64,000 nucleotides of DNA from an uncultured Erysipelotrichaceae bacterium (lineage in GTDB: Bacteria; Bacillota_I; Bacilli_A; RFN20; CAG-826): positions 1 to 64,000 of the forward strand of contig CACYCS010000018.1 in NCBI GenBank assembly GCA_902773005.1, given 5' to 3'. Under the pieces are notes generated by a model. That model saw only the letters and a list, made by a program, of their open reading frames with translations, was not told the origin of the DNA and ran no database searches. Each line of letters begins with the position of its first letter. The stretch's first letter is position 1. Below are positions 1-64,000 of this stretch, in pieces. A program made the position numbers and the translations under genes.

Positions 1-138
1 ATCCACGTTGATGTATGGGTCGAGCTTCTGGGCGATAATCTTATATCCCCTTTGCTTAAGAAGCCTTCCTAGCGAAGCGGCGGTGATCCCTTTTCCCAAG
101 CCAGAGACAACGCCTCCTGTGACGAAGATGAATTTCAT
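1..138 (-). CDS. pyrG: CTP synthase, N-terminal part (runs off the left edge)
   Basis: CTP synthase makes CTP from UTP, ATP and glutamine in the cytoplasm. Only the first 46 codons are present. They read [18 protein letters not shown] followed by [16 protein letters not shown] and a KLDPYINVD block, which is the strongly conserved N-terminus of the PyrG synthetase domain with its P-loop ([10 protein letters not shown]). The ATG at 138 follows an AGGAG ribosome binding site. The gene is cut by the window boundary, not by a stop codon. A promoter and a terminator-like hairpin lie upstream, so expression may be attenuated as pyrG is in other Firmicutes. The assignment is secure even though only the N-terminus is visible. 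Confidence 0.93.
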
Positions 139-161
139 ACAGTTTCTCCTTTTGACCAAAG

Positions 162-188
162 AAAAAGGGCTAGGAAATGAACTAGCCC
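162..188 (-). terminator. Terminator-like hairpin in the pyrG leader (candidate attenuator)
   Basis: On the minus strand a perfect 7-bp stem (GGGCTAG / CTAGCCC, 8-nt loop) is followed directly by TTTTT. It lies between the pyrG promoter and the pyrG start codon, so it would stop leader transcription before the gene. The stem is preceded by a run of six G. B. subtilis pyrG is controlled by attenuation at a leader terminator, but there G residues are added at the transcript 5' end. Here the G run is internal, so the mechanism would have to differ. Confidence 0.6.
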
Positions 189-266
189 CCCATTCTTTCT
201 TGACTGAGTGGTTTTCCATTCCGAATTTCGGAATAAGACAGTTTCCTGCATCGAAACTGACGATTT

Positions 267-294
267 ATTGTAAAACGCATATTGCGTATGTCAA
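267..294 (-). promoter_or_regulatory. Sigma-A promoter of pyrG
   Basis: A perfect TTGACA (294 to 289) and TACAAT (272 to 267) are separated by 16 bp on the minus strand. Initiation would be near 260, giving a leader of about 120 nt that contains the hairpin at 167-188 and a smaller palindrome ATTCCGAAATTCGGAAT. Confidence 0.65.
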
Positions 295-332
295 TTTCAA
301 GTTTGATTTTTTTGGACTCTCTTCCTTTATGA

Positions 333-357
333 AGAAAGCGGCTGGAGAACCAGCCGC
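333..357 (-). terminator. Rho-independent terminator of tRNA-Thr
   Basis: An 8-bp GC-rich stem (GCGGCTGG / CCAGCCGC) with a four-base loop is followed by TTTCTTC on the minus strand. It lies 15 nt after the tRNA 3' end. Confidence 0.7.
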
Positions 358-371
358 GCGCTTTCTGATGG

Positions 372-444
372 TGCCGACTAAGGGAATCGAACCCCCAACC
401 TGCGGTTTACGATACCGCTGCTCTGCCAATTGAGCTAAGTCGGC
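372..444 (-). tRNA. tRNA-Thr, anticodon CGU
   Basis: The minus strand folds into a full cloverleaf. The acceptor stem is GCCGACT / AGTCGGC with discriminator A. The D arm contains AGCTCAATTGGCAGAGC, and the T arm has GGTTCGATTC. The anticodon stem GCGGT / ACCGC closes the loop ATCGTAA, so the anticodon is CGT, reading ACG (threonine). The CCA end is not encoded. The gene stands alone, with its own terminator, between the Ca2+ ATPase and pyrG. Confidence 0.93.
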
Positions 445-481
445 GCGACTAATAATATAAACTCCTTGCGCCTCCCAAACA

Positions 482-507
482 AGAAGAAACCGCCTTTGAT
501 GAGGCGG
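482..507 (-). terminator. Terminator downstream of the Ca2+ ATPase
   Basis: The minus-strand stem CCGCCT / AGGCGG is followed by TTTCTTCTTG, 23 nt after the ATPase stop codon. Confidence 0.65.
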
Positions 508-529
508 CTCTTCGTTTGGAATCGGATTT

Positions 530-3250
530 TTACTTCTTCGCGAGCTTCTTCTTGATGAAGAGGAACAGCGCGACGATCTCGTGGATGATGAGGGGGCTTA
601 GTGCCAGCAAGAACACGTAGAGGTAATCCATCGGGGCATCCGAGAGAGGATAGACCTTGAAGACCGTGTTGACGCCCGGGACTTCGATGACGAAGATCTG
701 TAGGCCCATGCCAATCACGAAGGAGAGGAATAGGAGCAAGTTGCCGTCTTTGAAGACGTGGACGAAGCTCTTCTTGACGTTCGTCATGCCAAGCATATGG
801 AATAGCTCCGACATCGCAAGGACGCAGAAGGCCATCGACTGGGCTTCCTCGAGGTTGGCTTTGATCTCGAAATAGGTATTCATCTCTCCAATGGAGAAGC
901 AGCCTGCCGACCAAGGCTTGATGAGGAAGGCGAACAAGGTCGCTAGGCCGATAAGTGCGCCATAACCGAAGGTGATGAGGTATCCGCCATGGCTGAACAA
1001 GGATTCTTTCGGATCGCGGGGCTGATCGTCCATGATATCTCTCGGCTTCTTGTCGGCGCCAAGGGCGACGGCGGGAAGCGAGTCGGTGATGAGGTTGACC
1101 CAAAGAAGATGGATCGCGATGAGGGGGCTAGGAAGCCCAACGACGGCCGCGAGGAACATCGCGACGACCTCGCCGATGTTCGACGAGAGGAGGAATAGGA
1201 TGGTCTTCTTGATGTTGGCGTAGATGCCACGGCCTTCTTCGACTGCTTTCTCAATCGAGGCGAAGTTGTCATCGGCAAGAACCATATCGGCGGCGCCTTT
1301 GGCGACATCGGTTCCGGTGATGCCCATCGCGATGCCGATGTCGGCGGATTTAAGCGAGGGAGCGTCATTGACGCCGTCTCCAGTCATCGCGGCGATGTGG
1401 CCGTTGGCCTTGATCGCCTTGACGATTTGAACTTTGTTCTGCGGCGAGACGCGGGCGAATACGCGCACGGTCTTAACTCTTTCGCGCAATTCTTCTTCGC
1501 TGCAGGCATCGATTTGGTCGCCGGACATGCACTGCTCGCGGGTTTCGGCGATTCCGAGGTCGCGGGCGATCGCGAAGGCGGTGTCCTTGTGGTCGCCGGT
1601 GATCATGATGGTCGTGATGCCAGCGTGCTTTAAGGTCGCGACGGCAGGCTTTGCTGCGGGGCGCGGCGGGTCGACCATGCCAACAAGGCCCACGAAGCAG
1701 AGGTTCTTCTCTTCGATTTGTCCTTCTTGCTCAGAAATGGCAAGGGCGAGGACGCGGAGCGCGCCTTCCGCCATCTTGGAAGCGGCGTCGAGAATGCCTT
1801 GCTTCAGTTCGTCGGTAATCGGCTCTTTCTTGCCGTTAATCAATACATGGGTCGCGTTCTTTAGGATCTGGTCCATTGCGCCTTTGGTGTAGACGACCTT
1901 CTTGTCGCCTTCCTGGTGCATGGTGGACATCATCTTCCTGACGGAGTCGAAGGGAAGCTCGTTCACGCGAGGCGTCGCAGCTTCAAGATCGCCTTTATGC
2001 ATGTCGAAGGAGTTCGCGAATTCGACAAGGGCGATCTCGGTCGGGTCGCCATAGACGCCGCCATCGACTTTGGCGTCGCTGCAAAGCGACATGCCTTTGG
2101 CAAGGAGCTCCAGCTCCTCTTTCTTGAATTCGGATTGCTCGAAGTATTTTCCGCCTTGATAAGCGGCGACGACCGTCATCTTGTTCTGGGTGAGGGTGCC
2201 GGTTTTGTCGGAGCAGATCACAGAGACCGCGCCTAGGGTTTCAACCGAGGCAAGGCGACGGACGATGGTGTTGACGTTGACCATTTTGGTCATGCCCATC
2301 GCAAGGACGATGGTGACGACGGCGGTAAGTCCTTCTGGGATTGCCGCGACAGCAAGCGCGACGGAATCAAGCAACGCCTGGCTCCAGGCTTCGGCGATAT
2401 TGGCGTTCACGACGGCCCAGATGATCTTGACGAGAAGCATCGCGACGACGATGCCGATGGTGAGGATGCCAAGGAATTTGGAGAGGCCAGCAAGCTTCTT
2501 CTGAAGCGGGGTCATCTCCTCTTCTTCGCCGGCAAGCATCGAGGCGATCTTGCCGATTTCGGTATCCATGCCGGTTCCGACAACCACGCCTTCGCCATGT
2601 CCATAGACGACAGGGGTCGACATGAAGGCGATGTTCACGCGGTCGCCCACGCCCACCTCTTCGCTAAGGGTGAGGGTCGGATCTTTCTCGGCGGGAACGG
2701 ATTCGCCGGTAAGGGAAGCTTCGTCGCATTTGATGGCGAAGCCTTTGATGAGGCGGAGATCGGCGGGGACCGTGCGTCCTTCTTCGAGGATCACGATATC
2801 GCCTTTGACGAGTTCCGAGGCCGGAATCTCGAACATCTCGCCGCCTCTGCGGACGGTGGCTTTCGGGGCGCTCATCTTCTTGAGGGCCTCAAGCGCTTTC
2901 TCGGCTTTCATCTCTTGGATGGTGCCGATGGCTGCGTTGATGGCCACGACGCCGAAGATGATGACGACGTCCATGAATTCCTGCCACTCTTCACCCGCTG
3001 GGACTTTGCCTTGGGTGATGTTGATGATGCCAAGGACCAACGAAATGATCGCGGCGAGGGCTAGGATCAAGGTCATCGGGTCAGCGATGTTGCCCCAAAG
3101 GATCTTGTACCATGGATCCTTGGGTTTTTCTTTGAGCTGGTTGGGCCCGTTTTTGGCAAGCCGCGATGCGGCCTCCTCTTTCGATAAGCCTACTTCGGGG
3201 TCGACCGAAAACTCATCGAAAACCTGTTCAGGGGTTTTGTTCTCGAACAT
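530..3250 (-). CDS. P-type Ca2+-translocating ATPase
   Basis: This is a P2-type cation ATPase of about 906 residues that most likely exports Ca2+ across the membrane. It has an N-terminal cation-ATPase domain and the actuator motif TGES near residue 181. Membrane helix 4 carries the PEGL ion-site motif near residue 305 (AAIPEGLTAVV). The phosphorylated aspartate is in SDKTGTLT near residue 348. The hinge is MTGDGVNDAPSLKSADIGIA, and there are several C-terminal membrane segments. PEGL rather than CPC or CPH argues against heavy-metal export. I chose the ATG at 3250 because AGAAGGAG lies just before it; an in-frame TTG six codons earlier falls upstream of that site. It stands alone with its own terminator. 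Confidence 0.93.
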   Translation of the reverse strand: MFENKTPEQVFDEFSVDPEVGLSKEEAASRLAKNGPNQLKEKPKDPWYKILWGNIADPMTLILALAAIISLVLGIINITQGKVPAGEEWQEFMDVVIIFGVVAINAAIGTIQEMKAEKALEALKKMSAPKATVRRGGEMFEIPASELVKGDIVILEEGRTVPADLRLIKGFAIKCDEASLTGESVPAEKDPTLTLSEEVGVGDRVNIAFMSTPVVYGHGEGVVVGTGMDTEIGKIASMLAGEEEEMTPLQKKLAGLSKFLGILTIGIVVAMLLVKIIWAVVNANIAEAWSQALLDSVALAVAAIPEGLTAVVTIVLAMGMTKMVNVNTIVRRLASVETLGAVSVICSDKTGTLTQNKMTVVAAYQGGKYFEQSEFKKEELELLAKGMSLCSDAKVDGGVYGDPTEIALVEFANSFDMHKGDLEAATPRVNELPFDSVRKMMSTMHQEGDKKVVYTKGAMDQILKNATHVLINGKKEPITDELKQGILDAASKMAEGALRVLALAISEQEGQIEEKNLCFVGLVGMVDPPRPAAKPAVATLKHAGITTIMITGDHKDTAFAIARDLGIAETREQCMSGDQIDACSEEELRERVKTVRVFARVSPQNKVQIVKAIKANGHIAAMTGDGVNDAPSLKSADIGIAMGITGTDVAKGAADMVLADDNFASIEKAVEEGRGIYANIKKTILFLLSSNIGEVVAMFLAAVVGLPSPLIAIHLLWVNLITDSLPAVALGADKKPRDIMDDQPRDPKESLFSHGGYLITFGYGALIGLATLFAFLIKPWSAGCFSIGEMNTYFEIKANLEEAQSMAFCVLAMSELFHMLGMTNVKKSFVHVFKDGNLLLFLSFVIGMGLQIFVIEVPGVNTVFKVYPLSDAPMDYLYVFLLALSPLIIHEIVALFLFIKKKLAKK

Positions 3251-3411
3251 ATTTTCTCCTTCTGGCAACGAACTGCCTTAAGGTCTCGCGAGGCGAATGC
3301 CGTTTTTGCCCGGCCGTCTTTGACGGCGTGTTGACGGTAACAAAAACTTAACGCTACTCTCCTTAACGAGGGTAAGTGTAGCACTATTGGGCAAGGCCGC
3401 CAAACCAAAAA

Positions 3412-4038
3412 TCAAATGCGGCGAAGGCGCTCTAAGGTGAAGATGATGGCTAACGCCATGACGACCTCGGAAACTGGAACGGCGAGCATAGTCCATAGCA
3501 ATCCGGGCACGAAAATCCCTGCCAAGATCATGAATGTGACTTCCACCGCAACCGAGATGAAAAGGATGCCTGCAAAAGCAATGCCAAATAAGCGGATTTT
3601 GCGGAAATCCGCCATGAGTCCAACCATATAACGCCTCACCCAGATATAGAGGAGGATTCCGGAAACCACGAGGGCGACGTTGCCAGCCATCGTAAGCAAG
3701 AACGTGGTCACTAACGCCCCATCGCCATCGGCAAAGATTTGGGGAATGGAAAAATTGCTGACGAAGATGGAATAGATATGATCGAAGGTCACGAAGAACA
3801 CGAACATCAATATCCCCGTATAGGCGAAATTGTCGTTTCTGATGTTGCAGAAGAAGATGATCGCATAGGCGATGATCGTCAAAACCGCATTCCAGATCGT
3901 GCGGAAATCGAAATAGGCGGCCCCTAGGCTCACAGCCATGATGATGTGATAGGCAAGGTAAATGCCAAGGGCAAGGCCAGAAAGCGTGGTGGCCAGGATT
4001 TTGTTTTTGTAATGCTTCAACGCGTACTTAAGTTTCAT
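3412..4038 (-). CDS. Multi-pass membrane protein of unknown function
   Basis: This 208-residue protein has about six hydrophobic segments separated by short charged loops. The first follows a basic N-terminus (MKLKYALKHYKNKI), so the N-terminus is probably cytoplasmic. I do not recognise a family, motif or catalytic residues. It begins 20 nt after the sbcC stop codon on the same strand and may be the last gene of that transcript. There is no good Shine-Dalgarno sequence, but TATGAT lies 9 nt before the ATG, so it could also have its own short-leader transcript. It ends 161 nt before the ATPase start. Confidence 0.75.
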   Translation of the reverse strand: MKLKYALKHYKNKILATTLSGLALGIYLAYHIIMAVSLGAAYFDFRTIWNAVLTIIAYAIIFFCNIRNDNFAYTGILMFVFFVTFDHIYSIFVSNFSIPQIFADGDGALVTTFLLTMAGNVALVVSGILLYIWVRRYMVGLMADFRKIRLFGIAFAGILFISVAVEVTFMILAGIFVPGLLWTMLAVPVSEVVMALAIIFTLERLRRI

Positions 4039-4058
4039 ACGCGGCTAATCATACACGA

Positions 4059-7000
4059 TTAAGCCACGATTTTGGCATACGAGACACCCTGCTCGCTGCG
4101 CAAGACCCTGATTTTGGTGTCGATTTGCTGGTCGAGCTGCTCGATATGGCTGATCACCCCGATCAGCTTATTACTCCGCCCAAGCTCTTTGAGGACCTTG
4201 ATCGCGCGGTCTGCGTAATCCGGCGACAACGTGCCGAACCCTTCGTCGATGAACATCGAATCGAGTTCCACTCCTCCCGCGGATTGCTGAATCGCTTCGG
4301 AGAAAGACAAGGCCAAGGCGAGGGAGGCTTCGAATTGCTCACCGCCAGAAAGCGAAGTCGCGAATCTCGTGTTGCCCGAATAATGGTCGAATATGTCGAT
4401 ATCTAGTCCCTGTCTGCCGTTGCCAGAAGAAGAGGTCCTCCTTCTGAATTCGTACCTTCCATCCGACATCTGGAGGAACTTCCTGGTCGCGATTCTTAGG
4501 ATCTGGTCGAATGTGCTTAGCATGCAATAGGTCTCGAAGTCGACTCTATTGGACCCTTTCATGGTGCCGCTAGCGGCGTTATATAGCGCACTAATCTCAT
4601 TGGCTTTGCGCTCAAGATCGGCAAAGGTTCCGAAATCGCGCTTCGCTTCTTCGAACGTCTTAAGGTTCCTGCTATAGGAGCCAAGCGCGCCTTCATAACG
4701 CGAAGTCGCTTCGTCCGAAATCGCTTTTCGCTCTTTCACTTTAATATCGAACTCCTCGAGCCCGGATTCGCTTGCTTCGTCGAGATGCTTAGCGAGATCC
4801 GATTCGAAAAGCGATTTCGCCGCGGCCGCCTTCTGGTCATAGGTCGCGACTTTTCCGCGCAGGAAAGAAAGCGAAGCATCGTCTTTATAATGGGCAAGCA
4901 CATCTCCAGAAGTAGCAAAACCCGATACACGTATCGCTTCTTTTAACGCTGCATCGGCTGAGCGCTGCTCTTCTACCGCCTCTTTCTTTTGCGTTTCGAA
5001 AGTCGCTTTCTTAGCGTCGAGCCTGCCGCACTTCTCCTTATAGTCGCGGAGCTTCTTATCGGCGGTCTGATATGCTTTATCGATGATAGCGATGCGCGAA
5101 GATAGCGAAGTCAGGCGTGCCTGCAGGCTCGCTTTGTCCACGCCGCTAAGCTCTTTCTTCTTTTCTTCGAGCGCACCCTTTTTCTTGTCCGAATTCGATT
5201 TTGCTTCGAGTAACGCATTCTCCAGTTTGACCAATGCATCTTTCTTGGCCTGCAGAGGCTCGGATAGCTTTTCCTTTTCTCTTAGATCGGCGGAATGGCT
5301 CCGGTCGATTTCGCTTTGGGCGTCGAGCTTCTTTTTGAGCTCAGCCGAGGCTAATTTGGATTCCTCTTGCATGGCGCGAACCGCATGCGAAACGTCTTCG
5401 TCTACGAGTTCTTTCCCGCTTAGCCTTAGGTATTCTTCCTTGATCGCGGATAGCTCGTTGGAACGTTTTTCGGATGCGACTTTGCGAGTTGCTTCTTTCT
5501 TTGCGCGATTGCTTTCCGCGGATTCGCTTTGCTTTCTGAGGGCATCCACTTCCGCTTCGGATGGCGCTTCGGAAGTAGAAGCGAGACGAGGATGGCTAAG
5601 CGACCCGCAGACGGGGCAAGGCGTTCCTTCTTCTAGGCCGCGCGCCAATAGGCCTGCCTGCGAATGGAGGAAGCTGCTATAGGCGGATTCCCACGCCTTG
5701 CGTGCGTTCGATGAATCGATGAGCGCTTTATTTTCTTGGTTAACGGCGGTTTCGTAATCCTTTTTGAGCCTTTCCAAAGTGATAAGGCGATCAGCCAAAG
5801 CGGAGCAGCTCCTCTCTTTTTCCTCGGCTGAGGCGACCTGGTGTTTCAAATCAACAAGGACAGCGGGATCGAAATCCTTCCATTTCGCCTCAATCTCAGC
5901 GATTCGCGATTCGGATTTGGCGATCGCGTCTTTGGATTCGTCACGCGCCTTCTTGACATCGAGCTCTTTCTTTTCCGCTTCAAAGGCATCCTTAGCCAAA
6001 GCATCGACCGCCTTGAAGGATTCGAGTTGCTTTTCAAGGGTCGTTTTCTCGCCTTTGAGTTCGTCTAAGCCTTTGTATTGCTTCTCGGCCGCTTCGAAAG
6101 CGGTTGCGCATTCGGCTAGTTCTTTGGAGGCCGATTCGATTTCCTTCGACGTAACTTCGATGCTTATAGAAATGGAATCCACTCGTTTCGTAACGGCATT
6201 GTATTCCGTGGTTTTCTGATGCACGGGTGCGCTCTTTTCTGCAAGGGCGATGTCTTTGCGGTATCCGTCAAATTCTTCTTTTTGGCTTTGTATCGCCTCG
6301 AAATCCGCCTTGTGCTGACGGAATTGCTGTATCTCTTTATTGCGGCTTAAGATCTTCTCGCGCGTAGCGATGCTATTCTCTAGATTTGCCTTCGCTTGCT
6401 TCATCTCTTCGCTTAGGGGGTCTAAAGTCGCCTTCTGCTCCTCTAGCATTGGCCCAATCTGCTCCATAAGCAAAGATAGGTCGCAATCTTGGTCCGATAG
6501 CTTTGCATGTATTTCAGGAGCAGGGAGCTCAATGGAAGCGAGCTTGCCGCGGAGGTTGCTGCGCTTGTCGCTGATTGATGACTGCAGCTCTTTCGATTTC
6601 TCGCGGAGGCTATTTACGAAACGGTCGAGGTATCCGGTTCCTAAAATCGTGCGGAAAACGCCTTTCCTGGCATTCGTATCGGCTTTGATGAGTTCGGCGA
6701 ATTGGCCTTGGGCGATCATCATTGTCATGCGGAACTGATCGCAATCTAGGCCGATGATCTCCCTGACCTTTTGGTTCACGTCGCTGATTTTGGTGATGCG
6801 CGAAGCGATGTCATCGCCCTCGATGAAGGCGGAAGGCTTTTGGCTTTTGAGGCCTTCCCCCACTTTCTTGGCGATCATTTGCTCAGGCTCGCGGTGAATG
6901 AAATAGCGCTTGCCATGGTATTCGAACTCCAGCTCAGCGAAGGTGATGGTTTTGGGGTCAGCTTTGTCGCAGCGGAAAGTTGAGCCAGAGCGGCTTCCTC

Positions 7001-7169
7001 CGCTCGACTCGCCATAAAGGGCGAAGCAAATCGCATCGAAGATCATCGTCTTTCCCGCGCCTGTGTCGCCGGTGATGATGAATAGGTTTTCGGGGAGGCT
7101 CGAGAAATCGATTTCCTGCCTCGTCGCATAGGGTCCGAAAGCGGACATTACGAGCTTAATCGGCTTCAT
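4059..7169 (-). CDS. sbcC: Exonuclease SbcC (SMC-like ATPase)
   Basis: SbcC is the ATPase of the SbcCD (Mre11-Rad50 type) complex, which opens hairpins and protein-blocked DNA ends. The protein has about 1036 residues. The Walker A motif is GDTGAGKT near residue 38. Two long charged coiled coils flank a zinc hook CPVC near residue 518. The C-terminal lobe carries the signature LSGGEQFEASLAL and the Walker B segment MFIDEGFGTL near residue 973. The ATG at 7169 follows AAAGGAGGG and overlaps the end of sbcD by 14 nt, which indicates translational coupling. The longer reading frame starting eight codons upstream is less likely because it would include this ribosome binding site. Confidence 0.95.
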   Translation of the reverse strand: MKPIKLVMSAFGPYATRQEIDFSSLPENLFIITGDTGAGKTMIFDAICFALYGESSGGSRSGSTFRCDKADPKTITFAELEFEYHGKRYFIHREPEQMIAKKVGEGLKSQKPSAFIEGDDIASRITKISDVNQKVREIIGLDCDQFRMTMMIAQGQFAELIKADTNARKGVFRTILGTGYLDRFVNSLREKSKELQSSISDKRSNLRGKLASIELPAPEIHAKLSDQDCDLSLLMEQIGPMLEEQKATLDPLSEEMKQAKANLENSIATREKILSRNKEIQQFRQHKADFEAIQSQKEEFDGYRKDIALAEKSAPVHQKTTEYNAVTKRVDSISISIEVTSKEIESASKELAECATAFEAAEKQYKGLDELKGEKTTLEKQLESFKAVDALAKDAFEAEKKELDVKKARDESKDAIAKSESRIAEIEAKWKDFDPAVLVDLKHQVASAEEKERSCSALADRLITLERLKKDYETAVNQENKALIDSSNARKAWESAYSSFLHSQAGLLARGLEEGTPCPVCGSLSHPRLASTSEAPSEAEVDALRKQSESAESNRAKKEATRKVASEKRSNELSAIKEEYLRLSGKELVDEDVSHAVRAMQEESKLASAELKKKLDAQSEIDRSHSADLREKEKLSEPLQAKKDALVKLENALLEAKSNSDKKKGALEEKKKELSGVDKASLQARLTSLSSRIAIIDKAYQTADKKLRDYKEKCGRLDAKKATFETQKKEAVEEQRSADAALKEAIRVSGFATSGDVLAHYKDDASLSFLRGKVATYDQKAAAAKSLFESDLAKHLDEASESGLEEFDIKVKERKAISDEATSRYEGALGSYSRNLKTFEEAKRDFGTFADLERKANEISALYNAASGTMKGSNRVDFETYCMLSTFDQILRIATRKFLQMSDGRYEFRRRTSSSGNGRQGLDIDIFDHYSGNTRFATSLSGGEQFEASLALALSFSEAIQQSAGGVELDSMFIDEGFGTLSPDYADRAIKVLKELGRSNKLIGVISHIEQLDQQIDTKIRVLRSEQGVSYAKIVA

Positions 7170-8286
7170 GGGTCCCTCCTTTTGCCTTTTCAAGCAATTC
7201 CATAGCGGTTTGCTTCTGATAATCGGTCAATGGGTTGCCCATGACGTTCTCATAGAATTTCTCAAGCAGCACTTCCGGGGGTTCAGAGGAAATGTCAGGA
7301 GTCTCATCGAGATCGAGGTCCACTCCTCCGATATTGGGATAATCGATGGCGACGCAGCGCTTGAAGTTCGCGGCGCGGATCTTATCCATCGCTCCTTCGA
7401 CTGGCACATCGTCTTTTAATACCACCGCGACGTAATCTTCGCTTGGGGAGCGGCGGATCACATCTTCGAACATTCCTTCTTCGATGACTAGATCATGAAG
7501 CGGCACGATCGGCCTCGTCTCTAGGGTGAACTTGCCGTTTTCTATCGTGACGATGTTGAAGTGCTTCTCATTTTTCGCCTCATCGACATGGTATTTTATG
7601 GGACAGCCGCAGAAATAGGCATTGGCTCCGACTTTCTGCGGCTTATGGATATGGCCCAAGGCCACATAAGTGAAGTCCTTAAAGATCTCGGAAGGAATAT
7701 TGGGGATCGCTCCGACCGTAGCCTCTTCGGATTTTGAGCGAATCAAAGCGTCTTCGCCTCCTTCGGGAAGCACAAGTTGATGGGCGACTAAGACATTAGG
7801 AACGCTTAGGTCCAAATGCATTTGTTCCACCATGAAACTTGCGGCGGAAGCGTAATCTTTGAATTCCGTTTTGAAATGACCATTCACATCATGGTGCTTC
7901 ATAAACGGCAGCAGATAGAAATTGACGCCTTCGATGACGATCGGATGAAGCGCATCCTCGACGGAGGTCGCGATGTGGATGGCTTTGCTAGCGAAGATGC
8001 GAGATCCATAGGAAAGGCGATCGCTCGAATCGTGGTTGCCAGAGATCATCAAGACCTCGATGTCATCTTGCACGCAGTGGAAAAGGAATTCGTCGAGCAA
8101 TATCACTGCTTCTTGGGGTGGGATTGCGGCGTCGTAGATGTCGCCGGCGATCACTAAAACGTGGATCCCCTCCTCTTTTAATAAGGGCAGGACGCGGTCG
8201 AAGAGGAAGAACCGCTGGTCGTCGAGAAGCGAGAAGCCGTGAAGGCGTTTGCCTAAATGCAAATCGGAAATGTGAAGGAATTTCAT
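7156..8286 (-). CDS. sbcD: Exonuclease SbcD (Mre11-like nuclease)
   Basis: This is the metallophosphoesterase nuclease partner of SbcC, 376 residues long. All family motifs are present: HISDLHLG (residues 5-12), AGDIYD, SGNHDS and ALGHIHKPQ. The C-terminal capping region reaches the sbcC overlap. The gene starts 50 bp after the stop of jetD on the same strand with no terminator visible between them, so read-through from the Wadjet operon is possible. TAAAAT lies 10 nt before the ATG and there is no Shine-Dalgarno sequence, which suggests a second, near-leaderless transcript. Confidence 0.95.
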   Translation of the reverse strand: MKFLHISDLHLGKRLHGFSLLDDQRFFLFDRVLPLLKEEGIHVLVIAGDIYDAAIPPQEAVILLDEFLFHCVQDDIEVLMISGNHDSSDRLSYGSRIFASKAIHIATSVEDALHPIVIEGVNFYLLPFMKHHDVNGHFKTEFKDYASAASFMVEQMHLDLSVPNVLVAHQLVLPEGGEDALIRSKSEEATVGAIPNIPSEIFKDFTYVALGHIHKPQKVGANAYFCGCPIKYHVDEAKNEKHFNIVTIENGKFTLETRPIVPLHDLVIEEGMFEDVIRRSPSEDYVAVVLKDDVPVEGAMDKIRAANFKRCVAIDYPNIGGVDLDLDETPDISSEPPEVLLEKFYENVMGNPLTDYQKQTAMELLEKAKGGTHEAD

Positions 8287-8335
8287 AGCGCCCTATATTT
8301 TAATACAGATTTAGGCGGCCATGATGCTTTTGGGT

Positions 8336-9523
8336 CTATTTTTCCAAAGCGATGAACGCCTCTTGCTCCACTTTCTCGTTTTCCGTAAGCATCAAGGCGA
8401 TCAATTCATGGAATTCTTGGAAGTTAAGATCATCAAGTTGTGCGGTAAGCCTTTTGCGGTCATTAGGCGATAGAGGCAAGGCGAATCTTTCTACGCTTAG
8501 GAATGACTCGACGTCCATCTTAAAAGGAGAAAAGGGGATACATGTATCGACTTTCAGGTGATGGAAGATATAAAAGCCACCGCTATCCATATCGCCAAAA
8601 TGAAGATAAGGGATGTCTGGGAACGCCTCAAAGATCTTTAGGAGCAGGGATTGTTTCACTTTGTCATGGAACCCAGCAAGATAGATCGCAATCGCTTCGG
8701 GATCGTTGAACGCGGAGAATGAGGTGAGGTTCTCGATGGTGATGACTCGCTTTGGACTACCGCTAGTAACGGAGCAGCGCGCGATTGCCTCATCGTTAAG
8801 CGCGAAGAAATTCGGCCAGGAGGACAAACCGATTTCTTGCTCCCCCACTTTTATCGTGATTGGACCCTTGAGGCGAACCTGAATCGGGTTTTTGATGAGG
8901 CCATAAATTGCTAATGGCTCTTCTTCCTCGTCATAGGAACGCTCATCGAATTCGCGGAACAGCGAATTCAATTTGCCGGCCATTCCCTCAAGTTCCTTCG
9001 AATTGCCGAATAGTTTCATGGAGAGGTTGCGATAGAAGGTCTCTTGCTCTAAGCCCGCGATCGCGTCCATCGCGACAAGGTATTTTTGAAGTTGCCCTTC
9101 ATCCGAATAGTAATTCTTGGTCGCGGGGCGGCGGTCAGTGAGTTTTTCCGTCATCGCTATCGCAAAAGACCTGACGACGGGATGAGGGTTCGTCGTCCAC
9201 GTACGGAGCAATTCGATTTGCCTAGACGCGGCGATGCGCGGATCTTCCTGGCCCAAGTATCGGAATAGCCTTGCTAAAGTTGGCTCATCTTTCCGCAGGA
9301 CGACTGAAATGAATATGCCGTTGCTCCAAATCACATCCACGTACCCCGTGGATTCAAGAACGTGCATTTCCTCATCGAGCTCAAGTTTGTTCCTGAGGCC
9401 GTCATAAAGTTTGTCTTTGCGTTGCAATTCGACCTTCTGCGATTTGGCTCCGGGCACATAGAAAGAATCCCTGGAGACCAGAATCTCAAGAAGTTTTTCT
9501 AGCGTCTTTCGCTTAATGTCCAT
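8336..9523 (-). CDS. jetD: Wadjet anti-plasmid system nuclease subunit JetD
   Basis: JetD is the TOPRIM-fold nuclease of the Wadjet (JetABCD, also EptABCD/MksBEFG) system, which recognises and cleaves small circular plasmids. The protein has 395 residues. An N-terminal DUF3322-like region is followed by a DUF2220 TOPRIM domain with the glutamate segment TIENLTSFSAF and the catalytic YLHFGDMDSGG (DxD) near residue 311. The start overlaps the end of jetC by 11 nt, typical of a coupled operon. It is the fourth and last gene of the Wadjet set. The TOPRIM subunit separates this system from housekeeping MukBEF. Confidence 0.9.
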   Translation of the reverse strand: MDIKRKTLEKLLEILVSRDSFYVPGAKSQKVELQRKDKLYDGLRNKLELDEEMHVLESTGYVDVIWSNGIFISVVLRKDEPTLARLFRYLGQEDPRIAASRQIELLRTWTTNPHPVVRSFAIAMTEKLTDRRPATKNYYSDEGQLQKYLVAMDAIAGLEQETFYRNLSMKLFGNSKELEGMAGKLNSLFREFDERSYDEEEEPLAIYGLIKNPIQVRLKGPITIKVGEQEIGLSSWPNFFALNDEAIARCSVTSGSPKRVITIENLTSFSAFNDPEAIAIYLAGFHDKVKQSLLLKIFEAFPDIPYLHFGDMDSGGFYIFHHLKVDTCIPFSPFKMDVESFLSVERFALPLSPNDRKRLTAQLDDLNFQEFHELIALMLTENEKVEQEAFIALEK

Positions 9524-12500
9524 CCTTGATTGCCGTGAAGATGCCTACCTGGCCATCGATCTTCGCGAGGGAAATGATGTTGTCGGCATAGGGGGAGATG
9601 TAGGCAAAGCGGATAGAAGGGACGGAGATAATGAGCTGGATGCGGAGCTCCTTATAGAATTCGAGCATCTGGCGAATGCGCTCGCCGTCCATGTTATTGA
9701 ACGCTTCGTCGAAGCAGACGAGGCTGCTTGGCGAGTCGAGTTGCTTTTCAGGAAGCGCGAGCAAGGATTGGAAAGCACCAGCGATCAGGGCATAGAACGG
9801 AGTCTGGGTTTCGCCGCCGGACTTTGAATCCTGGTTCTTTGAGTAATACAGGGTGCTTTCGCCATCGTTCATCGTGATCTTGATATCGTAATTCAGGTAA
9901 TTCCTGTAATCGGTGATCTCGAGGCGGCGTTCCTTGAATTCGGGATCATCTTCCCTAGTCGAGAGGATATCGAAGACGGTTTGCAGGACTTCTTGCGAAG
10001 CGGTATCGAGGTCTTCGGAGAAAAGATCGTTCACGATGGAGTCCTGATTGGTCTCGATCGCGATATGGTAAACGCCTCCAAGGAGGGGATCGCTATTCTT
10101 GGTGCCTTTGAATTCGAACACTTCCTTATCGGAACCGAATGGGTGGTTCCTCAATGTTCTATTAAGCGAATCGATGGATTGCTTGGCATCATTTAGCGAA
10201 GCGCGGATGCGCGAGATGAAGTGCTCACGGAGTTCAAGTTCGGAACGGCTTCTCGCTTCCTCGACTTCGGGGATGAGCTTTGCGAGTTCGTCATTGACGA
10301 TCTTGTTGTAGCGCTTCACGAACTCGATGTAATTCTCGGGGTCGTATTTGAGCTCGTTCGGATAGGCGCTAACGTAATTGTTCATGGCACTGGAGATGAT
10401 GCGCTCGACGCGTTTGATCTCGGCTTCGTTAGGCCCTTTCGAATAAGCGACGAAATCGCGGAGTTCTTTGCCTTTCTTTCCTTCGGACAAAGTGTCGAGA
10501 TAATCGCCGAGGACAGTTAATTCAATCCCCTGCTCCTCGATTTTCTCCCTCTTCTGGGCGGAAAGGGAATCGATCTTCTTATGCAGCTCATCGGTCGCGG
10601 CGGAAAGCTCGCCGATATGGATGTTGCAGTTTTTTAGCTGCTCGCTTGCGCGAAGGGAGGCTTCGCGAGCAAGCGCGGCCTCTTTGCGCCTTTCCTCGAT
10701 CAATCCGGACATGCCAAGGATCTGGTTATTCGCGCCTTTGAGCTTTTTGATCTGATCGGAAATGGAGCGAAGCTCGGCATCGACTGAAGCAAATTCATGC
10801 CACAGATCGCCTTTTTCCAGAATCGTCCTTGCGTTGGAGCTATTGGCTTCGCGGATGATGCGATCATCGTCTTCGATCTTCTTGGCGATGTCTTTGAGCT
10901 CGGCCGTGAGCTCTTCTTTGCGCTTTATGTCGTCTTCGAGCCTGCGCTTGATGGATTCTTGGCCGATATAGGGTTTCTCCATGTCTTCGTTAAGGAGACG
11001 CCTCACGGCATTGCCATCGAAATATAGGCCTTCTTTGGTGATGGCGCGCTGGCCAGGCTTGAAGGATTCTTGACTCTCGACGAGCATGATGTCACCCAAA
11101 AGATGGTCGACATAGGCGCGCGGCTCACGCAGTTCGCGCTTCTCACCGTTCTTCTCGCTCCAAGCGGAGACCTTCCAAGAGATGGCGTTCGGCAAGATTG
11201 GGGTTTCGGCCTTATCATCGAAGGCGATGACGCCGACGCCGAAATAATCCTGAAGGTTGCTCGAAGCAAACACTTTGGTGGCGAGCGGGATGAAAGCCTT
11301 CGGCACAAACAAATCGAATCTCCGTTTGCCTAGGATTCCTTCAACCGCATTGCGCCATTCCGGGTCATTGATCTCGAGTTGGCTGCAAAGAGGGTAAAGC
11401 TGAAGGTTGGTGACGCCCTTCTCTTCTTTTGCCTTCTTCCTGATGGCGGCCATAAGAAGCTCAACATAGGGCGGGAAGGCATAGGCGTTTGCCTGAAGCT
11501 TCAAGATCTCCTCATCGAGTTCAGTAATGGATTTGGCGAGGGACGTGCGTTTGTTTTCGAGGTTGCCATGGTCTCTTGAAGTGGCGTTTAGAATCTCGGT
11601 GACGCGTTCAGAGTACTTGTTGAGCAAACCGACCAGCGCAGGGTAATCTTTGTTCTTTTTGATGAGCGAGAAGTCGAGCGAAGTTCCGATTCGCCTCGCC
11701 AAAGAGGCCTCGTTCTCCATCGAGGTTTCCCAAAGCCTCACATCGTTGCGCAGCGATTCGAATTTTATTTTGGTATCGCGCTCCGAAGCGTCTAGTTGGG
11801 CAAGGGCTTTGTATTCCTCGCTATTGGCGATCAAATCGGCGGCCATGTCCGCTTGATTCGCCTTTGCCGAATTGGCATCGCGATCTTTTTCGTATGCGGC
11901 AGCGGAGGCTTTTTCGATCTCTAGGCTCGCCTTGTTATGGCGAATTTGATCGGTTGCCGTATCGATTTGGGCATTGAATTCAAGGATTTGGAATCCGAAG
12001 CGCTTCTTCTTTAGCGTTTCATATAAGTCTTTGTTTTCGGCGATTGGCTTTAGGATTTCCATGCGCCTAGTCTCTTCGCGGAGCTGCTCCTGAATGAGGC
12101 GATAAGAGTCCGTGGTGGATTTGATGGAGGACAAATCGAGTTCCGCTTCCGGCAATAGGAAATCCGTGGCGAAACGCCCAATGTCTAGAAGCGGTTCAAA
12201 CGAGAGCGCCTTGGTGAAGAGGACCTCATATTTCTCGGGGTTGCCTAAAGCCCTAAGCACGGCAAGCCGCCTGCGCTTATCGGAAAGTTTGCGGCCGATT
12301 TCCTCAATCTCGAGGCCTTCTTCCTTCGCTTTGGACATCATCTCATCGAAGTTTCGAATCGAATTCTCGCCAAAGAACATCGTATTGGAATAGGTGCCGC
12401 CGGTAATCGTGTAGAATCTCGGGTCAGCCATCACGCCTTTGACGAGTTGCAAAACGCAGCCCAAGACGAATGGCGTGCCACGCGTTTCGTCAAAATATTC

Positions 12501-12785
12501 CGCGGCGATATGCCCGATGATGTCGCCGGAATCGCGCAGGAACTCCTGCCCTTCCGCGCCGGTTCTTGCGCGGAGGTAATTCGCGACCGTACGTCCGCTG
12601 GAAAGCGTATTGGCGGCCTGATTGAATTTGCAGGTTCCGCCCGATTGAAGGTAGTGGAGAGCGTCGAGGATCGTCGATTTGCCAGACCCGTTTTCGCCGG
12701 TTATGACGTTGATCATCCCAAAAGGGATTTCCTCATTCTCAAAGAAATGCCAGTTAATCAGCCTCAGCTTCGTTATCCGCTTCAT
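9513..12785 (-). CDS. jetC: Wadjet SMC-like ATPase subunit JetC
   Basis: JetC is the condensin motor of Wadjet, related to MukB and MksB. It extrudes DNA loops before JetD cuts. The protein has about 1090 residues. It has an N-terminal ATPase lobe (ITGENGSGKSTILDALHYL, residues 29-47) and two coiled-coil arms around a hinge-like globular centre. The C-terminal lobe has the signature SKSGGETQTP near residue 988 and the Walker B segment LVCFDEAFNNMDGE near residue 1023. The ATG at 12785 follows AAAGGAGGGC. The reading frame extends 22 codons further upstream, but that would lengthen the overlap with jetB. With this start it overlaps jetB by 32 nt. Confidence 0.93.
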   Translation of the reverse strand: MKRITKLRLINWHFFENEEIPFGMINVITGENGSGKSTILDALHYLQSGGTCKFNQAANTLSSGRTVANYLRARTGAEGQEFLRDSGDIIGHIAAEYFDETRGTPFVLGCVLQLVKGVMADPRFYTITGGTYSNTMFFGENSIRNFDEMMSKAKEEGLEIEEIGRKLSDKRRRLAVLRALGNPEKYEVLFTKALSFEPLLDIGRFATDFLLPEAELDLSSIKSTTDSYRLIQEQLREETRRMEILKPIAENKDLYETLKKKRFGFQILEFNAQIDTATDQIRHNKASLEIEKASAAAYEKDRDANSAKANQADMAADLIANSEEYKALAQLDASERDTKIKFESLRNDVRLWETSMENEASLARRIGTSLDFSLIKKNKDYPALVGLLNKYSERVTEILNATSRDHGNLENKRTSLAKSITELDEEILKLQANAYAFPPYVELLMAAIRKKAKEEKGVTNLQLYPLCSQLEINDPEWRNAVEGILGKRRFDLFVPKAFIPLATKVFASSNLQDYFGVGVIAFDDKAETPILPNAISWKVSAWSEKNGEKRELREPRAYVDHLLGDIMLVESQESFKPGQRAITKEGLYFDGNAVRRLLNEDMEKPYIGQESIKRRLEDDIKRKEELTAELKDIAKKIEDDDRIIREANSSNARTILEKGDLWHEFASVDAELRSISDQIKKLKGANNQILGMSGLIEERRKEAALAREASLRASEQLKNCNIHIGELSAATDELHKKIDSLSAQKREKIEEQGIELTVLGDYLDTLSEGKKGKELRDFVAYSKGPNEAEIKRVERIISSAMNNYVSAYPNELKYDPENYIEFVKRYNKIVNDELAKLIPEVEEARSRSELELREHFISRIRASLNDAKQSIDSLNRTLRNHPFGSDKEVFEFKGTKNSDPLLGGVYHIAIETNQDSIVNDLFSEDLDTASQEVLQTVFDILSTREDDPEFKERRLEITDYRNYLNYDIKITMNDGESTLYYSKNQDSKSGGETQTPFYALIAGAFQSLLALPEKQLDSPSSLVCFDEAFNNMDGERIRQMLEFYKELRIQLIISVPSIRFAYISPYADNIISLAKIDGQVGIFTAIKDGH

Positions 12786-13395
12786 TCTCGGGCCCTCCTT
12801 TATAATCTTCGATCCTTCTTGTGAGGTCATCGATGCTCGCGGCGTCGACAACGAGCAAAATAGAGCGATAGATCACGATCGGGGTCTCGCCGAAATTGAG
12901 ACCTTGATCGAAATCGATGATCTTGTGGCGACGGAGCGACTTAAGCGATTCGCGGAATTCGCTGGTCCTGCCGATGTTATCCGGATAGATCTCCGTCTTG
13001 TCGATCTGACGGGCGATTTCGCCAACCGTCGTGGAAATGGTCGCGTTGATCGAGGCCTTCGTCGATTCGTCATAGAAGATGCCGCGGAGCACGAGCAATA
13101 TGATGGTCTCAAGCTTACGAAGATGGACGCGGTTGCTATCTAGCTCAGTGCGGATGTAGATCACGCCTTTTTCAGCGTCGCTCACAAGATCGTAATCGAT
13201 GAAGGCGAAATAGGCGCGGAGGCCATTGATGAGATCGATTGCCTTCAGATAGTCTTTGCGGTCCTCATCGCGTTCCTTGACTAGGAATGTCTCGTCCAAT
13301 AGCTTCAGCGAGATGCGGGAAAACGCATCGCGATCGGAATCGCTTAGCCTTTCATAGGACTCTTTGAAATTCTTGAATGCTTCGTTTTTCGTCAT
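12754..13395 (-). CDS. jetB: Wadjet subunit JetB (KITE-like, DUF4194)
   Basis: JetB is the winged-helix KITE/MukE-like accessory subunit that binds the JetA kleisin. It has 213 residues, the family's usual size, with the DUF4194 features of an N-terminal helical part, a central AYFAFIDYDLVSDAEKGVIY strand region and a DNA-binding-like C-terminal half. It ends in an acidic tail (NEADNEAEAD). GAGGAGG precedes the ATG, 16 nt after the jetA stop. Identification rests on sequence character plus its exact position between jetA and jetC. Confidence 0.85.
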   Translation of the reverse strand: MTKNEAFKNFKESYERLSDSDRDAFSRISLKLLDETFLVKERDEDRKDYLKAIDLINGLRAYFAFIDYDLVSDAEKGVIYIRTELDSNRVHLRKLETIILLVLRGIFYDESTKASINATISTTVGEIARQIDKTEIYPDNIGRTSEFRESLKSLRRHKIIDFDQGLNFGETPIVIYRSILLVVDAASIDDLTRRIEDYKGGPENEADNEAEAD

Positions 13396-13411
13396 GGCGC
13401 GTCCTCCTCTA

Positions 13412-14860
13412 CTATCTTTTGATGATCAGGTAATCCTCGACTTGGTAGCCAAGGCAATCGAATTTGGTATTGAGTGGGGTCGATGTCGATATCGGGGCAT
13501 CAACTGCCGAGCAATACGCTGGGGCCAGCATCAGGAAGATGAATTCGTCCACTCCTGCAACTGATAGCTCGCTGGCTTTCATCTGGCTGCGCTCGCCGAG
13601 CTCCTTCTCCAAGAAGCCAAACACGGCTTCTGGGGCGTATTTGTCGTTGGCGGCAAGGATCTTGGCTGCCTTCTCGATCGCCTCGAGATTCTTTTTGGTT
13701 TGGTTGAATGGAAGTTCCCTTGGCGCGACTTTAGCAAGCGATCTCGCGGTATAGGGCGAATGCGAATCAAGCTGGTTGAACTTATGCATCTGGAAGGAAT
13801 CGCCGTAATCGAAATCTTCGCCTGGCATCTTCCAGAGTATGGTTTTCAATAACGATTGGATATCGCCTTTGATGTCGCGCTCGCTCGAGAGGCGGAAGCG
13901 GATCCTTTCGCTCGAATTCGAGACATAGGTCCTGTTTCTTGATGAGATTGTGGCCAAAGAGTACTCGATGTTATTCATCTGCTCGATGACGGTTTCGATG
14001 ACCTCGTCGATGAAGGCCCTGGCCAAATCCGCGGACTTCGGGTCGTCCTTTTTGAGCGCTTTGGTGAGAATGTAATCGTCGACGAGTTTTGCGTAGTTCT
14101 CAGGCGTGCGCATGTCCTCGAGCTTCAAAATGATTCGCCCGCTATATTTGTTTGGGTTATTTCTAGTCAAAAGGTTATGGAAGGCAACATAGGCGTTGAG
14201 CCTTTGGTAATCCACGGCGAGGCGATGGAGGATCTGCTTCTCAGAAAGGGTGTTGTCGCCCATCGCTTTTCCGACGAAGCGCTTGATGCGGGAATTAATG
14301 GAAAGCAAAGAGCGTGACAAGGCAGCGGAATCGCTTTGGATTGCCTGAAGCGAAGCGGTCGCGTTCTGATAATCGAAATTCTCGACGTTGCGGTACAGGG
14401 AAAGCAAAGATGCAGAATATTCGTTCGGATCATCTTCGTCGCGAAGAAGTCCAAGCAAGGCATTGAACACCGCAATGAATGCGCCAGTACGGGTGACAAT
14501 GGGGTTGAAGTTCTCGTCGATTTCGCGTTCCAGCCAGCCACGCGCTTCCAAAGAATGGACGAAGGCGCCTGCTTTCTCGCGAGGCGAATTGCCTTTATCC
14601 TCGGGGTCAGTGTCTTCGGGGATGCCGAATTCATGCTCCGGAGATTCGCCGATGTCGCCGACATTTCCGATCTGATAGGTCCGGATATATTCGCCAAGCA
14701 CGTCGACGAGCTTTTTTCTCGATAGCATGGTGAGCGAGCTTCCGAACGCGCGGTCGGTCTCGCAAAGCAATAAGAAATTGACCGCTTTGTTCTGCCCGGA
14801 CAACAAACCGAAAAAATTGGAGTTGATGATGTTAAAAAGGTCAGTCCTGCTCGAAGCCAT
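13412..14860 (-). CDS. jetA: Wadjet kleisin-like subunit JetA
   Basis: JetA bridges the JetC heads as a kleisin, in the manner of MukF. The protein has 482 residues. The N-terminal SSRTDLFNIINSNFFGLLSG block resembles JetA proteins of Firmicutes Wadjet operons. I think it is nearer the DUF5716-type (type II/III) than the DUF3375 (type I) JetA, but cannot prove this without a profile search. It is the first gene of the jetABCD operon. No Shine-Dalgarno sequence is present. A -10 box CATAAT ends 6 nt before the ATG, with AGGACA 17 bp upstream of it, so transcription should start on the A of the start codon, giving a leaderless mRNA. Confidence 0.85.
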   Translation of the reverse strand: MASSRTDLFNIINSNFFGLLSGQNKAVNFLLLCETDRAFGSSLTMLSRKKLVDVLGEYIRTYQIGNVGDIGESPEHEFGIPEDTDPEDKGNSPREKAGAFVHSLEARGWLEREIDENFNPIVTRTGAFIAVFNALLGLLRDEDDPNEYSASLLSLYRNVENFDYQNATASLQAIQSDSAALSRSLLSINSRIKRFVGKAMGDNTLSEKQILHRLAVDYQRLNAYVAFHNLLTRNNPNKYSGRIILKLEDMRTPENYAKLVDDYILTKALKKDDPKSADLARAFIDEVIETVIEQMNNIEYSLATISSRNRTYVSNSSERIRFRLSSERDIKGDIQSLLKTILWKMPGEDFDYGDSFQMHKFNQLDSHSPYTARSLAKVAPRELPFNQTKKNLEAIEKAAKILAANDKYAPEAVFGFLEKELGERSQMKASELSVAGVDEFIFLMLAPAYCSAVDAPISTSTPLNTKFDCLGYQVEDYLIIKR

Positions 14861-14866
14861 GCATAT

Positions 14867-14895
14867 ATTATGCGCGCGCTAGAGCGATTTGTCCT
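14867..14895 (-). promoter_or_regulatory. Promoter of the jetABCD operon
   Basis: The minus strand has AGGACA (14895 to 14890), a 17-bp spacer and CATAAT (14872 to 14867). The jetA ATG is at 14860, exactly where initiation is expected, so the operon message is predicted to be leaderless. Confidence 0.45.
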
Positions 14896-14966
14896 TAGAG
14901 TTTTTTACATTTGTTCGTCCATTGGAAAATCGATCAAAATAGGGAGGCATAAAATATACGAAAAAA

Positions 14967-15067
14967 CGCTTCCACAATACAGGGGGGACGAATTGTGGAA
15001 GCGATGACTATTTTAGTCACCTGCAAAAGTTTTTCAAGAACCAACATGCAAAAATATCAAATGTTGG
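14967..15067. promoter_or_regulatory. Cluster of three inverted repeats between divergent defence genes
   Basis: Three perfect inverted repeats lie side by side in the gap between jetA and the helicase. The first has 12-bp arms CGCTTCCACAAT / ATTGTGGAAGCG at 14967-14978 and 14992-15003, with a 13-nt spacer containing six G. The second is TGACTATTTTAGTCA at 15005-15019. The third has 7-bp arms CCAACAT / ATGTTGG at 15041-15047 and 15061-15067, again with a 13-nt spacer. None is followed by a U-run, so terminators are unlikely. They may be operators controlling one or both divergent genes, or folded elements in a leader RNA. The rest of the 273-bp gap is AT-rich and unremarkable. Confidence 0.6.
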
Positions 15068-15080
15068 CCCTGAGACGGTA

Positions 15081-15109
15081 ATGAAACCGCTTTACAAAAG
15101 ATTTATAAT
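15081..15109 (+). promoter_or_regulatory. Probable promoter of the DUF4011 helicase gene
   Basis: TATAAT at 15104-15109 is preceded, after 17 bp, by ATGAAA (4 of 6 matches to TTGACA). Initiation near 15116 gives a leader of about 18 nt ending in GGAGG before the ATG at 15134. The -35 region sits 14 bp from the last inverted repeat. Confidence 0.5.
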
Positions 15110-15133
15110 CGAATCCGCACGGAGGCCTATCCA

Positions 15134-18100
15134 ATGGACGATCAGCAATTACGCATTAGTCTCGAAATGGGACGCACTTTTTCTTTTCTCGAATACCATA
15201 GCGATGCGCTTGTCAAAGCAAGCGATCCTTCGATTTTCACAACTCCGTTTTCCTTCCTGCGCAAGGTAGAAATCGAAAACCTCACCGATCAAGATATCGT
15301 TGGAGCAACTCTTGCGCTTGAGTTCTCCAATCCGATTTTCTCCTGCGACCCACTTCCGCTTCCTGGCCTTCCCTCGCATCAGGAAACCGTGCTGAACCCC
15401 CTGCCCTCCATTTCAATCGATAGGAAAGCTCTTTATGCTTTAACCGAATCCGATGTTTGCGAAATCACCGCAAAAGTCCTCTCTTCGGACGGGAACGTCA
15501 TTTTCACGACCCACCGTTCCGCGAAGCTTTTGCCCATTTCCATGCCTAGCGAAGACCCCGAAGCCCGCGATGCCTTGATGACCAAATACGTTATCACCGA
15601 TTTCCCCGAGATGAGCCTCATCCACCACATGGCAATCGAAGAAAACGGCGGAAGGCCGCTCATCGGATACCAGAACACCCGCTACGATGGATCGATCGAC
15701 TCCGACGCGATTGTCCATGAAGTCGAGTGCATCTACAAAGCGCTCCACAAATACGGCATCACTTACGCGAACCCTCCCCACTCCTCCGAAGTCTTCCAGA
15801 AAGTTCGCCTTCCCATGACCGTCCTGAAAGACCGTCTTGGGACTTGCCTTGACCTCGCGATTCTCTGCTGCGCATGCATAAGCGAGATCGGGATCCGCTC
15901 CATCCTTTTCCTAGAGAAAGAACACGCATACTCCGGCTTCTTCCTTGACGAGAAAACCCAATATGTCCCCGTCGAGAAGAACCTAAGCATCGTCCTGAAT
16001 CAGGTTACCGGGACCAAGAAGATTGTCGTTCCCTTTGAGACAACCTTGATTTCCAGCGAGTCGAATGCCTCGTTCGCCGCCGCGATTCAATCCGCGACCG
16101 ATCGCTTGAAATCTCACCAGCCCGGGTTCAAGGCCATCGACATCGATTTCTGCCACACCGGGGCATATAAACCGCTTCCCGTGCCAAAAGACGAAGAAGC
16201 AAACATCGATTTTACGATAGAGCCTACCGCGATAAGCGAGACCGCGCTCACCTCGATTCGCGATTATCAATTCCGTCCGATCAATTCAGGCGAAGAGCAA
16301 AACCGCTTCACCACCTGGGAAAAGAAATTATTGGATCTCTCCGCCGGGAACAAGCTCGTGAATTTCAAATTCGCGAAAGGGAATTCCAACTGCATCATGT
16401 TTCCGAAGCAAGACGGCAAAGCCCTGTATGACTATCTGCGCTTCAGCGAGAAGAATAACTTCAAGATCCGCTTCCTTCAGGGCAATGAGAAAGAACTCAT
16501 CGGGGTCACGCAGGAAACGACCGATGAACTCCGCGCCCAAAACATCCTTCTCGCATATGGGTCGCCAACGGTTCTCAAGAAATTGATCCGCGCATCCAAT
16601 TCCTCCAAGGAAGAAACGGGTAGCCCTACCCTTTATTTGGCGCTAGCGAGCATCACAAACGAAAAGCTCAAGATGACCGCGCCGCTGCTACTACTTCCTG
16701 TAAGCGTCACCAAAGATAGGCTTGGCGAAGACTTCACGGCGGAATTCGATTTCGATGACCTGATGCTCAACAAAACCTTCTTCGAATATTGCAAACTCAA
16801 GACAGGGGTCGACTATTCTTCGGTTTATGGGCTTTCCGGCAACGATGAGTTCAACGACATTGTGAACACCATCCAGCAGATGACCGTCGGCAGTTTGTCG
16901 ATCGATAGCCAATGCTTCTTCCTCGCGAACTTCACCTTCTCGCATTACGTCATGTGGTCCGACATCCACAACAGACGCGATGAGCTTCAGGCGAATCCGG
17001 TCGTCGCGAGTTTGCTCAAGAACGAATCCGAAATCGTTAACGAGGAAAGCGAAGAAACATCTGACCTCGATCAGTTGGACGAGATGTCTAGCTTTGCCGC
17101 GCCGCTTCCTTACGACTCGACCCAGCTCAAAGCGATCGTCGAGGCGGGCAAAGGAAATTCGTTCATCCTCGATGGCCCGCCGGGAACTGGCAAAAGCCAA
17201 ACCATCGTCAACATGATCATCAATGCCTTCTACCATGGCAAGACGGTCCTATTCATCGCCGAGAAGATGGCGGCTTTGAACGTGGTTCGCAACCGACTCG
17301 AGAAGCTCGGGCTTTCCCGCTTTGCCCTTGAGCTCTACTCCAATAAAGCAAACAAGGCCTCGGTATTCAATCAGCTTGGGGAATCGCTGAATCTCGGCGC
17401 GCAGGCTTCCGCCGGGGATTTCGAAGGGAAATGCCTCGAGATCAAGAATAGGAAGAAAGAACTTGGCCAAGAACTCAAGAAGCTCCACCGCAAGAACGGC
17501 CTCTACTACTCCTTATACGAAGCGATCAACAATCGCCTTCTTTCCAATGAAGCCGCGGGCAAGATCTCGCTTGACGAGGATTTCGCCTCAAGTTACGATG
17601 GGCCAAAGGATGTCACAATCCGTGCCGCGCTTAGCGATATTCATAGCCTCGCCGACTCGATTCCTAACTTCGACGCAAGTCCTTTGAAGCGGCTTAAAAT
17701 CCACAAATTCGACTACACGGATCAAACGGAATTGGTTTTGAAATACCAAGTTCTACAAAGTGCCTTGCGCGATTTGAAAGGCGCTTACGAAGCATTCGCA
17801 GGCAGCGCAAGCGTCACCAAAACCCCGAATCGGAGGCAATTTCAGGACATCATCTTAATCTATGGACTCACCTTCCGCGGATCGATCCGCGGGGACGCGC
17901 TCATCGAGACCGACGTTTTCAAAAACGACACCTTGAACCTCGAGGCTTTGAATTTGATCCTTGATCTTGGCGCGATTCAAGAGAAATGGGCGAAGAAGTT
18001 CAAACCAGATGTCTTCACCGCGATCGACGCAGCCGAGTTAAACGCCTTCATTGAAGCCAATAGCGGGCTGTTTGCCAAAGGCAAGGTCAAGAAACGCTTT

Positions 18101-20875
18101 ACCCGGGAAATCGAGCCGTTTGCCGTCATGCCGAAGCCAAGCTTCGACGATTGCCGCGCTCTTGTTTCCGCAGCAGTCGAATTCCAAGCCAAGAAAAAGA
18201 ACGCGGAAATGCGTGAGAAAGACCTCACCACTTTCTTCGGCAGCGACATTTTGAAAGAGAAGGTCTACGAAAACGTCGCCGATAAGATAAAGATGTATCG
18301 CGAGACCAGCGAGCTATACCATTTGATTGAGAATTATGAAAACGGCGAGCAGCTTCCCCAGCGCATCGTTCGATTCATGACCATCCTCCAAGCCAAGGCG
18401 CAGCTCTTCCAGTCGAAATTGCTTCTTGAAGAGGTGGAACGCAAATTCGAAATCTACAAGGCAGCCGAGGATAACGCCATTGCCTCCTATCCATTCGAAA
18501 TCGAAGGCGGGGATTCCACCGAATTCCTCGGAAGCATCTCTTCGCTTCTTGAGGAATGCCTAAAGCCAGAAAGCGCAAAGCCGATCGCTTCAGCCGCGCA
18601 GATCAATGCCAGGTGCGACATCCTTCGCGAGCACGGCCTTTCCGCTTTGGCGAACGGCTTTGTCCGCGGAGAAATCGCAATCGATGAGATCGATGATGCT
18701 TTCGAGAACGCGCTCGACAACGCTTTCATCCGCCTCTATTTCCGCGATCCATATTACAACCAGTTCTCCAGCGCGCTTTATGAATCCAAGATCGAGTCCT
18801 ACCAAGAGCTCATCCAGGAATACAATTCCCTCGCCGTGGCGGAAGTCACTGCCAAAGTCACCGAGAACTTCATCAATCCGAAGATCGACCACAAAGCGTC
18901 AACTCCCATCGGCGCGCTTCGCAAGCTCGTCGCTAGCGGCGGACGCGGCATCACCATCAGGAACGCCCTCAAGAAGTACGAAAGCTATTTCAGGAGCTAC
19001 TTCCCCGTCTTCATGATGTCGCCGCTTTCCGCCGCCCAATACCTCGACGTCGATTCCCGCAAATTCGACCTCATCATATTCGATGAGGCGTCCCAGATCC
19101 CGACTTCTGAGGCCGTTGGCCCAATCGCTAGGGGCAACGCGCTTATCGTCGCAGGCGACCCGCAGCAGATGCCGCCGACGAATTATTTCTCCGTCTCGCT
19201 AAATAGCGATGACGTCGATGATGCAGGACTCGAGGAATTCCAAGACAGCGAATCGCTGCTCGACGATTGCATCTCGATCGGGATGCCGCGCATCAGGCTT
19301 TGCTTTCACTACCGCTCCAAGCACCAGTCGCTCATCGAATTCTCCAACCAGAATTTCTATCGCGGGGATCTATTCACCTTCCCAAGCTTCGACACATTGT
19401 CCTCGCACATCAGCTTCAAGCTCGTCGCCGCAAGCAAGAAGGACAATGGCCTCTCCAAAGAGGAAATCGACGCGGTGCTATCCACCTTGAAAGAGATCAT
19501 CACCTCCCCTACGGACCGCGGCAAATCCGTCGGCATCATCGTGTTCAACATCAAGCAGCAAGCCAAGCTCCAAGACGAAATCGATCGATTCTTCGACGCC
19601 AATAAAGAACTCGCTTCCATTGTCGCGGAATGGGAAGATCCCCTATTCGTCAAGAACCTCGAGAACGTTCAGGGAGACGAGAGGGACATCATCATCCTTT
19701 CCGTCGGCTTCAACAAGAACGCCTCTGGAAAAGCCGAGGTGCGCGGACCATTGATCCTCGACAAAGGCGAGCGCAGGCTAAACGTCGCCGCAAGCCGCGC
19801 CAAGGAAAGAATGATCGTCATCTCCACAATCCGCGGAGCAGATATCGATGCCGCCAAAGCCAAAAATGCGGGATCAAGGTTCCTCAAGGGCTTCTTAACC
19901 TATGCAGAAGCCGCCTCAAATTCGGAATTTGAGCTCGAAGAACCAGATCCTAGCATCGCGAACTTCATCCAGCGCGACCTTATGAGAAAAGGCTATGACA
20001 GCGACCTGAGCGTCGGTAGCAGCGGCTTCAAGATCGACCTCGCGATCAAAGCCAAAGGCTCGGACGAATACGTCCTAGGCGTGCTTCTAGATGGCGAAGA
20101 GGGCAGGGAAACCATGTCGACCAGGGACCGCTTCTACGTATCGCCAGCGATGCTAGGCGCGCTCAAATGGAAGATCGTCCACGTCTATACGCTCGACTAT
20201 CTGCGCTTCCCCGCCTCGACCGTCGATTCCATCGTTTCCGCGATCGGAGTGACCGATACCGCGGAAGTCGATACTTCCTTCTCCGCGCCGAAGCTCATCG
20301 ACGCGAACGAGGATTTCGACTACCGAATCGCCGAATACAACCGCTACAAGCCCCCGTTCTTGCTCAATCCGAGCAAATACGAGCCCAAACTCTACTATCC
20401 TCGCCTTGCGAATGAAATCATGGCGATCATAGCAGCCGAGTCCCCCATTTCAGCTGAAACGCTGAAGGAGAGGGTGAAAGAGCTATTAAACAACACCGCC
20501 AAGAAGAATCTCGACCAAATCATCGGAACCCAATTGGGCTTCTTGGCTGAGAAGATCGCAAAATCCACCGATTTCCAAACCGGAACATTCTATTGGGTGA
20601 AAGACGGAAACGAAGGGCAACTATTGCCTTGCCGCCACTCCGCTGAGCGCGATCTCTATAACACCCCCAAGGAAGAGATCGTTTACCTCATGAACCGCAT
20701 CATCGAAGCGCAGGGCAAAATCAGTCGCGAAGACTTGATTCGCCTAACTTCGACGAAGATGGAAGTCACCACTCTAACGAAAAAGGCCCATGACAAGATC
20801 GAATACTGTCTTGACTGGGCCATTCAGTTGAACCTGCTGCGCAGGGGATTCGTCGAGGCTTACGACCCCGAATGA
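15134..20875 (+). CDS. Giant DUF4011 SF1 helicase with Vsr-like nuclease domain
   Basis: This is a 1913-residue protein. An N-terminal beta-rich part leads to a transglutaminase-like segment (LKDRLGTCLDLAIL near residue 236, then EHAYSGFFL). DUF4011 begins near residue 390 (WEKKLLDLSAGNKLVNF). The SF1 helicase core has Walker A DGPPGTGKSQT near 679, DEASQIP near 1317, GDPQQMPPTNYF, NVQGDERDIIILS and motif VI LNVAASRAKERM near 1546. A Vsr/MTES_1575-type endonuclease domain follows (SGFKIDLAI, VLGVLLDGEEG, near 1632), then a DUF3320-like C-terminus. The core is expected to unwind nucleic acid and the nuclease to cut it. From memory, this domain set resembles a single-gene anti-phage system listed as hhe. 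The gene diverges from Wadjet, which supports defence. Confidence 0.88.
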   Translation: MDDQQLRISLEMGRTFSFLEYHSDALVKASDPSIFTTPFSFLRKVEIENLTDQDIVGATLALEFSNPIFSCDPLPLPGLPSHQETVLNPLPSISIDRKALYALTESDVCEITAKVLSSDGNVIFTTHRSAKLLPISMPSEDPEARDALMTKYVITDFPEMSLIHHMAIEENGGRPLIGYQNTRYDGSIDSDAIVHEVECIYKALHKYGITYANPPHSSEVFQKVRLPMTVLKDRLGTCLDLAILCCACISEIGIRSILFLEKEHAYSGFFLDEKTQYVPVEKNLSIVLNQVTGTKKIVVPFETTLISSESNASFAAAIQSATDRLKSHQPGFKAIDIDFCHTGAYKPLPVPKDEEANIDFTIEPTAISETALTSIRDYQFRPINSGEEQNRFTTWEKKLLDLSAGNKLVNFKFAKGNSNCIMFPKQDGKALYDYLRFSEKNNFKIRFLQGNEKELIGVTQETTDELRAQNILLAYGSPTVLKKLIRASNSSKEETGSPTLYLALASITNEKLKMTAPLLLLPVSVTKDRLGEDFTAEFDFDDLMLNKTFFEYCKLKTGVDYSSVYGLSGNDEFNDIVNTIQQMTVGSLSIDSQCFFLANFTFSHYVMWSDIHNRRDELQANPVVASLLKNESEIVNEESEETSDLDQLDEMSSFAAPLPYDSTQLKAIVEAGKGNSFILDGPPGTGKSQTIVNMIINAFYHGKTVLFIAEKMAALNVVRNRLEKLGLSRFALELYSNKANKASVFNQLGESLNLGAQASAGDFEGKCLEIKNRKKELGQELKKLHRKNGLYYSLYEAINNRLLSNEAAGKISLDEDFASSYDGPKDVTIRAALSDIHSLADSIPNFDASPLKRLKIHKFDYTDQTELVLKYQVLQSALRDLKGAYEAFAGSASVTKTPNRRQFQDIILIYGLTFRGSIRGDALIETDVFKNDTLNLEALNLILDLGAIQEKWAKKFKPDVFTAIDAAELNAFIEANSGLFAKGKVKKRFTREIEPFAVMPKPSFDDCRALVSAAVEFQAKKKNAEMREKDLTTFFGSDILKEKVYENVADKIKMYRETSELYHLIENYENGEQLPQRIVRFMTILQAKAQLFQSKLLLEEVERKFEIYKAAEDNAIASYPFEIEGGDSTEFLGSISSLLEECLKPESAKPIASAAQINARCDILREHGLSALANGFVRGEIAIDEIDDAFENALDNAFIRLYFRDPYYNQFSSALYESKIESYQELIQEYNSLAVAEVTAKVTENFINPKIDHKASTPIGALRKLVASGGRGITIRNALKKYESYFRSYFPVFMMSPLSAAQYLDVDSRKFDLIIFDEASQIPTSEAVGPIARGNALIVAGDPQQMPPTNYFSVSLNSDDVDDAGLEEFQDSESLLDDCISIGMPRIRLCFHYRSKHQSLIEFSNQNFYRGDLFTFPSFDTLSSHISFKLVAASKKDNGLSKEEIDAVLSTLKEIITSPTDRGKSVGIIVFNIKQQAKLQDEIDRFFDANKELASIVAEWEDPLFVKNLENVQGDERDIIILSVGFNKNASGKAEVRGPLILDKGERRLNVAASRAKERMIVISTIRGADIDAAKAKNAGSRFLKGFLTYAEAASNSEFELEEPDPSIANFIQRDLMRKGYDSDLSVGSSGFKIDLAIKAKGSDEYVLGVLLDGEEGRETMSTRDRFYVSPAMLGALKWKIVHVYTLDYLRFPASTVDSIVSAIGVTDTAEVDTSFSAPKLIDANEDFDYRIAEYNRYKPPFLLNPSKYEPKLYYPRLANEIMAIIAAESPISAETLKERVKELLNNTAKKNLDQIIGTQLGFLAEKIAKSTDFQTGTFYWVKDGNEGQLLPCRHSAERDLYNTPKEEIVYLMNRIIEAQGKISREDLIRLTSTKMEVTTLTKKAHDKIEYCLDWAIQLNLLRRGFVEAYDPE

Positions 20876-22095
20876 TTCCCGTGTCCAGAAGGATAAGGGA
20901 AAGACACGATTCTCTTCGGCCTCTTGTGAAGCGGCAGATCCTGCTTGCTCAGCCAATAAGAGATATAGCCCCTCGATGAGAAGAGGGAGGAAGGACGCTC
21001 CTGGAGAACATCCAGAAGCGTTTTTCCGTTTTGCTTCAGGTAGAACTTCGCGACGAGCATCGTCATCTCCGCGTCATCGACGGATCGATGCTCGCGGAAC
21101 GCGCTTTTCTCCTCGGTTGGGACGAATTCGCGATAGGCATTCTCCAGACTCATCGACGCGCCTTCTGGAGACACCCAATCCTGCACATCGAAGCAATCGT
21201 ATTCGATTTGAGGGATCTCATAGGAATCGAGGTCCGTCGCAAGGAAGGAGACGTCATTAGCAACGGCAAATCCGCCCACTAACGTGGAAGGGTCTTCTAG
21301 AAGGGCTCTCATTTTACTTTCAAAGTAGGCGATCTTCGGGGAATCGAAATAGACCTTCTCGGGATAAGCAAGCACCAAGTCCGGTGCACCACCTCTACCT
21401 CGGAGCATGAACCTGTCGTCAGGATCGATCGTGAAGAACACGCGGCCGATCACATTGAAATCCAAATCGACGATGACGCATCCAAACTCGCAGACCTTTC
21501 CAATCCCATCGACGCAATTCGCGCATTCCAAATCGAAGAATAGAAGCTTTTCGATGGTTCTGGATGGCAAATTCGCATGCACGTCCTCAATATTTTTGTC
21601 AAAAGCCCTTTTCTGGTAGATTGCGTTTAGCACCCCATATGTCTCGAACGACATGAAATTAAAGGGATTAAAATCCAAGTCATCAAACGACTTGTCGAAA
21701 TATAGGAGCGCCTCGCGCAACAAGAAAGCAAGGGAGGCCGCTTCATCCTCGGCTGAGGTTTTGTTTAAGCGAGGGCTATCTGGCCCTAGCATCGCAGCAA
21801 GAGTCTCGCGGAAGGTCCATTCCCTATTGGCTCCGCTAAGGTAGAAAAGGATTGAGCGCGCTTCGAAGCAACGGAATCTAGGGGGCTTATCACCCTTAGA
21901 TTTCGCTAATGCCTCTAAGCCAAGCGAAAACTCCTCGGCATCGAAAACGAAGCAATGGGTCCCTCCGTTTTGGGCCATTAGAAGAAAATCGCGGTCCAAA
22001 GGACTATCGAAATGGCCCGCACGATAGCGAGTGAAATTCTCGTCGACCTGATAGTAACCGATTCTCTGGTCTTTCAGACTAAGAAATAGCAGCAT
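20860..22095 (-). CDS. DEDDh-family 3'-5' exonuclease domain protein
   Basis: The protein has 411 residues. The C-terminal half is an RNase T/DnaQ-type exonuclease: LLFFDLECANC (the D-x-E pair, near residue 187), a middle aspartate in VANDVSFLATDL, and HRSVDDAEM (the HxxxxD pair) near residue 337. The first 180 residues match nothing I recognise. They end in a predicted mixed alpha/beta region and might select the substrate. The start overlaps the FAD oxidoreductase stop by 17 nt, so the two are co-translated. Its 3' end overlaps the convergent helicase by 16 nt. It could trim DNA or RNA; no specific pathway can be named. Confidence 0.85.
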   Translation of the reverse strand: MLLFLSLKDQRIGYYQVDENFTRYRAGHFDSPLDRDFLLMAQNGGTHCFVFDAEEFSLGLEALAKSKGDKPPRFRCFEARSILFYLSGANREWTFRETLAAMLGPDSPRLNKTSAEDEAASLAFLLREALLYFDKSFDDLDFNPFNFMSFETYGVLNAIYQKRAFDKNIEDVHANLPSRTIEKLLFFDLECANCVDGIGKVCEFGCVIVDLDFNVIGRVFFTIDPDDRFMLRGRGGAPDLVLAYPEKVYFDSPKIAYFESKMRALLEDPSTLVGGFAVANDVSFLATDLDSYEIPQIEYDCFDVQDWVSPEGASMSLENAYREFVPTEEKSAFREHRSVDDAEMTMLVAKFYLKQNGKTLLDVLQERPSSLFSSRGYISYWLSKQDLPLHKRPKRIVSFPYPSGHGNHSGS

Positions 22096-23611
22096 GATGG
22101 TGATGCTTTCTTCTATCGAAGCTTAGGAATTTCTTGCGGTCCATGTAGCAGACGTAAGCCGCCGCATGCTTTCCGGTGAACAAAGCAACTGGAAGTCCTC
22201 CAGGAGGCATGATCCACTGCCCGCACAAAACGAAATTCTTCAAGCCCTTGATCGTGGATGGGCCGATTAAGCCATGGCTGCGCGCCGTGGTAATGAACGA
22301 CATATAGGAGCCATGATAGCTATTCACGTACCTTTCATAGGTAAGCGGCGTCGTGACGTCGAGGACCTCCAAGTCATTGACTTCAAGGCCATAGCACTCC
22401 GCAACCTGTTCGCGGAAGAATTCGCCAGTCTGCCTCTTGAATTCGAGGTAGTCCTCGCGGGTAAGGCCTTTGAGATAGCGATATGCGCTGTCATCGACCT
22501 GCAAAAGCACGTTGACGCTCGTCCAATCCCTATTGAGGGTCTTGTCGAACGAATGGTTCCTGATGGAGCAGAAATCCAATGAATTCCTGCCTACAACATA
22601 GGTTTTATTCATCTTGTAGCTGATCATCTTCGGCTGATTGTCGACGTTCTTTTTGGTGCGGAAGCAGACAAGCATGCATGCATTCAAAGGATAGTCGTTG
22701 CGGTTGGAGAAACGATCTTTGTAGAAGTTCTCGTCGTATTTGCTGCCGAGGAGAGTATTGAGGGTGAAATGAACGTCGGCAGAGGAAATCACGTAGTCTG
22801 CTTGGATTTCTCGGCCATCTTCTAGCACCACTCCTTTGGCGGTGTCATTCTCGACGATGATCTTTTTAGCGCCATTTCCAAGGACTAGGTTTCCGCCTTT
22901 CTTCAAGAACGTGGCTTTCACGCGATCGGCGATTGCCTTTGATCCGCCTTCGATCATTCCGGCATCATTCAAGGACAGAGCCTGCATGACGTAATAGAAG
23001 GAATGGATATTGTAATCTGCCCCAAGGATATTCGAGAAGACGTAGCGCAAAATCGGGGATTTGAATTTCGCGGCATAAGCAGCGGAAGAAGTGTGCTTGG
23101 CGATTCCAAATTGAATGGCCATCGGAAGCATTTGGATGCCAAAATGGGTCAGCTCGAAGAAATTCATCTTGTCGAGTGGCTTTTTAACCGGAATCTGCAC
23201 ATGGCGATATGCCTTCACGTAGCGAATGAAATTATTGATCATCCTCTTGTCTTGCGGGGCAACGCGAAGCATTTCCGCTTTAAGCTTTTTGAGATCGGCA
23301 TAAACCGTGAAGACCTCGCCTTCGTAATAGTATTTGCAGAAATACTCCGTCTCGTGGATGACGGTATTGTCATCGATTGCACCGATATGGCGCCACAGGG
23401 GATTCAATTTCGAATTCGGATTGGTGCCGACGATCCAATGGGCGCAGCCATCGATAAAGGTACCCTTCCTGGTCCAGCCGGTGCATTGGCCGCCAGCGAT
23501 GGTGTGCCTTTCGACGATGGTTACGTCGTATCCGTTATCAAGAGCATAGATTCCAGCAGTCATTCCGGAAATGCCAGCGCCAATGACAACAATCTTCTTA
23601 GTCGTGTTCAT
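22079..23611 (-). CDS. FAD-dependent oxidoreductase, phytoene desaturase/CrtI-like family
   Basis: The protein has 510 residues. It starts with a dinucleotide-binding fold (KIVVIGAGISGMTAGIYAL, residues 6-24) followed by the ERHTIAGGQCTGW segment typical of the NAD(P)/FAD-dependent, carotenoid isomerase/desaturase-like family. The C-terminal FAD segment is FVLCGQWIMPPGGLPVA. No other carotenoid genes are present, so the substrate is unknown and a role in lipid or quinone redox chemistry is equally possible. It is the first gene of a two-gene unit with the exonuclease. The coupling is odd and may reflect only genome compaction. Confidence 0.85.
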   Translation of the reverse strand: MNTTKKIVVIGAGISGMTAGIYALDNGYDVTIVERHTIAGGQCTGWTRKGTFIDGCAHWIVGTNPNSKLNPLWRHIGAIDDNTVIHETEYFCKYYYEGEVFTVYADLKKLKAEMLRVAPQDKRMINNFIRYVKAYRHVQIPVKKPLDKMNFFELTHFGIQMLPMAIQFGIAKHTSSAAYAAKFKSPILRYVFSNILGADYNIHSFYYVMQALSLNDAGMIEGGSKAIADRVKATFLKKGGNLVLGNGAKKIIVENDTAKGVVLEDGREIQADYVISSADVHFTLNTLLGSKYDENFYKDRFSNRNDYPLNACMLVCFRTKKNVDNQPKMISYKMNKTYVVGRNSLDFCSIRNHSFDKTLNRDWTSVNVLLQVDDSAYRYLKGLTREDYLEFKRQTGEFFREQVAECYGLEVNDLEVLDVTTPLTYERYVNSYHGSYMSFITTARSHGLIGPSTIKGLKNFVLCGQWIMPPGGLPVALFTGKHAAAYVCYMDRKKFLSFDRRKHHHHAAIS

Positions 23612-23682
23612 AAAGTATATTGTATCACAAAACGGCCATCAGCGATGGCCGTATGCGCATGTGTGGGTTTTATCGATGGCTA

Positions 23683-24285
23683 CTAACGATAAGGATTGAC
23701 CTTGGCGAAGACGGCCTCCATCGTCGGGCCGCACTGCCTAATCTCTTTGCCTAAGCCAGGAAGCATTTCAACGTGGTCCGGCTTGCTTGGCTTTTTGGCG
23801 ATGCAGGCTTGGAGGAACGCATCTTCGTTTATCAGCACTTCCACTTTGTTTTTCTTCTCGAAAGCGCGGAGGGCGCGGATCAATTCAACGCCAACATAGC
23901 GGAGGAAGGCGCGCTTGGCATCCTCTTTGCTGATCGGCTTGATGGTTACGACATCATCAGAGGGCTTTTGAATGTCGTAGAAATGCAAATGCAGGGAGCG
24001 AATGGCGATTTTAGTCGCGGCATCGGCGGATGGGAGTATTTCTTTGATCGCCGCATCGGTTAGGTATCGGGGGCCGGAGATCTTGCGGATCTTATAGGAA
24101 AGGCCTGCAATAGCACCATAAACAGGAGGCTGTTTGGTGCTCACTTGCTTAGAAGGAGCAACCTTATTGCCGGTTTTCGGATCAAGGAGCTCATGGATTT
24201 TGGTCATCGCGGTTCCGCAATGCGGACAAGAGCTAGAACGATCGGAAATCTTTCTTTTGCATACAGGACAGAATATCAAAGCCAT
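23683..24285 (-). CDS. Zinc-ribbon protein of unknown function
   Basis: About 200 residues. The N-terminus has a rubredoxin-like zinc ribbon (CPVCKRKISDRSSSCPHCG), then a linker rich in K, T and P. The C-terminal domain of about 130 residues contains AAIKEILPSADAATKIA and an R/K-rich segment; I do not recognise it. I chose the ATG at 24285, which follows GGAGGG. The gene lies 148 nt downstream of the large noncoding RNA on the same strand, and TTGACA appears immediately after the RNA's terminator. A zinc ribbon plus a basic domain could bind RNA, but a link with the RNA is only positional. Confidence 0.75.
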   Translation of the reverse strand: MALIFCPVCKRKISDRSSSCPHCGTAMTKIHELLDPKTGNKVAPSKQVSTKQPPVYGAIAGLSYKIRKISGPRYLTDAAIKEILPSADAATKIAIRSLHLHFYDIQKPSDDVVTIKPISKEDAKRAFLRYVGVELIRALRAFEKKNKVEVLINEDAFLQACIAKKPSKPDHVEMLPGLGKEIRQCGPTMEAVFAKVNPYR

Positions 24286-24430
24286 TTGTTCCCTCCACGC
24301 CACAGGCGGCGATGATCTTTATTTTATTTTATTTTATTGAACCGTGAAAAGAATGCCATACCAAAACTGCAAAAATCGTATTTTCTTTGCAGAAAGCTGT
24401 TTATTCTCGCGCGCGTGTACAGGTGTCAAT

Positions 24431-24459
24431 ATAAAGAAACGCCCCACATTGCTGCGGGG
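24431..24459 (-). terminator. Rho-independent terminator of the large noncoding RNA
   Basis: The minus strand reads CCCCGCA GCAA TGTGGGG, a 7-bp stem (one G-U pair) capped by a GNRA tetraloop, followed by CGTTTCTTT. It sits exactly where the hairpin-rich region ends. Confidence 0.8.
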
Positions 24460-26026
24460 TGCTCTCGGGTACTATCGTTTAACGTCAGAAGTCTCCAGTC
24501 CGACGAGGTGCGTACTTCCTTGCGGTTTACCGCGTGCAAGTTCCTGCATCAAGCACTTCAAGAGGTTGCCCTAATGAATCTCGAGTCGATCGCCCTGCGC
24601 TCTATCACGCAAGTCTCTAACACGATGGTTGTTGTTTTCCTGGTTCACCAAGCGGGAGATCCCTTAACTCCCTTCGCCCTTCATCAGTTGCCTTTTGAAG
24701 CGCATCTCCGACCCGCCTAACGCCCATCCTCAATGGAACGTCAGCCACGAATCAGCAGCGTCCTTTCTGGGGGAGCTACCCTCACTGGGGACTACTGGCC
24801 AGCCCTGCCGAAGCAGGTTCCCCGATTCCCTTTCCTCCTCGCGGAGAAGGCGTTAACGGGGCATGGGAGGCATTTCCAGCGGTCTACCGCACGCCGAGCC
24901 TCCTTTGGGCACCCTAGGTTTATGGATTCGCCTAGGTTCTCAAGCGGGTGACCATCGGTTATCCAACGGTCCTTTCGTTTGACATCCCTCTTTTACCAGT
25001 TTCACTTTGGGAGGGGATGTTTCCCGGCCTCTACCTCACGTTGCCATGCCTTCGAGGCTATCCCGGGAGGCCTTCCTTTTTACGGGTCGGTCACTCTCGA
25101 GAAGGGAACTATTACCGGTCTACCGAACGCTATTCCCTTGCGCACCAGGTTCTCTCTATCGCTAGCAAGGCCTGGATCTTCGCGATTCGCCTTGCGACCC
25201 TCGCGAACCCGCTTTTGATTTTCTGATACTATCAGATGCCAGGTAGGGTATCCTGGCCCCGAGATCCTCGGCTTACGCCTTGGCTCGGTCTCCCCTGTTC
25301 CGCGATGGATTTCTCCAAACCCGTTGTCCTTGGGGAATCGCTCCGTTCCGATCTATCGAGCAGGGAGCTTTGCTGCGGGAAGGGTTGCCCCATCCTCTCC
25401 GATGCCTTTCAATCCCCTTCGTAGGGACCTACTCCGACATCGACCTTCGTTCTTGGCGTTTACGCCCTGAGGGAGGACTCCTCAGCTGACCCCATGGATA
25501 ACTTTAGGGGCCATCGGTGATTTTTCCTTCAGAAGCTCACGCTTCCGGACTACTCGTCGCCACGCGCACTTTCGGGTTTACCCTCGATAGCGATTCGTTT
25601 GGGGCACGTTGTTGAGGACCGTGATCCCAATCGCGGGGCTTCCTCCTACTTTCGCAGGTACCTCGCACCATCCTTTTCCAAGCAACCTTGCCGCCAGGAT
25701 GTTCGGCGTGCCGCCTCTTCTCGAACGAGAAGGTCAGCGAGGAGCTCCGTCACCGTCCCACAGAGGAACGATTCCTTTGCTCCTGCCCCGTTTGTCTGGT
25801 TTACCAGGTGGGAGGGGAGAATCCCACGGTGAGACACCCAATAGAAGATGTTCGTCTTTCGATCAAGCCCGTATCGCGCGAGGTGGCGGTGTCCTGATCA
25901 AGCATCCCATTCGTCGCTCACAATGAGCGCCAGGCGGATTGCTTTCCCTTGTCCCGGACAGCAACTTTTGATCGCCGCCAGGTCACGCCATCGTGGAACT
26001 CTTGCGAGCCCCGCTTCCTGCGTGGT
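24433..26026 (-). ncRNA. Very large structured noncoding RNA (about 1.6 kb), class not recognised
   Basis: About 1,590 bases carry no credible gene: the only minus-strand frame above 60 codons is 63 codons without a ribosome binding site. The minus strand is full of short hairpins with stable RNA tetraloops, which fixes the transcribed strand. Examples are CTCGCAAGAG (25999-26008), CCTGC-GAAA-GTAGG (25645-25658), CCTGC-TTCG-GCAGG (24804-24817), GAAGC-GTGA-GCTTC (25532-25545), GGCG-TAAA-CGCC (25455-25466) and CTTCTC-GTTC-GAGAAG (25717-25732). The GC content is much higher than in the flanks. A strong promoter and a perfect terminator frame it. The conserved 16S and 23S rRNA segments, the RNase P core, a tmRNA tag frame and a group II domain V were not found. 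It may be a new class or a greatly expanded member of a known ornate RNA class (GOLLD, ROOL, OLE). Confidence 0.8.
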
Positions 26027-26031
26027 CCATT

Positions 26032-26080
26032 ACTTTACTACAATAAATTGGCGTGTCAATACTTTTTTTAAAATATTTTT
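26032..26080 (-). promoter_or_regulatory. Strong promoter of the large noncoding RNA, with UP-like element
   Basis: The minus strand has TTGACA (26059 to 26054), a 16-bp spacer and TAAAGT (26037 to 26032). Directly upstream lies an A/T tract of over 20 bp made of A-runs and T-runs, resembling the UP elements of rRNA promoters. Initiation is expected near 26026, just where the hairpin-rich sequence begins. Confidence 0.65.
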
Positions 26081-26234
26081 TCCTCGTGCGCGCGGGCGCT
26101 TTAATCCATATAAAACTTTGCTTTCGTCTCATAATTTTTCGAAAAATTTTCTTTTTTTGATTGCCGCTAGAGACTAGCTGGTGATTGTTTTTGATTCCTT
26201 TTTTCGGATTCGCTTTAGGATATGCGCCACAGAA

Positions 26235-26260
26235 AAGAAAAACTGGCCCGATTGGACCAG
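26235..26260 (-). terminator. Terminator of the small acidic protein gene
   Basis: The minus strand has CTGGTCC AATC GGGCCAG (7-bp stem, one G-U pair) followed by TTTTTCTTTT, 20 nt after the stop codon. It separates this gene from the noncoding RNA promoter. Confidence 0.7.
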
Positions 26261-26280
26261 CGGAGATAGACAGGTGTCTC

Positions 26281-26649
26281 CTATCGTCTTTCGCCGACGA
26301 CTTCGATCGTCTCGCCAGAAGGAGATTCAACAAAGCAAAGAGGGCCAGTCAAACCCATCTTGATCATGCCGAGGACCATCTTGAAGTCGATGTTCTTCAA
26401 AAGTTTCGAGGTGGTGATGGCGGTGTCGGGTTTTGCCTTGGTGAAATTGACGATCGCGGTGATTGGGAAGCTGACGGTGACGGTCTCGCCGCTCTTCTTA
26501 TGGGCGACGATGCGGATCGTGGTGTCTTTCAATTCTTCCTTAGTGGCTTTCTTGCCGCTATATTCAGGAATCGGGAGAAGGTCTTCGACGGGTTGCTCTT
26601 CCTCAGGGACCTCTTCCTCGACGGGATTGATGATTTCTTCGTTTGCCAT
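26281..26649 (-). CDS. Small acidic protein of unknown function
   Basis: The protein has 122 residues. The first 30 are almost entirely acidic or proline (NPVEEEVPEEEQPVED) and probably disordered. The rest is a compact domain with IRIVAHKKSGETVTVSFPIT and a C-terminal GPLCFVESPSGETIEVVG. I do not recognise the family. It has its own transcription unit: TATAAT at 26694 to 26689, AAGGAAA before the ATG, and a terminator after the stop. It is the gene immediately upstream of the large noncoding RNA on the same strand. Confidence 0.75.
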   Translation of the reverse strand: MANEEIINPVEEEVPEEEQPVEDLLPIPEYSGKKATKEELKDTTIRIVAHKKSGETVTVSFPITAIVNFTKAKPDTAITTSKLLKNIDFKMVLGMIKMGLTGPLCFVESPSGETIEVVGERR

Positions 26650-26760
26650 ATTCGTTTCCTTTATCGATATCTTTTATCAGTCGCGGTTATTATACAAAAC
26701 CATACGTTAAGGGTAATAGAAAAATAATATATTTTTCAATCACGATGGTAGAATTTGCTT

Positions 26761-27882
26761 GTGAATATACTAATTCTTCCCGATTCCTTTAAGGGAACCT
26801 TGGACTCAAAAACGGCTGGAGAAGTCATAGAAAACGTCGCTAGACGTGCCTTTCCCGACTCTAACATCGCGCATTTTCCTGTCTCAGATGGCGGTGAAGG
26901 ATTCTTGGATATGGTCGCGGCAATGACGACCTGCGAAGAAGTGCCAATTCAAATTCTTGATTCCAAATTGGAGAAAACCGTCGATTCGAAGATTTTGATA
27001 GCCGGCGATTGCGCATACATCGAATCGGCGTTGGCGTGCGGATACTCGCAAAGGGCAATCGGAGCTAATGCAACTAACGCTTCTTCCTATCCTCTTGGTC
27101 AGTGCATTCGTGAAGCAATAGAGCGCGGGGCAAAAGAAATACATATCGGTCTCGGCGGAACGATAACCCATGATCTTGGTTGCGGCGCATTAGCTGCTTT
27201 AGGTGCGGAATTTCGCGATCAGAGTGGGAATGCATTCATACCAAATGGAAGCACATTAAATCAAATTTCTTCAATTTCAAAAGATAATTTGATAACAAAC
27301 GTATCTTTTACAATCTATTCTGACGTCAAAAACACGTTATTAGGAGCATCTGGTGCAGCACGTGTTTTTGCCAAGCAAAAAGGGGCTAGCGATGAAGAGA
27401 TTGAAATGCTAGAAAGAAATTCTTGCGATGCTGCCGCGGTTTTTGCGAAGACATTTGGCAAGGATTGTTCCACCGATATTTCGTCTGGATCCGCTGGCGG
27501 GCTTGGATTCGCGTTTATTTCAGCGTTCTCAGCCACTGTGAAAAGCGGCAGCGAGTTCGCCCTCTCTTCACCCGTAATTTCGGAGCGATTAAGGCAGGCT
27601 GATTTAATCATTACTGGCGAAGGAAAAATCGATTCGCAAAGTAAGGGCGGAAAGCTAGTTGGAACGCTTTCAGAGTATGCAGTTGCACATAATAAAAAAT
27701 TGCTAGCCATCGGTGGTTTTATTGAAAAATGCTCCAAGGATCTTCTCCCTGAAGCATCTTGGTTTTTGGACTTATCCTCTTTGCACGGAAAGGATTATTC
27801 AATGAGAAATCCTCACCAAGCTATAGAAGAGGGTTTAGGGCTACTCCTGAGCGATATCGCGGGACTTTCCCTGCATCAATGA
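26761..27882 (+). CDS. Glycerate 2-kinase (GlxK/GarK family)
   Basis: The protein has about 373 residues and phosphorylates D-glycerate with ATP. The N-terminus NILILPDSFKGTLDSKTAGEV and the following PVSDGGEGFLD are family hallmarks, as are VGLGGTITHDLGCGALAALG (offset by one residue) and LIITGEGKIDSQSKGGK. I chose the GTG at 26761. An extended -10 element (TGG TAGAAT, 26746-26754) ends 6 nt before it and there is no ribosome binding site, so the message is probably leaderless. The reading frame also opens at a TTG two codons earlier. It converges on addA and their 3' ends overlap by 42 nt. It has more AT-rich codons than its neighbours. Confidence 0.9.
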   Translation: MNILILPDSFKGTLDSKTAGEVIENVARRAFPDSNIAHFPVSDGGEGFLDMVAAMTTCEEVPIQILDSKLEKTVDSKILIAGDCAYIESALACGYSQRAIGANATNASSYPLGQCIREAIERGAKEIHIGLGGTITHDLGCGALAALGAEFRDQSGNAFIPNGSTLNQISSISKDNLITNVSFTIYSDVKNTLLGASGAARVFAKQKGASDEEIEMLERNSCDAAAVFAKTFGKDCSTDISSGSAGGLGFAFISAFSATVKSGSEFALSSPVISERLRQADLIITGEGKIDSQSKGGKLVGTLSEYAVAHNKKLLAIGGFIEKCSKDLLPEASWFLDLSSLHGKDYSMRNPHQAIEEGLGLLLSDIAGLSLHQ

Positions 27883-30800
27883 GACGAGCGTCATCTTGAC
27901 TTTATCCTTATTTATATTAAATAGCCTCATGACGTTTCGCGCGTAGTTTTTAAGCTGGTTATCGTATTCCAAATCCTCAATGTGCGAGGTCTTGTAATCG
28001 ATGATCCAATATATATCGCCTTTTACGACGAGCAAATCGATATACCCCTGATTGTTCAGTTCGGTATCGAAGTACCCATATTCTTTATATATATCGGCGC
28101 CTTCCAAATCCTGGAAGCACTCCATTTTCAAAGCGGCATCTATTAAAGCACGGTCGCTTGGGTCTGCGATGAAAGAGGTGTCTTTGCTTTTCAGATCTAC
28201 GATCTCCATATATCGATGCAGCAATTCGCCGCGTTCTAAGATCGGGCGAAGGGCTTCTTCGTCTTCCGAAGACAAGGACTTGGATGCTTTCTTGCGCGAT
28301 AACACAGGGAACTCGATTTCGGAGTCATCGACTCTCACGTTGGGAATTACGGGCTGTGCACCCATGGACTTTTGGGTGGATCTAAAATAATCGAAAGCGT
28401 AATGGCGGTCAGAATACTCATCAGACTCATATGAGACCGAGAATATCTTCTTATATCCATCGAAAGCGAAGGCTAAAGATGGAAGCGCCCTCTTTGCGAG
28501 TTTGCGGATTGCTGCGCCTGAGGCATCTTTATTGCGTTCTTCAGCAGTGAGAGCGATACCAAAGAAATCGACATTCCTATCTATCAATGCTTGGCGAACT
28601 TGAGATAGACGCTCCGAAGTATAAGGCTTGATTCGTTTGGATTTTTCTTCCGATGAAGCCTCTGCGTCTTCGCTAGATTCATCAACGCTAGCAGCCTCAG
28701 TCGGTGCTATGGAAGCGATGTAGGCGTTCAGTTCTTCGAGGTTAAAGATATTGGGGTTACCGAAATAGAAGTGGGACACGAATCTAGCAATGAGATCATC
28801 ATCCGCGCCAGGAACCTTGTCGAGGTAATAAGAGCAAGATGATATCCGAAGGGTGTCTTTGGATTGTTCCATCTTTTCGTCTAGCACAGGGCCGAAGTAG
28901 AAACGGGTCAATTCTTCCCTCACTTCAAAATCCATTTGCGGCAAGGTAGCCGGCTTCTTTTCGAATAGCGACATCCCTTTCTTGATGCGGACCATATCGG
29001 AATAGGCGTCGATCGAGGCTTTTGTTGAAGGAGAGCGCTGTCTCAACAGCTCGGCGAATTGCGGATCGATCGTCTCGTAGAACGGGACGAAGCGGAGCAT
29101 TTCGTAAAGGTCTTCGCGCTTCTTCATGTCGTCCCCGACCAAATAGATCGCGTTTTCGGCCCTGGTCAAGGCGACGTAGAAAAGCCTGACGTGCTCATCT
29201 AGGTCGACCTGTTCCAAATTCGAATTGATGTAGGCAAGATAGGGAAGGCTATAGATCGAGTGGTCATCGGCATAGAGTTGCCCTTCTTCTCGCCTGATCG
29301 AATAGTCCGGGAGCAATATGCCATACTCTTCGGAGATATCCATGTCTGGCTTGCCGATGTTGGAGCCGCTCGCCATGCAGTTGACGGACTCAGGCATGTA
29401 GACGATCTTCTGCTCAAGGCCTTTCGAGCCGTGGATCGACATCAGGGTAACCGCGTTATCGGATTTGTTCGCATCGTCGGAAGAGATGTCGAGATTGTAT
29501 TTGTTTAAGTCGCGGAATAACTTTGCGAACTCGCGGATGCCTTCGCCCATGGAGGAGAGAGAAAGGGCGAGCGAATGGAGCGAATCGATCTTGGCAATGG
29601 AATCCTGAACGTTGCCCACTAGATAGAGATCGGATACCACATGGAACTCATCGACCATATCTAGGAAGATCTCCTCGAATTGGCTGTCGGCGTGGGACGC
29701 TGCGAATTCGTCGATTTGGCGCATGAGCGGGTCGTCGTTAAGTAGCGCATCATCCATGCACAAAGCAAAGATCACCCGGTCTTCATATCGATAGGCGTAG
29801 CTTCTTGCGATGGAGGCGAAGAGATGCTTGATGTCGGCAGGGTCGTTATTGAGTTTGGCGCTAATGATGGAGGAGAGCGATTGCATCAAAATGACCGGGC
29901 TGATGTCGCGCAAAGACACTTGGATCTCGCTGTTGAGAGGAATGCCTTCCTCTTGAAAACGCTCACGATAATAGGAGAATTGCGCCTTTTTTCGCATAAG
30001 AATCAGGAAGTCGCCGTATTTGCATGGGCGCGGGCCTTTGAAATCGCGATCATATACTAGATGCCCATCCGCGACTTTCTTTCGGATGTCAGCGATGATT
30101 GCGGCGCACTCCCATTCCATGGACGGCACGCCGTCATCTTTTTCTTCCGACATCGAGTGGATGCGGTAGATACCGGCGTTATCATAGGGTTTGCCGTAGA
30201 GATTGACCGTTTGATCGTAATCTAGTTGCTCCGCCGGCTCCATGAAGTCGATGCCGCCGTGGTCGAGGCGCATGTAGCTTTTGAAGATGTAATTGATGTC
30301 GTGGAGAAGCTGCGGGCAAGAACGGTAATTCGTGTTCATCGGAATCACTAGATGCCCATCTCCGGAAGCGTAATCTGATTGCCTTTTGCGGAACAATGCG
30401 ACATTCGAATTGCGGAACGCGTAGATCGATTGCTTGGCGTCGCCTACGAAGAATAGGTGGGCCCGCGTGCCGTCATCGCGAGGGGCGGAAAGCGCATCGA
30501 TGAATTGCTCTTGGAAGTCGTTGGTGTCCTGATATTCGTCCACCATGATGAAATTGAAGCGACCCCTGATCGATTTCGCCACTTCCGCGTGCTTCGGATC
30601 GGTAAGCAAGGACAACGCCATCGTCGAGATATCGGAGAAGGTGAAGCTATTGGTGGCGCGCTTATAATCCCATAGTTTGCCCTCGAGCTTTTGCGCTAAT
30701 TCCAAAAGCAGAAGGATATCGTCTTTGAATTCGAGGCCAGTCTGTAGCGGCGCCTCTGAGTTGATCGGCTTGAGGTATCCCAGGGTGCAGTTAACGGTTG

Positions 30801-31761
30801 CGAAGAGGATTCGCATCGTCTTGTAAGGTGGCAAAAACAAATCCTCGGGGTCGGTCTTTTTCCGCCTGCGGGGTTTCATGAATTCCGGATTGTTCTCGCC
30901 AAAGGAATTGCAGGCAGATATGAATTCGGCGCCTTCAAGATCTAGTAGCGGCAATATCTTCTCAAGAAGAGCATTCGCGACTTCATCGGCGAAGGAAATG
31001 GTTTTGATATCCTGCGCCCAAGGAATGGGATCCTCATAGGCGGCTTTGGCCAAATCATATGAGATTGACTCGGTGTCCGCGAAATCGTGATGGCGTTCTA
31101 GGAAATAGGCGTCGCGGATTGCTTTGACGATGTCTTTCTTCGCGCGAATGACGAACTCGTGAAGGATCTTTTCGCAGAAGTCATTGGACAAATAACGTTC
31201 CGCGTAATTCTCGATGAAGTCCTTTCTCTTGCTCGGGGTGAGCCCATTTAGGAACTTCGTGATGGCCAGGACATCCTTTTTGAGATTTGAGTCATCCTGG
31301 AAATCGATTTTCTTTAGAGTGCTTAGAACGCGTTCGCGCTGAACGGGATCGGCATAATATTTCTCGAGTAGCTCGTCGAGGAAGGCTAGCTTCTTCGCGT
31401 CGAGAATCGAATCGTTTGCAACGCTGATGCGACTAGCGATTCCCAATGCCCCCGCGTTTGTCGAGACGAGGTATTGCGAGAAGGAGTCGAATGTCTGAAC
31501 GTGGGCAGAAAGCATTTCCTGCGCCTTCGAATTCCCGCCGAAAGCCCTGACGATTCTTTCTTTCATCTCATGGGCGGCGTTATTGGTGAAAGTCAAAACG
31601 AGGAGCTCGCTTGGCTTGATGGCTCCGGTGTTTACGAGTTCAAAGACCTTCTTCGTCAAAGTCTTGGTCTTACCAGAACCCGCCCCTGCCGAAATGATCA
31701 CATCAATATCGGGAGAGGTTTCGATGGCAAGCGATTGCTGCGCGTTGAATCCCTCGATCAT
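27841..31761 (-). CDS. addA: ATP-dependent helicase/nuclease subunit A (AddA)
   Basis: AddA is the UvrD-like motor and nuclease of the AddAB double-strand-break resection enzyme. The protein has 1306 residues. Motif I is ISAGAGSGKTKTLTKKV near residue 23. Later motifs are IMVDEYQDTNDFQEQFI, KQSIYAFRNSN, LMSIHGSKGLEQKIVY and FYVALTRAENAIYL. A PD-(D/E)XK nuclease domain near residue 1250 has YIDLLVVKGDIYWIIDYKT. The length is close to B. subtilis AddA (about 1230). It is translated after addB with a 4-nt overlap, so the two subunits are made together. Confidence 0.95.
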   Translation of the reverse strand: MIEGFNAQQSLAIETSPDIDVIISAGAGSGKTKTLTKKVFELVNTGAIKPSELLVLTFTNNAAHEMKERIVRAFGGNSKAQEMLSAHVQTFDSFSQYLVSTNAGALGIASRISVANDSILDAKKLAFLDELLEKYYADPVQRERVLSTLKKIDFQDDSNLKKDVLAITKFLNGLTPSKRKDFIENYAERYLSNDFCEKILHEFVIRAKKDIVKAIRDAYFLERHHDFADTESISYDLAKAAYEDPIPWAQDIKTISFADEVANALLEKILPLLDLEGAEFISACNSFGENNPEFMKPRRRKKTDPEDLFLPPYKTMRILFATVNCTLGYLKPINSEAPLQTGLEFKDDILLLLELAQKLEGKLWDYKRATNSFTFSDISTMALSLLTDPKHAEVAKSIRGRFNFIMVDEYQDTNDFQEQFIDALSAPRDDGTRAHLFFVGDAKQSIYAFRNSNVALFRKRQSDYASGDGHLVIPMNTNYRSCPQLLHDINYIFKSYMRLDHGGIDFMEPAEQLDYDQTVNLYGKPYDNAGIYRIHSMSEEKDDGVPSMEWECAAIIADIRKKVADGHLVYDRDFKGPRPCKYGDFLILMRKKAQFSYYRERFQEEGIPLNSEIQVSLRDISPVILMQSLSSIISAKLNNDPADIKHLFASIARSYAYRYEDRVIFALCMDDALLNDDPLMRQIDEFAASHADSQFEEIFLDMVDEFHVVSDLYLVGNVQDSIAKIDSLHSLALSLSSMGEGIREFAKLFRDLNKYNLDISSDDANKSDNAVTLMSIHGSKGLEQKIVYMPESVNCMASGSNIGKPDMDISEEYGILLPDYSIRREEGQLYADDHSIYSLPYLAYINSNLEQVDLDEHVRLFYVALTRAENAIYLVGDDMKKREDLYEMLRFVPFYETIDPQFAELLRQRSPSTKASIDAYSDMVRIKKGMSLFEKKPATLPQMDFEVREELTRFYFGPVLDEKMEQSKDTLRISSCSYYLDKVPGADDDLIARFVSHFYFGNPNIFNLEELNAYIASIAPTEAASVDESSEDAEASSEEKSKRIKPYTSERLSQVRQALIDRNVDFFGIALTAEERNKDASGAAIRKLAKRALPSLAFAFDGYKKIFSVSYESDEYSDRHYAFDYFRSTQKSMGAQPVIPNVRVDDSEIEFPVLSRKKASKSLSSEDEEALRPILERGELLHRYMEIVDLKSKDTSFIADPSDRALIDAALKMECFQDLEGADIYKEYGYFDTELNNQGYIDLLVVKGDIYWIIDYKTSHIEDLEYDNQLKNYARNVMRLFNINKDKVKMTLVSLMQGKSRDIAQE

Positions 31762-34178
31762 AATTCTTCTTCCTCCGCTAGGCTGAATTTCTTTTCCACC
31801 TCGTCATAGTAGCTCACCAGATCCTTGACTAGGACGCGATAGCAAACGTCCCGATAGCCGCAATACGAACACACGGGTTGGCCATATCTGCTAGTGGGCG
31901 AAATGAATGTCGGCGCGATGGGGAAATGCCCGCTTTTGATTTTTTGGATGGTTTCGACCATGGATTTTTTGGCATCACTCACGACATCCTTGATCGTATA
32001 TTTGATTTCGCCTTCCCCGAGTATTGATGAATCCAAGTCCTCGAAGCCATATTTGAAGCTTAGGAAATCACCGCCCGTGGATCTCAGCTCGCCATATTTA
32101 TTGAACGCGGTTTTGTCAATGGAGTTCGCGTAATCGGGATCCATCGACAAAGCGCCTTGCAGTTTGCTTCCTTTGATTAGGTTATTTTCCGATACGACGC
32201 CGTCGCGAACTAGCGCGGCTTTGGGCGTCTTGAAATAGATATGCTGGATTCCAAACCCTGCGATATGCGCTCCTTTGGCAAGGTGAGCATTCTCGGATTG
32301 TTGAATCGCCCAATAATAAAGCGGGAGCTGGGTGGATTTCCCAAGGAACACCTCATACGGGTTGAAGGTTTCGCTGCCGGTTTTGTAGTCGAGGATCGTG
32401 CAATATTTTCCTTTGTCTCCCTTGGTGATCACGATTTTGTCGATGATGCCCGAGAAGGGATAGGAAAGCCCGTTTTCATCGCTAAGGTAGAACTGCACTC
32501 TCTGCTCCGCGTCATCCTCGTTTTCCACGATTGTCGCGGATTCGGTCCACCGCTTCAAAATCGGCACGGTGTAGGAAAGCCAATACTTAGCAAGGCGAAG
32601 CAGCGTCTCATATCGTTCGGTGAATGGGGCGGATTGTTTTTGGAGATATTGCTTGAAGGCATCTTCCGCTTCAAGGAAGGACGTTTCGAAATCAAAGTCC
32701 TTGTGGTAGAGGCGTTCGAATAGCTTATGCGTCGCGGAACCGAATGCGCGCTTATAGAAATCGCTATCCCCTTGCTCGGGAAGCATCTTGCCCATCAGGT
32801 AGCGGAAGGGACAATTGATGTAAGTTTCAAGATTGGTCACAGACCATACCTTGTCTTCGGGATAAAGTGGGCGGTCGATTCCTTTGAAGGAATGATCATA
32901 GGACATGATCTTCCCATGGGGAGCATGGTAGAACTGACGGTCGAGGCAATCCGCCTGGAAAAGCAATTCGGCAGCGCTTGTGTAAACGCCATCCGGATTA
33001 TCGGCGATCTTGACGATCTTCTTCTTGTCCCAATGGAGCTCGGCGATGAATTGCGATGCGTAAATCGCGTCCTTCAAGTGGCTCCCGACGCGAGAGAGAA
33101 ATGGAAAATCCGTGAAGGACAGGTAGTCGAATTTGAGTTGGCGGTCCATCGAAGTGAGCGAATAGCTAGGGTTGCCGCCGATCTCGACGATCCGCGCGTC
33201 CGGATAGGCATTCTTGTCGTCGAATTCGCGATAGAAATCGCCAAACTGGAAATCGAGGATATAGGTGAGCCGCCCTGGCGTGATTGCGAAATCAGTGACG
33301 ATGGGAACGCCTTTCCGTTCCGCTTCTTCTTTCACGCTGCAGGAATCAAGGATCTCCAAAAGGTTCGCGTAGGCAAAATCGAAGTCGAAGTAAGCAAGTT
33401 CATAGCTATCGATCAAGCGGCGCAACTCTGTTCTAGCTGGGTCATCCGCGGGCTCAAGGGCAAAGGATTTCGATTTGAAGATCGTTTGCAGGTCCTTTTT
33501 CACGGAATTGAAGGTCAATAGTTTCCTGCGGGAATCGCGGTAATAAGGAATCCCGAATATCGGGGCGAGCAATTTGATATACATGAAATCCGCATCGTCT
33601 TTGACGTGGATCGCGATGCGGTTACTGAGGCTCGGGTCATCCAATAAACGCTTCCTGATATCGGAAAACACATACATGTATTGCGCGAATTTGTTCGGGA
33701 AGAGATATACAGGGGGCATGACGCGCAGGTCTTTTGCACTCGAGAGATCAAAGAGTTCATCCGCATCCGAATAGGCGATTCCTTTGCGGTTTAAGAACTC
33801 GCGAAGCTCATAATTGTCGTTCAGGCGGAACAAGCGGACATCCATCGACGAGATTTCCGCCATGCCCAAAGGATCGCGGAAAAGGTATTTTCCTTTTTCG
33901 AGTTCTTGCTCGAGTTCATCAAGGAACGGCTCAACACCGGGCTTTCTGACGCGCAGGATATTCAGATACTTCTTGGCACGGCTATAGGAAATTCCTTTTC
34001 GAAGCAAAAGAGGGATAGGGTCTTTCGCGAACGAATAAGTCGCTAAATCCAGTAACCCATTTTCATCGATCAGCTTGAAATTAAGTCGCGGATTCTTTTC
34101 CTTGGCTCGGTAAAGCAAAGGAAAGTATTCCCTTCGCGCGACGATAAGTGTTTTCTTTTCTGCATTAAACATTTGCAT
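31758..34178 (-). CDS. addB: ATP-dependent helicase/nuclease subunit B, short form (AddB-like)
   Basis: The protein has 806 residues and is the partner of AddA. The C-terminal nuclease has the iron-sulphur cysteine layout of AddB: one Cys in TYINCPFRYLMG near residue 454 and three in VCSYCGYRDVCYR near residue 775. The catalytic segment is TILDYKTG near 598. It is about 350 residues shorter than B. subtilis AddB (about 1160), and the N-terminal inactive-helicase half is reduced. I see no Walker A motif. TATAAT ends 9 nt before the ATG at 34178 and there is no Shine-Dalgarno sequence, so the message is nearly leaderless. An ATG two codons later is an alternative start. Confidence 0.85.
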   Translation of the reverse strand: MQMFNAEKKTLIVARREYFPLLYRAKEKNPRLNFKLIDENGLLDLATYSFAKDPIPLLLRKGISYSRAKKYLNILRVRKPGVEPFLDELEQELEKGKYLFRDPLGMAEISSMDVRLFRLNDNYELREFLNRKGIAYSDADELFDLSSAKDLRVMPPVYLFPNKFAQYMYVFSDIRKRLLDDPSLSNRIAIHVKDDADFMYIKLLAPIFGIPYYRDSRRKLLTFNSVKKDLQTIFKSKSFALEPADDPARTELRRLIDSYELAYFDFDFAYANLLEILDSCSVKEEAERKGVPIVTDFAITPGRLTYILDFQFGDFYREFDDKNAYPDARIVEIGGNPSYSLTSMDRQLKFDYLSFTDFPFLSRVGSHLKDAIYASQFIAELHWDKKKIVKIADNPDGVYTSAAELLFQADCLDRQFYHAPHGKIMSYDHSFKGIDRPLYPEDKVWSVTNLETYINCPFRYLMGKMLPEQGDSDFYKRAFGSATHKLFERLYHKDFDFETSFLEAEDAFKQYLQKQSAPFTERYETLLRLAKYWLSYTVPILKRWTESATIVENEDDAEQRVQFYLSDENGLSYPFSGIIDKIVITKGDKGKYCTILDYKTGSETFNPYEVFLGKSTQLPLYYWAIQQSENAHLAKGAHIAGFGIQHIYFKTPKAALVRDGVVSENNLIKGSKLQGALSMDPDYANSIDKTAFNKYGELRSTGGDFLSFKYGFEDLDSSILGEGEIKYTIKDVVSDAKKSMVETIQKIKSGHFPIAPTFISPTSRYGQPVCSYCGYRDVCYRVLVKDLVSYYDEVEKKFSLAEEEEL

Positions 34179-34209
34179 AGTGGCATTATTATATTACGCA
34201 GAGGAGCAA

Positions 34210-34231
34210 AGACGTCAGTGGCCTAACGTCT
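34210..34231. promoter_or_regulatory. Inverted repeat in the msrA leader
   Basis: AGACGT and ACGTCT flank a 10-nt spacer, 13 nt before the msrA start codon and between the divergent addB and msrA genes. It could be an operator or an RNA hairpin that affects initiation. The evidence is only the symmetry. Confidence 0.3.
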
Positions 34232-34243
34232 GGGAAATGTGCA

Positions 34244-34735
34244 ATGAAACGGACAATATATCTTGCAGGTGGATGCTTTTGGGGAGTCGAAGAATATTTC
34301 TCTAGGCTAAAAGGAACGATTGCCACGGAAGTTGGCTATGCAAATGGAACAACAGAGAATCCCACCTATGAAGATCTTAAGCAAGGGCGTGCGGACCACG
34401 CAGAGACGCTTCGTCTTGATTATGACGATGCGGTTCTGCCCCTAGAGAAAATCGTCGAGCACTTCCTTCGCTTCGTCGACCCCCATAGCGTCGATAAGCA
34501 AGGCCATGACGTTGGCCACCAATATCGTTCCGGGATCTATTCCAATGACGAAGATGAGCGCGAACTCATTGCCAATCTATTGAAGGCCAAGGTGGGCGAA
34601 AACCACAAAATCGCGGTCACGCCCCTGCTCAATTTCTATGAAGCGGAAGAATATCACCAAGATTACCTAAAGAAAAATCCACACGGCTATTGCCATGTGA
34701 ACCTTTCTCTTATCCAGCCTAACGAGGCCAAGTGA
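34244..34735 (+). CDS. msrA: Peptide methionine (S)-S-oxide reductase MsrA
   Basis: MsrA reduces methionine-S-sulfoxide in oxidised proteins. The protein has 163 residues. It begins with the catalytic GGCFWGVEEYF motif (Cys at residue 11) and contains EVGYANGTTENPTYED, DPHSVDKQGHDVGHQYRSGI and a C-terminal EEYHQDYLKKNPHGYCH, all diagnostic for MsrA. No MsrB is fused or adjacent. There is no clear Shine-Dalgarno sequence before the ATG. The stop codon abuts the convergent ABC transporter stop with no gap, leaving no room for a terminator between them. Confidence 0.95.
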   Translation: MKRTIYLAGGCFWGVEEYFSRLKGTIATEVGYANGTTENPTYEDLKQGRADHAETLRLDYDDAVLPLEKIVEHFLRFVDPHSVDKQGHDVGHQYRSGIYSNDEDERELIANLLKAKVGENHKIAVTPLLNFYEAEEYHQDYLKKNPHGYCHVNLSLIQPNEAK

Positions 34736-37453
34736 TCATTCGGTGCGAAGGGCCACGACCGGGTCTTTGGATGCCGCGCTTGAAGCAGGCATGAGTCCGG
34801 AGATCGCCGTAAGGCCAATCGAGATCAATATGATGATGAGGGCCGTTGGGATTGTGAGGTCGGCGATCATCGCAATGTCGAAGAGGGCACTGATGATCGA
34901 ATTCAGGATTAGCTCCAGCAAATAGGTAACGATCACGCCAAATAGGCCAGATGCAAATCCAATGATCCCCGTCTCGGCATTGAATAGCGCCGATACGTCG
35001 CTTTTTCGTCCACCCATCGCACGGATGACGCCAATCTCCTTGATGCGTTCCATAACCGAAACGTAGGTGATGACGGCGATCATGACGACGGATACGACGA
35101 GCGAGAGCGAGGTGAAGACGATGAGCGAGGTGGTGACGATGTCGATCATCGAATTGATGATGGTGAGAATGATCGTGAGGTTATCGGTGTATTTGACTTC
35201 ATCCCTTTCGTAATCGATGGTCTTTTCTTCTCCGGTGGAATCCGTGATGGTAAGAGGGCCTTCTTTGTTCCAACCATCGAGATAGGAAGTGACCTTGTCT
35301 TTCGTATCGAAATCCTTTGGATAGATCGAAATCGAATTCGGAAGTTCCCCTCCGCCAGAAGCGCGCAGCGTATAGGTCGCGGCATCCATCGAAGACCCAC
35401 CGCCGAAGAAGCTCGAGATCAAAGACTGGAATCCGGTTTCCCTGCTTCCGAAAGGCACGACCGCATGGCTGCGGTTCCCTTGATAGACGATATCCACATC
35501 ATAGGTGATGCCGCGAACAAGAGTCGGTACGGTAGCGCCTTCGTCGTAAAGGACTTGAGAGGCGATCGCTTTGTCCTGCGTCGAATCAATGTACTGGTAG
35601 ATTTCAGAAGCCATGTTGTCCGCGATGAACCTGCGGGTAAAGGCGGTCGTGTAATAGATGCCGTCGTCAAGGCACCCGTATTTCACATTGCTTTTCGGCC
35701 GGAGGATGCCACTGACCTTCATCTTGAGACCATTGGTCCAGGTATCTTTGGCAATCGGACGGTATTCGAAGGGACGGGTCGCGCCGAATGAGGTCTTTTT
35801 GAAGATCGTGTCATTCGGATAATAGAAGTATTCCTTGTTCAGAATGTCATCGATCGCGATCGCCTGCTGATTCTGCCATCTCTCATCATCGTAATAATCC
35901 TTATCGTCGATGAAGCGATAGATGGCGTTCAAGAAGTTCGACTGCGAGTAGAACCCTAAGCCAGTCAGGGTGAAGTCGTTCATCGTGCCGTTGTTGTTCA
36001 GAACTAGCAGCAGCTCGGATTCGTTTTGAGGATAATGCCCAGCGACGACGTCATACTGTTCTAGGATATAGTCTTGCGAATCCATGAGTTGGGCAAAGGT
36101 ACCGGCATATCCTTCGATCTGCGAGGCGAAAGAGCCGTAATCGGTCTGCTTCACGATCTGCCCGCAGACATTGACAAGAGAAGAAAGGGAATAGTTCACT
36201 TCCTTCTCGATCGGATTATCCGAATCGTCGAGATCATCGACGGTTACCGCGGTATAAACGTTATTTTTCGGGGAGATGCCATAGCGCATATTGATCCCAG
36301 AAATCCATTCATCAGGCAAAGAATTCACGAAATCGACGTAATCCTGGGTGATGGTGTTCGTGATCTGCGAATTTGTCGCAAGGTCGGTCTGATCAATCAA
36401 TTGCTTGATGACGAATTCGACGTCGATCTTGCCATCGTGGACGCCGTTTAAAACCGTGCGATTGACGGTCATGGTATCCATCGATTCGATGATGCTAGCG
36501 ATATCGAACGCGCTCTCCGATACTTTGATCGGGTTGCCGGAAATGAGGTCGGTCTGAATGGAATTGATATAGCCGTGGACGCCATTGCTCACCGCAAGGA
36601 CCGCCGAGGTGCCAACGATGCCGATGCTCGAGGCGACGATGACGAGGGCCGTCCTCTTTCTCTTCGACCACAGGTTCTTGGCAGATAGCTTGAAGGCAGT
36701 CCAGAATGACATCTTGGCCTTCTTGTTCTCCTCTTTCTTCGGAAGGTTCGCAACCTCTTCCGCCTCGCTTTCCGCGGAGTACGGATTTGAGTCATCGATA
36801 ACTAAGCCATCCTGTAATTTGATGATACGGGTCGCGTATTTTTCCGCAAGATCCGGGTTATGGGTAACCATGATGACGAGTTTTTCGCGGGCGATTTCCT
36901 TGATGAGGTCCATGATCTGAACGCTCGTCACGGAGTCAAGCGCGCCGGTTGGCTCATCGGCCAAAAGGATCGAGGGTTCATTGACCAAAGCACGCGCGAT
37001 GGCAACCCTCTGGCATTGTCCGCCGGAAAGCTGGTTCGGCATCTTCTTGTAGAGGTCTTTAAGCCCCACGTTATCGAGTGCCTTCTTGGCGCGTTCTTCG
37101 CGCTCCTTCTTCCCGACGCCGCCGATCGTCAAGGCCAGTTCGACGTTGCGGAGGATATTCTGGTGCGGGATCAGGTTATACGACTGGAAGATAAAGCCGA
37201 TCTCGTGGTTGCGGTAAACGTCCCAATCGTGACCTCTGAATTCCTTGGTGGAGCGCCCGGCGATGACAAGATCGCCCTCGGTGTAGTGATCAAGTCCGCC
37301 GACAATGTTCAATAATGTCGTCTTGCCACATCCCGAAGGACCTAAGATGCAGACGAATTCGCCTTTTCGGAAATTGATTGAGACGCCCTTAAGCGCGTGA
37401 ACTTCGTTGTCCGCGGTCTTATATACCTTTGTGATGTTATCTAATTTAAGCAT
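34736..37453 (-). CDS. MacB-like ABC transporter, fused ATPase and permease
   Basis: The protein has about 905 residues. The N-terminal ATPase domain (1-230) has [11 protein letters not shown], the signature [17 protein letters not shown] and Walker [13 protein letters not shown]. It is followed by a linker and a FtsX/MacB permease with one membrane segment (near residue 265), a very large extracytoplasmic domain and three C-terminal segments. This matches lipoprotein- or peptide-handling exporters of the LolCDE/MacB superfamily, and in Firmicutes such proteins often give antimicrobial peptide resistance. The ATG at 37453 follows GGGAG and overlaps the marR stop by 8 nt, so the transporter is co-expressed with its regulator. 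The substrate is unknown. Confidence 0.88.
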
Positions 37454-37877
37454 TGGCTTCTCCCTTCTCCTGCCGAAGTTGCAGGAACTTCCTGGTGAGG
37501 CAGAGCACTTCACACAGTTTGCCGAAGTTCTCTTCGCCTAGATAATTCCGATAGTCGTCTATGAATTCCGTCCATTTCTTGCGTGAGGATTCATAGAACT
37601 CCTCCCCTTTTTCTGTGACCTCGATGTAGCAGATGCGCTTATCGGAGGGGTCGTCAATTCGTCGGATGAGCCCTTCCTCCTCAAGCCGCTTGGCAAGATT
37701 TGAGCATCTTGCAAGCGAGATATGCAGCGTTTTCGATATTTGGCCTAGCGGAGCTTTTCCGTTAAAGGATCGAGCTACGAGCAAAAACGGGAACTTGCCT
37801 TTTCCGATTTGGGGAACGCACTGTTCGATCCCTTGGAATGTCGCGGACATGCAGTCCGTGATCTCTACGTAATCCAT
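37446..37877 (-). CDS. MarR-family transcriptional regulator
   Basis: The protein has 143 residues with a winged helix-turn-helix. PLGQISKTLHISLARCSNLAKRLEEEGLIRRIDDPSDKR is the recognition helix and wing region in MarR style (residues 44-82). It heads a two-gene operon with the MacB-like exporter and probably represses it until a ligand binds. An inverted repeat overlaps its own promoter, which indicates autoregulation. The ribosome binding site is poor (TAGGG at a distance), so translation may be weak. Confidence 0.88.
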   Translation of the reverse strand: MDYVEITDCMSATFQGIEQCVPQIGKGKFPFLLVARSFNGKAPLGQISKTLHISLARCSNLAKRLEEEGLIRRIDDPSDKRICYIEVTEKGEEFYESSRKKWTEFIDDYRNYLGEENFGKLCEVLCLTRKFLQLRQEKGEANA

Positions 37878-37880
37878 GAA

Positions 37881-37936
37881 ACTTAACCCTAGAAACTTTC
37901 CAGCGTTAAGTATAGAACCCCTATAGCCTTGCGCAA
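37881..37936 (-). promoter_or_regulatory. marR promoter with overlapping operator
   Basis: The minus strand has TTGCGC, a 16-bp spacer and TATACT (37914 to 37909). The inverted repeat ACTTAAC / GTTAAGT (37881-37887 and 37905-37911, spacer 17 bp) overlaps the -10 box and the start site, a typical position for a MarR-type autorepressor. Half-site centres are 24 bp apart, which is longer than usual for MarR, so two dimers or another regulator are possible. Confidence 0.5.
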
Positions 37937-37958
37937 GCGGTTTGCACGCACGCTTCCA

Positions 37959-37972
37959 TGAAAACGCTTACA
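37959..37972 (+). promoter_or_regulatory. cre site (CcpA operator) upstream of the MazG-like gene
   Basis: TGAAAACGCTTACA fits the 14-base cre consensus TGNAANCGNWNNCA at every defined position. It abuts the AGGAGG ribosome binding site of the following gene, a position where bound CcpA would act as a roadblock. Confidence 0.5.
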
Positions 37973-37985
37973 GGAGGAATTGAGC

Positions 37986-38345
37986 TTGTTCACCCGCTCG
38001 ATTAAAATTCATTCCATGAACCAAGAAGTAATGCAAAGAATCCGCAAATTCACCGCTGACCGCGATTGGGAACAGTTCCATACCAGCTGCAACCTCGCCA
38101 AGTCCATCGTCATTGAAGCAGCCGAGCTCCTCGAGGTGTTCCAATGGTCTGACAAAGAAAGAAGCAAGGAAAAGGTCGAGGAAGAGCTCGCCGATGTGCT
38201 CTCCTACTGCTACATGCTCGCCGATGCCTATGGCTTGGACGTTGACGAAATCGTCATGCGCAAGATGGCCAAAAACGAAGAAAAATATCCAGCGGACATT
38301 TTTCGCGGCTCAAGCAAAAAGTACAACGAAATCAAATCGAAGTGA
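37986..38345 (+). CDS. MazG-like nucleotide pyrophosphohydrolase
   Basis: The protein has about 119 residues and is an all-alpha NTP pyrophosphatase that removes non-canonical or excess nucleotides. RDWEQFHTSCNLAKSIVIEAAELLEVFQW and EELADVLSYCYMLADAYGLD hold the E-x-x-E and E-x-x-D metal-binding pattern of the MazG/RS21-C6 group. The TTG at 37986 lies 8 nt after AGGAGG and is my choice. An ATG at 38016 fits the family's usual N-terminus better but has no ribosome binding site. A perfect cre site precedes the gene. Its stop codon touches the convergent hypothetical gene. Confidence 0.85.
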   Translation: MFTRSIKIHSMNQEVMQRIRKFTADRDWEQFHTSCNLAKSIVIEAAELLEVFQWSDKERSKEKVEEELADVLSYCYMLADAYGLDVDEIVMRKMAKNEEKYPADIFRGSSKKYNEIKSK

Positions 38346-40247
38346 TCAAGCGACCGATACCTGATAAAGGTTGATCGCGACGAATACCAACGCGGCTAGT
38401 CCTGCCGCAAGGGCGACGAAGAACACGCCAAAGCGCCACGCGTTTTTCCTTTCCTTTAGGAACATGGTCGGCAAAAGAAGCATTAACCAGCCACCAGCAG
38501 CGCATGCATAAGCCCAATAATCGTAGCCTTTGATATCTTTAAGCATAAGCAAGAACACGATGGAAGCGGCAAACGGGATGATGGAAAGGGCAATGAAGAC
38601 CCTGCGAGTGACTTCGGCGCCTCTTTCGTCTCTGCCAAATCGCTTGAGGACGTGGATCAAAATCGCGATCAAGAAAATCAATAGCAGAACAACGAGGGCA
38701 ATCGCAACGAAGCGAATCTCGACATCTAGCAATTGAAGCGCGGCGATCGCAACGCCTCCAGCCAATAGAAGCACCGGCAAGCAAATCAAAAGCAAAGCAT
38801 AAAGCACGCGCTTGGACGTAGACCAGAAGGATGCCTCGTTCGACTTTGCGGGTTTGCCAATCGGCTCCTTGAACTTTTTCTTCGGGTAAAGCGCGTGAAC
38901 GGATTCGGAATTGGACTTCGTTGCAATCCGCTTGGCGCGAGGATTGTTCAAAATGCCGCTTAGCATTGCATCGAAGCGAATCTTTTGGTCCGCCGGCACT
39001 TTATTGGATAGCAAAACCAAGTCATCCGCGCGTTCGACAATGTCAATCCGACGGGGGCGTGCATTCAAAATCGCTTCATAAAGGGTCGGTACACGCACTG
39101 CTGGAATATCATTTCGGATAGCATCGGCAACTAGACGCACCTTGTGACCAAGGGGCCATTTCTCAACCGATTCGAGCAGAATGTTGACCTTGGTTTCTTC
39201 TAGATCTTTCGCGGAAAGCAACGCGGCAAGAATCTCAAAGCTTTCATCGCTAGCTTCGGCAGCAAGGCCATTGGTCACGGCTTTGTATTCAGCCGCATCC
39301 ATGCCCGAATTGGATTCGAGCAACAAGTTCTTCGTGAGATCGGATTCTTCTTTCGAATCGCGGAAGGTGGAATTAAGAAGGAGTTCCTCTAGCCAGGGAC
39401 GCTTCCTTGCGAACAAATCCTTAGCGGCTTCTTTGTCGCGGCGGGAAACGATGTCTTTGGCAAGATCATTGAAATGGCGCGCGGCCTCGATTCGAGTAAG
39501 CTCGGCATAACGCTTGACTTCATCGGTTGCGAGGTCTGATTTAGCCAGGAATTCCTCGTAAAGGGCAATCAAACGGTCGAGGGTATTCATGTCCGCTTCG
39601 CTAAGTAGCTTCGATTCCCACGCTGCATCGTGCAGGCGAAGAGCGAGGGTCCTTGAAAGATGGAAAGGCTTATCGGCGGGGTTCACGAAATTCGTCGGAA
39701 GTTCCTCGGCGATCGTGCAGTATTCCTGGAGCTCGTCAGAAGGCAAGCTCTTCTCCCCCATGGCGAGATTCGTATCGGCAAGGCAGGAATATAGATGCGC
39801 CTGACGGTGGGCGATGATCTCTTTGGCCAAGGCAATCGTTCTGGCGTCAAAGCCAAAATCGGCGCCCTCCACCTCTTCTTTCGCTTTTCTAAGCGCAAGC
39901 TTCGCCTCTTCATGGAGGTTCAGCTCAATGAGAGTCGATTCCTTCTTCAGCCAGCGGATGAACGATTTGACGAATTGGCCGAACGCATCTTCGACCGCTT
40001 TGGTGGATTGATAGCGGGTGATAGCGGTCAAAATCGTGTCACGTGCCTCGCCGATTTTAGCGGCATAAGCTTCAAGGCGCTCCACCGCGGCATTGGAATG
40101 CTCTAGCGGAATTTCAGGATCTTGATAGGCAGAGGAAAGACGTTCGAATTCCGACTTCGCTTTGGATAGTCTTGCTTCGAGTTCGGGTATTTCGGCCTTT
40201 AGCTGATTCTCTTCAGCAAGGAGGTTTGCATATTCTTCCGGCGTCAT
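38346..40247 (-). CDS. Coiled-coil membrane protein of unknown function (cassette gene 4)
   Basis: The protein has 633 residues. Residues 1-80 are a charged coiled coil (ENQLKAEIPELEARLSKAKS). About 350 helical, repeat-like residues follow, rich in A, L, E and K and reminiscent of a TPR or HEAT solenoid. The last 170 residues hold five or six membrane segments. I do not recognise a family or an active site. It overlaps the preceding gene by 4 nt (ATGA). The layout suggests a cytoplasmic scaffold anchored at the membrane that works with the three small proteins encoded before it. Confidence 0.75.
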   Translation of the reverse strand: MTPEEYANLLAEENQLKAEIPELEARLSKAKSEFERLSSAYQDPEIPLEHSNAAVERLEAYAAKIGEARDTILTAITRYQSTKAVEDAFGQFVKSFIRWLKKESTLIELNLHEEAKLALRKAKEEVEGADFGFDARTIALAKEIIAHRQAHLYSCLADTNLAMGEKSLPSDELQEYCTIAEELPTNFVNPADKPFHLSRTLALRLHDAAWESKLLSEADMNTLDRLIALYEEFLAKSDLATDEVKRYAELTRIEAARHFNDLAKDIVSRRDKEAAKDLFARKRPWLEELLLNSTFRDSKEESDLTKNLLLESNSGMDAAEYKAVTNGLAAEASDESFEILAALLSAKDLEETKVNILLESVEKWPLGHKVRLVADAIRNDIPAVRVPTLYEAILNARPRRIDIVERADDLVLLSNKVPADQKIRFDAMLSGILNNPRAKRIATKSNSESVHALYPKKKFKEPIGKPAKSNEASFWSTSKRVLYALLLICLPVLLLAGGVAIAALQLLDVEIRFVAIALVVLLLIFLIAILIHVLKRFGRDERGAEVTRRVFIALSIIPFAASIVFLLMLKDIKGYDYWAYACAAGGWLMLLLPTMFLKERKNAWRFGVFFVALAAGLAALVFVAINLYQVSVA

Positions 40248-40669
40248 AGGACAATCTCTCCATTCCTAGCCCTGGCTGCCCGCGCTTCCCCCTCGGCGGC
40301 GGATTTGGCAGCAGCGGTTTCATCGACCAGCTTCTTAAACGATTTGAGGGCTTCGAGTTCACGACCTGCAAGCTCAGCCAAGCGGGCATTGCCTTCGGCA
40401 ACCCACTCCTCGCCCTTTTGATAGGCATTCGCGCGGGTCATGTATTCGATTTCGGCACGAACTTCGGTCAATTCCTTCTCAAGTTCAGCCTTGCGGTCAT
40501 GAAGCGCCTGAAGCCTCTTATCGAGTTCGATAAGCTCTTCCGTGGAAGGGCCTTCCGCCTTTTCTTCCGCAGGTTCCTTGGCCTCAACCTCTTGGGGCGC
40601 CTCTTCTTTTTCGATCGGGGCCTCCTGCTTGGCTTCGACCTGTTGGATCATTTCTTCGGCCATGCTCAT
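40244..40669 (-). CDS. Coiled-coil protein of unknown function (cassette gene 3)
   Basis: The protein has 141 residues. A long acidic stretch (KQEAPIEKEEAPQEVEAKEP) is followed by a coiled coil with heptad-like LDKRLQALHDRKAELEKELTE. No domain is recognised. It overlaps both neighbours by 4 nt (ATGA), so the cassette is translationally coupled. Confidence 0.7.
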   Translation of the reverse strand: MSMAEEMIQQVEAKQEAPIEKEEAPQEVEAKEPAEEKAEGPSTEELIELDKRLQALHDRKAELEKELTEVRAEIEYMTRANAYQKGEEWVAEGNARLAELAGRELEALKSFKKLVDETAAAKSAAEGEARAARARNGEIVL

Positions 40670-40935
40670 TTTCCTCCCCGAGTGATTTTCTCGTATTCCA
40701 GCATCAGGGAATCAAAACCCTGCTGGTCAATGCGATCTAACGTCTTCTTGCAGATGCGAGTGGATTGGTTCAGCAAATCGTTCGCGTTTTGATTCACGCT
40801 CGAAATCGTTGCGATCTGGTCGTTGCCCAAAGCGTTTACCCCATTCGCGAATTCGGCATCGGCTTTGAGGAAAAGACGGGTGATTTCGGATTTCTTCTCC
40901 CGGACTTTCCGTTCGGCGGTTCTAGTATCCTTCAT
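40666..40935 (-). CDS. Small helical protein of unknown function (cassette gene 2)
   Basis: The protein has 89 residues, almost entirely helical and charged, with an Asn/Gln-rich centre (SSVNQNANDLLNQSTR). AAGGAAG precedes the ATG, 19 nt after the stop of the first cassette gene. It overlaps the next gene by 4 nt. No family is recognised. Confidence 0.7.
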   Translation of the reverse strand: MKDTRTAERKVREKKSEITRLFLKADAEFANGVNALGNDQIATISSVNQNANDLLNQSTRICKKTLDRIDQQGFDSLMLEYEKITRGGK

Positions 40936-40954
40936 GGTTCTACTTCCTTTCGCT

Positions 40955-41359
40955 TCAGGCCTTCGGGATCTTCTGCTCCTGCCCGAAATAGCTCATGGCA
41001 CGAGTTCTCATCTCCTCAATGTCATCTTCGGAGATGACCCCAGTGAGGATCAGAAAATCGTAATAGAGCATCGCATAGGCAAAGGGAAGAGTCTCCGCGA
41101 CGTGCATCGGATAAACCGCGACATTTGAGCACAAAGCCGCGAGTTTCGACAAAGATTCATGCAATTGCAGATACTTGGTATCGGCCTTGCCGTTGCTCCG
41201 CACGAAATTATCGACCAGGTTCGCTAGTGCGATCTGCTCGAAAATGTTTTTGGCTTCTTTCGACTTTTCGGAAGCGATTTCCTGCTGAGAAGGGGAAAGG
41301 TATTCCTCCGCTTGGAAATTCGCTTCGTCGATAACTGAATTTTCAAATCCGTCGCTCAT
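40955..41359 (-). CDS. Small protein of unknown function (cassette gene 1)
   Basis: The protein has 134 residues and is predicted helical and soluble, with LAALCSNVAVYPMHVAETLPFAY and ILTGVISEDDIEEMRTRAM as its most distinctive parts. CGGAGAAAAT precedes the ATG. It is the first gene of the four-gene cassette. No family is recognised. Confidence 0.72.
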   Translation of the reverse strand: MSDGFENSVIDEANFQAEEYLSPSQQEIASEKSKEAKNIFEQIALANLVDNFVRSNGKADTKYLQLHESLSKLAALCSNVAVYPMHVAETLPFAYAMLYYDFLILTGVISEDDIEEMRTRAMSYFGQEQKIPKA

Positions 41360-41414
41360 ATTTTCTCCGTTCGGCTTTCATTTTAATGAAATTATTGCGA
41401 ATATGGAATAAAAG

Positions 41415-42053
41415 TTACTTCAAAATGCCTAGAAGGGCATCCGGCAATTCGGCGATGCAAGAAATCGAAGCATCGGGCGAAGCCGCTTTCCCAAAGCCAT
41501 AGGCGGCATGGATGAAGGGCAATCCCGCTGCGCGAGTCGCAGCCTCATCCGTTGCCGTATCGCCCACATAAACCGCTTGGTCAACGTTATGCTTTTCCAT
41601 CAAGGCGCGAATCGTGAAGTCCTTGGATTTCTTGGTGTCGTCATAGCAGAGGTGGCCCTCAAAGAAATCTTCGCCGAGCGCTTTGAGATACGTTTCGATG
41701 TAACCGGATTGGCAATTGCTTACGATAAAGAGGCGGTACCCCCGTTTCTTTAGTTCGGCCAATGTCTCCTTTTCCCGCGGATAAAGTTTTCCCGGATGGT
41801 CAATGAGATATTCGACTTCGCGCTTGAAGCAGATTTTCACGAAATCTTCCTTCGCCTGTCCCGTGAGCTCCTTCGGGGTGATGTTGCGGCCAATGTCCTC
41901 CATGACGAGGCCCATTTGGGCAAGGACCGTTTCCCGCGAAAACGAATACACGTCCCCAACGAATTCATGCAGTACCTCATTCCACGAGGATGAGACTTGC
42001 TCGGTGGAATCCCACAGGGTTCCATCTAGATCAAAGATAACGCTTGGTATCAT
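41415..42053 (-). CDS. HAD-superfamily phosphatase, phosphoglycolate phosphatase-like
   Basis: The protein has 212 residues. The HAD motifs are VIFDLDGTLWDS (nucleophile Asp, residues 5-16), IVSNCQSGY (motif II), a lysine in KKSKDFTI, and YVGDTATDEAATRAAGLPFI (motif IV). A helical cap lies between motifs I and II, typical of subfamily IA. The substrate cannot be named. TATAAT lies 8 nt before the ATG and there is no ribosome binding site, so the message is probably leaderless. Confidence 0.9.
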   Translation of the reverse strand: MIPSVIFDLDGTLWDSTEQVSSSWNEVLHEFVGDVYSFSRETVLAQMGLVMEDIGRNITPKELTGQAKEDFVKICFKREVEYLIDHPGKLYPREKETLAELKKRGYRLFIVSNCQSGYIETYLKALGEDFFEGHLCYDDTKKSKDFTIRALMEKHNVDQAVYVGDTATDEAATRAAGLPFIHAAYGFGKAASPDASISCIAELPDALLGILK

Positions 42054-42153
42054 ACGGCGATATTATACTCGAATGCGGGGATTAGCGCATTTACATGCCT
42101 ATGCGCACATATACGTCTTGCTTTTCCTTGTTCCATCAAGGAAAATACCTCCT

Positions 42154-42702
42154 ATGGCGGTCGAGTACAACAACATAGTCTACGATAACACGGCGACTCC
42201 AAACCAAGATGCCTATGATAACGTTGGCCAATCCGACGAGCTGAACGTCAAGTTGCCAGACAACGAGGGAGATACGACTCTTTACGCGAAGAACAAACGC
42301 GCCAAAAAAGGCATTAAGGCCGTCGCGGCCACCGCGACGATCATGGTGAGCGCAGGCGCATCTGGCCTCCTCATTTGGAATTCCTTTTCCCCAAAGCCTG
42401 CGACCGTAAGCAATATGTCCATGTCGCTTGTTGGAAGGGCGCTATCCTATTCGTTCGAAATCACTAAGGCCGATAAAGCGAAGTCCTACTTCTCCCTTTA
42501 TACCGATGAAGGGAAAAACAGAGGCGAGTTTTTCATTGTCGACATCACCGCAGGAGGAAAATTCGAAGGCACGACCGAAATCCCTGCTTCAGTCAAAGAC
42601 GGCCAATCGTTCACAGCCGATATCTACGGCTCGAATAATTTCGACTACTACCGCTCTTACTATAAGCAAGTCTTCACGATAACCGTTCCCCAAGCATCCT
42701 AG
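42154..42702 (+). CDS. Single-pass membrane-anchored protein of unknown function
   Basis: The protein has 182 residues. The N-terminal 50 residues are polar (VYDNTATPNQDAYDNV). One membrane segment, VAATATIMVSAGASGLLIW, follows a basic stretch. The C-terminal 110 residues are probably outside the cell and look like a beta-sandwich (SYSFEITKADKAKSYFSLYT). I chose the ATG at 42154 because the reading frame further upstream is only antisense to the HAD gene. It precedes mscS by 13 nt and is probably co-transcribed with it. Confidence 0.72.
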   Translation: MAVEYNNIVYDNTATPNQDAYDNVGQSDELNVKLPDNEGDTTLYAKNKRAKKGIKAVAATATIMVSAGASGLLIWNSFSPKPATVSNMSMSLVGRALSYSFEITKADKAKSYFSLYTDEGKNRGEFFIVDITAGGKFEGTTEIPASVKDGQSFTADIYGSNNFDYYRSYYKQVFTITVPQAS

Positions 42703-42715
42703 GAGGCAATGATAT

Positions 42716-43939
42716 ATGGAAAAGAGAACTGAATTGGAAAACGAGAACGAGGCCCAAAGCGAAGAGGTCTCTGCCGCTCAAAAGATTCAAGCGGAGACAA
42801 ATAACCATGGCAATGTCGCGCTGATGAATAAAAAAGACAAACACCCCATCAGAAGAGGCATCATCATGGCCATAGTCTTCTTGCTGTTCATCGGCTTGAT
42901 TCTCGTCGCGGCGTTCGCGAGGCAGATATTCGGGGACGAAATCGGCGATTTGCTATTCGGCCAAAATGTCCAGAATGGATTCCAGTCCTTTGCCATTCAG
43001 CTAGTCAGCCACGTTCCAAGCCTTATCGTATCCTTGGTGATCATCGTAGTCGCCATCGCGATCTTCTTCATTCTGAACGTCATCATTAGAATCGTGTTCA
43101 ACAAAACCCAAAAGTCCAGGACCATCGGAAGCCTTATAAAGTCCTGCGTCAAATATGTGACCATCATCGTCGCCGTCGCCTTGATTCTCACCGCGTGGGG
43201 AGTCGATGTCGCTTCCATCGTCGCTGGCTTAGGCGTATTGACCCTGATCGTCGGTCTAGGATGCCAAACCCTCATTCAAGACGTCGTCAGTGGGATCTTC
43301 ATCGTGTTTGATGATTATTTCTCCGTCGGCGATCTCGTCATCATCGATGGCTTCAGGGGCACCGTTACCTCCATCGGACTCAAGGCAACCAAAATCACCG
43401 ACCCCTCTGGCAACATCAAATCGATCTCCAATAGTTCCATCAACACGGTCGTGAACGTCTCTCGCCTCCCGACCATGATCACCGTGAACTTCGATATTGG
43501 CTTCAACGAAGACCTCGAAAGGGTCGAAGGCGTGATCGATGCGAATCTCGCAGAAATCACCAAGCGCATCCCCCAATTGACCGAGGGCCTCTATTACAAA
43601 GGCGTCGATAACTTCACTTCTGCCGGCGTGTCCCTCCTATTCCTCGGCTACTGCGCTGAGCCCGACCGCTTCCAGGTCGTGCGCGATGTGAAGAGAGAGA
43701 TCTACCTCATGTGCAGGCGCAATGACATCAACGTCCCATTCAACCAGATCACCGTCAATCCGCAAGATCCTGTAGATCGTCCCAAAGCCACGGAGAAGCA
43801 GAAGAAAGGCGCCGCTCATCTCGATGCCTTGAATCATCCCGCCCCCGCTCCTATCAAGGCCAAGAAAAAGAAATTCCGCGAAGTCGCCCGCGAAGCGTTC
43901 AAAGACGAATTCAAAGAAATGGAAGAGGACAGGAAATAA
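42716..43939 (+). CDS. Small-conductance mechanosensitive channel MscS family
   Basis: The protein has 407 residues and opens under membrane tension to release osmolytes. There are three membrane segments after a 55-residue charged N-terminus. The pore helix and beta domain carry VASIVAGLGVLTLIVGLGCQ and GIFIVFDDYFSVGDLV, the MscS signature. The cytoplasmic vestibule follows, and the last 60 residues form a Lys-rich tail (KAKKKKFREVAREAFKDE). AGGAGG lies before the ATG. A strong terminator follows the gene. Confidence 0.92.
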   Translation: MEKRTELENENEAQSEEVSAAQKIQAETNNHGNVALMNKKDKHPIRRGIIMAIVFLLFIGLILVAAFARQIFGDEIGDLLFGQNVQNGFQSFAIQLVSHVPSLIVSLVIIVVAIAIFFILNVIIRIVFNKTQKSRTIGSLIKSCVKYVTIIVAVALILTAWGVDVASIVAGLGVLTLIVGLGCQTLIQDVVSGIFIVFDDYFSVGDLVIIDGFRGTVTSIGLKATKITDPSGNIKSISNSSINTVVNVSRLPTMITVNFDIGFNEDLERVEGVIDANLAEITKRIPQLTEGLYYKGVDNFTSAGVSLLFLGYCAEPDRFQVVRDVKREIYLMCRRNDINVPFNQITVNPQDPVDRPKATEKQKKGAAHLDALNHPAPAPIKAKKKKFREVAREAFKDEFKEMEEDRK

Positions 43940-43956
43940 CTTCCCTCATACCCACG

Positions 43957-43983
43957 AAACGCTGCAAATCTGCAGCGTTTTTT
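43957..43983 (+). terminator. Terminator of mscS
   Basis: A perfect 10-bp stem AAACGCTGCA / TGCAGCGTTT with loop AATC continues into a T-run, 17 nt after the stop codon. Confidence 0.85.
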
Positions 43984-44093
43984 CGATATCGGCCCCATAG
44001 TTAATCAACTAGACCAATGCGCTAAACCATATTTATATATAGGAATTTCCAGGCGTCAGGAGACTTCCTAGCACTCCTAGAACCCCACGCGGT

Positions 44094-44183
44094 GATCAGC
44101 CTAGACCAGTTACCGCCCCGTGCCTACATAGCGCACTAGCAGGGTGTTCTAGGGGGCGGGAGCAAAGATAGGCTGGGCACCAT
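44094..44183. repeat. Foldback element with GGTGnnCAGCCTA ends
   Basis: GGTGATCAGCCTA on the plus strand and GGTGCCCAGCCTA on the minus strand form near-perfect terminal inverted repeats (11 Watson-Crick pairs, one G-T, one mismatch) of an element of about 90 bp. Inside, CCGCCCC faces GGGGGCGG. Related ends occur singly in other intergenic gaps (near 51898-51915, 59200-59212 and 61310-61322). No protein is encoded in the 213-bp gap around it. It could be a small MITE- or REP-like element or a small structured RNA. Confidence 0.45.
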
Positions 44184-44192
44184 TAAGCAATT

Positions 44193-44224
44193 CAAAAGAG
44201 GCGCCGCAAAGTGCGAACGCCTCT
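44193..44224 (-). terminator. Terminator of the surface lipoprotein operon
   Basis: The minus strand has AGAGGCG / CGCCTCT arms with a 14-nt loop, followed by TTTTG, 26 nt after the lipoprotein stop codon. Confidence 0.6.
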
Positions 44225-44249
44225 AATGATGCTTATTTGGCTTTAAGCC

Positions 44250-46160
44250 TTAGTTCTCAGAGCCAGCGGGCTCTTCGGACTGAGCAGGCTCTTCGGACTG
44301 AGTAGGCTCTTCGGAAGTGACAGGTTCCTCTTCACCAGGTTCTTCTGCAGGGAATTGCGCGCCGTCCATGTAATTGTCCGGCAAGACGGTGGTTCCGATA
44401 TCGGAGAAGGTGAGGTAAACGATGTAATTGGCGTCAGAACTGATCGAGAGGCCAAGTTCGAATCCGACGTTCCCATTCTCATAGATGATGACGTAGCAAT
44501 CGATATAGCCTTTTCCCGCGTAATAGCCGATCGCGGAGCCGTTGTAACGGCCGTCGATCAATCCGCCGAGATCGAAGGCAAGGATGTCGACCGGGGTTTC
44601 TCCATAGGAATAAACGTTATCCTCATTCCCGAATTTGACCTCGAAGGCCTTGCTCACGCCCTCGTACTTCTCGGAGGTATAGCCTTTGCTGAAGGTGCTG
44701 AGGTCGGCGATTTGGCTCGCGATGTTGAGGTTATGGATGTTTTCTTCGGTCCAATGGCTGATGCCATAGAAGCTGTCCCACACGCTGAAATTTTCCGCGG
44801 TGATCTCTTGGGTGATCTCCTTGCCTTCCTCGTCCTTCAAATACATATAGAACGGAGACTCGGGGTCCGCGGGGTTCTTGCCGGTTTTGAAGAATCCGCC
44901 ATCGGTGGCGCTTTCGTAGTCGAGGCCAGCAGCGGTCACTTTGCCGACGCCCTCGATCGTGGGAAGTCCTTCGCCCCAGGAATTGCCTTTGGAATCAACA
45001 GGGACTTCAACGGGGTTGCCCTGTCTATCGGTCCAGCCGGCCGAGACGGTGACGGTCACGTTCTTGGCCTCGGTGATCGGGTTGATGGCTGCGACGATGT
45101 GCTCGTCGGAGATGGATTCAGGCAGGAATTTGCTGGCGATTTTGGCTTGGAGATCAGGAATATCGGTCGTGTTCCAATCGTGGATCGTCATGGTGTACTT
45201 GGTCGCAGCAACCGAGCCGTCCAATTTGCTTGTTCCGCCGATGAAGCGAAGCTCTTCGCCATGGGTGGTATCGGCGTCGACGTATTCGACGAGGAGGGTA
45301 TCGAAGAGATCGTCCCATTCGAGCGCGCCGCCAGTTAGGGTCTCAACGATGTAGAGGCTGCCGGCTTTGTCGTCAGGATCATAGAAGGGGTTGTACTTCG
45401 AAGCGAGGCGGATGGTGACGTTATCGTCATCGTCGAAAACCTCGACGAACTGGCTGGTCTGAAGCGCGAGCGGCATACCGCCGAAATAGTTATCGCCATT
45501 GGCGTTATAGGTTCCGGCAGGGAAGTTCGCGACCTGCTGTTCAGCATCCCAGATGAATTCCCACCAATGTCCGTCGGAGAGCTTTGCCATACCGGCCGCG
45601 CCTTTCTCGCCAAAATCATAGAACCAGCCATAGGAGGTCTTGGTAAAAGTGCCAAGGGCGCCCGTGGGGCCAGCGATGTCGACGACGAAATTGTCGGAGA
45701 TCTCGCCAAGCGCTTCGTTGACTTTGTACTTCTCTTGGGAGATGACGGTGCCATCATAGGCTTTCTTTTTGGGGCCGCAGACGACCAAGACGCTGAAGGG
45801 GCCATAGCCGTCAGCGCGAACGATGTGTCCCTCAACGGAGACTTCGCCGCTAGCGACAGTGAGCTCATAGGGGGCGCCGGAAGAGATGGTGACGTATTCG
45901 TCCATGTCGATTTCGGCGTCGAGAGGGATTTCCTTCGGGATCTTCTTGTCGATCTTGGGGGTTTCGTACTTGACGGAATCGACGGGGGCCACGGAAGAGG
46001 CGTCCGGTTGATCCTCGGAAGCGGGAACTTCGACAGAGGAAACGATGCCTTCAGAAGCTCCGGTGGAAGTCGGGCTGGAGGCAGGGGTGTTGCCGCCGCA
46101 GGAGGCGGTGCCTAACGCCATGAGGATGGCGCTGGCGAGAAACAGTTTTTTAGAGGTCAT
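44250..46160 (-). CDS. Surface lipoprotein of unknown function
   Basis: The protein has 636 residues. A lipoprotein signal peptide ends in the lipobox GTASCGG (Cys near residue 21), followed by a Ser/Thr/Pro-rich linker. The body is a large extracellular domain, mainly beta with many aromatic and Gly residues. The last 30 residues are an imperfect repeat of SEEP-type units (TSEEPTQSEEPAQSEEPAG). I recognise no catalytic motif. AAAGGA precedes the ATG, 23 nt after the metalloprotease stop, so the two are co-transcribed. It may bind or present the protease or its substrate; that is inference from position. Confidence 0.8.
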   Translation of the reverse strand: MTSKKLFLASAILMALGTASCGGNTPASSPTSTGASEGIVSSVEVPASEDQPDASSVAPVDSVKYETPKIDKKIPKEIPLDAEIDMDEYVTISSGAPYELTVASGEVSVEGHIVRADGYGPFSVLVVCGPKKKAYDGTVISQEKYKVNEALGEISDNFVVDIAGPTGALGTFTKTSYGWFYDFGEKGAAGMAKLSDGHWWEFIWDAEQQVANFPAGTYNANGDNYFGGMPLALQTSQFVEVFDDDDNVTIRLASKYNPFYDPDDKAGSLYIVETLTGGALEWDDLFDTLLVEYVDADTTHGEELRFIGGTSKLDGSVAATKYTMTIHDWNTTDIPDLQAKIASKFLPESISDEHIVAAINPITEAKNVTVTVSAGWTDRQGNPVEVPVDSKGNSWGEGLPTIEGVGKVTAAGLDYESATDGGFFKTGKNPADPESPFYMYLKDEEGKEITQEITAENFSVWDSFYGISHWTEENIHNLNIASQIADLSTFSKGYTSEKYEGVSKAFEVKFGNEDNVYSYGETPVDILAFDLGGLIDGRYNGSAIGYYAGKGYIDCYVIIYENGNVGFELGLSISSDANYIVYLTFSDIGTTVLPDNYMDGAQFPAEEPGEEEPVTSEEPTQSEEPAQSEEPAGSEN

Positions 46161-46183
46161 TGTTATTGTCCTTTCTATTGTTA

Positions 46184-48244
46184 TTAGATTGCACTGTTAT
46201 CGATGAAGTGTAGGGTAACCGAGTTTTCGTCCTGAGCTACGACGGAGAAGGTCCAAGTGCAGGTCGATCCATCATCCCAGAGGAGGTCATTCACGAAGTA
46301 ATCGCGATGGCCGTATCTCGAGAAGGTGCTGCCGCCATAGACGGCTTTGGTGTCTTCGTCGGCCTCCATTGCCGCCTTGCCGAAGGACTCGAGCCCGAAG
46401 AGGTTCGTGGTGTTGCCCATCGTCGAGGCATAGCTTGAGGAATCAAGGCTATTGGTCGGAGTCGAGAAGATTGCATGGATCTCGGTGTAGTTGCCCGCGT
46501 TGCCGGTCTCGTAATCGATGGATTGCCTGCCGTCTCCCGACTTCACCGTATTGGAATGCGGGAAGGCGGAGGCGGAGACGTAGGTTCCGTCATCTTTGAA
46601 TTCTGCCTCATCGCGGATTTCATCGACATAGCCGCGTCCGGTTTGGGTGGTCTTTTCGTTCTCATAGGTGCCCCAGGTGGCGCCGAGCCTTGAGTCGACG
46701 TGGAAGACCTGGAGGCCAGGGATCTCGTAGGTTCCGCCATGGCCATAGGCGCTACTGCCGCTGGCGGTGGTCTGGAGCCATTCGGGATAGCCGGTGGAAT
46801 CCTTGAGGTTCACGCCCGTCGGGGTGTAATACTCGATGATCAGATATTCGTCGTATGGGGTCTCGTTCCAGGGATCCTCGTGGGTATCGCGGAGAACCAA
46901 GAAGTCGCCGGTATCGGTATAGGAGTTAAGCGTGATCTCGAAGTTCGTGCTGGTTCCGTCGACCACTTTGGCGTCGACCCAGTTGTACATCATCTTCGAG
47001 TAGGCGTTATGGTCGCCGACGTTCTGATCCATCATGTCGACGCAGCCTGCCGGGCCGGCGACTTTGCCGCCTTGGCTATCGGTTGCGTAGGAATAATAGT
47101 CATTGAGGCCCATCATGTGACCGGTCTCGTGGACGATGGTGTGGGCATCGACGTCGAGGGTCGGGTGATCGGGGCTGCCGGCATAATAGGCGTTCTGGAC
47201 GTAATCGTAGCGGGACCAGAAGAGCCTATGCGGGGTCGGGTTCGCCTTGTTGGGGAGCGAATTCGTGGTGGTGCAGTAATTCCACCAGGTCGAATCGCCG
47301 CTTCCCTGCGGGGTCTGCTTGTCGGTCATGTAGACCATCTCGACGCCATCGATGTAGCCATCGCCGTCATAATCGTAATTGCGAGGGTTCAGGCCATATT
47401 GGCTAGACAGCCATTTGATCGCGTCTTCCATGATCTGGCCGGCGCTGCTTCCGCTTGCGTATTGGTCGGTCGTCATGTTGGCGGTGTAGACAGGGCTCAC
47501 GCTGCCTTGAATGTCGAGCAAACCGTAAGAAGATTTGTAGTAATACGATTTGAGCGATTCCCACTGCTGGTCGCCGAGTTCTTCGTTGCTTGCGAAGAAC
47601 GCGCGCTCCAGAACATCAATCGCCTCCTGCTCATCCACGAATTTGGAATTGGTGAACTGAACGGGAATGACGATGAGGGTCGGGGTTCCGACGGAAGGGA
47701 ATTTGCCAGCGCCCAAGGCACCGATGTTGGGGTGTTTGCCAACCTTGGCGAATTCCATATCCTCCCTCTTGACGGTGTGGTAGCCTTTGCCTTCTTCCGC
47801 TTTCTCAACGGCGACTTTCTCTACCACGAACGGCTTTCTGTCCTCGCGGCTCTTGGATGGAGCCTTTGCTTGGGCGTAATACCATCCGGCGGGGAGGGCT
47901 TCTCCGGCGGAGTAGACCTTTTCGGGATTGACGCGATCGACGATCTCGAATTCAATCCTCAGCTTCTCGAGGGAATAATCCTCGCGCTCCTCGCCGTCGA
48001 CGTAATAGACGGTAGGCTTGCATGCGTCGTAGAAATTCGTTCCTTCTGGGATACGATCCTTGGCAAGGGTCAGATCGACGTACTTGCCATTCCTTTCGTT
48101 CCTGCTGTAGCTCCACTCGCCGACTGGCGCGCTCGAGGTGGACCCAGGCTGTTCGGAGACGCTGCCGGAAGTCGGCGTTGTCCCACCGCAGGAAGCAAGC
48201 ATTAGGCTTACGCTCAAAGCGAGAATGGTTTTCTTGAATTGCAT
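46184..48244 (-). CDS. M6-type metalloprotease lipoprotein
   Basis: The protein has about 686 residues. A lipoprotein signal peptide ends in SLMLASCGG (Cys near residue 19), so the enzyme is anchored outside the cell. The zinc-binding motif is HETGHMMGLNDYY, the HExxH variant of the M6/immune-inhibitor-A-like family. It is preceded by a calcium-site-like YDYDGDGYIDGVEMVY segment. The start at 48244 lies 9 nt after AAAGGAGG; an in-frame ATG three codons earlier directly abuts that site. A perfect cre site lies 106 nt upstream. Together with Opp and M18 it suggests use of external protein as food. Confidence 0.88.
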   Translation of the reverse strand: MQFKKTILALSVSLMLASCGGTTPTSGSVSEQPGSTSSAPVGEWSYSRNERNGKYVDLTLAKDRIPEGTNFYDACKPTVYYVDGEEREDYSLEKLRIEFEIVDRVNPEKVYSAGEALPAGWYYAQAKAPSKSREDRKPFVVEKVAVEKAEEGKGYHTVKREDMEFAKVGKHPNIGALGAGKFPSVGTPTLIVIPVQFTNSKFVDEQEAIDVLERAFFASNEELGDQQWESLKSYYYKSSYGLLDIQGSVSPVYTANMTTDQYASGSSAGQIMEDAIKWLSSQYGLNPRNYDYDGDGYIDGVEMVYMTDKQTPQGSGDSTWWNYCTTTNSLPNKANPTPHRLFWSRYDYVQNAYYAGSPDHPTLDVDAHTIVHETGHMMGLNDYYSYATDSQGGKVAGPAGCVDMMDQNVGDHNAYSKMMYNWVDAKVVDGTSTNFEITLNSYTDTGDFLVLRDTHEDPWNETPYDEYLIIEYYTPTGVNLKDSTGYPEWLQTTASGSSAYGHGGTYEIPGLQVFHVDSRLGATWGTYENEKTTQTGRGYVDEIRDEAEFKDDGTYVSASAFPHSNTVKSGDGRQSIDYETGNAGNYTEIHAIFSTPTNSLDSSSYASTMGNTTNLFGLESFGKAAMEADEDTKAVYGGSTFSRYGHRDYFVNDLLWDDGSTCTWTFSVVAQDENSVTLHFIDNSAI

Positions 48245-48349
48245 TTGAATCATCCTCCTTTGTGATATGCCGCTATAAACTACACGCAAAATAAATTTCG
48301 TCAATAGATGAATTGCGTGTTGCGGGCGCTCAAACGCATATACGCGCAA

Positions 48350-48363
48350 TGAAAGCGCTTTCA
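48350..48363. promoter_or_regulatory. Perfect cre site (CcpA operator) between divergent genes
   Basis: TGAAAGCGCTTTCA is a perfect palindrome and matches the full cre consensus. It lies between the metalloprotease operon (minus) and the DUF3899 gene (plus), so it may place either or both under carbon catabolite control. A second small palindrome, TGCGATTCGCA, lies at 48375-48385. Confidence 0.65.
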
Positions 48364-48410
48364 ACGAATCTATTTGCGATTCGCAGTCAACTAAAATACA
48401 CTTATTGCCC

Positions 48411-48821
48411 ATGAGGAACCTTTCGCCATTTGCAAAGAAAATCATCATTTCACTGATAGCTTTTGCGATCGGAGTTTCCGTGTGGTGCCTCATTTTCTTC
48501 CTCCGTCAGCAATTTAGCATCGACGCGGCAAGCGACGCCTTCTTCTTCGCGGGCATGGTGACCCTAGCTGGCATTGCCTACATCTTCATCCGCAGATGGG
48601 GTGCCTTCGATATCCTCGAGTATTCCTTCTATCGCCTTGGCGAGTCGTTTAGGCCAGGCATGCCAAAGCGCTATGAGACCGCCTATGACTTCACGGTCGC
48701 AAGGAAGGAAAAGCGGCAGAAGAAAAAACCGTTTTTCTGGCCCTTCCTGATCGTCGGCGGAACGTTTCTGATCGCGGCTTTGATTTTGATGATTATCTTT
48801 GAGGTAAACGTCCCAAGATAA
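48411..48821 (+). CDS. DUF3899 membrane protein
   Basis: The protein has 136 residues with three membrane segments: residues 8-28, 40-58 and 103-123. The SDAFFFAGMVTLAGIAYIFIRRWGAFDIL block matches the DUF3899 family of small Firmicutes membrane proteins of unknown role. I chose the ATG at 48411; the frame opens two codons earlier at a TTG. There is no ribosome binding site. TAAAAT lies 13 nt before the ATG, giving a predicted leader of about 7 nt. Confidence 0.8.
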   Translation: MRNLSPFAKKIIISLIAFAIGVSVWCLIFFLRQQFSIDAASDAFFFAGMVTLAGIAYIFIRRWGAFDILEYSFYRLGESFRPGMPKRYETAYDFTVARKEKRQKKKPFFWPFLIVGGTFLIAALILMIIFEVNVPR

Positions 48822-48940
48822 TCGGTTCAGTTTCCGAATTCAGTTTCCATTTTTACCGGCTTGTTTTTTTGCGCTTCTTTCAAACGTGCAAGCGGCCTTT
48901 TGAGCAGCGGAAGATTTTTTATTGGAACGACAAAAACAGG

Positions 48941-48969
48941 TTGCATTTTTTTATACAGGTATTTATATA
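48941..48969 (+). promoter_or_regulatory. Promoter of the oligopeptide-binding lipoprotein gene
   Basis: TTGCAT (48941-48946) and TATATA (48964-48969) are separated by 17 bp. Initiation near 48976 gives a leader of about 35 nt with GGAGAAAGG before the ATG at 49011. Confidence 0.5.
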
Positions 48970-49010
48970 TTATCCGCCGCGCTCGTATGAGGCGGAGAAA
49001 GGCTGAAAAA

Positions 49011-51590
49011 ATGAAAAGACAAATGAACTTCGTATTTGCCTTGGCTGGCGTCATGGTGCTCGCATCGTGCGGACAGCCATCAGGCAATTCCGGAAATTCT
49101 GCGGCTTCTAACTCCACCACGCCCGAAGGGGATTGCCCCGTCGGAATCACTTGGACCGATCCTCAGGACAAACCTGGGCTGCAGAACAAACTAGCAGATG
49201 GCATCTTCGATTACAGCGATGCCGATTATGAAGACAAGCTCGACATGCTTGGCGCACTTGAGAGCTACGCCCTGAGGAACCACCTCGCGGGCATCCCCCT
49301 CTACGACGACTCCTCCTATCAGAGATTCTCGCAGCGCATCACCCTCCCGACCACCAATTACATCACTAACTATGGCTTTGGCGTCGGCGAGGCCACGATC
49401 GATCCGAACGGCTTGGTCAACGATGCCACCATCGACGAATCCAAAGACGAATGGAAGAGCTACTTCCACGGTTACACATCGGTCGACTCCGGCACCTTCA
49501 ACTACTGGAACTCCACCGGCGCCGATGTCGCCGACAGGTACTCGATGGTTGCCGCGACCTATTATGAGGTTGAGATGAACGCCACCAAGACCGACTATCA
49601 GTGGACCGCTGGTCTTGCCAAATCCGCTGAGCCCATCATGCTCAAGAGGGTTGGCGAAGGCGAAAGCGCCAAACTCGAAGTCGAGACCGACAGCTCCGTC
49701 AAGAGCTCGCTCTACTGGCGCGTTCCTCTTAAGACCGGCAAAGACGGAATCGTCTATAATGTGCCCGATTCCTCTAAATGGGTTAGCAAATATCGCGGCA
49801 GACAGGTTGCCCTTGAGGATTACATCACCCCATACAAGACCATGTTCGACAACCGCTTCCAGCGCGCCACCGGATTCGGCGAAGACGCAAGCGGCTTCAA
49901 AGGCGTCCTAGACTACATCTATGGCGGACGCAATTGGTCGAGCGTTGGCATTCAGCTAAACGAAGCAGAGGGTGCCATCGACTTCACCTTCATCACCCCG
50001 AAGACCATGAAAGCCGCTAGGACCAGCCTTGGCGGATCCCTTGCTTCTCCCGTCCCGGCCGAATTCCTCACCGACATCGGCGGAGCCGGCAACTACGGAA
50101 AGCACGGAGAAGCCGTCAACCAGGATTACACCACCGGACTTGACAACATCATCTCCTGCGGCGCCTACATCCCCGAATACTGGGAGAACGATAAGCGCCT
50201 CGTCTATAAGAAGAACGATCTCTATTTCGATAAGGATCGCTACCACTTCCAAGGCGTGACCGAAGACGTCTTCGCTGGCGCTAGCGCCGACGTGAACGCC
50301 TACCAGGCCTTCCTCAACAACCAGCTCGACGAAGTCACCATCCCCGTCAAATACGTCAAGGACGACCACAACAAACCCAAGGTCTATCACACCAAGGGCA
50401 GCACCATCCTCAAGCTCAACATCAACTCTACGACTGAGGAAGAATGGGAATACTACTTCGGCACCGACGGAACCGTCTTCCCACACACCAAGAACGAGTA
50501 CTACCCCGTCAAGCCGATCATGTCCAACGAGTACTTCCTCGACGGCGTCTACTACTCCATCGACCGCGCTCAGCTCGCCCAGATCTCTGGCAAGAACCAC
50601 GCGCTCGGCTACCTCTCCGATGCTTACACTCAGGATCCTGACGGCGAAGAGATGTGGCGCAATACCGCTCAAGGCAAAGCCGTCCTTCAGGGCATCATCG
50701 ATCAGTCCGACGAATACGGCCACAACGACTCCATCGCCCAAGACGCCTTCAAGTGGGCGCTCCGCAAGGGCTATGACGAAGGCTACATCGAATGCGATGA
50801 AGAATACGAAGTGACCTGCCTCTGGAGGTATCAGGACACCATCAACAACCTCGGCGACTACATTAAGGGCTACGTCGAAGACAACTTCAACGCCGCCGCT
50901 AGGTCGCTTGGCTTCACCGGTACCACCCTCAAGTGGACCAACAAAGTTGCTGGCACTCAGTACACCGACTGCTACACCAAGATGGACCACGGCGAATTTG
51001 ACTTCGCGGAAGGCGCCATCACCGGCAACGTCTTGAACCCCCTCAACTTCATGAACACCATCTGCACCAACGAATTGGCGCAGGGCTTCTGCCTCAACTG
51101 GGGTCACCCGACCGAGAAGGTCTACATGGACGATCCTATTGTCTATAACGACATGGCTTGGTCCTATGACGCCCTCTTCAAAGCCGCGACCTCCACTGCG
51201 GTCGTCCAGGACGGCGTGAATGAGGAAATCGCCCGCAACGCTCGCCTTGAACCGGCCGAAAACGGCGGAATCAGCCTCGTCATCGATTACCCCGACATCA
51301 CCGACGACGATGGGCACGATCTCATCTCCTTCTCCGCGACCGATGGTGGTATCTTCGGATCTGCCGACGGCAACTTCCAGAGCGGCTACTATGCTCAGAA
51401 CCCGATCATGGAGCAGGCCAACGGTTCGTTCTACTACACCGTCCGCAAAGCCGACGTCGAAAGGGCCAGCAACGCTGTGGGAGGAGCTAACTACTACCTC
51501 GTTCAAGCCGAACTTGCCTATACCTTCAACGGCAAGACCTTCTACAAGACCATCTACGCCTCTGCTTCTGCAGCGGATCTTGGCCTCTAA
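49011..51590 (+). CDS. Oligopeptide ABC transporter substrate-binding lipoprotein
   Basis: The protein has 859 residues. The lipobox VMVLASCGQ (Cys near residue 20) is followed by a Ser/Asn-rich linker. The body looks like a family 5 extracellular solute-binding protein, with segments such as YDEGYIECDEEYEVTCLW and YYSIDRAQLAQISGKNHALGYLSD. It is much longer than typical OppA (about 540), as in mollicute-type binding proteins. It has its own promoter and terminator, and the permease genes follow after 686 bp. Its strongly GC-biased third codon positions suggest high expression. The assignment rests partly on this position; the fold was not confirmed. Confidence 0.8.
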   Translation: MKRQMNFVFALAGVMVLASCGQPSGNSGNSAASNSTTPEGDCPVGITWTDPQDKPGLQNKLADGIFDYSDADYEDKLDMLGALESYALRNHLAGIPLYDDSSYQRFSQRITLPTTNYITNYGFGVGEATIDPNGLVNDATIDESKDEWKSYFHGYTSVDSGTFNYWNSTGADVADRYSMVAATYYEVEMNATKTDYQWTAGLAKSAEPIMLKRVGEGESAKLEVETDSSVKSSLYWRVPLKTGKDGIVYNVPDSSKWVSKYRGRQVALEDYITPYKTMFDNRFQRATGFGEDASGFKGVLDYIYGGRNWSSVGIQLNEAEGAIDFTFITPKTMKAARTSLGGSLASPVPAEFLTDIGGAGNYGKHGEAVNQDYTTGLDNIISCGAYIPEYWENDKRLVYKKNDLYFDKDRYHFQGVTEDVFAGASADVNAYQAFLNNQLDEVTIPVKYVKDDHNKPKVYHTKGSTILKLNINSTTEEEWEYYFGTDGTVFPHTKNEYYPVKPIMSNEYFLDGVYYSIDRAQLAQISGKNHALGYLSDAYTQDPDGEEMWRNTAQGKAVLQGIIDQSDEYGHNDSIAQDAFKWALRKGYDEGYIECDEEYEVTCLWRYQDTINNLGDYIKGYVEDNFNAAARSLGFTGTTLKWTNKVAGTQYTDCYTKMDHGEFDFAEGAITGNVLNPLNFMNTICTNELAQGFCLNWGHPTEKVYMDDPIVYNDMAWSYDALFKAATSTAVVQDGVNEEIARNARLEPAENGGISLVIDYPDITDDDGHDLISFSATDGGIFGSADGNFQSGYYAQNPIMEQANGSFYYTVRKADVERASNAVGGANYYLVQAELAYTFNGKTFYKTIYASASAADLGL

Positions 51591-51614
51591 TAGAAAGTCA
51601 AAAACAAATACATG

Positions 51615-51641
51615 GGTCCCTCGGATTTCGAGGGACCTTTT
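51615..51641 (+). terminator. Terminator of the binding-protein gene
   Basis: A perfect 9-bp stem GGTCCCTCG / CGAGGGACC with loop GATTT is followed by TTTTG, 24 nt after the stop. Confidence 0.85.
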
Positions 51642-51765
51642 GTTTGGCGAAAGAAGAATAGACTTGTTTTTTTCCATCTCTATTAGCGGTTTGTCCATGC
51701 TATAAACCTTATGCAGCACAAGCGCCTGACCTTGCTTTCGTCTACTCTTCGATAACAATTCCCAA

Positions 51766-52002
51766 ATGGCCGGTGACGTTGGAGTAGGAGACACTGGAGG
51801 AAATGCGGGCACAACCGAGAACAACTGGTTCACGAATCGCTATGGCTCAGAAGGCGGGCCAGGCCGCGATGGCGGCAATTGCATAATTGGCGAAGAGAAT
51901 AGGCTGGGCACCATTATATACAGCGGCACCCTATCTTCTGGCGCGGGAGGCGATGGCGGGGGGAGCTGTTTCAGCGACCATCGTAGCACTGAGATTCTCT
52001 AA
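51766..52002 (+). pseudogene. Glycine-rich reading frame, possible remnant of a surface protein
   Basis: A 78-codon frame has Gly-rich stretches (GDTGGNAG, GGPGRDGG, GAGGDGGG) like the C-terminal parts of Gly-rich surface proteins. It has no ribosome binding site. Its GC content is higher than its flanks. It contains, on the opposite strand, one copy of the AATGGTGCCCAGCCTAT intergenic motif. It is most likely a decayed fragment or noncoding sequence. The rest of the 686-bp gap holds the upstream terminator, AT-rich sequence and the opp promoter. Confidence 0.25.
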
Positions 52003-52212
52003 TTTCGCCACACAAAAACGTTGTATTCGGCTGCCGTTGTTAGCTGCAAACTTAGGACATTCTCACAGGCGACAATTGTTGTATTTTCCATCGAAAACGG
52101 ATACACGTCCCCCTTATTTTCGTTTTTGCTTGAATATACTTTTCCTTTGCGTTGACTTTATTAACTTCAAAAACGGACGGAACTCTCATGTCATTTTTTG
52201 GATTTTCGGAAT

Positions 52213-52249
52213 ATTGGTTATATTAACCAATAGGCAAAAAGGGTATAAT
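52213..52249 (+). promoter_or_regulatory. opp promoter with a 19-bp palindromic operator
   Basis: TATAAT at 52244-52249 lies 28 nt before the oppB ATG. The -35 position (52221-52226) falls inside a perfect palindrome ATTGGTTA-TAT-TAACCAAT (52213-52231). A regulator bound there would block or recruit polymerase. The -35 hexamer itself is poor, consistent with regulated activity. Confidence 0.6.
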
Positions 52250-52276
52250 CACCCACGTGAACTTTAGGAGAAGCGT

Positions 52277-53344
52277 ATGAAAGACACGATCAAATACGTG
52301 ATTCAAAGGGTGTTGCTGATCTTTTTGACGGCATTCATCATCCTTTCGATCACATATATCCTCCTACAGGTCCTGCCCTTGGACGTCATTGGCAGTAAGC
52401 GCGAAGAGCTTGCGATGTTCTGGAACAAGCAAGTCGAACTCGGTTACTTCTACATGATGCGCTCAAGCGACCCAAGGCTTACGGAGGAGATGATGGCCGC
52501 GGCGAAAGCGAAGATTGTTTTCGGGTCCGAGACCTATTACTACTTCCCGTATCCGGTCATGCACCGCTACTTCACTTGGCTAGGCAACATCGTCACCAAG
52601 TGGGATTGGGGCGTATCGGCGAACCTGTACCCAAACACCCCGGCCATCAACATCATGGCCAAGGCATTGCCCTACTCGATGAGGCTCAACATCATTGCCA
52701 TGATCATCTCGGTGCCTCTTGGCATCGCTCTTGGCGTTTTGGCGGCGCTAAAGAAGAACACCTGGGTCGACAATACCATCTCGACCGTGGTCATGATCTT
52801 CATCTCGGTGCCGTCCTTCGTCATCATCTCGTTCATGCTCATTTGGTTCGCTTACTCGAACAAGTGGCTGCCCAATAGATGGCCAAGCGATGCGAATGCC
52901 GCAGCAGACCCGATTCTCGCGATCAAAGCATACGTGATCCCGGTCGCGGCCCTATGCTTCGGGTCAATCGCCGGCTTCGCGCGTTATACCCGCGCCGAGC
53001 TGACCGAGGTCATGTCGAGCGAATTCCTATTGCTCGCCCGCACCAAAGGATTGACCAAAGGCCAGTCCGTCGTGCGCCACGCTTTAAGGAATTCCATGGT
53101 CCCGATCGTCCCGATGATCATCGGCGAATTCATCGGCGTCCTCTCCGGCTCCATGGTTTTGGAACAGATTTACGGCATTCCTGGCATCGGCCATATCTTC
53201 GTCGATGCCTTGACCGCGAAAGACTATGCGATCGTCATGGTCGACATGGCGGTTTACACCACGATCGGACTATTTGCCACGCTTCTAGTCGACTTAAGCT
53301 ACGGCATCGTCGATCCGCGCATCAGAATGGGGGCTAGGAAATAA
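52277..53344 (+). CDS. oppB: Oligopeptide ABC transporter permease OppB
   Basis: The protein has 355 residues with six membrane segments. The first is at residues 13-35, and the periplasm-equivalent loop after it is about 80 residues. The inner-membrane coupling motif is the EAA-type segment ASEFLLLARTKGLTKGQSVVRHALRNSM (approximate). TAGGAGAAG precedes the ATG. The stop overlaps the oppC start by one base (TAATG). It forms the transport channel with OppC. Confidence 0.93.
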   Translation: MKDTIKYVIQRVLLIFLTAFIILSITYILLQVLPLDVIGSKREELAMFWNKQVELGYFYMMRSSDPRLTEEMMAAAKAKIVFGSETYYYFPYPVMHRYFTWLGNIVTKWDWGVSANLYPNTPAINIMAKALPYSMRLNIIAMIISVPLGIALGVLAALKKNTWVDNTISTVVMIFISVPSFVIISFMLIWFAYSNKWLPNRWPSDANAAADPILAIKAYVIPVAALCFGSIAGFARYTRAELTEVMSSEFLLLARTKGLTKGQSVVRHALRNSMVPIVPMIIGEFIGVLSGSMVLEQIYGIPGIGHIFVDALTAKDYAIVMVDMAVYTTIGLFATLLVDLSYGIVDPRIRMGARK

Positions 53345-55449
53345 TGAAACAGAAAAAGCCCCAGAACGCCATGGATAACATGAACGCAGTCGAAAACGAG
53401 CAGATCCTCGATTCGGATTTCGCCTATGTTGAGCGCAAAGGCGACATCCACGACGCTAAGCTCCAGACCAAGCCGACCACCTTCTTCAAGGACGCGATGA
53501 AGCGCTTCCTCAAGAACAAATCCTCGGTTGTGGCGTCAGTGATCCTTTTCACCCTGATCGCCATGGCCGTCATCGTGCCGCTTGCCAATCAAAACAACAT
53601 CGATCGTCCGGCAGAACTCGTCATGCACTACCTCCCACCGAAGTGGTTTGACGTCAATGACGCCCACTTCATGGACGGCACCCGCTACGTGACCGAGGAA
53701 GCCCTTGACCCCGCAACGGGGACCATCGGTTCCGAGTCGATCTACCGTGCAAACGCGATCGTCGGGGAGATCAAGAAGACCTCCACCTTCACCGACGACA
53801 CCAACGATTCCGTTTTGACTTACGGCAAAGGCGGCGACATCTCGATCCAGGCGGTTGAGCTCAATGCCACCGCCGGCATCATGTCGATGCCCTATCTTGT
53901 CGATTTCTCGAACAAGCTTTCTTACACCGTCACCTTCGACGTGGAAGAGATGCAAGCGAAAAACACGACAGCCCCCAGCTATTTCATCGGATATGTGTTC
54001 GACTACAACGACCACGAGCACATCGTTCCGCTCGCCCATTCCCCAGAAGGCGAATATGTCGAGAAGCTCGAAGTCGAAGACGCTACAAGCGCATTCCGTA
54101 GCAGCGAATTCTACAAAGGCCTCGAAGCGGACGAACAAGACGCACTCGAAGCGAGCTTCCAGCCCCGTTTCATGATCGGAATGGACGCTTGGGACGAATT
54201 CGGCAGCGAGACGCTTACCCTGAACCTCCTCTACGTCACGAATGTCTCCTCTGCCCTAGAAAACGAAGACCCTGATTACGCGGATAAAGTGAAAGTCATG
54301 GCTTTCTCCGACGCGACCAAGGCCTACGCCACCACCGATCCCGAGAGTGTTGATGCGAATAAAAACCCCATCGGCTACCGCGCCTATGGCAATTATTCCG
54401 GACTCGGGCTCCACAATTCCGAGGTTATCTTCGGCAGCTTCATCTACGACTGCTACGAAGGCGCATTCGGCATTGCGGAACGGCAATTCAGCAGCGGCGA
54501 CATCGAGGGATACGTCAAGAAGGGCTACATCACCGTCGACCAGAACGCGATTGACGCGCTTCCAACGGCGCTCACTGCGCAGCCTATTCCCGAAGGCTTT
54601 AGCGGCGTCCAGCTGACCGAACTCGGCGAAAAGTTCTGCCCGCTGCGCAAAATCACTTCCTACACTAAGCCAAAAGGCAGGTATAGCGGCGTCACTCTCA
54701 TCGGCGATTGCTCTTACTACCGCTACTACTACGACGTCGGAATGATTTCCACCTGCGACATGCCGCGCTACTTCTTCGGAACGAACGCCCAAGGCAAAGA
54801 CTTCTTCAAGCTCATCTTCGCTGGACTATTGTCCTCCCTTGGCATCGGCCTCATGTCGGCGGCGATCAACATCTTCGTCGGACTTATCTGGGGTGCGATC
54901 TCCGGCTACTTCGGCGGGGTCACTGACCTCATCATGGAGCGCGTCACCGAGATTCTGGGCGGCATGCCATGGATCGTTCTCATGACCCTCATCATCCTCT
55001 TGCTCGGTTCGAACTCCTGGACGTTCCTCCTCGCCCTCTGCCTTACCGGGTGGATGGGAACGGCATCGCTTACCCGAAGTCAGTTCTATAGATACAAGGG
55101 ACGTGAATACGTTTTGGCATCAAGGACGCTTGGCGCAAGCGACTTCCGCTTGATCTTCCGCCACATCCTGCCTAACGCGATGGGAACCATCATCACCTCC
55201 TCGGTCCTCATGATCCCAAGCGTCATCTTCACCGAGGCGAACATCGCTTACCTCCTCCCGAACCTCTATCAGTCTTCGACCCAGTCGTTCGGCTTGGCCC
55301 TCCAAGCCGCGCAGAGTGACATTGCCCAATACCCCTACCTCATTATTACGAGCTCGATCATCATGATGCTCATCATGATCTCGTTCAACCTGTTCGGAAA
55401 CGGGTTGCGCGACGCGTTCAACCCCTCGCTGAAAGGAGCGGATGAATAA
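53344..55449 (+). CDS. oppC: Oligopeptide ABC transporter permease OppC with large external insertion
   Basis: The protein has 701 residues, more than twice the usual 300. Membrane helix 1 (VVASVILFTLIAMAVIVPL, about residues 58-76) is followed by roughly 400 extracytoplasmic residues with no counterpart in classical OppC. The remaining five helices then carry the EAA loop (REYVLASRTLGASDFRLIFRHILPNAMG). The insertion is rich in D, Y, S and T and may receive substrate from the very long binding protein. Frame, codon use and motifs are intact, so this is not a fusion error. Confidence 0.9.
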   Translation: MKQKKPQNAMDNMNAVENEQILDSDFAYVERKGDIHDAKLQTKPTTFFKDAMKRFLKNKSSVVASVILFTLIAMAVIVPLANQNNIDRPAELVMHYLPPKWFDVNDAHFMDGTRYVTEEALDPATGTIGSESIYRANAIVGEIKKTSTFTDDTNDSVLTYGKGGDISIQAVELNATAGIMSMPYLVDFSNKLSYTVTFDVEEMQAKNTTAPSYFIGYVFDYNDHEHIVPLAHSPEGEYVEKLEVEDATSAFRSSEFYKGLEADEQDALEASFQPRFMIGMDAWDEFGSETLTLNLLYVTNVSSALENEDPDYADKVKVMAFSDATKAYATTDPESVDANKNPIGYRAYGNYSGLGLHNSEVIFGSFIYDCYEGAFGIAERQFSSGDIEGYVKKGYITVDQNAIDALPTALTAQPIPEGFSGVQLTELGEKFCPLRKITSYTKPKGRYSGVTLIGDCSYYRYYYDVGMISTCDMPRYFFGTNAQGKDFFKLIFAGLLSSLGIGLMSAAINIFVGLIWGAISGYFGGVTDLIMERVTEILGGMPWIVLMTLIILLLGSNSWTFLLALCLTGWMGTASLTRSQFYRYKGREYVLASRTLGASDFRLIFRHILPNAMGTIITSSVLMIPSVIFTEANIAYLLPNLYQSSTQSFGLALQAAQSDIAQYPYLIITSSIIMMLIMISFNLFGNGLRDAFNPSLKGADE

Positions 55450-55451
55450 CC

Positions 55452-56942
55452 ATGGAAAACGAAATCAAAGCCATAGATTATCCCTTCACCGTCGGCGAGC
55501 CGCCCGAGGGCAAGGAAGTAGTCCTTTCGGTCCGCAACCTCGCCATCTCCTTCCGCACCGATCGCGGGCGTGGGCGCGCTGTGAGAGGCGTCTCCTTCGA
55601 TTTATATAAAGGAGAGACCCTCTGCATCGTCGGTGAATCCGGATCAGGGAAATCCGTCACCAACAAAACCATCATGGGCATCCTCCCGAAGAACGCCCAC
55701 ATCGACTCCGGATCCATCCTCTATCAAGGCGAAGACCTCACCAAGATCGCCGAGGATGAATTCCACCGCATCAGAGGCACCAAGATCGGCATGATCTTCC
55801 AGGATCCCCTCTCCTCCCTCAATCCGATCATGAAGATCGGAAAGCAGATCACCGAGGTCATGATCATCAATGGCGACCACTGCCGTCATCTTTATGAGGA
55901 CTCGATCAACGAGCAGCTCATCAAGTACAAGAACGACCTGCGCCTCCTCGATATCGCGAAAGACGAGGTCAAATTCTTGAAGCGCTCCAAAGCGCCCAAG
56001 GACAAGATCGAGGCAGCCAAGGCGCATCTCGCGGAAGAAAGAGCGCGCCTCCAGCCGATTCTTGCCGAGGACCGCGCCGCGCTTCGCAAAGCAAAAGGCG
56101 AAGCCAGGGTCAAGGTCAAGGAGTTCAAAAGCGAGATCAAAGCCCGCCACAAAGAGCTCCGCGCCCCAATCCTAAAGAGGCTATTGACCTTCAAGAACCT
56201 CTCGCAAGACTATGCGGACTTCATCTCCGAAAGAAGGCGTTACGTGAGCGAGCTTCGTGTCACCCGCAAAGAAGCCAAGCGCCGCGCCCTCGCCATCATG
56301 AAGGAAGTCGGCATCCCGCAGCCCGAAAGGCGATACAACCAATACCCGTTCGAATTCTCGGGCGGCATGAGGCAGAGAATCGTCATCGCGATCGCCCTTA
56401 CCGCTGACCCCGATGTCCTTATCTGCGACGAGCCCACCACCGCGCTCGACGTCACCATCCAAGCCCAGATCCTTGAGCTCATCAACCGCCTCAAGGAAGC
56501 GCGCCACATGTCGATCATCTTCATCACCCACGACCTCGGCGTCGTCGCCAACATGGCTGATCGCGTCGCCGTCATGTACGCTGGAAAAATCGTCGAATAC
56601 GGCACCGCGGAAGACGTCTTCTACGATCCGCGCCACCCCTACACCTGGGCGCTTCTCTCCTCAATCCCTGACGTCGACTCCAAAGAAAAGCTCGAAGCCA
56701 TTCCCGGCACCCCGCCGAGCCTCCTCTTCCCTCCGAAGGGCGATGGTTTCGCGCCTAGGTCGAAATACGCGATGGCCGTCGACTTCAAGGCCGAGCCACC
56801 CATGTATCAGATCACCCCAACTCACTATGCGGCGACCTGGCTACTCGATAAGCGCGCTCCAAAAGCTGAGCCGCCGAAGATCGTCACGACCCGCATCGCC
56901 AACAACCTAGCCAAAGCAAAGGAGGCCGAAAAGCATGAATGA
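55452..56942 (+). CDS. oppD: Oligopeptide ABC transporter ATPase OppD
   Basis: The protein has 496 residues, about 150 longer than usual. Walker A is GESGSGKSVT near residue 60 and the Q-loop is IFQDPLSSLNP. The signature FSGGMRQRIVIA is near residue 302 and Walker B LICDEPTTALD near 322, followed by the switch histidine in FITHDLGVVANMADRV. Between Q-loop and signature lies an inserted, highly charged helical stretch (about residues 145-270, many K, E, A and R) that looks like a coiled coil. The C-terminal region contains the Opp/Dpp-type AIPGTPPSLLFPPKG. The gene overlaps oppF by 8 nt. Confidence 0.92.
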   Translation: MENEIKAIDYPFTVGEPPEGKEVVLSVRNLAISFRTDRGRGRAVRGVSFDLYKGETLCIVGESGSGKSVTNKTIMGILPKNAHIDSGSILYQGEDLTKIAEDEFHRIRGTKIGMIFQDPLSSLNPIMKIGKQITEVMIINGDHCRHLYEDSINEQLIKYKNDLRLLDIAKDEVKFLKRSKAPKDKIEAAKAHLAEERARLQPILAEDRAALRKAKGEARVKVKEFKSEIKARHKELRAPILKRLLTFKNLSQDYADFISERRRYVSELRVTRKEAKRRALAIMKEVGIPQPERRYNQYPFEFSGGMRQRIVIAIALTADPDVLICDEPTTALDVTIQAQILELINRLKEARHMSIIFITHDLGVVANMADRVAVMYAGKIVEYGTAEDVFYDPRHPYTWALLSSIPDVDSKEKLEAIPGTPPSLLFPPKGDGFAPRSKYAMAVDFKAEPPMYQITPTHYAATWLLDKRAPKAEPPKIVTTRIANNLAKAKEAEKHE

Positions 56943-58410
56943 CAACGAAATCAAAGCTGCCGCCTCCCCGACGAAAAACGAGCTCAAGGCCGACGTTGCG
57001 AAAGCGAAGCAGAACCTGAGGGACTTCCGCGCGAAGAACAAAAAGGTCGCGATGAAGGTCCCGCTCGATGAGGCGGAAAGCGGATCGCTATTCTCTCGCG
57101 CCAAAAAGAAAAAGGCCGAAAGAAATGGTCCCGCCGATGGCAAGGATAAAAAGGATTATGTGATCCGCTACGCGTATAAGCCCGAAGTCCAAGCCGAATA
57201 CGATAGACTTGTCGATGAGGTAAAGCAAGCCAAATACCGCTTGAGCCTCTATGGCGTCACCTATGACCCTGAACTCCCCGAGAAAAAGATCCTTCTCTCG
57301 GTCCGTAACCTCAAGCAGTTCTTCGGAGCCGGTCCCTATAAGACCAAAGCCGTCCATGGCATCAGCTTCGATGTCCATGAAGGCGAATGCTTAGGCCTAG
57401 TCGGCGAATCCGGATGTGGCAAAACCACGACCGGGCGCACCGTCATCGGACTTTATGCCCCGACTTCTGGCGACATCTATTACAAAGGCTACCGCCTTGC
57501 CGCCGGGGACCGCTGGTACCGTAAGGAAATCAAGTGGTCGAATATCCGCACCGCTAAGGAAATCAAAGCCTTGCGCGCCGAGAATACCCCAGAAGCGGAG
57601 GCGAAGATCGCCGAGCTTCAGGAACGCAACAGAGCAAACGTCGCCGAAGCCAAAGCCGCGATCAAGCAGATCCGCTTCGACAACAACCACTCCAACCCAA
57701 GGCTCCGCAATGAGATCCAGATGATCTTCCAGGACCCGATCGACTCGCTCGACCCCAGGATGACCGTTGAGGACATCATCACCGAAGGTCTCCACATCCA
57801 AGGGAAATACAATCGTCGCGAGAACCATAAGGCGGTTGTTGAGGCGCTCGTCAAAGTCGGCTTGATCCCTGACTTCGCAGCACGCTACCCCCACGAATTC
57901 TCTGGTGGCCAGCGTCAGCGCATCGGCATCGCCCGCGCTCTCGTCATGAATCCGAAGCTTCTTATCTGCGACGAGCCGATCTCCGCGCTCGACGTCTCGA
58001 TTAGGGCGCAGATCCTCAATCTCTTGAATGAGATCAAGGAGAACATGAACCTGACGATGCTATTCATCGCCCACGACCTCTCCGTCGTCAAATACTTCTG
58101 CGACCGCATCGCAGTCATGTACTTCGGTGACATGGTCGAGCTCGCTACTAGCGATGAACTCTTCCGCCATCCGCTCCACCCCTACACCAAAGCGCTTCTC
58201 TCCGCGATTCCGAAGCCCGACCCCAAGTCGGAGAAAAACCGCACGAGAACCGTCTACGATCCGAGCAAAACCCACGACTATTCGCAAGGCAGGCCGACCT
58301 TCAGGGAGCTTCTCCCCGGCCACTTCGTCCTTTGCGATGACAAAGAGGAAGCGGAATACCGCAAGGAAATCGCTGCCCTCGACCAAGCAAACGAGGAGGC
58401 TAAGCAATGA
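56935..58410 (+). CDS. oppF: Oligopeptide ABC transporter ATPase OppF
   Basis: The protein has 491 residues. An N-terminal extension of about 120 residues is rich in K, A and E. Walker A GESGCGKTTTGR is near residue 160. An insertion around residues 190-255 (KEIKALRAENTPEAEAKI) precedes the Q-loop MIFQDPIDSLDPR. The signature FSGGQRQRIGIARAL is near 321, Walker B LLICDEPISALD near 343, and HDLSVVKYFCDRIAVMY follows. It pairs with OppD to power the transporter. Related mollicute OppD/F proteins carry similar insertions. The stop overlaps the next gene by 4 nt. Confidence 0.92.
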   Translation: MNDNEIKAAASPTKNELKADVAKAKQNLRDFRAKNKKVAMKVPLDEAESGSLFSRAKKKKAERNGPADGKDKKDYVIRYAYKPEVQAEYDRLVDEVKQAKYRLSLYGVTYDPELPEKKILLSVRNLKQFFGAGPYKTKAVHGISFDVHEGECLGLVGESGCGKTTTGRTVIGLYAPTSGDIYYKGYRLAAGDRWYRKEIKWSNIRTAKEIKALRAENTPEAEAKIAELQERNRANVAEAKAAIKQIRFDNNHSNPRLRNEIQMIFQDPIDSLDPRMTVEDIITEGLHIQGKYNRRENHKAVVEALVKVGLIPDFAARYPHEFSGGQRQRIGIARALVMNPKLLICDEPISALDVSIRAQILNLLNEIKENMNLTMLFIAHDLSVVKYFCDRIAVMYFGDMVELATSDELFRHPLHPYTKALLSAIPKPDPKSEKNRTRTVYDPSKTHDYSQGRPTFRELLPGHFVLCDDKEEAEYRKEIAALDQANEEAKQ

Positions 58411-59099
58411 AATTCAAATTCACGGCAAAAGCCATCATCCCCGCGCTCATCTTCCTCTTCGGGTTCATCTTCATGATCCTGTTCATCCAGTCGACGGGCG
58501 ACCCGCTTGGGCATTACCCGAAAGCACATGAAGGCACTCCGCTTGCAGAGGCCGAGGCATTCATCTTCTCGGCCGAGCACATCATCAACTTCGTCTTTGG
58601 GATGATTTTCGCGGTCTATGGACTACTCTTCGCGCTTGAACTATTCTTCCACGCAAAGAGCAGCCATATTCTGATGGTCATCATCGGAAGCTTGCTGCTA
58701 TTCGCCCATGCGGTTGCTCGCATCATCTGGGGCATCCAGAACATCAACGAATTCTCGAAGTCGATGCCGTTCATCCTCTTTTACATCGGAGGTGCGCTCA
58801 CTAGCGTCGGCTGCCTCTACTCCTTCGTCAAGAAATCCCTTGACGGGGACGCGGGCGCATCCTATTGGGTCTTCTTCATCCTCGCCGTCATATTCTCTTT
58901 CTTCGGCGGGGTAAGCAGGTACTCGCTTCTCGATGCGTTCGGAAACGGATCTAGCCCCGTCTATTGGAGCGGATACGCGACCACGAGGTTCGCTCTACTA
59001 ATTCTTGCAGAGCTTGGCATCGTCAACACTTTATCCGATTACGACCCGAATCCCATCCAGCTTGACCAGTTCGGAAATCCGATCGACGTCACAAAATAA
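58407..59099 (+). CDS. Membrane protein of unknown function at the end of the opp operon
   Basis: The protein has 230 residues with about six membrane segments; the first (residues 9-28) acts as an anchor after a short basic start. There is a polar external loop near HYPKAHEGTPLAEAEAF. I do not recognise a family. The ATGA overlap with oppF shows it belongs to the opp operon, so it may help assemble or modulate the transporter. A strong terminator follows. Confidence 0.78.
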   Translation: MKFKFTAKAIIPALIFLFGFIFMILFIQSTGDPLGHYPKAHEGTPLAEAEAFIFSAEHIINFVFGMIFAVYGLLFALELFFHAKSSHILMVIIGSLLLFAHAVARIIWGIQNINEFSKSMPFILFYIGGALTSVGCLYSFVKKSLDGDAGASYWVFFILAVIFSFFGGVSRYSLLDAFGNGSSPVYWSGYATTRFALLILAELGIVNTLSDYDPNPIQLDQFGNPIDVTK

Positions 59100-59125
59100 G
59101 CGGGACGTGTATTCGAATTCACTAA

Positions 59126-59156
59126 AAATGCAGGGCGACATTGCCCTGCATTTTTT
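59126..59156. terminator. Bidirectional terminator between the opp operon and uridine kinase
   Basis: A perfect 11-bp stem AAATGCAGGGC / GCCCTGCATTT with a 6-nt loop has T-runs on both strands. It serves the plus-strand opp operon and, 70 nt after its stop, probably the minus-strand uridine kinase operon. Confidence 0.85.
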
Positions 59157-59225
59157 GGTGGATTAGGGTGTGCGCAAAGAGGCTAAATAGCCATGCGCGA
59201 GGAAGTTCAGGCTGAGCACCAAACG

Positions 59226-59927
59226 TCACTTCTCGTTGAATACTTCGGAGAGGATGGCGTCGGAGAATTCGTCATCGAGGACGCGGGGCTTGCGTAAGCC
59301 ATTGGTCGCGATGTCGAGTTCTTCGCGGAAGACATTGGTCAATACGTCGATCGCGAGGTTCTCGACTCCATCGTTATTGATGATGAGGTCGGCGTAATTG
59401 CTGGAGGGCTTCACGATTTCCTCATACATCGGCTGGACCGTATTGAAATACTGGTTGACGATGTTCTCGAATTTGCGGCCTCTTTCCCTTCTATCGCGGA
59501 TAAGCCTGCGGAGGAAGCGTCTCTCAGCGGAGGCGGAGATGAAGACGCGCAGGTCTCCTAAGCCTCTCATCTGGCCATCCACGAGGGCCATGATGCCTTC
59601 GACGACGATGAGTTTCTTCGGGACGATGGTCTCGGTTGCGCTGGAACGGGTGAGTTGGACGAAATCATAGATCGGCTTTTCGATGGTCTTGCCGTCTTTC
59701 AGGGCTTGGATCTGGCGCCTCATAAGCGGCCAGTCGAATGCTTTCGGGTGGTCGTAGTTGACGGAGTAACGGTCCTCCAGGGGCATATCGGACTGATCCT
59801 TATAGTAATCGTCCATCGTGATGCGGGTGATGTTCTCTTCGCCGATGCGCTTGATGACGGCGGCCGTGACGTAGCTTTTGCCGGAGGAGGATCCGCCTCC
59901 GACGAGGATTAATCGATTCTCTGACAT
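59226..59927 (-). CDS. Uridine kinase-like nucleoside kinase
   Basis: The protein has 233 residues and phosphorylates uridine or cytidine in pyrimidine salvage. Walker A is GGGSSSGKSYVT (residues 10-21). The substrate segments are MDDYYKDQSD and YDHPKAFDW; VVEGIMALVD and a lid region RLIRDRRERGR complete the family pattern. GGAG lies before the ATG, 4 nt after the M18 aminopeptidase stop codon, so the two are co-transcribed. A paralogous phosphoribulokinase-like role cannot be excluded. Confidence 0.88.
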   Translation of the reverse strand: MSENRLILVGGGSSSGKSYVTAAVIKRIGEENITRITMDDYYKDQSDMPLEDRYSVNYDHPKAFDWPLMRRQIQALKDGKTIEKPIYDFVQLTRSSATETIVPKKLIVVEGIMALVDGQMRGLGDLRVFISASAERRFLRRLIRDRRERGRKFENIVNQYFNTVQPMYEEIVKPSSNYADLIINNDGVENLAIDVLTNVFREELDIATNGLRKPRVLDDEFSDAILSEVFNEK

Positions 59928-59930
59928 TGC

Positions 59931-61238
59931 TTATTCTCCGATTTCGATGGATTCGCCTTCTAGGTTTAAGGGGAGGCTGAAGTAGGCTTTGTTGAAGCGG
60001 ACATTGCATTCAATGTCTTTGGCTCCCATGGTCTCGTTGCAGGAATGCATGGCAAGCTGGGCTAAACCAATGTCAGCCGAGCGGAAGGATACCTCGGAAT
60101 TCGAGATATTGCCTAAGGTGGATCCACCGCGGAGGTCGCTGCGGTTCGTGTATTCTTGATACGGCAGGCCTTCTTTTTCGCAGATGGCTTTCACTAGGGC
60201 TGCGCTATAGGCGTCGGTTGTGTATTTCTGGTTGGCGTTATGCTTGATGACGATTCCCCCATTCAGCCTTACATCGGTCGTGGGATCGCTTAATTCTGGG
60301 TGGTTGGGGTGATTCGCGTGGGCGTTGTCTTCGCTTAATAAGAAGCCATTCGCGATGCAAGAAAGCATCTCGTCCTCGGTTAAGCCCATCGCAAAACACA
60401 ATCTCCGCAAGGTGTCTTTGAGGAAAGTGGAGTTCGCGCCTTGACGGGTCAAGCTTCCGACTTCCTCGTTGTCGAAGATGCAAAACGCATCCACGTCCCC
60501 CTTATCTTCGCCTTCGATGAATCCAAGTAGGCCCGAATAGGCAGAGGACAAATCATCGAGCCTTGGGGCAAGGAGAAGCTCTTTGCTTAAGCCAACTAGC
60601 TTTGGCTCATCGCGGACATAAAGGGATAAATCGAACGAGACGAGCTCTTCGCCTTCTTTTAGGATGTTGCGGTCCTGGAGTAGGCTAGGGATGCCTAGGC
60701 CTTCTACGTGCTCACCGATGATTGGAACCATGTCGATCGCGGCGTTAAAGGAAGAAGATTCGTTCGCGTCCCTCTTCATATGGATGCAGACACTAGGGAT
60801 CACCATGAGGTCTTCGTCTAAATCGATGAGCCTCGACTCTATTCCTTTTGAGGTCTTCACCATGATGCGGCCAGCAAAGGATAAGGCGCGGTCAAGCCAA
60901 GGGCTATATAGCGCCCCACCATAAGGCTCGACATTGACCTTGGCAAGATTCTTAGAGGCAAGGATGGGACTCGGCTTGATCTTAAACGTAGGCGAATCCG
61001 AATGGGCTGCCGCAACTCGAATCGCACGAGGCTTAGAAAGAGGAACCTTAAACGCGATGATCGAGCTTTGGTTGCGCTTCACATAATATTTTTTGCCTGG
61101 CTCTAACTTAGGGAATGGCTTTCCTTCCATCAGCTCAGCAAAGCTAGATTCAGAAAGCTCTTTGGCTGCGATTTCGACTGCATGGAACTGCGAATGGGTG
61201 GACTTCAGCATTTCCATGACTTTATGTAGATAATCCAT
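59931..61238 (-). CDS. M18-family aminopeptidase
   Basis: The protein has about 435 residues and is a cytoplasmic zinc aminopeptidase that removes N-terminal (often acidic) residues from peptides. Metal ligands are in AAAHSDSPTFKIKP, FDNEEVGSLTRQGANS and the C-terminal AMHSCNETMG. NAHANHPNH is also a family mark. I chose the ATG at 61238 because GGAGG lies 9 nt before it. The frame is open for 19 more codons upstream. It probably degrades peptides delivered by the neighbouring Opp transporter. Confidence 0.93.
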   Translation of the reverse strand: MDYLHKVMEMLKSTHSQFHAVEIAAKELSESSFAELMEGKPFPKLEPGKKYYVKRNQSSIIAFKVPLSKPRAIRVAAAHSDSPTFKIKPSPILASKNLAKVNVEPYGGALYSPWLDRALSFAGRIMVKTSKGIESRLIDLDEDLMVIPSVCIHMKRDANESSSFNAAIDMVPIIGEHVEGLGIPSLLQDRNILKEGEELVSFDLSLYVRDEPKLVGLSKELLLAPRLDDLSSAYSGLLGFIEGEDKGDVDAFCIFDNEEVGSLTRQGANSTFLKDTLRRLCFAMGLTEDEMLSCIANGFLLSEDNAHANHPNHPELSDPTTDVRLNGGIVIKHNANQKYTTDAYSAALVKAICEKEGLPYQEYTNRSDLRGGSTLGNISNSEVSFRSADIGLAQLAMHSCNETMGAKDIECNVRFNKAYFSLPLNLEGESIEIGE

Positions 61239-61358
61239 ATTGGTGCCTCCAGCACATGGGAAATTATAGAACAAACGCGCGCATGCGACACGCACGGATA
61301 ATTGTGGTGCACAGCCTAGTCATCCTCTAGGCCCTCCCGAATCGCTTGAATTGTCTTT

Positions 61359-62357
61359 CTATTCTTCGGCTTTCAGATAGCCTTCGAAGGAGAACGAAAG
61401 AAATTTCTGGACCTCTAAAGCAAACTCTTCGTTGATGGAAGAGAGGCGTCCTTTGCCTTTTACGTAAGGGTCGATGTACCTATTTTTAGCAGGGATTTTA
61501 AAAGCGCCTTCGACGGGGTGAACATATGATTTAATTTTATTAAGCGACCTAAAAGCGTCCCAAGATTTAGCCCCACGGGGGTCGAGACAAAGCTTTTCGA
61601 TGAGTTTTGGCTCGGTTGTCATAAGGTCTTCGCGCGAGATGATTTGTAGCGAAATTGCAGAGGCGAGTTTCCTAGCCAAGTACTCCATTGAGAAGCGGTC
61701 TTCATCGGCGATGTAGACTAGGCCATTTCGGATGCTTCCTAAGGCAAAGCGAAGAGCGCATTCTTCGTGGTTGAACACGAGTTCCACTTCCCCCATTTCG
61801 TTAGTGCCGGACTCAATGTCATGAAAGAGCCTGAGCGCTTCATCAAGGCCCATGACATTGAAGTTAATGAAGTTCGATAGGGTATACTCCAACCGGTCGG
61901 CAGAGAGCTTAGGCGAATCGTTATCGGCGATTGGATAAAGGTGATAGTCCGCCACTTCATCTAGGCTAATTCCGTCTTCGCGGAGGAGAGACATTATCTG
62001 TTTTGACGAAGCAATGATCTTCCTCGTATCGGATTCAGTTGATTCCTGGGTCGTGTGATCGCCATTTAGGAAATCGACAACATGAGCAAAGCAAGGGGTA
62101 GCTATATCGTGGAGCAACCCGGAAATAGCCACTCTTGGATCGCTAGAGAAAATGGAGCAGATGGCAGCCACGCCAACGCTATGGCCGAATCTAGAATACG
62201 GCGTTAGATCCTTATAGAAAGGGAACGAGGTGTACTCGAGTCCGCAATGCATGCCCACATCAATAAGCCGTCTCAATTCAGGGACGGCGAGGTATTTAGC
62301 GAAAGCAGTCTCTTCTAGTGTAGGCAGGTAAGGGAACACCGACTGCTTGGTTTGCAT
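61359..62357 (-). CDS. HD-domain phosphohydrolase
   Basis: The protein has about 332 residues. The HD-domain ligands are visible in YSRFGHSVGVAAIC (His) and ISGLLHDIATPCFAHVVDFL (the HD pair), as in dGTPase-like and YdhJ-like hydrolases. The C-terminal 150 residues are helical and match nothing I recognise. Nucleotides are likely substrates. I chose the ATG at 62357: CATAAT ends 6 nt before it and there is no Shine-Dalgarno sequence, so the message is probably leaderless. Another ATG five codons upstream would overlap the -10 box. Confidence 0.85.
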   Translation of the reverse strand: MQTKQSVFPYLPTLEETAFAKYLAVPELRRLIDVGMHCGLEYTSFPFYKDLTPYSRFGHSVGVAAICSIFSSDPRVAISGLLHDIATPCFAHVVDFLNGDHTTQESTESDTRKIIASSKQIMSLLREDGISLDEVADYHLYPIADNDSPKLSADRLEYTLSNFINFNVMGLDEALRLFHDIESGTNEMGEVELVFNHEECALRFALGSIRNGLVYIADEDRFSMEYLARKLASAISLQIISREDLMTTEPKLIEKLCLDPRGAKSWDAFRSLNKIKSYVHPVEGAFKIPAKNRYIDPYVKGKGRLSSINEEFALEVQKFLSFSFEGYLKAEE

Positions 62358-62392
62358 GTTAGTATTATGCACCGTATTTCAAAAAAGTCGAA

Positions 62393-62753
62393 TCAGTAAC
62401 AAAGTATATATGAAGAACATAAACAGCATCTGTATTGTAGGATTTTTCGATAATTTTCGTTAAATTTCATCTTGCAAGTAATTATTACTTTGAATATCTT
62501 CCATTTGATTCAAGATTCTATTTTCGAAAAACTATGTCAACAAACTCTAAGATCACTGTCAGATTTGATTCAGTAATCTTTTATTGTAAGTTTATCAACG
62601 AAAACCGTTTTCCGCTACGAACATCATCGGAACGGTCGGGATATTGAATTGTTCTTTTAAGGGGCTAAATCGGGCCATTGCACCCCCGCTTGAATCACTT
62701 CGAAGCCATCGTTTTCGCCCTACGCCGAGGCGGTGTGGTCGTGATGCGCACGC
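62393..62753. other. Intergenic region with a possible decayed coding fragment
   Basis: About 360 bp without an intact gene. The right part of the minus strand reads NDGFEVIQAGVQWPDLAP in one frame and then LKEQFNIPTVPMMFVAENG in another, as if an old gene end were broken by a frameshift. It has no start signal. The left part (62393-62590) is AT-rich and I see nothing in it. Confidence 0.3.
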
Positions 62754-62786
62754 AAAAAAAGAAGCCCTGATTTCAAACAAGGCTTC
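62754..62786 (-). terminator. Terminator of the PhoH-like gene
   Basis: The minus strand has GAAGCC / GGCTTC arms with a 14-nt loop, followed by seven T, 20 nt after the stop codon. Confidence 0.7.
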
Positions 62787-62805
62787 AGATGAAGTATTTG
62801 TTTAG

Positions 62806-63648
62806 CTATTGCCCTTGGCCAAGGAATCTGGCTTCGAGCATTTCTTTCCGTGCGGCATCGCGCTTCGCTTTTTCTTTCGCGAGCTGCTTTTTGTATTCGA
62901 CGAATCTCATATCGAAGTCAGCGACGAAGGAGGATCTCATTGGCGCAACGAGTTCAACAAACCCAACGAGTCCTGTTGGCTCAAGGATCTTGTACGATTC
63001 ATCGAAAGCGTTGTTCTCCTCAGTCTGACCGGGGATATCGATTTGGTTTGGGGAGCCGATGATGACCATCTTGGTGAATTCGCCGATGCGGGTGACTAGG
63101 GTCTGAAGCTCATCGATGGTCATGTTCTGCGCTTCGTCCACGATGATAATGCAGTTCTCGAAACTACGTCCTCTCATGAACTCTGGGGCGAGGGGGATGA
63201 TGTCATTGGGCAAGTGCTGATAAGCTTTTGGCATCATGTCCTCATCCTCATCAAAGGATTTCTTCCGCTTGGAGGCCCTAACCTCTGAAACGCTCATTTC
63301 GGCACGGGCTTTGGCCATCAAGTGGTTGTAGTTATCAAGCAATGGACCTAGATACGGAGCGAGCTTATCTTCTTCCGTTCCTTTTAAGTATCCGAGCCTA
63401 TGGCCGATTTCGACGGGTTCTCTAACGTAATAGACGGTTTTGTACTTTCTTTTGGCCCCCTTCCCCCTGACTAGAGCAAGGGCAGCGGCCAATGCGGCGA
63501 ATGTTTTTCCTGTTCCGGCAGAGCCTTTGCAGAACACGACGGGTTTTCGATTGCAATCCTCATTGATTTGTCTGATCAATTCGCGCTGACCCGGATTCGA
63601 TCCGAAGTCAATGCCGAAAAGCTGGTAGCTAGAGGATGCTTGAGCCAT
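62806..63648 (-). CDS. PhoH-family ATPase
   Basis: The protein has about 280 residues and is a cytoplasmic P-loop ATPase, related to the helicase domain of RNA-degradation proteins. Walker A is GSAGTGKTFAAL (near residue 46). YYVREPVEIGHRLGYLKG and RGRSFENCIIIVDEAQNMT (Walker B) are the family core, followed by IIGSPNQIDIPG. There is no PIN domain, so this is the short PhoH form. GGAGAG precedes the ATG at 63648. The role is probably RNA-related, but the substrate is not known. Confidence 0.92.
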   Translation of the reverse strand: MAQASSSYQLFGIDFGSNPGQRELIRQINEDCNRKPVVFCKGSAGTGKTFAALAAALALVRGKGAKRKYKTVYYVREPVEIGHRLGYLKGTEEDKLAPYLGPLLDNYNHLMAKARAEMSVSEVRASKRKKSFDEDEDMMPKAYQHLPNDIIPLAPEFMRGRSFENCIIIVDEAQNMTIDELQTLVTRIGEFTKMVIIGSPNQIDIPGQTEENNAFDESYKILEPTGLVGFVELVAPMRSSFVADFDMRFVEYKKQLAKEKAKRDAARKEMLEARFLGQGQ

Positions 63649-63677
63649 ATCTATTCTCTCCAAAAATCATGTACTTC

Positions 63678-63705
63678 ATTATAAAGCCTATCGCGCTTTC
63701 GTGAA
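63678..63705 (-). promoter_or_regulatory. Promoter of the PhoH-like gene
   Basis: The minus strand has TTCACG (63705 to 63700), a 16-bp spacer and TATAAT (63683 to 63678). Confidence 0.5.
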
Positions 63706-63843
63706 GGCCAAAGTTGATTCGATTTGCTTAATTTTAATAAATAACCCTGCAAAGCCCCGTTTTCTTTATGAATCAAAGCCTAAAATAATTCAAATTTATA
63801 GACTTGACTTGGACGAGGTGAAGGTAGGCTAGGTCTTTCTCAA

Positions 63844-63872
63844 TTTACTTTCCAAAGGAAAAACTCGATAAT
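63844..63872 (+). promoter_or_regulatory. Promoter of the LD-carboxypeptidase gene
   Basis: TTTACT (63844-63849) and GATAAT (63867-63872) are separated by 17 bp. The ATG is at 63880, 7 nt after the -10 box, so the message is predicted to be leaderless. Confidence 0.5.
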
Positions 63873-63879
63873 TGTTCGC

Positions 63880-64000
63880 ATGACAAGAACTCCACCTTAT
63901 CTACATGTAGGCGACACCATCTCGCTTGTTGCGCCTTCCTTTGGGTGCACCACCGAACCTTATCTCACTCGGCTAGGGGCTGCCATAAAGCGTCTCGAGA
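63880..64000 (+). CDS. Peptidase S66 / LD-carboxypeptidase, N-terminal part (cut by the right edge)
   Basis: The first 40 codons are visible. LHVGDTISLVAPSFGCTTEP followed by YLTRLGAAIKRLE matches the N-terminus of the LdcA/MccF (S66) family. These enzymes cut the L,D-peptide bond of murein tetrapeptides or inactivate microcin-type peptide-nucleotides. The nucleophile region is beyond the window, so the subfamily cannot be decided. There is no ribosome binding site; the promoter spacing suggests a leaderless start. Confidence 0.8.
   Translation, partial: MTRTPPYLHVGDTISLVAPSFGCTTEPYLTRLGAAIKRLE

Follow-up and report, generated by a model that had tools for sequence, protein, structure and literature searches.

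The locus considered here raised the question of whether a stretch of about 1.6 kb without evident protein-coding function is the gene for a single structured RNA and, if so, whether that RNA belongs to a known class. A preliminary description, made from sequence alone, had proposed a structured RNA of about 1.6 kb, perhaps one transcript, of an unrecognised class, with ends at 24433 and 26026. In the 64,000-nt stretch of DNA that was analysed (the window), the region was identified as a stand-alone gene for a structured non-coding RNA (ncRNA) on the minus strand (26025–24433, approximately 1.59 kb). The predicted ends of the transcript agreed with those proposed earlier to within 1–2 bases.

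Extent and coding capacity of the RNA gene

The features of the gene are listed in Table 1. In the window copy, the RNA strand carried no credible ORF, as had been claimed, the longest ATG-started frame being 53 aa, and no reading frame was conserved across 31 homologues. The claim of a strongly raised GC content held only in part, as the increase was moderate (0.56–0.58 within the RNA gene, compared with mostly 0.43–0.52 outside). The gene unit (promoter, RNA and terminator), the conservation of RNA structure and the missing coding capacity are all shown by sequence comparison. That the homologues have been kept as one unit from promoter to terminator supports a single transcript, as the preliminary description had allowed for; this remains an inference from sequence alone, there being no RNA data on transcription, length or abundance.

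Table 1. Features of the giant RNA gene and its immediate neighbours in the window
Feature	Position	Strand	Comment
A/T-rich UP-like tract (GGAAAAAATATTTTAAAAAAAGTA)	26061..26085	−	Directly upstream of the −35; conserved in homologues
Promoter TTGACA-16 nt-TAAAGT	26032..26059	−	10/12 matches, best of region
Predicted giant structured RNA transcript, ~1593 nt	24433..26025	−	Homologues collinear from promoter to terminator; covariation; no ORF
U(A/G)NA hairpin CTGG-TAAA-CCAG	25796..25807	−	
U(A/G)NA hairpin GGCG-TAAA-CGCC	25455..25466	−	
U(A/G)NA hairpin TCGA-TAGA-TCGG	25348..25359	−	
U(A/G)NA hairpin TCGG-TAGA-CCGG	25115..25126	−	
Core U(A/G)NA hairpin GCGG-TAGA-CCGC	24879..24890	−	
U(A/G)NA hairpin CTTGG-TGAA-CCAGG	24639..24652	−	
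U(A/G)NA hairpin GCGG-TAAA-CCGC	24522..24533	−	
Most conserved core GCCCAAAGGAGGCTCGGCGTGCGGTAGACCGCTGGAAATGCCTCCC	24867..24913	−	Hairpin with asymmetric internal loop; hardly varies among 27 sequences
Covariance model R1 region (core + flanking hairpins)	24783..24938	−	Modelled
Intrinsic terminator (7-bp stem, GCAA loop, T tract)	24434..24459	−	Nearly invariant across family (CACC..GCAG..ATG...GGCGTTT)
Downstream neighbour, 206-aa zinc-ribbon-like protein	23683..24303	−	
Upstream neighbour, 122-aa protein of unknown family	26281..26649	−	

Homologues and distribution

A DNA search of 96 related genomes revealed homologues in the same genus. The nearest relative (G025) carried two copies with approximately 65–68 % identity over most of the length, and the source genome possessed a second, diverged copy on another contig (L002, G000:C3). 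One genome listed as a match in this first search (G053) was rejected as a family member by profile. With the covariance model R1, at least 36 copies were detected in 23 of the 279 genomes of the order, comprising 19 of the 31 species in the same genus and four in one sister genus, both genera being uncultured Bacilli of ruminants; at the sensitivity of this model, no further members were found when 395 genomes sampled from the class and 392 from the phylum were searched. Each positive genome carried one to three copies, at unrelated chromosomal sites. Nearly all intact copies were collinear and spanned promoter to terminator (1.44–1.6 kb). All the genomes are metagenome-assembled genomes (MAGs); some copies were located at contig ends, a few of them being truncated there. 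In the phylogeny, the window copy and both G025 copies formed a separate long clade (1.57–1.6 kb), and the second copy of the source genome fell in a clade of 1.4–1.5 kb.

A pattern scan of the genomes of 84,980 species gave matches in uncultured Bacilli MAGs (labelled ‘Erysipelotrichaceae’, ‘Bacilli’, ‘Bacillales’ or ‘Firmicutes’), many of them from rumen, omasum or abomasum. Four matches outside the Bacilli (Pseudomonas, Planctomycetia, Betaproteobacteria and Methylocystaceae) were discounted, as a few are expected by chance for a pattern of 18–19 letters. Phage and plasmid blast searches and two pattern scans of IMG/VR yielded either nothing or chance patterns that were rejected by profile.

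The RNA was absent from several near-complete genomes of the genus (G005, G009, G010, G022 and G028), and it is therefore dispensable and accessory.

Promoter, upstream palindrome and terminator

Both the TTGACA promoter with an A/T-rich upstream tract and the GNRA-capped terminator at the far end, as previously described, were confirmed. The conserved unit included a promoter block consisting of an A tract, TTGAC or TTGCA, a 16-nt spacer and TATAGT, the last being the usual −10 element of the homologues, in place of which the window copy has TAAAGT. The same layout was found at the 16S rRNA gene promoters of sister species within the genus (for example AAAAATCGCAAAAAAAGTCCTTGACC...TATAGTAATC in G016), which likewise possess an A-tract UP-like element, a TTGAC −35 and a TATAGT-like −10. 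The giant RNA itself is unrelated to 16S rRNA. On the basis of this common layout, strong, rRNA-like transcription is inferred for the giant RNA, in the absence of RNA data. At the other end, the terminator stem (24459–24442, minus strand) reads CCCCGCA-GCAA-TGTGGGG and is followed by CGTTTCTTTA.

Near the RNA promoter, approximately half of the copies possessed a perfect palindrome, typically TAGATAC-n3/5-GTATCTA, the end of which was mostly 31–34 nt upstream of the −35, a nearly fixed distance. The carriers (including loci L008, L009, L014, L015, L019, L022, L023 and L025) represent the 1.4–1.5 kb clade, and the clade of the window copy has no palindrome. In G004, G016 and G017 the exact form was restricted to the RNA genes, and the two arms covaried between species (TAAATAT/ATATTTA, TAGGTATC/GATACCTA and TGATACC/GGTATCA). 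It is possible that the palindrome is a dedicated operator with a co-evolving regulator, or else a structural element.

These features bear on one rival explanation, that the RNA is a regulatory sponge or mimic, sequestering sRNA, RNA polymerase or a ribosome factor, and is not architectural. A strong rRNA-like promoter together with accessory status would suit a decoy, and the dedicated palindrome that about half of the copies carry 33 nt ahead of the −35 is a sign of regulated expression. However, a covarying structure of 1.5 kb (see below) far exceeds the needs of a sponge and, structured cores aside, no single-stranded antisense segment is conspicuously conserved. This explanation is considered unlikely.

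Conserved secondary structure

Folding energies were compared with those of dinucleotide shuffles. For the window copy, the minus strand gave z = −7.1 and the plus strand z = −2.4; two coding controls gave +1.2 and −2.1. A consensus structure was predicted with RNAalifold from 28 non-redundant full-length sequences (median identity approximately 62 %). This fold contained 353 bp, of which 278 showed compensatory change, and its energy was −590, compared with −217 ± 13 for column-shuffled alignments (z = −28.7). The percentage of paired cells was 86.4 %, compared with 37–46 % when the partners were slid by 1–3 columns and 71.4 ± 0.3 % when the 3′ letters were dealt anew (shuffled partners). All 19 of the strongest covarying helices identified by a structure-blind mutual-information scan fell within the predicted structure. 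For the core, an independent tool gave a covariation score of 0.423 versus 0.166 (0 of 500 shuffles), with 99 compensatory cells versus 31 ± 6 in shuffles.

The giant RNA is composed of approximately 70 short helices. Its core forms a nearly invariant 46-nt hairpin with an asymmetric internal loop (UCGGCGN/UGGAAA), and there was a trend for the 3′ part of the RNA to be better conserved and the 5′ part more variable. Long-range and pseudoknot helices were not resolved. The global fold is not established, because few long-range helices were supported by covariation with the 28 distinct sequences available.

Recurrent tetraloop hairpins

At least six stems with GNRA or UUCG loops had been claimed for the minus strand. 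This held, the window copy possessing eight GNRA hairpins and one UUCG hairpin (stems ≥ 4 bp), together with seven further hairpins capped by U(A/G)NA (Table 1) that the preliminary description had not named. Across the family, there was a mean of 8.3 GNRA hairpins per RNA, compared with 1.3 in shuffled sequence, and a mean of 6.5 U(A/G)NA hairpins, compared with 0.45. The U(A/G)NA loops were closed by G-C, i.e. GGUNNACC hairpins, and, as read from the alignment, an A-rich strand usually lay 3′ of them. This recurrent hairpin may represent a tertiary-contact or a protein-binding module.

Comparison with known RNA classes

A comparison with Rfam and a search for homologues with covariation had both been suggested at the outset; the former gave no match and the latter yielded many homologues with very strong covariation. 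The window copy had no match in Rfam 15 at the gathering threshold, or at E ≤ 10 except for two chance ones, and four other homologues likewise had none; snoRNA and lncRNA models gave the only matches, all by chance. Models of rRNA, RNase P, tmRNA and group I/II introns did not match the window copy, and those of ROOL, GOLLD and OLE matched neither the window copy (E ≤ 10) nor the four other copies (E ≤ 1). The earlier claims that rRNA, RNase P, tmRNA and group II intron segments are absent, and that the RNA represents an unrecognised class larger than OLE, ROOL and GOLLD, were both upheld.

The possibility that the locus is a degenerate or divergent rRNA, an intron or another known RNA missed by the models, or an untranscribed artefact, is all but excluded. 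In its favour are a size like that of 16S rRNA and a promoter that resembles rRNA promoters. Against it, no Rfam match was obtained even at E ≤ 10 beyond chance, RNA-bearing genomes (G004, G012 and G016, for example) possess an ordinary 16S gene at another place, and decay is ruled out by the strong compensatory evolution.

A single ncRNA of more than 500 nt with extensive covariation-supported structure qualifies as a giant ornate ncRNA, and the present RNA does so; for a further mark of this kind, expression as one stable transcript, the only support is that promoter and terminator are conserved. Known examples are ROOL (659 nt in one case), GOLLD (over 800 nt) and OLE (about 600 nt) (PMC12286853, PMC9723947). 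ROOL forms a homo-octameric RNA nanocage and GOLLD a 14-mer cage, and both are mostly phage- or prophage-linked (PMC12286853); ROOL is as abundant as 16S rRNA in some strains, is non-essential and is present in only part of the strains (PMC5643018). The giant RNA is like ROOL in being a large stand-alone structured ncRNA of gut or rumen Bacillota with an accessory distribution and no linked protein function, and probably in its very high expression, which for the giant RNA is inferred without RNA data. It has no sequence or model similarity to ROOL, however, and is far longer (ROOL being approximately 500–660 nt). Whereas ROOL is encoded by phages, prophages and a megaplasmid, in many cases close to tRNA islands, the giant RNA is dispersed on chromosomes among ordinary genes and none was found in viral collections. 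GOLLD is also a giant ornate RNA in which the 3′ part is conserved better than the 5′ part, the latter being more variable, but it is only about 800 nt long, is linked to phages and tRNA arrays, and its Rfam model does not match. OLE likewise represents a conserved class of large stand-alone RNAs with intricate structure in Bacillota. It is a ribonucleoprotein (PMC9723947) that works with proteins and is sited at membranes (PMC9723947, PMC12265935), its partners including a protein encoded by the downstream gene (PMC5643018). The giant RNA differs from this RNA of about 600 nt with partner proteins in lacking a model match and a linked partner-protein gene, no neighbour being shared at about 25 sites.

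The giant RNA fails the model tests for ROOL, GOLLD, OLE, introns and rRNA, and the context tests for ROOL and GOLLD. It is a new class of ‘giant ornate RNA’ in the descriptive sense and is about double GOLLD in length. Searches of the open-access literature, which does not include subscription journals, gave no previous account of it.

Genomic context

The immediate neighbours of the RNA genes were ordinary, mostly housekeeping genes that differed at each site (ZIP transporter, NAD synthase, ABC ATPases, M18 peptidase, GGDEF, etc.), and no gene recurred around the approximately 25 sites. In the closest relative (G025, contig C46), the two genes that flank the window copy were adjacent, approximately 270 bp apart with no RNA between them, and synteny extended on both sides. 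In a second case, the gene upstream of one G030 RNA was followed 37 bp on by another gene in G002. The RNA sites were identical between the close species G024 and G030. The empty G025 site, the differing neighbours and the lack of a recurrent one lead to the inference that the RNA gene is dispersed, that genomes acquire or lose it as a whole and that it must work in trans.

The same context suggests a selfish or mobile element as a rival explanation, i.e. a non-autonomous RNA-encoding insertion that spreads between intergenic sites, possibly by means of its own ribozyme activity or of a transposase or reverse transcriptase supplied in trans. The presence of one to three copies per genome at unrelated sites, the patchy distribution (19 of 31 species of the genus), the empty site with conserved neighbours in G025 and the second neighbour pair (G030 with the RNA, G002) are consistent with this. 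On the other hand, neither terminal inverted repeats nor target-site duplications nor a linked recombinase came to light, although divergence hides the exact junctions; copy number was low, no group I/II intron or other mobile RNA was matched, the conserved unit starts with a promoter and ends with a terminator, as a gene does, and orthologous sites were kept between G024 and G030. A mobile element is therefore judged unlikely.

Some further observations were made on individual loci. In the G003 copy L014 (G003:C198), the 5′ flank corresponded to that of one G023 RNA locus, and the RNA body and the 3′ flank to those of the second; the L041 loci in G023 (G023:C11, 839–2349 and 14126–15636) are two direct repeats 13 kb apart. 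The L014 junction is the expected product of recombination between copies (a circle or tandem duplication junction) or of a short-read assembly chimera. Elsewhere in the window, a 1913-aa protein (15134–20875, plus strand) with DUF4011, AAA_11/AAA_12 helicase, MTES_1575 REase and DUF3320 domains is a large helicase-nuclease that may serve in defence, and an adjacent UvrD-type helicase (1306 aa) and PD-(D/E)XK nuclease (806 aa) form an AddAB-like pair (27841–34178, minus strand).

Proposed role of the giant RNA

The likely explanation is that the locus encodes, as a gene of its own, a giant structured ncRNA of a new class of approximately 1.44–1.6 kb, which works in trans, acts architecturally and is of conditional benefit; its transcription, assembly and function are inferred. 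The strong rRNA-like promoter would give an abundant transcript that accumulates as a stable particle-forming RNA, and the short covarying hairpins strung along the RNA, with their GNRA and U(A/G)NA caps, would make loop–receptor contacts, producing a compact scaffold. This scaffold would act either as an RNA-only, perhaps homo-oligomeric, assembly like ROOL and GOLLD or, joined by a protein that the host encodes, as a ribonucleoprotein core, and would benefit the host conditionally without being essential. An architectural role is favoured because of the recurrent U(A/G)NA and GNRA hairpins, the lack of a linked protein gene and the patchy presence, and is inferred to be the most probable one, the choice between the two assembly modes being undecided.

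Self-complementary loops that could serve homo-oligomers were not conserved among the 28 sequences; the only common palindromic loop was GAAUUC (18 of 28), and this position is not self-complementary in the clade of the window copy. The analogy with RNA-only cages is also weakened by the fact that ROOL and GOLLD are mostly phage-linked, whereas the giant RNA was not found in IMG/VR, phage or plasmid collections.

The alternative of a ribonucleoprotein core like OLE, in which the U(A/G)NA hairpins would serve as binding sites for at least one host protein not encoded at the locus, with the particle acting at a membrane or on ribosomes, is judged less likely than not. Seven near-identical hairpin modules per RNA would fit a repeated protein contact, and OLE provides a precedent for an RNA that works with proteins at membranes (PMC9723947, PMC12265935). 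Unlike OLE (PMC5643018), however, no site has a linked protein gene, and the hairpins can equally be explained as tertiary contacts. Since the architectural explanation includes both assembly modes, the confidence placed in it overlaps with that placed in this alternative.

A bolder reading, judged less likely than not, is that the RNA is a categorically new 1.5-kb RNA machine, unrelated to known families and driven by promoters of rRNA strength. As a single molecule or an oligomer, it would form a particle of ribosome size or larger, which would serve a dedicated function in the cells of ruminant gut Bacilli.

Few giant ornate bacterial RNAs have been solved in three dimensions (OLE, ROOL and GOLLD); all are less than about 1 kb, their function is unclear and two of them proved to be RNA-only cages. 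Among comparable bacterial RNAs with solved shapes, even the largest are only about half the size of the RNA described here. With at least 36 copies at a median identity of about 62 %, ready covariation and a compact transcription unit, it is a direct target for structural biology and makes it possible to ask whether bacteria in general rely on big RNA assemblies as a strategy. Its discovery also shows that RNA genes on the kilobase scale are still hidden in uncultured gut Bacilli, in regions that annotation pipelines leave blank.
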